A stretch of 26,438 nt of DNA, from positions 1 through 26,438 of the IMG/VR virus record IMGVR_UViG_3300025889_000824; one strand, written 5' to 3'. The position numbers were made by a program, and so were the translations under genes. Numbering within the stretch: the stretch's first letter is position 1; each line of letters starts with the position of its first letter. Positions 1-26,438 of this stretch are shown here, piece after piece. Source of the DNA: a virus. Below the pieces are notes generated by a model, which made no database searches, was not told the DNA's origin, and saw only the letters and a list, made by a program, of their open reading frames with translations.

Positions 1-462
1 GGAGAAGTCCTCGGGGGCTTGTTTTATCCGGGTATGACGTGATCTGAGTTCTGAAAAACGAGATCATCTCCGGCTTCAGTGAGCATAGTGTCGGCTGATG
101 TCGTGGCAAAAGTCAGATCCTGGTACGTCGCGATGACTTCCATGAAGAAAGCACATCGAGCGTATGTCTCTCCCGTACATGTGAGCACGAGACGAGTTCC
201 GCTGATGCTTGCAGCGACACTCCGATTCCCTGTAGCACTCGAATCAGTGATTCGCGCGTCTGCTATCTCTTGAAGTGTGACGCTTGTAGTTCCGTCGACG
301 TTTGACGCTGTGAAGCTGTACTCGATGAAGTCTGCGCTTCCTATCGCTCCCGAGCTTCCGTCATAAGTAGTCTGAACAGTGTTTACCAGGATTCGCCCTT
401 GAACAAGCGTGTTCAGAGGAATCTGTATATCTCCTCCTGACTCTCCATCTGATGTCGCTTCA
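1..462. repeat. Left copy of the contig end overlap (462 bp)
   Basis: This stretch recurs at 25977-26438 with a constant offset of 25976, so the window is a circular or circularly permuted genome read slightly more than once around. Six positions differ (69, 150, 243, 288, 324, 336), and no indels were seen. It lies within the 3' end of the large tail-protein gene. A genuine terminal repeat of one molecule would normally be identical, so an assembly overlap is the better reading. Confidence 0.95.
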
Positions 463-2942
463 CCTGTGCGATTCTCATTCACCAAAGCGTACAAGCTCGA
501 GCGATACACTCCCGCGTTCTCTTGCCCGAAGTCGTATGTTCTGACATCGCTGTTCTCGATGATTGGCATCCGCGTTTGACGACGATCGATCCCCGTAGTG
601 AGCCCCTGCCCCCCCGTTCGAGGAGTTCTCCAGAAGCATTTGGTCGATGTCGGATCGTAGATCCCCCCCGCATCTTCACAGCATGCTTCGCCCGGAGTGT
701 AGGTAGTTGATCCAGTGTCAGGATCGACGAAGCGAATAGTTCCGTCAAGAGCCCAAACATCCGGAATGTATCCGCATCGAGCGACGTATTGACCAGTGCC
801 TTGATCTTTTATCAGCTTGCACTGTGTCGTGCCGTCGCTGTTGACAGTGTATCCCTTGATCTCGAGTAGTCGATAATGTGTCCCGCGCACATTTATCAGA
901 TCGTTAAAGCGAAGGTTCAAGATGTCAGTCGGCTTCAAGTAGAATCGAGCTTGAAGAATCCGAGCGTCAGGATGATATATCTGATTCAAAAATCGAGACC
1001 AGTATGCGCGAACGAGATTCTGATTGACGTACTCCTCCCCTATCGGGGGCGTTCCGTATCCGGAAGGATATTGATACTCCCAATACAGCGACTGAGTTCC
1101 GCTCGAGTTTGGAGAAGTGTCGAATCCAGAGCACAGAGGATACTGCGTGAAGCTCTCGCTCTCGATATACAGCGTCTCTCCGACATCCTTCATGCCGTTA
1201 TGATAGAAGAGAAAGGGCTGATCTGCGATCGGCTCGTACTCTCCATCCTCGCTGATCTTGTACAGATGTGCAGTGACGAAGTTCGGAACGATCGTATCCT
1301 CTCCGGTTCCCGTCGTGACTGCGTGAACGTGAACGGGCTTGAATTTGCTCTCCCATTTTTGCTCGCCCTGTGCGAAGTCATCCTCGACGATCTCTCTGTA
1401 TCTCCCGTACACATATCCGTTCGCATCCTGTCGGAAAGTGTTTGACTCGTCTTTTCCTTCTGCGTCGGTGTAGATGATAGTCTTCTTGCGGAGTTCGTTT
1501 GTAGGAGAGAGAGTGATCTCTTTTGATAGGTCGAGTTTGCCTGTCCAGTCGATTTCTGATCCTGAATCAAGCCAGTCTGCATGCGGCTCGATTACTAAGT
1601 GACGCTCATTGTCCGGAGAGCTCTCGAGTACCAGGTTAAACCTGTTCACGATCTCCTTCAGAAATTCCGCTTCGGTCATATCCGGCATCTGAGAAGGAAC
1701 GTGAATCTGTATGTCGCCCCCGTTATTATCGTACTCTATCAGACGAAAGTTCGTATCTCCCAATGATGACGTTTGAGCGACGCTGATATTCCCCCCCGTT
1801 AAATCTTGAACGAGAACTTCAACGCTCACAGTCTCTCCAGCTTGCAGATCGAAAGTCGCTATCGCTGGATTCCACCAGAAAACGATCTCGTTTGTGACGA
1901 AGGATGAATACGGAGTGACATACTGCTCGGTGCTGCTGTATATGCGGATCGCTACGTTCGCAGTAACTCCGCTGTTCGGTCGCGTGACATAGATATTCCC
2001 CCCGAAGCGGGCAGTCATATTTTGAGGAGCCGTAAACGTGAAAAGCGATGTGCTCCAGAGCCCGTCGGGATCGTAGAAGTCAGATCCTGTGTCTGTGTCG
2101 AGTTCGATTGTGTGAGCCCCGTCTGAAGAGATTGTTTGATCTGCACTCAGTCCAGCGCGAAAACCGAAGAACGGACGCGCGTCAAGTTCAGGAGTATTTG
2201 TCCCGAGCTGCATGTATAGCCGCGCGAATCGTGCGCTGCTGAGGAAGTTACTCGTGTATGTGTATCCGTGCTTCTTGAATATCAGATTCCATATCTCGAG
2301 CACCTTCATCGCGGGCTTGAATCGTGCAGGGCCGACGCGATCCTCTTGATACAAATTATCGAGAGCGTTCGTCGAGTCGCTGACGTGCAGCTTTTGAGTC
2401 GCCCCCTTTCGGCCATGATCGAACAGCGGGATCACTATCGTACCAGCTCCGACAGTTCCTGACGTGATATCGTTTGAAGTATTGAAGCTGCTGATGACGT
2501 TCGCTGCTGTCTGCGAGTAATCGTAATCGGTCGAAACGCTTCCATCGGTGACGAAAATTGATCTCAGATCCTCGCTCTCTGATTCTTGGAAAAGGTTTGC
2601 TGCGTCGCTGTACACTGCGACACTGTATATCCCATTCTGAACTGATACGCTTCGAAGCTGGAGATATCCAGCCATGACGAGAACGCCCTGATCGAGTATG
2701 TGACAGCGTGTTTTTTTTGAACTGTCGAATGTCGCTGCGCTGAGATTTGCGTCGTAAAAGTGCTCGAAAAACTTGTTATTTCGCTCACTCGTCGGAAGTT
2801 TGAACGTCTGACTGAATGGGCTGTTTCGAGTCAGTACGTCGCCCGCGTTCGTGTAGCTGTAATTCAACTGAACACTCTCTCGATCTTTGGTGTCGAGCTG
2901 TACGACTTCCGACTCATCCTGGGTATATGCGAGAAGTATCAT
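24..2942 (-). CDS. Large tail/baseplate structural protein (972 aa)
   Basis: This is the largest gene in the genome. ATG at 2942 overlaps the preceding stop as ATGA, so translation is probably coupled, and TAA lies at 24-26. The N-terminal ~120 residues, with the signature SPFSQTFKLP near residue 41, resemble a large tail or baseplate protein I remember from Bacteroidetes siphophages. The remainder is beta-rich. Near residues 754-771 is a Cys cluster, a CC pair followed 14 residues later by another Cys and then Trp, which resembles small disulphide or metal knots in marine phage tail proteins. The C-terminal ~150 residues are Thr/Ser-rich and look like a beta domain, which could be a receptor-facing part. 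It is transcribed after the other tail genes and before the tape measure. The precise role (hub, baseplate or fibre) cannot be set from sequence alone. Confidence 0.8.
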   Translation of the reverse strand: MILLAYTQDESEVVQLDTKDRESVQLNYSYTNAGDVLTRNSPFSQTFKLPTSERNNKFFEHFYDANLSAATFDSSKKTRCHILDQGVLVMAGYLQLRSVSVQNGIYSVAVYSDAANLFQESESEDLRSIFVTDGSVSTDYDYSQTAANVISSFNTSNDITSGTVGAGTIVIPLFDHGRKGATQKLHVSDSTNALDNLYQEDRVGPARFKPAMKVLEIWNLIFKKHGYTYTSNFLSSARFARLYMQLGTNTPELDARPFFGFRAGLSADQTISSDGAHTIELDTDTGSDFYDPDGLWSTSLFTFTAPQNMTARFGGNIYVTRPNSGVTANVAIRIYSSTEQYVTPYSSFVTNEIVFWWNPAIATFDLQAGETVSVEVLVQDLTGGNISVAQTSSLGDTNFRLIEYDNNGGDIQIHVPSQMPDMTEAEFLKEIVNRFNLVLESSPDNERHLVIEPHADWLDSGSEIDWTGKLDLSKEITLSPTNELRKKTIIYTDAEGKDESNTFRQDANGYVYGRYREIVEDDFAQGEQKWESKFKPVHVHAVTTGTGEDTIVPNFVTAHLYKISEDGEYEPIADQPFLFYHNGMKDVGETLYIESESFTQYPLCSGFDTSPNSSGTQSLYWEYQYPSGYGTPPIGEEYVNQNLVRAYWSRFLNQIYHPDARILQARFYLKPTDILNLRFNDLINVRGTHYRLLEIKGYTVNSDGTTQCKLIKDQGTGQYVARCGYIPDVWALDGTIRFVDPDTGSTTYTPGEACCEDAGGIYDPTSTKCFWRTPRTGGQGLTTGIDRRQTRMPIIENSDVRTYDFGQENAGVYRSSLYALVNENRTGEATSDGESGGDIQIPLNTLVQGRILVNTVQTTYDGSSGAIGSADFIEYSFTASNVDGTTSVTLQEIADARITDSSATGNRSVAASISGTRLVLTCTGETYARCAFFMEVIATYQDLTFATTSADTMLTEAGDDLVFQNSDHVIPG

Positions 2943-4363
2943 CCTTGAAGTTCGTCATTTGAGTAAGTGACTTTCAGTGAATAGCTCGCGAGCTTATCGT
3001 TCACGCTCGTCTTGTACAGAAATTGAGTGTCGGAGATGACGACTGGACGCGCAGCATAGTCAGCGGATGACTTCTGCTCAAGTAGATAAACTTCGTTCGA
3101 GCTGAACAGCGAGAGCATGAAGGGATTCCATTCCTCGCCGATCCAGTCTGTGTTGAGCGTCTCTTCGGTTTTTACCTTCGATCGGTTCGTTCGTCTGCCC
3201 CCGTCGTACATCTCGTATCCGAAGTTCTCCGTTCCCCCGTTCGCAGTGTCCCAGTTTCCCCGTACTCGATGATACCCCTCGCGCTCGATCATCGATGTCT
3301 TGACTGACTTCTTCTCGAAATTGTAGAAGTCCCATCCTCCGTACTCGTTTAGGAACATGATTCTTCGAGTCTCGTACTTGCAAGCCGTCGTGACGTTGAA
3401 TCGATATACTGCCCCGCATACAGTTGCAGAGCTGAGAGTCGATGAGTTCGCAGCTACGATCTCGAAATATGAGAGATCAGCATCGTCCATCCCTGTGTTG
3501 ATCGTGCTGCTGTCTGATTGAGTTGTAAGATTCAAAAAGCCCGATCCGAAGTAGATCAGTCTCTCGTCGTCAGAGTTTGCTGTCGTCGGATCTTCTCCCC
3601 CGTTCGCAGTTACGTTCTCGATGGAGTCAGTGAAGATCTGTGTTCCGTCTGCTTGGTATCCTGCGACATGAATGAACTTCGGGCTTTTCGTCTGAGTGCT
3701 TGTCGTGGCATCGTTCAAGAAGCTAACGCAGTGACTTTGTCCAGACTCGATGTCTTGGTCATATCGAAAAGATGTGCTGATGATCGAAGCAGTCTCTGAC
3801 ACTCTCGGAACGACACTGATAAAAGTATTTGCCGTTCCGCTCATTTCGAAACTATCGAGAGAGCCGTCGGTGAAATTATCGATATCTGCTGTCGGAAGTT
3901 TTCGATTTGACTTGATGAAAGTCAAGTTCTCTCCAGTGATTTGATCTGCATAGATCGTCGGATCAGCGGTCGCAGATGTAGCGTACTCAAAGCCGAACTT
4001 CAGCTCGATTCGTCGCAGACTTTCAACGTTCTTCCCGAAGGGATTTCCGTTCTCTCCCGCCGTAACGCCTAACCTATTGACGCTGTCGATATACAATCCT
4101 CCGAGCGTTCCGTTCACATTCACTCGAGTCGCTTCGAGATAGTCATCGACGACACGATTGATCTGAAAAACACCACAATCAGCGGAGTTTGGGAGCGTCT
4201 TGAGCCGCGCTCTTTTCGTTCCTCCGATATAGATATCGCAGATATACTTGTACTTATATACGCTCGCGCTCCCCGGATTCGTGTCATCCTCGACGACGTA
4301 TATCACATCCTGACGACTTCCGACGACGTACTTCGACGGCTTTTGAGTCACAGTGTAAGCCAT
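2939..4363 (-). CDS. Virion structural protein, probable minor tail protein (474 aa)
   Basis: The frame is open from ATG 4363 to TGA 2939. The start sits next to the stop of the 191-aa gene, preceded by GAGGGG as a plausible ribosome-binding site. The protein begins MAYTVTQKPS, is rich in Tyr/Thr/Ser/Asp and lacks membrane segments or a signal peptide. Its composition suggests a beta-sandwich virion protein. Its position between the tail-completion genes and the 972-aa tail protein fits a minor tail or distal-tail component, and I remember proteins of this type beside the large baseplate gene in Bacteroidetes phages. No catalytic motif was seen. Confidence 0.7.
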   Translation of the reverse strand: MAYTVTQKPSKYVVGSRQDVIYVVEDDTNPGSASVYKYKYICDIYIGGTKRARLKTLPNSADCGVFQINRVVDDYLEATRVNVNGTLGGLYIDSVNRLGVTAGENGNPFGKNVESLRRIELKFGFEYATSATADPTIYADQITGENLTFIKSNRKLPTADIDNFTDGSLDSFEMSGTANTFISVVPRVSETASIISTSFRYDQDIESGQSHCVSFLNDATTSTQTKSPKFIHVAGYQADGTQIFTDSIENVTANGGEDPTTANSDDERLIYFGSGFLNLTTQSDSSTINTGMDDADLSYFEIVAANSSTLSSATVCGAVYRFNVTTACKYETRRIMFLNEYGGWDFYNFEKKSVKTSMIEREGYHRVRGNWDTANGGTENFGYEMYDGGRRTNRSKVKTEETLNTDWIGEEWNPFMLSLFSSNEVYLLEQKSSADYAARPVVISDTQFLYKTSVNDKLASYSLKVTYSNDELQG

Positions 4364-4938
4364 TACCCCTCTATTATTAGTCGCACATAGTCAAGAGCGT
4401 CTTTTGCGACTGCTTGAGCTATCGTGCGAAGATTTTGCTTTTTCATCCGGTTGTACGGACGATCTATGAAGAGACTCGGCACGAGTCCCCTTCTGTAAAT
4501 AGAGCGACTTATCGCGCGGATCATTCCTTTTCGGGGCGTGAAGCGTCCGCTTTCGTCTCGCGTTCCTTCAACATTTTTCTTCACTGCCCAGGCATCGATT
4601 TTGCCCGCTGGTACAGATGGGAACTTCGACTTTCCGAATCGATACGGGGAATCTCCCCATGCTGCGAGCTGATCGCTTTGTGCATTTGATTTCTTCGGAG
4701 CTTTGTTTTCCTGCGCCCCTTGAACGCCCTTGTTCACGAAGTCAGCATACGCAGCCATCTCATGCACGAGCTCGACTCCGTAATCTGTCTGAATGACGCG
4801 ATGTCGAATGGATCTGTTCAGATTTCCGCTCGCGTTCTTTCCCTGTTTGGTGAGACTGATCCGATAGCGTCGAGTCAGTTCAGCCCCGATTCGATCCATC
4901 TCAGCGGACGCATGCTGATATGTTAAGGTCGAAGGCAC
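4363..4938 (-). CDS. Tail completion / head-tail joining protein, HK97 gp10-like (191 aa)
   Basis: The protein is basic and helical. Features include a central YADFVNKGVQG stretch followed by a Lys/Asn-rich loop, then KKNVEGTRDESGRF and an Arg-rich helix (RAISRSIYRRG). The FVxKGV pattern followed by a compact C-terminal domain is typical of gp10-like proteins that join head and tail. The start is GTG at 4938, within the 16-bp overlap with the upstream gene, after an AGAAGAA-like ribosome-binding site. Its place directly after the probable tail terminator supports a role at the head-tail interface. A minor capsid role is the main alternative. Confidence 0.65.
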   Translation of the reverse strand: MPSTLTYQHASAEMDRIGAELTRRYRISLTKQGKNASGNLNRSIRHRVIQTDYGVELVHEMAAYADFVNKGVQGAQENKAPKKSNAQSDQLAAWGDSPYRFGKSKFPSVPAGKIDAWAVKKNVEGTRDESGRFTPRKGMIRAISRSIYRRGLVPSLFIDRPYNRMKKQNLRTIAQAVAKDALDYVRLIIEG

Positions 4939-5375
4939 AGGTTATTCTTCTCGTCTTCTACGATTGTCACGATCGCTTCCCATCCTGTCAGCCCGTTATC
5001 GAACCGATCGGTGAAACTGTTACAAGTGACAGCAGTCCCATTCACCAGAGATCCGAAAGTCGCATTTGATGTGCTGCTTTGACTGTGACGGAACTCGTTT
5101 ATTACGTCGCTGATGATGAGCTCTGTATCGCTCCAGACATCATTCCGATCATCTTTGTCGCCCTGGACACGATCTGCGACGATGATATTCACGCCCCATT
5201 CCTTTTGCCCGTACTGCGTCGTGACTTGATCGATCAAGACGTACAGCATCGGGAACTGTGTCGCGTTCAATTTCTCGAGATCTACTTCGGACAGAACTCC
5301 ATTTTGAAAGCTCTGTATCTGTCCGTGATTGTTTGCGATCGTCTGAAAAGTGTCGATCAGTTGATTAAACGTCAT
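4923..5375 (-). CDS. Probable tail terminator-like protein (150 aa)
   Basis: The protein begins MTFNQLIDTFQTIA, an N-terminus I associate with a recurrent Bacteroidetes-phage tail family. It continues with alternating strands and helices: PMLYVLIDQ, a WGVNIIVADRV strand, a DVWSDTELIISDVINEF helix and a final GWEAIVTIV strand. This pattern is consistent with the small alpha/beta tail-terminator fold that caps the tail tube before head joining. ATG 5375 overlaps the end of the chaperone extension frame by 11 nt and follows AAAAAGGAACAAGT, a reasonable ribosome-binding site. The assignment is by pattern and position. Confidence 0.6.
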   Translation of the reverse strand: MTFNQLIDTFQTIANNHGQIQSFQNGVLSEVDLEKLNATQFPMLYVLIDQVTTQYGQKEWGVNIIVADRVQGDKDDRNDVWSDTELIISDVINEFRHSQSSTSNATFGSLVNGTAVTCNSFTDRFDNGLTGWEAIVTIVEDEKNNLCLRP

Positions 5376-5592
5376 ACTTGTTCCTTTTTATTGAGTCGAC
5401 ATCTTGCTCAAAGCTCAGAAAGTTCAAAGCCGTGAAGAGCCCGAGATCAGTCACTGCGTCGATCTTCAATATATCTCCCTGCGCGAGATGATGAATCGTC
5501 GAGTACCAGCCCCATTTTTTGCCGATCAGCCCTCCTCCTTCTCCTCCTTGAAAGAGCTGTTTATACTGTTCAGTGATGCGAGCCCTAAATGA
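5365..5592 (-). CDS. Tail assembly chaperone, -1 frameshift extension
   Basis: The -1 frame relative to the 184-aa chaperone gene stays open from upstream of the T10 tract to TAA at 5365. It encodes a well-formed ~75-residue domain after the slip point, containing KKWGWYSTIHHLAQGD and a helical segment ending EQDVDSIKRNKYDV. I remember a KWGWYxxIxxLAxGD motif in the second tail-chaperone frame of Bacteroidetes phages. No convincing ATG start with a ribosome-binding site precedes it, and the frame meets the upstream gene at a homopolymer. I therefore annotate it as the extension part of a roughly 238-aa fusion, like lambda gpG-T. An independent start inside the overlap is the alternative. Confidence 0.6.
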   Translation of the reverse strand, partial: SFRARITEQYKQLFQGGEGGGLIGKKWGWYSTIHHLAQGDILKIDAVTDLGLFTALNFLSFEQDVDSIKRNKYDV

Positions 5593-6080
5593 AAAAAAAA
5601 ATTCAGTGCTCCCATCGCTTGTCGAATAGGCATCTCGAGGAACGGCTTTTCGTTTACCCCTTCGTAATCCTTTACGGAGTAGAAAGGCCCATGCTTTTCG
5701 ATCACTGGTCGATACAGCACAGACATGATCTTCTCGAGATTTGCCGTCGTATCGCTGCACATGAATTCAAGATCGGTCATCTCTCCGACTGTGATCTTGT
5801 CCAGGTTTGGGATAAAGCCGTACTGAATCCCGTCGTGCTCGTAGAACACATCGAGAGCGTATGACTTCTCGACTGGTTTCATCTGAGCGATCGTGCGCCC
5901 TACCTTATCAAAGCTCTTCTGCGTCATCTTTCGAATCTCACTGATGGGTATGCCCGCCAGCAAGGAAACGAGCCGCTCTGCTTTGGCTGAGTCGCTTTGC
6001 TTCTCCTCGTTGAGTGACATTACTCTTCGATACACTGGTATCGTGAGCTCGTCGAGTCTGGATGGGATTTCAAGTCTCAT
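5526..6080 (-). CDS. Tail assembly chaperone, zero-frame product (184 aa)
   Basis: The protein starts MRLEIPSRLDELTIPVYRRV, a pattern of short strand then helix typical of tail chaperones (gpG-like) in Bacteroidetes phages. It also contains YGFIPNLDKITVGEMTDLE and MSVLYRPVIEKHG, both recurrent in that group as I recall it. Its product would bind the tape measure protein and guide tail assembly. The last 21 residues after FFF163 are a helix ending in a Glu/Lys run, replaced by the frameshift domain when slippage occurs. ATG 6080 lies just beyond the stop of the small membrane protein. Unlike most siphophages, the chaperone gene is not next to the tape measure but is separated from it by four large genes. 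Confidence 0.65.
   Translation of the reverse strand: MRLEIPSRLDELTIPVYRRVMSLNEEKQSDSAKAERLVSLLAGIPISEIRKMTQKSFDKVGRTIAQMKPVEKSYALDVFYEHDGIQYGFIPNLDKITVGEMTDLEFMCSDTTANLEKIMSVLYRPVIEKHGPFYSVKDYEGVNEKPFLEMPIRQAMGALNFFFHLGLASLNSINSSFKEEKEEG
5592..5601 (-). promoter_or_regulatory. T10 slippery tract, putative -1 ribosomal frameshift site
   Basis: The minus strand reads GAA-T10-CA, covering codons F161-F163 of the upstream chaperone frame. T TTT TTT fits the X XXY YYZ rule, and a -1 slip leads directly into the long downstream frame. The zero frame ends only 66 nt further on. A purine-rich AAGGAGGAGAAGGAGGAGGG run lies about 45 nt downstream. An alternative is a homopolymer length error in the assembly. 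Confidence 0.55.
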
Positions 6081-6081
6081 A

Positions 6082-6252
6082 TCAAAAGAGTAAATGTCCG
6101 AATCTGGTCGCTATCATCACTGCGATGCTGATCCCGACAGCCATCGCCAAAGATCCGACAAAGCCCCAAACGAGCCCCGACTCGAAAGCGTGTTTCTGAA
6201 TTCGTTCTACTTGTTGAACTTGATCTTCGGTGAAGTGCATCTTATCAATCAT
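6082..6252 (-). CDS. Small single-pass membrane protein (56 aa)
   Basis: The frame runs from ATG 6252 to TGA 6082. Residues 1-25 are polar and helical (MIDKMHFTEDQVQQVERIQ). Residues ~28-47 form one hydrophobic segment, followed by a short RFGHLLF tail. It lies 7 nt after the stop of the secreted dockerin-like protein and 1 nt before the chaperone start, so it sits inside the operon. ATG at codon 5 is an alternative start. Function is unknown. A membrane partner of the secreted neighbour or an accessory holin-like peptide are possibilities, but nothing specific supports either. Confidence 0.6.
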   Translation of the reverse strand: MIDKMHFTEDQVQQVERIQKHAFESGLVWGFVGSLAMAVGISIAVMIATRFGHLLF

Positions 6253-6259
6253 CTGTGTT

Positions 6260-6730
6260 TTATTTGATCCAATACTCGCGAAGAATCCCCTCGGGAGTGA
6301 GTCGCTCTGTCCAGAATGTATTCAGCGGACACGCATCCCAGTCGAGATCGCTCTCGTCGGTGACTGAGATGTGAAGAAAACAGATTTCGGTTCCTGGATA
6401 GTCGCACAGCCAAGCCGAAGACCATGTTCCCTGAATATCGAAATCACATAGATCAGTATCACTCTCGTTCCCATATCCCCCGAGCAGCATCAGAAGATCT
6501 CCGCTGTCGACAGATCCCGATCCGTCGAGATCCCAGATGTTCGGGCTCACAGTTTGCCAGCTTCCGAGCATCGATAGAATCACTCCCGAGTCGCTGTATG
6601 TGTTCGTGACAGTGCCTGTGTCAGTATAGAGTCTGTCTGCATACACTCGAGCCGTCGGATTACACTCGCACATGTTCTGTGCTGATACGCTGATCGGGAT
6701 CAGAAGTAAGATTAGTTTACTGAATCGCAT
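6260..6730 (-). CDS. Secreted dockerin-like protein, phage moron candidate (156 aa)
   Basis: The N-terminus MRFSKLILLLIPISVSA-Q is a clear Sec signal peptide with a Sec/SPI-like cleavage site near residue 17. The mature part is acidic and Cys-rich (about six cysteines). Residues 67-78, DLDGSGSVDSGD, form a canonical dockerin/EF-hand calcium loop followed by LLMLLGGYG. A degenerate first copy, DSGVILSMLGSW at 47-58, lacks the calcium ligands, giving the two-repeat layout of type I dockerins. No cohesin or enzyme domain is attached. The gene is wedged between terminase (14-bp overlap) and the tail chaperone, neither of which is secreted. It may be a host-derived moron acting in the envelope or outside the cell, for example in surface alteration or exclusion, but that is inference. 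Confidence 0.65.
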   Translation of the reverse strand: MRFSKLILLLIPISVSAQNMCECNPTARVYADRLYTDTGTVTNTYSDSGVILSMLGSWQTVSPNIWDLDGSGSVDSGDLLMLLGGYGNESDTDLCDFDIQGTWSSAWLCDYPGTEICFLHISVTDESDLDWDACPLNTFWTERLTPEGILREYWIK

Positions 6731-7862
6731 ATTTTCCAGTGTATTTCGGCATGAGTAGATTCAAACAGCAATATCGGGCTGCGTCGAGTAAGTGATCGTT
6801 TCCGTCTTCTGGCACATTCAAGATCTCATTGTTTCGATCCATCTTCCATCGATAGCCCTGAAACTCTCGCTCGAGATTCTCTCCGTGATAGAAGAGTTTG
6901 TTTCGACGCATTAAGTCGATCCCGTTCCTCACGCTATCCGGCCCCTTCTCCGCTCCTCTGACGTTCAATCCGTATCGACGGAGCTCCGCGATCGATTTCG
7001 GTTCTGCTGAGTCAGCGATGATCGGAGTCTTCCCGACGTTCATCGATTGGATACGCTTCGCGATTTGATCGTTCGTCATGCCCTTCTCATAAAGGAGCTC
7101 TTCAATATATAAAGAGTTCTCGAGCTTGTAGACTGCGACCATCGCAGAAGGATCTGCGCTGAAGCCCCAGTCGAGCCCGTATCCGATCAGCTTCGCGTGT
7201 GCGGGCTTCTCGCCCTTGTGAGCGTAATAGATGGCGCGTCGGTTCGTCGCTCTCTCCCCCTGTCCGTATATGCGCCAGTATTCCGGATCGGTGTCACGGA
7301 GTCGCTCGATCTCTTGCACGAGCTCGGGGGGGAGATGGGGATTGTCTTTGTACGTCGACTTATAGAATGAGCAGTCATCGCGGGGAATCACTTCCGTATA
7401 AATCCAGTGATGAACTTCGCTCGGATTGTAGTCGAGGATCAACTTCGGCCCGCGTGTACGGAATGAAAGCTGTCGCCAGTCTGAGAGCGTGAGCTCGTTG
7501 GCTTCGTTGCAAAAAAGCACATCTCGAGACCTTCCTCGTATTTTTTGGCTGTCGTCGACGGAGAAGAACTCGAATGTGTTGCCGTACAGACTGTATGTGT
7601 TCTCGGATTTGTTGTGCTTTCCCGGATCGTACCAGTTTGTGTTTTGAAGGATCTCGAAGAAGTCACGCATCACTGTCGCTCTGAGTGAAGGGAAAGTCTT
7701 CCGGACGATGGATATCACGAGTCCCTTATTCGGATTCGTGTACGCGAACTCTATCAAGCACTGAAGGATCGAGTAGCTCTTCCCGCTACGAGTCCCGCCC
7801 TGGTGGACTGAAATCCGACTCTTGCAGGACTTTAAGTCATAGTATGTCTTCGGCTGTTGCAA
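6717..7862 (-). CDS. terL: Terminase large subunit, PBSX/Terminase_3 type (381 aa)
   Basis: This is the DNA-packaging motor ATPase and nuclease. Visible motifs are Walker A GGTRSGKS at 22-29, Walker B DVLFCNE at 114-120, the coupling region LILDYNPSE at 141-149, and RNase H-like nuclease acidic residues at GLDWGF (D231), IADSAEP (D284) and DHLLDAARY (D356/D360). Length is slightly short for the family but both domains look complete. The start is TTG at 7862: TGA at 7866-7868 is the small-subunit stop in the same frame, leaving only CAT between stop and start. No ATG exists upstream of Walker A, so TTG is forced. Translation is probably by re-initiation after the small subunit. Confidence 0.95.
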   Translation of the reverse strand: MQQPKTYYDLKSCKSRISVHQGGTRSGKSYSILQCLIEFAYTNPNKGLVISIVRKTFPSLRATVMRDFFEILQNTNWYDPGKHNKSENTYSLYGNTFEFFSVDDSQKIRGRSRDVLFCNEANELTLSDWRQLSFRTRGPKLILDYNPSEVHHWIYTEVIPRDDCSFYKSTYKDNPHLPPELVQEIERLRDTDPEYWRIYGQGERATNRRAIYYAHKGEKPAHAKLIGYGLDWGFSADPSAMVAVYKLENSLYIEELLYEKGMTNDQIAKRIQSMNVGKTPIIADSAEPKSIAELRRYGLNVRGAEKGPDSVRNGIDLMRRNKLFYHGENLEREFQGYRWKMDRNNEILNVPEDGNDHLLDAARYCCLNLLMPKYTGKYAIQ

Positions 7863-7865
7863 ATG

Positions 7866-8234
7866 TCACGCTTCAGATCTTCCGTCGTACCCCTCGGGAA
7901 CAGGAGTGAACCAGATCGCGGGCTTGTCATTTGTGATCGTGTGCTCTGATCGCTCGACGTATCCTCTCTCCTTTCCGATTGTCTTCAGATAGAAGATGAT
8001 CGCAGTCGTGTTCCCTTCGCGGATCTGTCCGAAGAGCTTACTCTCTGCGAAGTCGATCGAGACGTTCTTCAGCTCGCGTACTGCTTCAGCGTACTCTTCA
8101 TCTGACTTCATCCAGTTGTAATGCGTCTGACGATCGATCTGCGCTTGTTTGGCTGCTGAAGACACGACTCCGAGTGTCGACTCGAGAGCCGCGAGCATTG
8201 CCTTTTTTTTATCTGCCGAAATTGCCGAACTCAT
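7866..8234 (-). CDS. terS: Terminase small subunit (122 aa)
   Basis: The protein recognises packaging-site DNA and feeds it to the large subunit. It has an N-terminal helix-turn-helix with the pattern ALESTLGVVSSAAKQAQIDRQTHYNW (about residues 15-41) followed by MKSDEEYAEAV, typical of the phBC6A51-like small terminase group. A helical oligomerisation region follows (GNTTAIIFYLKTIGKERGY). ATG 8234 is preceded by TAAGGGGGGAA, a usable ribosome-binding site. It ends three bases before the large-subunit start and in the same frame. An A8 run in codons 8-11 is noted but not read as a frameshift site. Confidence 0.85.
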   Translation of the reverse strand: MSSAISADKKKAMLAALESTLGVVSSAAKQAQIDRQTHYNWMKSDEEYAEAVRELKNVSIDFAESKLFGQIREGNTTAIIFYLKTIGKERGYVERSEHTITNDKPAIWFTPVPEGYDGRSEA

Positions 8235-8245
8235 TTCCCCCCTTA

Positions 8246-8614
8246 TTAGTCGAGTTTGTCTTTATAGTGTTGAATGATTCTCTCTGTCTCTGAGCGATAG
8301 AAATCCTTGAACTCTGGTACTTGGTGCTGATAATTCTGCTCCCATACTCGATAGAGTACATTTCGAAGACGCTTGCTCTGACTCTTTGGTTCGTCGTACA
8401 GATCGAGCTCTATTGCGTCGAGCTCTTCGACTTCTGCTGTGTTGAACTTCATCGCTTGATCTGCTCGAAAGTACAGAACTCCTCCGCTCTCTTCCGTCGC
8501 CATCTGATCGATACTCGAGATGTCCAGGACTTCCTGTGTCGTAAACGTGACTGAGACAGTACGATCTTTCCTCCTGCGATAGCTGGTGAGCTGTGCTGCT
8601 TGAAGTAGCTTCAT
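8246..8614 (-). CDS. Conserved Bacteroidetes-phage protein of unknown function (122 aa)
   Basis: An N-terminal beta-rich region (SYRRRKDRTVSVTFTTQE) is followed by an acidic centre and a C-terminal helical region, SQSKRLRNVLYRVWEQN ... FYRSETERIIQHYKDKLD. I remember this architecture, with SQSxRLRNVxYxxWxQ and a final ExIIxHYKxKLD, as a frequent small gene upstream of terminase in Bacteroidetes phages. It may be a nucleic-acid-binding or replication accessory protein, but no catalytic residues are evident. ATG 8614 overlaps the preceding stop as ATGA. Confidence 0.7.
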   Translation of the reverse strand: MKLLQAAQLTSYRRRKDRTVSVTFTTQEVLDISSIDQMATEESGGVLYFRADQAMKFNTAEVEELDAIELDLYDEPKSQSKRLRNVLYRVWEQNYQHQVPEFKDFYRSETERIIQHYKDKLD

Positions 8615-8775
8615 TTCTCGAGTGTTTGATCTTCGGAAGTGATCGACTTCTGAAAGTACTCGTGAGTGTCTTTCACATAATTCGCAGGAAGAAGCCCCTC
8701 GATAGTCAGCTCGAGTTCTAACTTCCTCAGACGAGCGAGAAGAGCGGATTCGATTTGTGTCATCTCTTGCTTCAT
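8611..8775 (-). CDS. Small helical protein of unknown function (54 aa)
   Basis: I place the start at ATG 8775, where it overlaps the upstream stop as ATGA; a longer reading from 8871 would overlap the neighbour by 100 bp with an implausible Ser/Cys-rich N-terminus. The protein is an amphipathic helix (MTQIESALLARLRKLELELT) plus a polar tail with NYVKDTHEYFQKS. It ends in an ATGA overlap with the next gene. Function unknown. Confidence 0.6.
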   Translation of the reverse strand: MKQEMTQIESALLARLRKLELELTIEGLLPANYVKDTHEYFQKSITSEDQTLEK

Positions 8776-9140
8776 TCGAAAGTGTACATATCGGATCGCA
8801 TCGGCTCGTGAAAGTCGGGATTCACTATCCAGCCGAGCCACTGCTGAACAGGACGAAGAAGCACATTCCATCCTATGAGACGAATGAAGGGATCTCGAGT
8901 GAGAAAGTGAACGTCACGCCCGGATTCATTGTCGTACTTCCCGATGTACTCCCAATACCCCTCGTACATCAGATTCTCGAGAAATGTCGAATCATCAGCT
9001 AATCTCTCCGGAATGAAGCAGAGCATTTGAGGAATCGTGCTGTAAACTCCCGGAGCTTTATACGCTCTCAGCGTGTTGAAGTTTGAGTTCCCATCGGCAC
9101 GAACTACGCCCTCTTCCCATGTGTAAGTGTAGGCATTCAT
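8772..9140 (-). CDS. Unknown aromatic-rich phage protein (122 aa)
   Basis: The start is chosen at ATG 9140, which forms an ATGA overlap with the preceding gene; the in-frame extension to 9209 would overlap it by 73 bp. The protein is rich in Trp/Tyr/Phe (EGYWEYIGKY, FIRLIGWNVLLRPVQQWLGW) and seems globular. It has no signal peptide or recognised motif. It sits in a run of five small ATGA-linked or closely packed genes between the sigma-like gene and terminase. Function unknown. Confidence 0.6.
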   Translation of the reverse strand: MNAYTYTWEEGVVRADGNSNFNTLRAYKAPGVYSTIPQMLCFIPERLADDSTFLENLMYEGYWEYIGKYDNESGRDVHFLTRDPFIRLIGWNVLLRPVQQWLGWIVNPDFHEPMRSDMYTFE

Positions 9141-9493
9141 GACTCGTGGATTTTGCGAATGAGCTCTTTCGTGATAGCCGGATGAATCGTGTCGTCGAGT
9201 GTCATCCATCCGCGATAGTTGACGGGGGCAGACATATCCTCCGCGTATCGTACATCAGCTATGTACATCGCTCTCAGGACTTGCTTCCAGTTTTTATTTC
9301 CGATCGCTGAGTACAGCTCGAAAAAATCTCTGCTCGCTTGCATGATCCAGTTCGGATCTATTCCGGTTGCTTTTGAAGTATCCCAGGCAGCGGAGCACCA
9401 TTCCTCGAAGTGATGCTTTTTGACACGATTCCAGTCGTGCTCGATGTTTTCGAATCTTTCCATTTTTGATTGATTTTGGTCGAAGATACGCAT
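9137..9493 (-). CDS. Unknown helical phage protein (118 aa)
   Basis: The protein is mostly helical (HDWNRVKKHHFEEW; NWIMQASRDFFELY; NWKQVLRAMYIADVRYAEDM) with conserved-looking Trp residues. ATG 9493 lies one base past the previous gene's TAA. A start at Met11 (MERFENIEHDW) is an alternative. It shares the small-gene operon, overlapping the next gene by ATGA. No domain is recognised. Confidence 0.6.
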   Translation of the reverse strand: MRIFDQNQSKMERFENIEHDWNRVKKHHFEEWCSAAWDTSKATGIDPNWIMQASRDFFELYSAIGNKNWKQVLRAMYIADVRYAEDMSAPVNYRGWMTLDDTIHPAITKELIRKIHES

Positions 9494-9494
9494 T

Positions 9495-9833
9495 TTATTT
9501 GGATTTAGCGTACAGCGCGATGATTTGCCGAATGACTTCTTTGTTACAGCTCTGACATCGTTTCGGTCGATGACGCTTCCCCCATATCCGATTGTAAATC
9601 CGGAACACTGTCGCGGCTTCTTTGGGATTCAGTTCACTCTTCTTCCGATCAAAAATCACATCGAGCTCTGCTATCTCCTCGGGAGTGAGATCCCCCTTGT
9701 ACGGAAATTTCGCGTTCAGCCATGCTTTACGATCCTCGCAGCCGCAGTCACCGACGAACTGCTTCACGAGCCATTCAATACCAGTCGCTCGAGTTACTTT
9801 CTCGATACTGTCTCCAAGACCTTTCGACTTCAT
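9495..9833 (-). CDS. Small Cys-rich protein, possible zinc binding (112 aa)
   Basis: The N-terminus KSKGLGDSIEKVTRATGIEWLVKQF, with CGC at 30-32, is a motif I recall in many small Bacteroidetes-phage proteins (GLGDxIEKxTKATGI). The C-terminal half contains LNPKEAATVFRIYNRIWG and then CQSCNKEVIRQI. Together the CGC and CQSC pairs could hold a metal ion. Its ATG 9833 lies inside the 3' end of the sigma-like gene (59-bp overlap in another frame). Function unknown. Position after a sigma-like gene does not by itself imply regulation. Confidence 0.65.
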   Translation of the reverse strand: MKSKGLGDSIEKVTRATGIEWLVKQFVGDCGCEDRKAWLNAKFPYKGDLTPEEIAELDVIFDRKKSELNPKEAATVFRIYNRIWGKRHRPKRCQSCNKEVIRQIIALYAKSK

Positions 9834-10338
9834 TTTTTAGATGTTCTTTTGCTCGATTGAGCGATTTTGAAAGCGTTGTTAAGCTGATCCCCGTTCCTTC
9901 TCGGATGTCTTTCAGCGTGTTTCCATTGTACCAGAGAACGCAAACGATCCGATCAAACTCGTTCATCTCGTCGAGTTTTTCGTTCATAAAGCGTATCGCG
10001 AGCGTCACGTCGGGATGTTCGGAGCTTTCGTAGAGTTCGCGATATATGCTCTCGCGATGCTTCTGCTCCATTATGATCGGTCGCTTGTGACGTTGATAGT
10101 ATCGCGAGCTTCCGCTGTGCCAGCTCATCCGAAGCGAAGCGATGACATATCTCCGTATCTCCGCTGTCTTTCCTTCTCCTCGGTTACATATCCCGTCGGG
10201 AACTCCTCGAGTCATCAGATCAGTCACTACGTCGTGCAGGAGCTCTCTTCCGTCTCCCTGGACGATTGTATTCGCGACTGATAATAGATCGCTGTAATTA
10301 TTCTGAAGATAGACCGAGAACGCGCTCGCGGAAGTCAT
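9775..10338 (-). CDS. Sigma-70/ECF-like transcription factor (187 aa)
   Basis: The size and layout fit a minimal sigma-like factor. An N-terminal helical region (ANTIVQGDGRELLHDVVTDLMTRG) corresponds to region 2. It is joined to a C-terminal helix-turn-helix (FDRIVCVLWYNGNTLKDIREGTGISLTTLSKSLNRAKEHLK, residues ~128-168) like region 4. It could redirect host RNA polymerase to late phage promoters, which would fit the scarcity of recognisable host promoters ahead of the structural genes. Region 2 motifs are weak, so a DNA-binding late regulator without sigma activity is the alternative. It overlaps the nuclease gene upstream (41 bp) and the 112-aa gene downstream (59 bp). Confidence 0.65.
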   Translation of the reverse strand: MTSASAFSVYLQNNYSDLLSVANTIVQGDGRELLHDVVTDLMTRGVPDGICNRGEGKTAEIRRYVIASLRMSWHSGSSRYYQRHKRPIIMEQKHRESIYRELYESSEHPDVTLAIRFMNEKLDEMNEFDRIVCVLWYNGNTLKDIREGTGISLTTLSKSLNRAKEHLKNEVERSWRQYRESNSSDWY

Positions 10339-10684
10339 CGTACATCTCTAAAAGTTCGGGAGTGCTGAATTTACGAATCTGATTCGATTTCTGCACTATT
10401 TCGTCAGCAAGTCCGGATCTTTCTTCGTTCAGCCGCTGCCCAAAAACGTACTGCTGTCCCCCGTTTCGCATGTTACATCCCGCACACTGGGGGCGGACAT
10501 TGTCTTCGTCCCATCTGACGCTGTACTTCGCCCGACTTTGGAAGTGCCCCGCTTGCATTTCGGAGACAGATTTTACGACTCCGCATGTATAACAATCGAC
10601 TTTGCCCGCTTTCGCGTACTTGAGTCGGATGTACTTCGAGAAAATGCTGTCGAGCTTTCGTACGACTGTGCTACGCTTTGTCAC
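10298..10684 (-). CDS. ninG: NinG/Rap-like recombination nuclease (128 aa)
   Basis: The protein carries a zinc/HNH-like core: C31-x2-C34, then AGHFQSR (H47), then VRPQCAGCNMRNGG with C67 and C70, followed by YVFGQRL. This matches the NinG/Rap family of lambdoid phages, which cleave branched recombination intermediates. The upstream segment LDSIFSKYIRLKYA is also characteristic. The start is GTG at 10684, overlapping the previous gene by 14 bp. Its neighbours (methyltransferase, replication genes) fit a recombination or replication role. It is shorter than lambda NinG but the core is complete. Confidence 0.75.
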   Translation of the reverse strand: MTKRSTVVRKLDSIFSKYIRLKYAKAGKVDCYTCGVVKSVSEMQAGHFQSRAKYSVRWDEDNVRPQCAGCNMRNGGQQYVFGQRLNEERSGLADEIVQKSNQIRKFSTPELLEMYDDFRERVLGLSSE

Positions 10685-11033
10685 TTTTCGGACTTCCTTT
10701 AACTCCTCCCTTTGGGCCTACTTCAGCGAGCTCAATCTCTCCGAGTTCTCTCAGCTTGTTTCGACTCCAGGCGAGAGCCGCTGGCCCTCCCCAAAGAAGA
10801 TAGCTGATCGTCCCGCACTTTGTCGTACTGTTCGGATCATAGTTCTTCTGATGTCGTGAGAGGAAGAGATACATTTTTTTGATGACTTCGAGCGATACAT
10901 TTCCGCCAGATGCGAGAACTTGAGCTCTCTGTTTTCCGACGATTGTTGCACACTTGTTCCCCTGCTTCTCGTTCAGCTCGATTCCTCGTCTTGCGTTGTT
11001 TCGGACACGCTCTCCGTAATCATTGAAGCTCAT
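10671..11033 (-). CDS. Conserved phage domain protein, function unknown (120 aa)
   Basis: The protein contains RNNARRGIELNEKQGNKCAT, VGKQRAQVLASGG, VIKKMYLFLSRH, then KCGTISYLLWGGPAALAW and a helix. I recall this as a recurrent domain in Bacteroidetes phages, sometimes attached to other phage proteins, with two conserved Cys (here about C28 and C73). It lies between the methyltransferase and the NinG-like nuclease and overlaps both by 14 bp. No catalytic pattern is obvious. The two Cys and the Gly-rich WGG loop suggest a compact fold. Function unknown. Confidence 0.7.
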   Translation of the reverse strand: MSFNDYGERVRNNARRGIELNEKQGNKCATIVGKQRAQVLASGGNVSLEVIKKMYLFLSRHQKNYDPNSTTKCGTISYLLWGGPAALAWSRNKLRELGEIELAEVGPKGGVKGSPKSDKA

Positions 11034-11985
11034 TGTTCTCGATTTTTTGTATCACTTGGAACAATTCAAGTGCTACCTGTGGAACAATAGCGTTCCCGTA
11101 TGCCTTTATCGTTTCGTTTCGCCATTTAGAAAAGGAGATTCCGTCCAGGTCACGGGGAAGCCCATCATCTCCGCTACAAATCGGGGATTCAGTTGGGAAG
11201 TCTTTCCACCAGCTTCGCGTATTCGCTTTGGGATGCTGTCTTGATTCCTCTTTCCTGTGTTCTTTCCCGGGTGATCGCAAGCGTTCGGTGTTGGTAATAG
11301 CGTGCTGGTATTGATTGCTGCCCAGTGATTGAGCTCGCTGTCTCTCATCTTTCCATCCTTCCTGGGTGCTGTCGTTCCCCTGTTCGAACAACTGGCTGTT
11401 GGTGTTGGGATCAGACGACCGATTAAACTGCTTCTGCCCGCTTGACTCTTTGGCAGTGTTGAGTTTTGACCATCCTGCGCCAGTGGAGTTGGGAGTATCT
11501 CGGAACGCACAGATCCAGATCCTGTCTCTTCTATGGGGTGCATTTTTGGCGAGAGCTGGAAGTATAAACGATTCGACTCCGTAGCCCTCAGACTCCAAAT
11601 CAGAGCACACTTCGTCGAGTACCAGTCCCCCGTTCCAATTAGTAAGCCCGCGAACATTCTCCCCCAGGACGTACTTCGGGCGAATCTCTCGTACTGCTCT
11701 AAACATCTCCGACCAGAGATATCTGTCGTCGTCTGTTCCTTTTCTTTTTCCTGCTGTGCTGAAGGGCTGACAGGGGAAGCCCCCTGTGAGCACATCGATT
11801 CTATCTCTGTAAGAAGTGAAATCTGTCTGCTTGATGTCATGTAAGCTATCTGATTTAGGGAAGTGATATTTTAAAACTTGACGACCGAAATCGTTCCATT
11901 CACAGTGAAAGACATTGTTCCAGCCCATCCATTGAGCCGCGAGATCGAATCCACCGATGCCCGAGAAGAGAGATCCGTGATTCAT
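11020..11985 (-). CDS. dcm: C5-cytosine DNA methyltransferase (321 aa)
   Basis: The protein transfers a methyl group from AdoMet to cytosine C5. Motif I LFSGIGGFDLA is at 6-16, motif IV GGFPCQPFS at 68-76 with nucleophile C72, motif VI ENV at 109-111, motif VIII APHRRDRIWI at 149-158, and motif X YGNAIVPQVA at 296-305. No restriction enzyme lies nearby, so it is an orphan methylase, probably protecting phage DNA from host nucleases. The variable region at ~163-258 is unusually polar and repetitive (S/T/N/Q/K-rich), and a second long frame runs through this part. ATG 11985 overlaps the helicase-loader stop as ATGA. The target sequence cannot be predicted. Confidence 0.95.
   Translation of the reverse strand: MNHGSLFSGIGGFDLAAQWMGWNNVFHCEWNDFGRQVLKYHFPKSDSLHDIKQTDFTSYRDRIDVLTGGFPCQPFSTAGKRKGTDDDRYLWSEMFRAVREIRPKYVLGENVRGLTNWNGGLVLDEVCSDLESEGYGVESFILPALAKNAPHRRDRIWICAFRDTPNSTGAGWSKLNTAKESSGQKQFNRSSDPNTNSQLFEQGNDSTQEGWKDERQRAQSLGSNQYQHAITNTERLRSPGKEHRKEESRQHPKANTRSWWKDFPTESPICSGDDGLPRDLDGISFSKWRNETIKAYGNAIVPQVALELFQVIQKIENNELQ
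11106..11840 (-). CDS. Nested +1-frame ORF inside the methyltransferase gene (244 aa), tentative
   Basis: A 735-bp frame from ATG 11840 to stop 11106 lies entirely inside the methyltransferase gene, same strand, +1 frame. It does not look random. It has a region with GTGDWYSTKCALIW and SNRLYFQLSPKM, three spaced copies of a (I/L)(I/L)PTPxA pattern, and a C-terminus SQLNPRFVAEMMGFPVTW. I recall similar sequences in phage databases both as separate ORFs and in methylase-related proteins. Some of the resemblance is forced by conserved methylase codons in the other frame. There is no good ribosome-binding site at 11840. This is a candidate, not an established gene. Confidence 0.3.
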   Translation of the reverse strand: MTSSRQISLLTEIESMCSQGASPVSPSAQQEKEKEQTTTDISGRRCLEQYERFARSTSWGRMFAGLLIGTGDWYSTKCALIWSLRATESNRLYFQLSPKMHPIEETGSGSVRSEILPTPLAQDGQNSTLPKSQAGRSSLIGRLIPTPTASCSNRGTTAPRKDGKMRDSELNHWAAINTSTLLPTPNACDHPGKNTGKRNQDSIPKRIREAGGKTSQLNPRFVAEMMGFPVTWTESPFLNGETKR

Positions 11986-12701
11986 ACTTTCCGATAATCA
12001 ACGCCCCCGAGAGCGTACATATTGAACATTTCCCAGAGACGAGATTCAACTCTCGGTCCGTACACATCGCTGATCTCTTCGATGCTGAGATTTGTCGTGA
12101 GGAGAGTGATCCCGCTCTGATTGAAGTACCGCTTCTCGATGAGATCAGACATGATCGGAGCGTCCGTTTTCTTTGCGAATCGTGCGCTTCTCTCTCTGCC
12201 TACATCGTCAAAATACCACGAGCCGAGCTCGAATCTTTTGAGTGAGTTTGCGTCATTGTAAGCGTCGACGATGTGCATCGCTGTCGTCTGCTTGGCTCCA
12301 ATCACTCGAGCGAGTGCCCGCATGATCGTCGTCTTTCCTACTCCGTATCTGCCCAGGATCAGAATGCCTTTTTTCAGACTGAGCTTGTTTATCGATCTCC
12401 CTTCTGCGCTTTCGCTGAGATCGTATCCCGTCTGACAGAAGTTGTGATCTTGAGCTGCATAGTAAGCGAGAGAGTTCAGCAGCTTTTGATTTGCGGGCAC
12501 ATACTTAAACTCTGGACACGCTCTCTGTATGTGATCCGCGAGCATGCGCTTTGCTTCTGATACGTTGATCTGTTTTTTGACTTTGGGCTTTCGAACTTCT
12601 TTGAGCTGCTTTCTGTATTCGCGCTCTGCGTCGGAGATTTTTCTTGGTGGGCTCTTGCGCTGATCCCAGCGATCAGATACCGTATTTCCTGAGTGAATCA
12701 T
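11982..12701 (-). CDS. DnaC-like helicase loader, AAA+ ATPase (239 aa)
   Basis: The protein would load the host replicative helicase at the phage origin. Walker A GRYGVGKT is at 117-124, Walker B WYFDDVG at 162-168, sensor 1 LLTTNLS with N204, and an arginine region YGPRVESRLWEM at 214-225 (arginine finger/sensor 2). The N-terminal ~60 residues are basic and helical, suited to helicase binding. ATG 12701 follows an AGAGAAAAAG leader and overlaps the upstream initiator gene by 29 bp. The pairing of a winged-helix initiator and a DnaC-like protein mirrors lambda O/P-type systems. Confidence 0.9.
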   Translation of the reverse strand: MIHSGNTVSDRWDQRKSPPRKISDAEREYRKQLKEVRKPKVKKQINVSEAKRMLADHIQRACPEFKYVPANQKLLNSLAYYAAQDHNFCQTGYDLSESAEGRSINKLSLKKGILILGRYGVGKTTIMRALARVIGAKQTTAMHIVDAYNDANSLKRFELGSWYFDDVGRERSARFAKKTDAPIMSDLIEKRYFNQSGITLLTTNLSIEEISDVYGPRVESRLWEMFNMYALGGVDYRKV

Positions 12702-13281
12702 CTTTTTCTCTGTTTTCGTCTTTGAACCAGACTCGACGCATCGTGCTTTTCCAGTCTTTCACTGTGTTTCCGAACTTGTCGAGCCATTGTCGCTCGCTAT
12801 AATAGTCAAATGCTCTTTCACCGATCTCTTTTCTGTATCCTTCACTCTTGAAGAAGGAAGTCACTTCCTCTTTCGTGGGGGTACGTTTTGTACCCATACT
12901 ACGTCTATCAATAGAGATAGAAGAAGATATATTATGTATATGGGTACGTTTTGTACCCCCTTCTGAAAGATTTGTACCCCCTTCTGAACAAAATTTACCC
13001 AGCTTGTAAAAGGATCGAGTGTCGCCAGGAAGCGGGAGATGAGCCGGAGCTTTGACCAAAAATCCCCCCTCTACGAGCTTTCCGATCGCTCTCTTGATCG
13101 TCGGTCTGCTCCAGAAAGGAAACTCTTTCTCCCATGCACTATTGCTTCGATGTATCCAATACTCGCCCCCGATCGATCTTTTCTCTTCGATCAACTTAGA
13201 GTGAATGTATCGACATCGAGACAGTATAACAGCGCAGGGAACTCCGAGCTCTTCCGCTTCTTTGTTATCAAACGTCTGCAT
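12673..13281 (-). CDS. Winged-helix replication initiator, phage O/DnaD-like (202 aa)
   Basis: I choose ATG 13281 (MQTFDNKEAEELGV) rather than 13347, because the longer form would overlap the upstream gene by 80 bp. The N-terminal domain (to about residue 95) has a winged-helix pattern, NSAWEKEFPFWSRPTIKRAIGKLVEGGFL. A low-complexity linker follows, with SEGGT and KRT repeated, encoded by iteron-like DNA. The C-terminal domain PTKEEVTSFFKSEGY ... AFDYYSERQWLDKFG ... DWKSTMRRVW is the tail commonly seen in phage replication organisers. It likely binds the origin and recruits the helicase loader encoded next. Confidence 0.8.
   Translation of the reverse strand: MQTFDNKEAEELGVPCAVILSRCRYIHSKLIEEKRSIGGEYWIHRSNSAWEKEFPFWSRPTIKRAIGKLVEGGFLVKAPAHLPLPGDTRSFYKLGKFCSEGGTNLSEGGTKRTHIHNISSSISIDRRSMGTKRTPTKEEVTSFFKSEGYRKEIGERAFDYYSERQWLDKFGNTVKDWKSTMRRVWFKDENREKDDSLRKYGI
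12879..12988. other. Candidate replication origin: iterons and AT-rich segment inside the initiator gene
   Basis: Two identical 17-bp inverted repeats GGGTAC-GTTTT-GTACCC lie at 12879-12895 and 12942-12958. Between them is a 46-bp AT-rich stretch (12896-12941). Overlapping the second is an 18-bp direct repeat TTTGTACCCCCTTCTGAA at 12950-12967 and 12971-12988, period 21 bp, with a possible degenerate third copy ending near 13000. The array falls in the linker between the two initiator domains. This is the same layout as lambda ori inside gene O, but no function is shown. Confidence 0.5.
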
Positions 13282-13636
13282 GAATCCAGCCCTGTCTTTT
13301 GCAATAGGCAGACGCAATATCGTATATGTACTCGAGATCCGGATCATACTTCCGATTTTTGATACGACGATATGCGTGAAGAACTGTCGCGTGATCTCTG
13401 CCGAAGTAGTCTCCGATACAGGCTAAAGTTTGCCCAGTGACTTCTTTACATAGTACCATCGCTGTTTGACGAGCGCGGACGACTTCCTGATTCCGATTCC
13501 GCTTGTACACATACGGCTTTATCACCAGCGTCGGAAAGTGCATCTGTATCTCATCGATGATCCCCTTCGCGACTTCTTCGACTGGTGGGCTCGTTTGCCG
13601 TCGACAGATCATCAAATGAATCTGAGCGCGGCTCAT
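13268..13636 (-). CDS. Stand-alone DnaA domain IV-like DNA-binding protein (122 aa)
   Basis: Residues ~48-93 carry the DnaA C-terminal DNA-binding domain: RARQTAMVLCKEVTGQTLACIGDYFGRDHATVLHA. The last ten residues are the DnaA signature, one residue short of the usual GGRDHSTVLHA. There is no AAA+ domain, so it can bind DnaA-box-like DNA but not hydrolyse ATP. The first ~45 residues (helix plus a strand, IIDEIQMHFPTLVIKPYVYKR) have no clear match. It is encoded directly before the replication initiator and overlaps the upstream gene as ATGA. Possible roles are origin binding, competition with host DnaA, or transcriptional control. Confidence 0.85.
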   Translation of the reverse strand: MSRAQIHLMICRRQTSPPVEEVAKGIIDEIQMHFPTLVIKPYVYKRNRNQEVVRARQTAMVLCKEVTGQTLACIGDYFGRDHATVLHAYRRIKNRKYDPDLEYIYDIASAYCKRQGWIHADV

Positions 13637-14067
13637 TCTTCCCCGAGTTTGTCGCGCATCTTCTTGAATCGCTTTGCGAGACGAAAGACAGCACTCAGAT
13701 AATCATCCTCGCCCTCGGTGTAATTGTGCATCTCTCCGAGAGCAGATATCCCCATATGCACAGCCCACGAGTTTTCGATTCGTTTGATCGTTTCCGGATC
13801 AGTGTTACCCCCTCTCGATCGTGGGCTTGAGCTCGGATCTTTATCAGTAATCGTCACTTTCGGAGTGCCGTTATGATCTCCGTACTGCTTGTACCAGACC
13901 TTCTCTGCTTTCATCCATCGAGGAGAGTCGCTCTGCGCGTTTGCTTGTGCTGTCACTCCATCGTCGAATGTCACGAGGAAGGCATACATGAGCTGTGTAT
14001 TCCCGTCGGGAAGTTTCTTGTTCCAGGTTCCGTCTCCTTGAACTTGGCTGATTTTGGCTGCTTTCAT
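13633..14067 (-). CDS. Putative single-stranded DNA-binding or replication accessory protein (144 aa)
   Basis: The N-terminal ~75 residues look like a small beta-barrel (MKAAKISQVQGDGTW; MYAFLVTFDDGVTAQANA; KVTITDKD). They are followed by a Ser/Arg/Gly linker (PSSSPRSRGG) and a helical C-terminal part. I recall phage proteins of this layout beside replication genes in Bacteroidetes phages, and an OB-fold is plausible. Direct evidence for DNA binding is lacking. The gene is joined by ATGA overlaps to the HTH gene before and the DnaA-like gene after it, so it is part of the early unit. Confidence 0.45.
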   Translation of the reverse strand: MKAAKISQVQGDGTWNKKLPDGNTQLMYAFLVTFDDGVTAQANAQSDSPRWMKAEKVWYKQYGDHNGTPKVTITDKDPSSSPRSRGGNTDPETIKRIENSWAVHMGISALGEMHNYTEGEDDYLSAVFRLAKRFKKMRDKLGEE

Positions 14068-14291
14068 AATTGGACTTTTGCGATTTTACAGAGAGTGATG
14101 AATTCCGACACTTTGAACTTGCGCCAGTCCTGCATGCGTCCGGATAAAGTAGACGGAGCGAGTCCCATCTGTGACGCGAGCTGTGCCTGTGAGATACGTT
14201 GCTGCTTGATTTGATAACATGCTTCCATGAAGGCATGTTCGAGCTTGTGCGATACGCGCTCTGTGTTTTCTGAAACTGTAGTTTCTGACAT
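14064..14291 (-). CDS. Small helix-turn-helix DNA-binding regulator (75 aa)
   Basis: The central part reads RISQAQLASQMGLAPSTLSGRM (about residues 32-53), a Cro/C1-type HTH with the second helix APSTLSGRM. The preceding helix and the C-terminal FITLCKIAKV helix complete a four-to-five-helix domain. It lacks an oligomerisation tail and so resembles Cro-like or early regulatory proteins. It is third in the unit from the 14.8-kb promoter and could feed back on it. No operator repeat was recognised there. Confidence 0.75.
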   Translation of the reverse strand: MSETTVSENTERVSHKLEHAFMEACYQIKQQRISQAQLASQMGLAPSTLSGRMQDWRKFKVSEFITLCKIAKVQL

Positions 14292-14309
14292 TGTGAATTG
14301 ATTTGTGAT

Positions 14310-14573
14310 CTACGAAATTCCGATACTTTTTTTGAATTCTGACAGCTTCCGCTTCAGTTTTTCTTCCTCGCGCTGCTTGAAATCTTCAAATCTCGCTCGC
14401 TGGGATTCGCGATCCATGTAATCCTTTTTGAACTGCTCGAGCTTCTCATCGTAGCTCTTTTTTCGATAGTCGCTTGATCGATAGCCCCCTTTGAGCATTT
14501 CTTTTTTTCCCGATCCGACATAGACTCTGACAAACGAGCGAACTGCTTCATCTGTCCATTTGAACTGATTCAT
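14310..14573 (-). CDS. Small charged helical early protein (87 aa)
   Basis: The N-terminus FKWTDEAVRSFVRVY resembles a short motif I have seen at the start of many small Bacteroidetes-phage early proteins. The rest is highly charged with a long predicted helix or coiled coil (KLEQFKKDY ... EDFKQREEEKLKRKLSEFKK). ATG 14573 lies 19 bp past the 59-aa gene. No catalytic or metal-binding pattern is seen. Function unknown. Confidence 0.65.
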   Translation of the reverse strand: MNQFKWTDEAVRSFVRVYVGSGKKEMLKGGYRSSDYRKKSYDEKLEQFKKDYMDRESQRARFEDFKQREEEKLKRKLSEFKKSIGIS

Positions 14574-14592
14574 ATCTGTGATTTTAAGTGAA

Positions 14593-14772
14593 TTACTTCC
14601 CGATCATATCCTTGTACACTTGAGCAGTGTCGCGGCTGATATGATTTGCGTATCGAGTGATTTTATCCATCACTTCGAAATACTTCTCTGAAGGCATGTG
14701 AGAGATGAGATCTTGACAGATCTCGGAGTAAAGCTGACGCGCTTTCTCGTACTCTGGACTGAACGTAGGCAT
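14593..14772 (-). CDS. First gene of the early transcript, unknown (59 aa)
   Basis: The frame from ATG 14772 to TAA 14593 encodes MPTFSPEYEKARQLYSEICQ and two further helices, ending AQVYKDMIGK. It starts about 20 nt after the predicted transcription start of the 14.8-kb promoter, in an A-rich leader (AAGAAAACAGG before ATG). Being first on the early transcript suggests an immediate-early role, such as host takeover, but there is no motif to support a specific function. Confidence 0.65.
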   Translation of the reverse strand: MPTFSPEYEKARQLYSEICQDLISHMPSEKYFEVMDKITRYANHISRDTAQVYKDMIGK

Positions 14773-14797
14773 CCTGTTTTCTTGTATTGATTTGCAT

Positions 14798-14828
14798 CAA
14801 ATATACAAGAAATATCGAGAAAGTCAAA
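14798..14828 (-). promoter_or_regulatory. Bacteroidetes-type promoter for the early/replication block
   Basis: On the minus strand, TTTG (14828-14825) is followed by a 19-bp spacer and TATATTTG (14805-14798), an exact fit to the Bacteroidetes -33/-7 consensus. It also reads as TTGACT-N16-TATATT, acceptable to a general sigma factor. Transcription would start near 14791-14793, about 20 nt before ATG 14772. It lies in the AT-rich gap after the phosphoesterase stop. By eye I found no second exact TAnnTTTG on this strand preceded by TTTG. Confidence 0.75.
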
Positions 14829-14850
14829 TACTTTTTTCAGAAAATGTAAA

Positions 14851-15687
14851 TCAGTGCGCTTCTTCTACTCCCGTCTTCCATTTCTTGCGGGAGTATTCGC
14901 ACCACCACCACCAGCCCCCGAGACGCGGCTGCGAGAAGCCCTTTTCGGTTTCCCATCCTCTAAAGCCGTCACCGAGCTTCTTATACGAGCCGCAGCGGAT
15001 GTGATGAACTGTGCTCTTCGACACGCTCATCTTTGAATTTATTCGCTCTGTCGTCACCGGAAGATGCCACTTCTGGTGATCGTGCCCGCGAAGGATGATG
15101 TCAGCATCTGGAAACTGTGCTTGATCGATGTCCGCTTGAAGAACTCCTTTACTGCGTCGTGCATTTCCCCCGTAGCCGTGATGATAGTGCATCATGTAGC
15201 TCTTCATCTCTGTCTTATAGGAGAACTGCCAGCGCATATAGCCGGAGTATCCACCGAGCTGTATCGGAGATCCGAGAGCTTGAAGTTCAGCGACGATCCG
15301 CTTTGATGGATCTGTGTGCTGTCTCTTGCGTACGTTTGTCTCGTGATTGCCCTGGGCGTAAACTGTGAGAAGGTCTTTATATGGCAGGAGAAAAGTCACT
15401 GCGTCAGCTATCACAGCGTCGAAGTAATCCTGCTTTCGATATTCGGGGCGCAGCCCTCCGGGGAGCGTGTTTCTTGGATCGAACTTCCCGCCCATTAAAT
15501 CGACGAAGTCTCCGTTCAAGAACACTCTCGCATTTCTGCTCATCGCGAGATCAAGATGCTCTTTCAGCATCTCTCGATCACACTTCGCGGAGTCGTAATG
15601 TACATCTGACAAGAAGAGAACGTACTTGCGCTGTCCGATCTCGACGTTCTGACTCAGCGTGTAGTGATTACGACTGTGCTGCTGCAT
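14851..15687 (-). CDS. Calcineurin-like metallophosphoesterase (278 aa)
   Basis: The dinuclear metal-site motifs are all present: SDVHYD (D28, H30), NGDFVD (G59-D60), GNHE (113-116), a His cluster MHYHHGYGG (H167-H170) and GHDH (201-204). Known relatives hydrolyse phosphomono- or diesters and some act as DNA repair or end-processing nucleases, but the substrate here is unknown. The C-terminus is Trp-rich (GGWWWWCEYSRKKW). The gene is last in the late unit, overlapping the preceding small membrane gene by 20 bp, and is followed by the early promoter. Confidence 0.85.
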   Translation of the reverse strand: MQQHSRNHYTLSQNVEIGQRKYVLFLSDVHYDSAKCDREMLKEHLDLAMSRNARVFLNGDFVDLMGGKFDPRNTLPGGLRPEYRKQDYFDAVIADAVTFLLPYKDLLTVYAQGNHETNVRKRQHTDPSKRIVAELQALGSPIQLGGYSGYMRWQFSYKTEMKSYMMHYHHGYGGNARRSKGVLQADIDQAQFPDADIILRGHDHQKWHLPVTTERINSKMSVSKSTVHHIRCGSYKKLGDGFRGWETEKGFSQPRLGGWWWWCEYSRKKWKTGVEEAH

Positions 15688-15901
15688 GCTCGAAGAATGA
15701 TAAACACAAAGGAGTGACTCCGATAGCGCACATCGTCACGGCTTCCCATGTGATACCATGAGACGCGATCTCAGTGCAAGCTGTCGCCACTATGACCGAT
15801 CCGATCGTTCTCTTCGCGCTCCATCGCTTAAGATCTCCTTTCGTCTTGAAGATCTCTGTGATGTCGAGCTTCCCGAGAGCCGATAGAAGCTCACGCTTCA
15901 C
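15668..15901 (-). CDS. Small membrane protein, holin-associated candidate (77 aa)
   Basis: I choose GTG at 15901, which overlaps the holin-like stop in a GTGA junction; extension to ATG 15958 would overlap it by 61 bp. The N-terminal half is basic and helical (LSALGKLDITEIFKTKGDLKRW). The C-terminal half holds two hydrophobic stretches, TIGSVIVATACTEIA and WEAVTMCAIGVTPLCLSFFE. Size, topology and its place two genes after the amidase suggest a holin partner or antiholin. Function not proven. Confidence 0.55.
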   Translation of the reverse strand: MKRELLSALGKLDITEIFKTKGDLKRWSAKRTIGSVIVATACTEIASHGITWEAVTMCAIGVTPLCLSFFEHAAAQS

Positions 15902-16065
15902 AGCTTCTCTTGCTTGCGCTTGTCGCCAGTGATCGCTGTGATGAGCGTGTCGAGCCATCCGAAGACTTGGTTATCTTTGGTCGTCGGAGTGAGATTCACG
16001 ACTACTTTGATAAATGCCATCAGAGCGATGAGAAGCTCTGCCCAATGTTCAGTGATGAAGTCCAT
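15898..16065 (-). CDS. Holin-like small membrane protein (55 aa)
   Basis: The frame is ATG 16065 to TGA 15898. The sequence has a hydrophobic segment HWAELLIALMAFIKVVVNL near the N-terminus, then TPTTKDNQVFGWLDTLITAITG and a basic tail DKRKQEKL. One or two short membrane helices and a charged C-terminus fit the usual holin pattern. It lies in the cassette with the amidase and is preceded by an A-rich leader (AAAAGAAAAG). I judge holin as likely but without a specific family match. Confidence 0.55.
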   Translation of the reverse strand: MDFITEHWAELLIALMAFIKVVVNLTPTTKDNQVFGWLDTLITAITGDKRKQEKL

Positions 16066-16075
16066 GTCTTTTCTT

Positions 16076-16261
16076 TTAGGTATCAGGGGGAAGCTCCCCC
16101 TCTGTAATATAGTGCTTGATGAAGTAGTTCAGATACTTCGAAACTTCGCGATCAGTTAACTCTTCGATCGGCTCTGCACCGATGAGATCCAGATACGACC
16201 AAAAAGCGAAGAGGAGCGTGTTCAACTGCTCTCTGAACTGGATCGTGTTTATCTCGCTCAC
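16076..16261 (-). CDS. Small acidic protein in the lysis cassette (61 aa)
   Basis: The start is GTG 16261, sharing one base with the amidase stop (TAGTG), which points to coupled translation. The protein has a helical N-terminus (IQFREQLNTLLFAFWSYLDLIG) and an acidic C-terminus. It has a moderately hydrophobic helix but no clear transmembrane segment. Function unknown. Lysis control is suggested only by position. Confidence 0.55.
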   Translation of the reverse strand: MSEINTIQFREQLNTLLFAFWSYLDLIGAEPIEELTDREVSKYLNYFIKHYITEGELPPDT

Positions 16262-16686
16262 TACATGAAGTCGGGAAATTTATCCTCGACACTGAATGAT
16301 GGACACGCTTTCGTGCTGAACTCGTTGTGACCATGTAGCGAAGGATCATCAAATACCATACAGAGAGCCGAATACAAAGCTCGAAAGCTGCGCTCCTGGG
16401 CTTCTGTCATCGTGTCCTTCGGTGTTTTTCCGTCTTCCTCTACTCCTCCGACGTAACAGATCCCGACGCTGTCTGCGTTGTGTCCTTTCGTGTGAGCTCC
16501 TGCGCGTGTGATAGGTCGTCCCCTTTCGATCGTTCCATCAAGACGAATCACGAAGTGATAACCGATATCCGACCAGTTACGCGGGGGCGATGTATGCCAG
16601 CGTTTGATCTGCTTTGCTGTGATATCCTGCCCTTCGCGAGTAGCGGAGCAGTGCAGGATCACTCTTCTGATCTCTCTCAGTTTCAT
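16261..16686 (-). CDS. Endolysin: N-acetylmuramoyl-L-alanine amidase (141 aa)
   Basis: This is the phage lysozyme that cleaves the amide bond between MurNAc and L-Ala of peptidoglycan. The fold matches amidase_2/T7 lysozyme: ILHCSATREG (H12), WSDIGYHFVIRLDGTIE (Y43), then HNEFSTKACPSF with H120, K126 and C128. The H-(8)-C spacing and the K two residues before C equal those of T7 lysozyme (H122, K128, C130). It is cytoplasmic (no signal), so it needs a holin for release. ATG 16686 overlaps the preceding stop as ATGA. Confidence 0.92.
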   Translation of the reverse strand: MKLREIRRVILHCSATREGQDITAKQIKRWHTSPPRNWSDIGYHFVIRLDGTIERGRPITRAGAHTKGHNADSVGICYVGGVEEDGKTPKDTMTEAQERSFRALYSALCMVFDDPSLHGHNEFSTKACPSFSVEDKFPDFM

Positions 16687-16892
16687 TTGTCCATCTGATT
16701 TCGAGCGAGAGCGAGCTTGATCTCTGTCGTGATTGTGACGAGCTCTTTCAGCGTTTGCTTCACTTCATCGTTCGATGCTTCGAGCTGATATAATCGCCCT
16801 TTCAATTTTGCAACTTCTGAGTTGAGTTTGACGTAAACTCCGACGAGCCCCCCAGCCATCGTAACGAGTTCAAATAGTGTTAGTCCGCTCAT
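16683..16892 (-). CDS. Membrane-anchored coiled-coil protein, lysis-associated (69 aa)
   Basis: A short hydrophobic N-terminal segment (LTLFELVTMAGGLVGVYV, residues ~4-21) is followed by a heptad-like helix (NSEVAKLKGRLYQLEASNDEVKQTLKELVTI). It resembles small phage proteins with one anchor and a coiled coil located directly before the endolysin, such as hemolysin XhlA-like or spanin-like types. The protein lacks a lipobox. It overlaps both the 46-aa gene and the amidase by 4 bp (ATGA). A role in lysis is inferred from structure and place. Confidence 0.65.
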   Translation of the reverse strand: MSGLTLFELVTMAGGLVGVYVKLNSEVAKLKGRLYQLEASNDEVKQTLKELVTITTEIKLALARNQMDK

Positions 16893-17029
16893 GGCTCAAG
16901 TGCTTGAAGTCGTGTCTCGAGATCATTGATCGCTTCGATAAGCTCGTTTATTTTGTTTTGAAACTCGCGCGTGATCCCATACGATCCGCGCTCTGTTTCA
17001 TCTACATCGGGGATTGGTGCTAAATACAT
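16889..17029 (-). CDS. Tiny helical protein between fibre and lysis genes (46 aa)
   Basis: The frame from ATG 17029 to TGA 16889 encodes MYLAPIPDVDETERGSYGIT then a helix, FQNKINELIEAINDLETRLQ. It begins one base after the fibre-gene TAA and ends in an ATGA overlap with the next gene, so it is well placed for translation. The C-terminal heptads suggest trimerisation or a fibre or lysis partner. No family is recognised. Confidence 0.6.
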   Translation of the reverse strand: MYLAPIPDVDETERGSYGITREFQNKINELIEAINDLETRLQALEP

Positions 17030-17030
17030 T

Positions 17031-18077
17031 TTATGTCGCTTGGAATGTCATAACTAAGTGAACGTCGCCGGGGTTTACGCTGCCTTGTACGGCAATGTTT
17101 ATTAGTTCCCCTTGCGATATACTCGTACCCGTCGGAGTGAAAGTCTGCGCAGTGTTTGCCGTGAAAGACTGGTTTCCGGTTGTGTAGACAAGAGTGCTCC
17201 CGCTTCTGTTTACAACAAATCTTGCAGTAGTTGTCACTCCGATTTGACAGCTCAAGCTCACCAGCTCGCAGTTCTCCGGCATCATTGCTTGAGTATAGAT
17301 GTTCGCAGTTCCGACATCTACGTAATTTCCACGAATCCCGATGACTCGGAGTCCTGTTGTTCCGACGTTACTCGATCCGAAAATTCGCCATTTGTCCGCG
17401 CCCCCGCTTGCCGTCTGGAAAGTGACTGCTCCTGCTCCGTCAGTCGTGAGAACTTGGTTCGCTGTGCCGTCGCTTGATGGCATCGTGTACGCGCTCTCTG
17501 TTGGATTCGTAGCTGTGCCGATAAGGAATTTCCCTGTCGTGATGTTCGGAACGTCATTCGTTCGCCCTATCGCGCTCACTTGGATTTGTCCTGTGCTCGC
17601 GTGTGATTGTGCCACGACTCCGACATTCTGAATCTTGAGTGATCCTGTCGGCTTTGTAGATGTCAGCCCTCCTCCCGACGCGATATAGAGAATGTCTCCG
17701 ACACTGTATGAGCTTGTATCTACATCACTCAACAAACCGAAAACGATGATCTGTCCATTCGTATTGATCGAGATATCTTCCGCTGCAAGTCCGACAGCAG
17801 GAAGGTCGGCTGATACATTCGCATCGGCTTTCTGAATTTCTATCCGTGACTGTCCTGTACTGTATCCTGAGATGAATACTGGATCTCCTTTCGATACTGC
17901 TTCTGTCGCTCTTGCGTCGACAAGCAGTCTCTGTCCAGCAGGGAGATTCGAAACCTGAACTTTCTTGCTCGTTCCGGCTGCTCCGTCGGTCGTATCTGAC
18001 GTATCTACGATATGAAGTAGGTCGTCACTTGCGGGAGTTGTGAGCTCTGTTAAGCTGCTGACTTTTTTGTTCGGCAT
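17031..18077 (-). CDS. Tail fibre-like structural protein (348 aa)
   Basis: The N-terminus MPNKKVSSLTELTTPASDDLLHIVD is typical of phage fibre/appendage proteins I have seen. The middle is Gly/Ser/Thr-rich beta sequence (SVGDILYIASGGGL). The motif DGTANQVLTTDGAGAVTF, near residue 210, is a common fibre repeat. The C-terminal ~110 residues form a separate beta-rich domain, possibly the receptor-facing tip. No peptidase or chaperone domain is seen. Located between the head-tail connector and the lysis genes. Another virion appendage is the alternative. Confidence 0.75.
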   Translation of the reverse strand: MPNKKVSSLTELTTPASDDLLHIVDTSDTTDGAAGTSKKVQVSNLPAGQRLLVDARATEAVSKGDPVFISGYSTGQSRIEIQKADANVSADLPAVGLAAEDISINTNGQIIVFGLLSDVDTSSYSVGDILYIASGGGLTSTKPTGSLKIQNVGVVAQSHASTGQIQVSAIGRTNDVPNITTGKFLIGTATNPTESAYTMPSSDGTANQVLTTDGAGAVTFQTASGGADKWRIFGSSNVGTTGLRVIGIRGNYVDVGTANIYTQAMMPENCELVSLSCQIGVTTTARFVVNRSGSTLVYTTGNQSFTANTAQTFTPTGTSISQGELINIAVQGSVNPGDVHLVMTFQAT

Positions 18078-18109
18078 AGACGTATCTCTTTAATAGGTAC
18101 AGATTGAGT

Positions 18110-18673
18110 TTAGATGTCGATCCCCGCATCTCTGAGGAGCTGCTCTGCTTTTTTGCTGTCATATACTGTCGATAAATTCATTCCTCCGGTATAGTTCCCC
18201 TGCTTGCGCGGAGTGAGATCGTCATTCGTGTTCGTTGAATACTCAGGGAAGCTCGACTGATTGTGACAGATGTAGTCAATCATTCGCTCGCGATAGAACT
18301 CCCCGATCGATCTGCTTCGGTCGATCAGTCGCTTCATCTCGCCCTCTGACGCTGGAGAGCTCTGCTCGGAGCTCATCACGACGACACTGTTATTCACGAT
18401 CCGCACTCGCAAAAAAGGAAGCACTTCACAGAAAGCAAACTGCACGAGTGCGGGCTGAATGTAATCGTTCATCAGCGTCTGATACGCTCCCGACAGTGAG
18501 TCAGCGATGACATCTGTCTTCAGTTTATTATACAGATCCGTTCCCAGGTACGGCCAGATCTCGCGATCTTGAGCGATCTGAATATATGGGTGCGCGATGT
18601 CTTGATCGATCGAGCCGTTCAAAGCTGTGTCTTTTATCAGCTTGGTCACAGAGATGAAAAGTGCTTTCGCCAT
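18110..18673 (-). CDS. Head-tail connector-like protein, DUF6712-like (187 aa)
   Basis: The protein is mostly helical and matches, from memory, a conserved Bacteroidetes-phage family next to the portal: ALFISVTKLIKDTALNGSID, YIQIAQDREIWPYLGTDLY, YIQPALVQFAFCEVLPFL and FPEYSTNTNDDL. Proteins of this size and helical layout are likely gp6-like adaptors that bind beneath the portal and prepare for tail attachment. The start shares one base with the portal stop (TAATG), implying coupling. Confidence 0.7.
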   Translation of the reverse strand: MAKALFISVTKLIKDTALNGSIDQDIAHPYIQIAQDREIWPYLGTDLYNKLKTDVIADSLSGAYQTLMNDYIQPALVQFAFCEVLPFLRVRIVNNSVVVMSSEQSSPASEGEMKRLIDRSRSIGEFYRERMIDYICHNQSSFPEYSTNTNDDLTPRKQGNYTGGMNLSTVYDSKKAEQLLRDAGIDI

Positions 18674-20589
18674 TACTGAGGATTTTTATAGCCGCGATTC
18701 GGCATGTCGATCGGACGCTGTGCGACTCGACGATCATTAACAGGAATTTTGTTCTTTTTGCGCTCGTCGGGCGGGAGTGCTTGGATGATGCGACGCGCTT
18801 CGTTCACGCTGATCTTCTCGTTATTCTTCCGCAAGTACGTTCGACGCATCCAATAGTGATAGCAGTTCGGCCCGCCCTTGAAGAGCCAGATATCATATTT
18901 ATCAGCTCCGTTTTCACCGAAGCCAGGATTCACGACTTTATCACTCGCGAAGTCGATATCTTCTTTTCGATAGACCTTTTTCGCTGCCCACATTTTACGA
19001 CAGAACTCGCGCGAATCGGGAGCTTCTGCCGTCGTGCCTTCGTAGCTATAGCGAACCTTGATAATGTCTGAATCTTGCTCTTTCGATATCGCAGCGGGAT
19101 TCGAGCTCGGCACTCGTGCGAACGCCCAAAGAGCGTTGTGTTCCTCTTCTCGATCATAGTCTACTTGACGCGAGTCGATCAGCTCGAAGTTATCGAGATC
19201 TTCATCTTCCCCGAGCTCGATCAGTACATCAGCGATCTCACTCGACAGCTCGAAGTGATTGCATTTGTCCGAACACTTGTGCGATGACAGCTCTTCGATC
19301 GCACTCTCTTGCGGACTGAACATCGCTTCCGCGATCTCTTTCGGGAACTGGAGCATCTGCACCAGCATCGTGATCGCTGCTTCTTTGGTCAGCTCGCCCG
19401 CTGATACGGCTGTGATAAGATCTTTCGCTGCGCTGATTTGGATGCCGTTATACGCTTGTGATCCTTTGCCCCCTGCAAGGTCGATAAAGTCAGCCGGAGC
19501 TGTCGCGGGGATAGTAACCTTCAGCGGCTGCTCTGAGACGCTTAGAATAGTCTCTACAGCGTTTGTAATCAGTCGCTGATACCCCTGTATCACTGTCGTG
19601 TAAAAGAGCGAATATGAGTCTCGTAATTCGTCCGCATTATTCCCGAATCCGGTTCCGTCTCCCTTCACTCCAAAAAGCAGCGGGGAAGTCACTCGGTGTC
19701 CGCTGAGGATCTTGTTCGAGAGCTCATCACTGAGATACTGGAACATGTCCGCGTTCGAGTTCGATTGAAGGGGCGTGAAGTCCGGAGCTTGATCGGGCCC
19801 GTCATTGAAAGTCAGGATCAGCTTTGACGCTGCTTCTGGGCCCGTGAACTTCTGCTTGATCTTACGCTCGATCGCTTCGCGCTCCTCGTCTGTCGGAACT
19901 CCATTCTTAAAGCCGATGTGCCAGCCCGGGAACATCCCGCTCTTGATCGAGTTCAAGTGAAAAGAAGAGATCTGACGATCGAGTTCGATGTAGTTCGTCG
20001 ATCCTATGTAGTCAGGCAGTCCGTAAAACTCAAAGGAAGGAGCGTGTCGCTTGACTTGCATGATCGTTTTCGGGCTCGTGCGATCGGTCAAGCTGAATGC
20101 TTTGTACGCTTGATGCTTTTCGCTTTTGTCGCTCCAGTCGTATGAATAGTAGAAAGTATCGACTTTGCCTTCTTCATTCAGCAGCCCCGATCGGATAGAT
20201 CGAACGGGCACATGTTCGACTTTGGCGATCTTGGTGCGAGCTTGATTCCAGATGACGCACCAGTAAAACTGTCCGTATAGCTTGAGATCGAGAGCCGTCT
20301 TATAAGTGATCTCCTCCCCGAAAAGATCGTTCAAGCGAAGCCATGCTTCCTTAGACGCATCGTTTCGATCCCATTCGTCCGAGTACGGCCCATCTCCTCG
20401 GATCATGTCGGTCACTCCGTTAATGATCGCGTTATGAATTGAGCTCGTATAGTACAGCTCTTCGAGATACGTCGCGTACTGGTCATCTGCTCCGTATGTG
20501 ATCCATTTTCCGCCCCGCTTCTCTTCGAATTGCGGGAGCTCATACGGGCTCGTGTTTAAGACGCTGAAATCAATCTTTCGCGTAGACAT
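18673..20589 (-). CDS. Portal protein with extra C-terminal domain (638 aa)
   Basis: Forms the dodecameric DNA entry/exit ring of the head. The portal part (about residues 35-430) includes an N-terminal wing, KLYGQFYWCVIWN, FYGLPDYIGSTNYIELDR, then SGHRVTSPLLFGVKGDGTGFGNNADELRDSY, a conserved segment of Bacteroidetes-phage portals as I remember them. A Cys/His patch HKCSDKCNHF is at 437-446. Residues ~506-590 form a separate domain with FCRKMWAAKKVYRKEDI, NGADKYDIWLFKGGPNCYHYWMRRTY, which I have seen attached to phage head proteins in this group. The protein is therefore longer than a simple portal. It overlaps the preceding gene by 20 bp. Notably it lies downstream of the capsid gene. Confidence 0.88.
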   Translation of the reverse strand: MSTRKIDFSVLNTSPYELPQFEEKRGGKWITYGADDQYATYLEELYYTSSIHNAIINGVTDMIRGDGPYSDEWDRNDASKEAWLRLNDLFGEEITYKTALDLKLYGQFYWCVIWNQARTKIAKVEHVPVRSIRSGLLNEEGKVDTFYYSYDWSDKSEKHQAYKAFSLTDRTSPKTIMQVKRHAPSFEFYGLPDYIGSTNYIELDRQISSFHLNSIKSGMFPGWHIGFKNGVPTDEEREAIERKIKQKFTGPEAASKLILTFNDGPDQAPDFTPLQSNSNADMFQYLSDELSNKILSGHRVTSPLLFGVKGDGTGFGNNADELRDSYSLFYTTVIQGYQRLITNAVETILSVSEQPLKVTIPATAPADFIDLAGGKGSQAYNGIQISAAKDLITAVSAGELTKEAAITMLVQMLQFPKEIAEAMFSPQESAIEELSSHKCSDKCNHFELSSEIADVLIELGEDEDLDNFELIDSRQVDYDREEEHNALWAFARVPSSNPAAISKEQDSDIIKVRYSYEGTTAEAPDSREFCRKMWAAKKVYRKEDIDFASDKVVNPGFGENGADKYDIWLFKGGPNCYHYWMRRTYLRKNNEKISVNEARRIIQALPPDERKKNKIPVNDRRVAQRPIDMPNRGYKNPQ

Positions 20590-20995
20590 AATCAGTCTGT
20601 GTTGGGTTGTATGCTGTGTATGTGCTCTCCTGGTACGCTGTCGAATTATCGCGGATGTAGGACATCCCCTCCTCGATGATACCTATCACAGAAGCATCAG
20701 CGGGATCGAGATTCGATGAGCTGGTTTGCTCCCAAATAGTATAGTCGTAAAAGCCCTCCGGAAACTGAGGAGTATTCAGCATGATATCTCCGAGAGCAGG
20801 AGCGTCGGTCGATCCTTCACGAATCGTCAGAGTGTCTTTTCTTGCGTCGTGAGCGCGGCTTCTTGGAAGGAGCAGAATCGCTTTGCTCGTCGCCTGACAA
20901 GTCAGCCGAATCAGCGTGTAATTCGTCGCGCTGCTCATCTTCTCCGTCAGAGTGAGATATACTGTGTTCAGCGTTCCTTTTTGAAGCTGTATCAT
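20570..20995 (-). CDS. Conserved Bacteroidetes-phage structural-module protein (141 aa)
   Basis: The protein begins MIQLQKGTLNTVYLTLTEK and continues with a beta-rich body, FPEGFYDYTIWEQTSSSNLDPADASVIGIIEEGMSYI. I know this pattern (LQKGTxNTVYLTLTEK; YTIYEQTSSTNLDP) as frequent in Bacteroidetes phages near portal genes. Probably a small virion or head-decoration protein, but its role is unproven. Its first ~60 codons are overlapped in another frame by the 88-aa gene. Confidence 0.75.
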   Translation of the reverse strand: MIQLQKGTLNTVYLTLTEKMSSATNYTLIRLTCQATSKAILLLPRSRAHDARKDTLTIREGSTDAPALGDIMLNTPQFPEGFYDYTIWEQTSSSNLDPADASVIGIIEEGMSYIRDNSTAYQESTYTAYNPTQTDYVYAKD

Positions 20996-21083
20996 CGAGC
21001 AAGTGTTTAAGATGCTCCGGGCATCGGTTCGGATCTACTTCGTCCGCGTATTTGCGGAGAGAGTTGATGTATACTCTTTTCAT
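20817..21083 (-). CDS. Small protein with unusual tail, overlapping the next gene by 179 bp (88 aa)
   Basis: The N-terminal ~30 residues (MKRVYINSLRKYADEVDPNR, then PEHLKHLL) look like a genuine folded segment, and this part is free of overlap. The remainder is low complexity: Ser/Asp/Glu/His rich, then a basic block KKPRSRRKKRHSDDS. This tail lies over the first 60 codons of the 141-aa gene. ATG 21083 immediately follows the terminator T-run with an AT-rich leader and no Shine-Dalgarno site. The N-terminus is likely real; whether the tail is under its own selection is open. Function unknown. Confidence 0.6.
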   Translation of the reverse strand: MKRVYINSLRKYADEVDPNRCPEHLKHLLDDTASKRNAEHSISHSDGEDEQRDELHADSADLSGDEQSDSAPSKKPRSRRKKRHSDDS

Positions 21084-21094
21084 ATGGTCAATAT

Positions 21095-21123
21095 AAAAAA
21101 AGGGGGCGTTTGCCCCCCTTTAT
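21095..21123 (-). terminator. Rho-independent terminator after the tail-tube gene
   Basis: On the minus strand, AAAGG is followed by a GC-only hairpin GGGGGC-AAAC-GCCCCC and then seven T residues and TATAT. Stem 21112-21117 pairs with 21102-21107. It lies 20 bp past the tail-tube stop and only 12 bp before the start of the 88-aa gene. It should stop or reduce transcription between the abundant capsid/tube genes and the portal gene. Confidence 0.85.
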
Positions 21124-21142
21124 TGAAATTCTGTGATCGGAA

Positions 21143-21739
21143 TTAGCTTCCGACATTAATTGTCAGAGCTGACTCATCATCGAGCCCGTCGAAAGGATAC
21201 TTATCAGTACCGCCACCAGCAGAAGCAGGCAGCCAGATCATCGACTCGACTTCACGTCCGGAGAACTCGAGAGTGTATCCGCTCATGTCGGTTCGAGCAG
21301 CACCAGTCACGACAGTGCCACCAGTGACATCGAGTCCGTGATCGATACCCAAAAGGAACACATTTCCGTTCGAGTCGAGCACAAAGCACTGGCATCGATT
21401 CTGAGCCAGGGCGCGAAGCTCTTTGTTGTCCTCTTTGCTCAGTTTCTGGAGCGTGAGAGAGAGCGTCTGCTCGTATGTCGTCGTGCCTGTAGCGGGATCA
21501 CTGTTTACATTGACAGTGACGCTGGACAAGTCAGGACGCAGATCGTACTGATATACGTTCACGACTGAGCTCTCTGCGATATCCCAGTTCGCGAAGCCCG
21601 CAGTCGTCATCTCGTCGTCTGTAATTGTTGCCCGTCCTCGGATGTCCGAGCAGTAATCTTTTGTGAAAAAAACCTTGACGATTCCTCCGATCTGATCTTT
21701 GCAGTCGACGATTCGTCCGGCTGAGAGTGTGCAAGGCAT
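21143..21739 (-). CDS. Putative major tail (tube) protein (198 aa)
   Basis: The protein has few charged clusters and a strong beta pattern: VDCKDQIGGIVKVFF, TTYEQTLSLTLQKL, QCFVLDSNGNVFLLGIDHGLDVTGGT and GYTLEFSGREVESMIWLP. The GIDxGLDVTGGT ... GYTLxFxGxE pattern is one I remember from tail tube-type proteins in Bacteroidetes phages. Placed directly after the capsid gene and between two strong hairpins, which suggests high and separately controlled expression. Main alternative: a second capsid-associated protein. Confidence 0.65.
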   Translation of the reverse strand: MPCTLSAGRIVDCKDQIGGIVKVFFTKDYCSDIRGRATITDDEMTTAGFANWDIAESSVVNVYQYDLRPDLSSVTVNVNSDPATGTTTYEQTLSLTLQKLSKEDNKELRALAQNRCQCFVLDSNGNVFLLGIDHGLDVTGGTVVTGAARTDMSGYTLEFSGREVESMIWLPASAGGGTDKYPFDGLDDESALTINVGS

Positions 21740-21761
21740 ATCTCGAGTTTTTATGGGTTAA

Positions 21762-21789
21762 GAGATGGGGGGCACGAAGCCCCCCTCTC
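21762..21789 (-). other. Strong RNA hairpin between capsid and tail-tube genes
   Basis: Minus strand GAGA-GGGGGGC-TTCGT-GCCCCCC-A-TCTC: a 7-bp GC stem plus a 4-bp outer stem with one bulged A, and a UUCGU loop. No T-run follows (TTAACCC...), so it is not a typical terminator. It could protect or process the capsid mRNA end or weaken transcription slightly. It begins 9 bp past the capsid stop. Confidence 0.7.
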
Positions 21790-21797
21790 GTTATTTA

Positions 21798-22796
21798 TTA
21801 CGCAGTCCAAGCAGAAGTACCGAGTACACCGTCGGTCGCAACAGCTACTTGAACACCAGCGGCGAAGTGCATCACGACGCGGATGTTATCAGAGCCGTCG
21901 TACTTGTAGGTCGGGATGATCTCGACACGAGTAGTGTCAGTCTGCAAGTTCGAGCCGAACTTCAAGTTCGATTTGAAGGTTGCGATGATAGTATCATTCG
22001 GAATACCTGGACAAACGTACACAGGATATCCCATGTATGAGTTAGCCATTGCAGCGGCTGAGTATCCGAATCCTCCGTTCTGACCTTGATTCGTGCCAGC
22101 AGCCGCGAGAGCTTGCATATAGAATCCGTAAGTCTGAAGGTTCATGTAGAAGCCGAAGTCGGTCTTTCCGAGAAGCCCTGAGTGATTGTCGACGACACTG
22201 TTATAAACTTGATTCAAGTTAGTCAGCACAGTTCCTGCAGTAGTCGCATCAGCGAAGTCCGCTTCAGTGAAGCCGCCCATCAAGCCGTTTGTCAGCTCTG
22301 CATCAGTGTCAGCAGCTCCATCGTCAGCGAGGAAGCCGTTACCGAAGATCGCAGATCCTTTCCAGATGGCATTCTCGAGTGACTCAGCTACTTTCTCAGC
22401 TACAGATGCGATAATGAACTCTTCGAACGCGATCGGCATATCACCATTACGTTGCATCGCGTTATTCGCTGCGACGAACGTAGGGAAGATTTCTGCACGA
22501 CAGATCTCTTGATTCACTTTCAAATCGGTCAGAGTCAGCACTCGCTCTCCGAGAGTCATTGCATCAGCATCGGTGTCAGAGAAAGCGCAGTTTGAAGCAC
22601 CACCAGCGACCAAAGGATCAGCAGTGAATGACAGGTTTTTAATGACGGCTTTGTGATTGAAGCCCTCCATTACATCAACGTAATTCTTCGCCAATGTGTC
22701 GCCAGATTTTACAGCAGCCGCGATATAGGGCAGTGCAAGCTCTCCGGCATAAGTGTCGCCCGATACGTCGAGCTGGAAGTTGTACTTAGTATTCAT
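21798..22796 (-). CDS. Major capsid protein, HK97-like (332 aa)
   Basis: The protein shows the expected size and pattern of a HK97-fold major capsid protein: an N-arm with YIAAAVKSGDTLAKNYVDVMEG, an E-loop-like segment, a spine-helix-like region FEEFIIASVAEKVAESLENAIWKG, and a C-terminal beta region (NLKFGSNLQTDTTRVEIIPTY). Its ATG shares one base with the stop of the protease-scaffold gene (TAATG), which would couple their translation. It has no long cleavable N-terminal delta domain, consistent with the scaffold being encoded with the protease. The strong hairpin after its stop fits high expression. Confidence 0.9.
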   Translation of the reverse strand: MNTKYNFQLDVSGDTYAGELALPYIAAAVKSGDTLAKNYVDVMEGFNHKAVIKNLSFTADPLVAGGASNCAFSDTDADAMTLGERVLTLTDLKVNQEICRAEIFPTFVAANNAMQRNGDMPIAFEEFIIASVAEKVAESLENAIWKGSAIFGNGFLADDGAADTDAELTNGLMGGFTEADFADATTAGTVLTNLNQVYNSVVDNHSGLLGKTDFGFYMNLQTYGFYMQALAAAGTNQGQNGGFGYSAAAMANSYMGYPVYVCPGIPNDTIIATFKSNLKFGSNLQTDTTRVEIIPTYKYDGSDNIRVVMHFAAGVQVAVATDGVLGTSAWTA

Positions 22797-23980
22797 TATC
22801 GGAAGTTTTGCAGAACGCGCTCTTTAATCGAAAGCTCATCCAGCGATTTAATTTCTTTTTTTGGTGTTGGTTGATGCGAGAAGTTCGCAGCAGGAGCATC
22901 CTCGATCTTGTCGAGACGTGATGACATCTTCTCGATTAGATCTGTGATCTGCTTCAGCGCAGAGCTCATCTCCTCTTTTTTCTCGTCTTTTTCTTCTTCG
23001 AGAGCTTCTACGACTTCGACAGCTTCTTCAGCTTGCTTCTCAGCTTCTTTCGCTTCTTCAGCTTTGATCTCAGCGATGCACTCTTTCACGATCGCTTTGA
23101 TCTTCTCGTATGACTCCTCGTCCATCAGCTCCTCTTTCTCCTCTTTCTCTTCTTCTTTCTTCTCTTCAGCGAGCTCTTCTTTCGGCTCTTCTGGAGCTTC
23201 TTCTTTGCCGATCTGCTCGAGAATTGATCCTTCACCAACTCGGATCACAGTCCCGTTCTGCAAAGTGTGCTCTCCAGTAGGTGCATCTTGCGGATTCCCT
23301 TCTTCGTCCAGGACTTGAACTTTAACGCCTACTTCGAAGCTATCCGCTTCAGTGACGATCTTTGTGCCATCTTGCAGAGTGTCTTCTGCAAACAGCTCGA
23401 CTCGCTTCTGTAGCGAGCGAATAGTTTCGAAAATGTGTTTCATTTCTGATTTATTATCTGTCGATCTTTCGACGAGTTTATCTACGAAATATCCTTCCAC
23501 GGATAGCCCGCGCATTTTGCCATCTTTGATCCCTTTCCAGAGCTTTTCATCGTCGACTTTCATAGCGACCATCCAAGTACCGGAAGGGAAGTTGAATCCG
23601 TAGAGCTGCTGTTTATCCTTCTTCGGATCTTCGACGAGCCATGACTCATAGAGATAAACATCATCAGTCGATGTCTCGTGCTCTACAGTCGCAGCGTTCG
23701 TCTTCGATTGACGCATGAAGAGATGAGCGGCTTTCTGAACTGTCTCAGGAGTAAAGAACACTTCGTATCCTTCCCCCTCCATCGACTCGCGATAGATCTT
23801 TTTATTCGGGATCAAAGCGGGCCCGACGATCATCTGACGCTCTTCGTCTACTTGCGCGAGCTCGTACTGCTTGCTGAAGTACACGAAGTTCTCCTCGATC
23901 GCGGGATACTTCACGAGAGAGATAGCCTCTACACCGAAGTTCAGCTCTTCCTCGTCAATTAATAATTCTCGAAGCTCCAT
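22796..23980 (-). CDS. XkdF-like prohead protease fused to scaffold (394 aa)
   Basis: The N-terminal ~170 residues are a XkdF-like serine protease: ISLVKYPAIEENFVYF, IVGPALIPNKKIYR, VEHETS with candidate H101, GTWMVAMKVDDEKLW and GLSVEGYF with candidate S160. Residues ~190-250 form a small beta domain (TLQDGTKIV; GEHTLQNGTVIRV). About 250-350 is a Glu/Lys-rich coiled coil serving as scaffold, ending in a short C-terminal motif IKERVLQNFR that may contact the capsid protein. The combined protease-scaffold is typical of Bacteroidetes phages. It stands immediately before the capsid gene, as expected. Confidence 0.88.
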   Translation of the reverse strand: MELRELLIDEEELNFGVEAISLVKYPAIEENFVYFSKQYELAQVDEERQMIVGPALIPNKKIYRESMEGEGYEVFFTPETVQKAAHLFMRQSKTNAATVEHETSTDDVYLYESWLVEDPKKDKQQLYGFNFPSGTWMVAMKVDDEKLWKGIKDGKMRGLSVEGYFVDKLVERSTDNKSEMKHIFETIRSLQKRVELFAEDTLQDGTKIVTEADSFEVGVKVQVLDEEGNPQDAPTGEHTLQNGTVIRVGEGSILEQIGKEEAPEEPKEELAEEKKEEEKEEKEELMDEESYEKIKAIVKECIAEIKAEEAKEAEKQAEEAVEVVEALEEEKDEKKEEMSSALKQITDLIEKMSSRLDKIEDAPAANFSHQPTPKKEIKSLDELSIKERVLQNFR

Positions 23981-24027
23981 CAGTTACAAATAGATGAACG
24001 GCTCTGTGTTTGTTGGCGTTCGGAAAA

Positions 24028-25743
24028 TCAAAGAGATGAGCGAAGTCGAAGTTCCTCGTTCAGTGCTTGAGTGCTCGTGACATCGCTCTCTATGACGTAT
24101 GCTTGAAGCGGCTCGACTTCTGCTCCTGCTCCTGTCGGGATTCCCCCTGGAGCGGGGAGCTCTCCTCCTCCGTCGGGAATGAGCGCACTCGTGAAAGATG
24201 ATGACGCTCCCGCTGTCGCTCCTGCTCCCGAAGATCCTCCCCCTTGAAGGATTGCTTTTGCTTGTGATGCTGCTCCGAGTACGGCTGCGATCTGCTGCGC
24301 GTAAAAAATCGGAAACGCTAAAGGAGCCGCACCGCCATATTGGTTCGCTGCGTTTTGAGCTATCACGAGCCCGTTCATAAATCCTTCAGCCGTCTTCGCT
24401 GCGATCTCTGCGATAGCGAATCCCTTCGCTGCATCACTGTTCTCTTCCATCAGTCCTCCCAAAGCTCCGAGCCCTGCTCCGATCGCTCCTGTCATCTCTG
24501 CGTATGCTTTGGTGATGTCTTGAGCTGCTTCGATCTCGTCTTTTGTCCGAGTACGTCGACGCATTCTGCGATTCATCTCGAACTGCTCCTCGACTTCCTC
24601 TCTCTCCTCTTCGAACTCTTCGAACTGCTCGAGCTCTCCGTCGTATGCTTCCTGTCGAAGTTTGGCTTCCGCTTCAAGCTCTGCTTTCAGCTCATCGAGA
24701 ATCGTCTGTGAATGCTCTTGCTGGCGTTTTAGTGCGTCTTGCTCTCGATCGAACTGCTCGAGCGCAGCTTGTCGAGCTCGCTCCCTTTGGCGCAGCATAA
24801 ATCCGGCCAGAGTGTTCTCCATATCAAGTAGCTTCTGCTCTTGCTCATTTATAAGAGCGTCCATCTCATTTCCGACCATCTCTGGAGTATCGACAAACAT
24901 CGCTGTCAGTGCATTGTCAATTTCCCCGGCAGCCACTCGAATTGCCTTCGCTTTTTGAGGACTAAATGCTTCAACGATATTTGCGATCATCAAAGCAAGA
25001 CCTTTCACTGGAGCAGTAAAGAACTCGACAAAGCCCTTCACAAAGTTGAAAGTTTCCTGCTGCTCCTTGATCCGCTGCTCTTTGCTGATTCTCAGAGTCT
25101 CGATGAGCTCTTTTCGCTGCTGTAATTGCATTCGGAGCTGATCCATCTGAATTTGCAGAATGTCATCTTCTGTCTTTCCTGCGAGTTTCAGCGTGTTCGT
25201 TCGGCTGATGGCTGCGTTCGCAGCTTGCTCTCTTAGGTCGACTTGCTGAATGAGATTTTCGATCTGCTCCTCTGCATCCATTCCCGCGATCTCGTTCCCT
25301 TCGCGGATGTTCTCGTTCATCTCTTCGAGCGATGCGGTCGCGTTGTACGTCGCTTTCTCAAATTCTTTCTGCTTGCTTATAGACTCAGAAAGGAACGAAA
25401 CGAGCTCTCCGATCGCTACGACCAGAAGCCCGATCCCCGTCGACATAATAGCTCCTTTGATCCCCTTCAGAGCTCCTTTGAATCCTTTCGCTCCGCTTGT
25501 GGCTCCCTTGAAAGATGAGATCAGACCTTCAACTTCTTGTCCGGACGCTTGAAGTGCTCCGATCCCCGAATCAACCCCGATCAGCGAAAATGCTTTATCG
25601 AAGTCCTGCGCTTGAAGCCCGGCTTTTTTGCTCTTGTCTTTTACTTGATCGAGCTTCTTTTGAAGCTCATCCATCCGTTTAACTGTCTCAGCACCTTCAA
25701 CGAGTTGAACGTCGATGAGCAGCTTTGCGCTTTCCTCTGCCAT
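24028..25743 (-). CDS. Tail tape measure protein (571 aa)
   Basis: Sets tail length and is ejected during infection. Layout: N-terminal helices, a Gly/Ala-rich hydrophobic segment (GIGALQASGQ; AIMSTGIGLLVVAIGELVSFL, residues ~95-115), long coiled coils (QRKELIETLRISKEQ; LEQFDREQDALKRQQEH), a second hydrophobic Gly-rich region (IGAGLGALGGLM), and a C-terminal QAYVIESDVTSTQALNEELRLR motif shared, from memory, with many Bacteroidetes-phage tape measures. At ~0.15 nm per residue this predicts a tail near 85 nm, a short siphovirus tail. ATG 25743 lies within the end of the 71-aa gene. Confidence 0.9.
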   Translation of the reverse strand: MAEESAKLLIDVQLVEGAETVKRMDELQKKLDQVKDKSKKAGLQAQDFDKAFSLIGVDSGIGALQASGQEVEGLISSFKGATSGAKGFKGALKGIKGAIMSTGIGLLVVAIGELVSFLSESISKQKEFEKATYNATASLEEMNENIREGNEIAGMDAEEQIENLIQQVDLREQAANAAISRTNTLKLAGKTEDDILQIQMDQLRMQLQQRKELIETLRISKEQRIKEQQETFNFVKGFVEFFTAPVKGLALMIANIVEAFSPQKAKAIRVAAGEIDNALTAMFVDTPEMVGNEMDALINEQEQKLLDMENTLAGFMLRQRERARQAALEQFDREQDALKRQQEHSQTILDELKAELEAEAKLRQEAYDGELEQFEEFEEEREEVEEQFEMNRRMRRRTRTKDEIEAAQDITKAYAEMTGAIGAGLGALGGLMEENSDAAKGFAIAEIAAKTAEGFMNGLVIAQNAANQYGGAAPLAFPIFYAQQIAAVLGAASQAKAILQGGGSSGAGATAGASSSFTSALIPDGGGELPAPGGIPTGAGAEVEPLQAYVIESDVTSTQALNEELRLRSSL

Positions 25744-25912
25744 TTTTCAGAGCGAGTTTGAATTTCTTTATCGGGCCAGTTTTGAGATCATACATCCCGT
25801 ATGCCATACGAAAGAGCGGATCTCCCTTGTGCTCTGTCGCTTGTACGATTCTTATGATCTCCGGGATCAGCGATCCTACATAATCAATAGAGTTCGGCTT
25901 TTTCTTGCTCAT
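25697..25912 (-). CDS. Small protein upstream of the tape measure (71 aa)
   Basis: The protein has a helical N-terminal half (IDYVGSLIPEIIRIVQATEH) and a strongly basic C-terminus (KNGRGKRKAAHRRSTR). The basic end lies over the first 15 codons of the tape measure gene in another frame. Position before the tape measure is where tail chaperones usually are, but the sequence does not resemble one, and the chaperone pair is elsewhere. ATG 25912 follows the junction hairpin by ~57 bp. Function unknown. Confidence 0.6.
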   Translation of the reverse strand: MSKKKPNSIDYVGSLIPEIIRIVQATEHKGDPLFRMAYGMYDLKTGPIKKFKLALKNGRGKRKAAHRRSTR

Positions 25913-25968
25913 TTGACCTATATTGCGGGCATAATCAGACTCTGTTTTCGTTTGATTGATTTTGGTAC

Positions 25969-25994
25969 GCCCTCGGGGAGAAGTCCTCGGGGGC
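25969..25994. other. Imperfect GC hairpin and CCTCGGGG direct repeat at the contig join
   Basis: The plus strand carries CCTCGGGG twice (25971-25978 and 25985-25992, period 14 bp), and the segment folds as an 11-bp stem with two mismatches and a 4-nt loop. It lies just past the stop of the 972-aa gene and 57 bp upstream of the 71-aa gene. On the minus strand no T-run follows. On the plus strand TTGTTTTAT follows, but there are no plus-strand genes. The contig was cut inside it. Confidence 0.5.
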
Positions 25995-26438
25995 TTGTTT
26001 TATCCGGGTATGACGTGATCTGAGTTCTGAAAAACGAGATCATCCCCGGCTTCAGTGAGCATAGTGTCGGCTGATGTCGTGGCAAAAGTCAGATCCTGGT
26101 ACGTCGCGATGACTTCCATGAAGAAGGCACATCGAGCGTATGTCTCTCCCGTACATGTGAGCACGAGACGAGTTCCGCTGATGCTTGCAGCGACACTCCG
26201 ATTCCCTGTAGCACTCGAGTCAGTGATTCGCGCGTCTGCTATCTCTTGAAGTGTGACGCTTGTCGTTCCGTCGACGTTTGACGCTGTGAAGCTGTACTCA
26301 ATGAAGTCTGCACTTCCTATCGCTCCCGAGCTTCCGTCATAAGTAGTCTGAACAGTGTTTACCAGGATTCGCCCTTGAACAAGCGTGTTCAGAGGAATCT
26401 GTATATCTCCTCCTGACTCTCCATCTGATGTCGCTTCA
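25977..26438. repeat. Right copy of the contig end overlap (462 bp)
   Basis: Repeats bases 1-462. Differences at 26045, 26126, 26219, 26264, 26300 and 26312 all fall at codon third positions of the tail-protein frame and are synonymous. It shows circular closure but from a slightly different variant. Confidence 0.95.
26000..26438 (-). CDS. Second, partial copy of the 972-aa tail-protein C-terminus
   Basis: The frame is the same as at 24-462, with TAA at 26000-26002 and an open end at the window edge. It encodes about the last 145 residues of the tail protein, unchanged at the amino-acid level. It is not a separate gene: it is the end overlap of the circular contig. Confidence 0.9.
   Translation of the reverse strand, partial: EATSDGESGGDIQIPLNTLVQGRILVNTVQTTYDGSSGAIGSADFIEYSFTASNVDGTTSVTLQEIADARITDSSATGNRSVAASISGTRLVLTCTGETYARCAFFMEVIATYQDLTFATTSADTMLTEAGDDLVFQNSDHVIPG

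Follow-up and report, generated by a model that had tools for sequence, protein, structure and literature searches.

A viral cytosine-C5 DNA methyltransferase gene contains a conserved gene in its +1 frame that probably encodes the specificity subunit of a two-subunit enzyme

The window, by which we mean the whole 26,438-base stretch of virus DNA that was analyzed and which has terminase, portal-like, capsid-like and protease genes among its genes, contains a cytosine-C5 DNA methyltransferase (Dcm) gene with a second gene nested inside it. The overlap is real, selection acts on both frames and the nested ORF is a genuine gene. Very probably the product of the locus is a cytosine-C5 DNA methyltransferase of two subunits, in which a beta specificity subunit is overprinted on the alpha catalytic subunit. 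Alpha would provide AdoMet binding, catalysis and motif X, and beta, with an ATG of its own and read at +1 relative to alpha, would provide the target-recognition region and motif IX. Most likely a single mRNA gives rise to both polypeptides; the recognition segment and motif IX of beta would complete the small domain of alpha to form one active enzyme, and the heterodimer would methylate a specific cytosine site in the phage DNA, most likely resulting in evasion of host restriction. Translation of beta, heterodimer formation, methylation of DNA, its target and an anti-restriction role are steps which we infer.

The nested locus and selection on both frames

The alpha gene (11020 to 11985, minus strand; 321 aa) lies within a tight series of minus-strand genes, sharing 4 bases with the upstream ATPase-like gene (11982-12701) and 14 bases with the gene that follows downstream (10671-11033). 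As nearby genes match NinG (10298-10684, minus strand; 4e-11) and the DnaA DNA-binding domain (13268-13636, minus strand; 3e-18), the methyltransferase sits in a phage replication and recombination block. The beta ORF (11106 to 11840, minus strand; 244 codons) is located wholly within the alpha ORF at a +1 offset. Its ATG start codon (11838-11840) falls on the codons of alpha His49-Asp50, relatives mostly starting at about alpha codon 48-49, and its stop codon (11106-11108) is placed where alpha motif X begins. On inspection of the sequence no typical Shine-Dalgarno element was evident upstream of beta.

A first-pass annotation of this DNA had reported such a 244-codon frame nested in the methyltransferase, with three [IL][IL]PTPxA units and further ordered segments, opposite a polar, low-complexity stretch at residues 163-258 of the Dcm frame. 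Each of these observations was confirmed. The frame is present at the position given above and begins with ATG, the three units are found at 11478-11498, 11394-11414 and 11280-11300, and the other quoted sequences are GTGDWYSTKCALIW and, close to the C terminus, LNPRFVAEMMGFPVTW. The Dcm stretch is indeed polar and of low complexity, and AlphaFold2 predicted alpha residues 173-259 to be disordered, with a pLDDT of approximately 30.

The same annotation had considered either a real overlapping gene or a pattern forced by codon use in the methylase. Were Dcm codon use to hold the +1 frame open, with the nested ORF untranslated, the low number of stops expected by chance in that frame would be in its favor, as 2.9 are expected in +1 across the overlap of the window compared with 16.0 in +2. 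When synonymous codons of the window Dcm were permuted, however, just 2% of the shuffled sequences were free of stops in +1. Stops at normal frequency in the +1 frames of homologues, which had been named as evidence against a gene, were not what was found: 82 loci contained 0 stops in +1 in total, versus approximately 4.0 expected per locus, and 1509 stops in +2, in line with the shuffled expectation. Six Dcm genes which had no beta match carried 2-6 stops in their +1 frame.

Since codon position 3 of alpha is codon position 2 of beta, true coding should suppress synonymous changes in alpha. Differences at 4-fold synonymous sites of alpha were 0.62-0.67 before and after the overlap and 0.32-0.39 inside it. 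For pairs with less than 60% identity the values were 0.66 before, 0.39 inside and 0.67 after the overlap, and for pairs with 75-90% identity they were 0.31, 0.11 and 0.28, respectively. When each sequence was used once (39 disjoint pairs), 35 of the 39 were lower inside the overlap, with a mean of 0.22 compared with 0.45 outside (Wilcoxon p ~1e-9). With synonymous variation of Dcm suppressed inside the overlap only, and the same +1 ORF conserved at upwards of 150 loci from viruses and bacteria, the codon-use explanation was rejected as having next to no probability, and the nested frame is supported as a gene.

Constraint was also split by region. Over motifs IV-VIII that of alpha itself predominates, and across the variable polar region of alpha (residues 163-258; 11212-11499, minus strand) it is mainly in the beta frame. 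Among close pairs, amino acid identity over this region was 0.73 in the +1 frame versus 0.61 in the Dcm frame, and alpha codon position 1, which corresponds to beta position 3, was the most variable. The polar, low-complexity stretch of alpha is therefore largely a shadow of beta.

Distribution of methyltransferase motifs between alpha and beta

Alpha matched PF00145 in Pfam (5e-47), TIGR00675 dcm in NCBIfam (6e-40) and phrog_363 in PHROGs. Its first 166 residues matched M.HhaI by sequence (2e-24), and the model of its core superposed on both M.HhaI and M.HaeIII by fold comparison. Motifs I-VIII and X are present, and possession of motifs I, IV (PC), VI (ENV), VIII and X places alpha in the C5-cytosine DNA methyltransferases (PF00145). 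On the minus strand, motif I (SLFSGIGGFDLA; AdoMet binding) is at 11938-11973, motif IV (GGFPCQPFS), which includes the catalytic Cys72, at 11758-11784, motif VI (ENVRG) at 11647-11661, motif VIII (NAPHRRDRIW) at 11515-11544 and motif X (KAYGNAIVPQVA) at 11071-11106. Motifs I, VI and VIII were assigned from the alignment of relatives, motifs I and IV also from alignment with M.HhaI; motif IV is invariant in relatives, as are G297, N298, V301, P302 and Q303 of motif X. Monomeric enzymes have motif IX and a folded target-recognition domain (TRD) in the same chain, whereas in alpha these are missing and motif IX is found in the +1 frame instead. The alpha profile was alignable to monomeric Dcms over residues 1-166 only.

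Beta matched phrog_1008, labelled DNA methyltransferase (PHROGs, E 7e-27). No family was found for it in Pfam or NCBIfam, and neither phmmer nor a profile search against the PDB produced a match. AlphaFold2 modelling of beta alone, for which four rows from phage records were left out of the input alignment, gave a pLDDT of only 57 overall, and comparison of this model with PDB folds returned no match below E 0.001, a result which is little informative for so weak a model. Assignment of beta as the TRD therefore rests on sequence profiles.

The conserved blocks of beta are a segment containing W73 and W82, a set of at most three PTPxA units, and a C-terminal end, SQLNPRFVAEMMGFPxxWTxLPF, which hardly varies. 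The first of these (beta residues 41-100; 11541-11720, minus strand) lies over alpha motifs IV-VIII, contains invariant columns, has a pLDDT of 77-84 for most of its length and is unmatched in monomeric Dcms. The PTPxA units, ILPTPLA (beta 115-121), LIPTPTA (beta 143-149) and LLPTPNA (beta 181-187), all on the minus strand and in the order of the positions given above, are of a type which occurs in frame in monomeric Dcms. Motif IX (SQLNPRFVAEMMGFPVTWT, beta 215-233; 11142-11198, minus strand) is nearly invariant and was aligned with the monomer motif IX by hhalign. Beta residues 115-236 as a whole aligned with the in-frame PTP/TRD segment and motif IX of monomeric actinophage Dcms with a probability of 97.2% and an E value of 3e-11 (hhalign); the monomer segment in turn aligned in register to M.HhaI 269-308, the motif IX-X region, with a weak score of -2.2 bits. 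By these comparisons beta carries the predicted recognition segment and motif IX, and alpha is without them. The first-pass annotation had proposed either a methylase partner or an anti-restriction protein, and the partner is favored because beta has the motif IX and target-recognition part that is missing from the Dcm frame. The first 105 residues of beta have no counterpart in monomers and overlie the catalytic domain of alpha, which suggests that the N-terminal part of beta arose by overprinting.

Two other accounts of a translated beta frame were weighed. Beta could be a genuine product of the overlap with a function of its own, such as anti-restriction or anti-defence, and not a methyltransferase subunit. 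The length and conservation of the N-terminal region around W73 and W82 would fit such a protein, as would some Bacteroides and phage loci in which alpha has in-frame stops and beta is open. We nevertheless consider it improbable, as the segment held by beta is the one which alpha lacks and monomers have in frame, an EcoHK31I-like pair of identical layout occurs in E. coli, and among more than 250 loci hardly any beta match was found away from a Dcm ORF, L239 alone being listed as separate. Alternatively, ribosomes could change frame by +1 once past alpha motif VIII, so that TRD and motif IX would form part of one methyltransferase chain; the beta frame does come straight after alpha motif VIII, and monomeric relatives show that order in one frame. 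Such a fused product would however be without motif X unless the ribosomes shifted back, beta has a conserved start of its own near alpha codon 48 and is conserved ahead of the point of fusion as well, and M.EcoHK31I is described as two polypeptides. Fusion was rejected on these grounds and is the less probable of the two.

Comparison with known methyltransferases

A nested layout has a biochemical precedent in one E. coli enzyme, and the best reading of the sequences is that the window pair would be a variant of this M.EcoHK31I architecture. M.EcoHK31I is a two-polypeptide m5C methyltransferase of E. coli with the target YGGCCR; Lee et al. in 1995 reportedly described an alpha of 309 aa whose gene encloses, in an alternative frame, that of a 176-aa beta. 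When E. coli genomes were searched by blastn with the window Dcm nothing was found, and an EcoHK31I-like E. coli locus was located by a search with a proteobacterial relative (L289). In E. coli S43 (L304) a 309-aa Dcm contains an ATG-started +1 nested ORF of exactly 176 aa, ending in RRMLPSEYERLQGFPENWT / RRMLPSEYERLQGFPENWTLIDSEQ, a textbook motif IX, ahead of alpha motif X. The convergent neighbor has a counterpart, at a 91% identical locus, which is annotated as a NotI-family restriction endonuclease. From these sizes and the adjoining NotI-family endonuclease, we take the S43 locus to be EcoHK31I or a close relative. It was matched in 86 of 5,426 E. coli genomes, and in the two feature tables read (L304 and L305) alpha alone is annotated. 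Between S43 and its 91% relative, none of the 88 4-fold sites of alpha within the overlap had changed, compared with 5 of the 55 beyond it.

As in the M.EcoHK31I type, the large polypeptide of the window pair bears motifs I-VIII and X, and the small one ends with motif IX, just before the motif X of alpha; as at the S43 locus, the small polypeptide is encoded in +1 inside the large gene, and the two alphas share 38% identity over the catalytic core. The window beta differs in starting at alpha codon 48 compared with 104 in S43, in its length of 244 aa compared with 176 aa, with an extra N-terminal part, and in its PTPxA-type recognition region, and unlike at the S43 locus no restriction enzyme gene was recognized alongside the window pair. 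The match between the window and E. coli betas by hhalign was weak (68%, E 5e-5, 59 columns), with motif IX outside the alignment. The two-subunit m5C methyltransferase M.AquI (target CYCGRG) resembles the window pair in dividing the catalytic core and recognition part between two polypeptides. Its small subunit carries motifs IX and X together with half of the variable region, whereas the window keeps motif X on alpha, and the small gene of the window is, unlike that of M.AquI, wholly inside the large gene. For M.EcoHK31I, an account in PMC3404938 gives motifs I-VIII and X to the large and motif IX to the small polypeptide, and places the predicted TRD on alpha, while in the window the putative TRD is placed on beta.

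Monomeric Dcms of actinophages, such as gp71 of Mycobacterium phage RitaG, have a catalytic core like the window alpha, and LLPTPxAxD units and an NPRLxxAFxEWMMGWPxGW motif IX as in the window beta. They differ in using a single frame, with the recognition segment and motif IX between motifs VIII and X of one polypeptide. The number of LLPTPxAxD units varies among them (L169-L240), in the manner of a modular recognition repeat which expands and contracts. At some high-GC actinophage loci beta-profile matches occurred both in frame and in +1; these served as monomer references only and not as evidence of nesting. Paenibacillus larvae phages of the Firmicutes have pairs, such as BN12_62 / BN12_63, of an alpha with a nested +1 beta as in the window, although this beta is only approximately 30% identical to that of the window. 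Both BN12 products are annotated as DNA-cytosine methyltransferase, and the function of the overlap is unstated in the record.

Occurrence of the nested pair and irregular alpha frames

In a search of IMG/VR with beta, at least 591 of the 599 stretches listed encoded a relative. The relative overlapped a Dcm ORF in the same +1 frame in all 80 of the IMG/VR loci examined, its start in most cases lying near alpha codon 48. At three IMG/VR loci (L006, L055 and L060) beta is open and has no ATG, GTG or TTG at the usual start; this region reads GATATAACAA, and another start codon may serve. Of 73 loci on bacterial and archaeal genome contigs, nearly all from Bacteroidota, approximately 67 had the +1 pair, and most of the others were frame-broken. 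Within the class of a Burkholderiaceae locus a match was obtained in 12 of 369 sampled genomes, and in the loci read from these genomes beta once more lay at +1 within a Dcm ORF, the alphas spanning 237 to more than 400 aa. The first-pass annotation had pointed to close relatives of the nested protein in phage data, and relatives were indeed found both in IMG/VR and in named phage records, the latter including 48 Paenibacillus phages. The nested arrangement is widespread and mostly unannotated. In Porphyromonas phage 018a (L085) the nested frame is annotated as a hypothetical protein and the annotation of alpha is missing.

Long, fully nested same-strand genes in prokaryotes are usually dismissed as artefacts. 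Here selection on two frames is directly measurable and a definite function can be predicted for the nested product, making the locus a testable case of overprinting within the catalytic domain of an enzyme. If beta is required, many annotated monomeric methyltransferases would be catalytically incomplete as annotated, and expression or specificity assignment from alpha alone would fail. The findings also turn M.EcoHK31I from a single biochemical curiosity into a member of a broad family. We regard the chances as evenly balanced that a large cross-phylum class of phage and bacterial 'Dcm' genes are nested heterodimer genes, with the +1 reading as specificity subunit and its N-terminal part formed de novo by overprinting; few fully nested coding pairs in prokaryotes would match these in length and breadth of conservation, and annotation would have overlooked them. 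A limited literature search for such an overlap beyond EcoHK31I found nothing, which leaves an earlier description possible.

Irregular alpha frames were observed in several relatives. On Bacteroides and Parabacteroides genome contigs (L134-L137 and L139-L141) alpha has in-frame TGA codons with beta fully open, several of the TGA codons being at conserved Trp positions (LAAE*MGW, DFRG*RG, FSR*RQ). In the part of alpha ahead of beta, 18 codons differ synonymously and 6 non-synonymously between L136 and L139, with the TGA retained in both, so that their alpha seems to be under selection still; the TGA codons might be explained by readthrough, by reinitiation at TGAATG or by a recent decay which these loci share. 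In two IMG/VR loci (L019 near 2993 and L070 near 3068) a 6-base insertion places TAA right before the alpha catalytic Cys (GGFP*xCQPYS), and the beta frame is open through the insertion. A proteobacterial genome (L301) has an alpha ORF at 104-2132 of 676 aa, with an intein-like insertion seemingly just after the catalytic PC (SCPC-FPEGTLVLTKRGYIPIESVKVGDNVLTHKGRW...) and a +1 beta-like ORF downstream of it.
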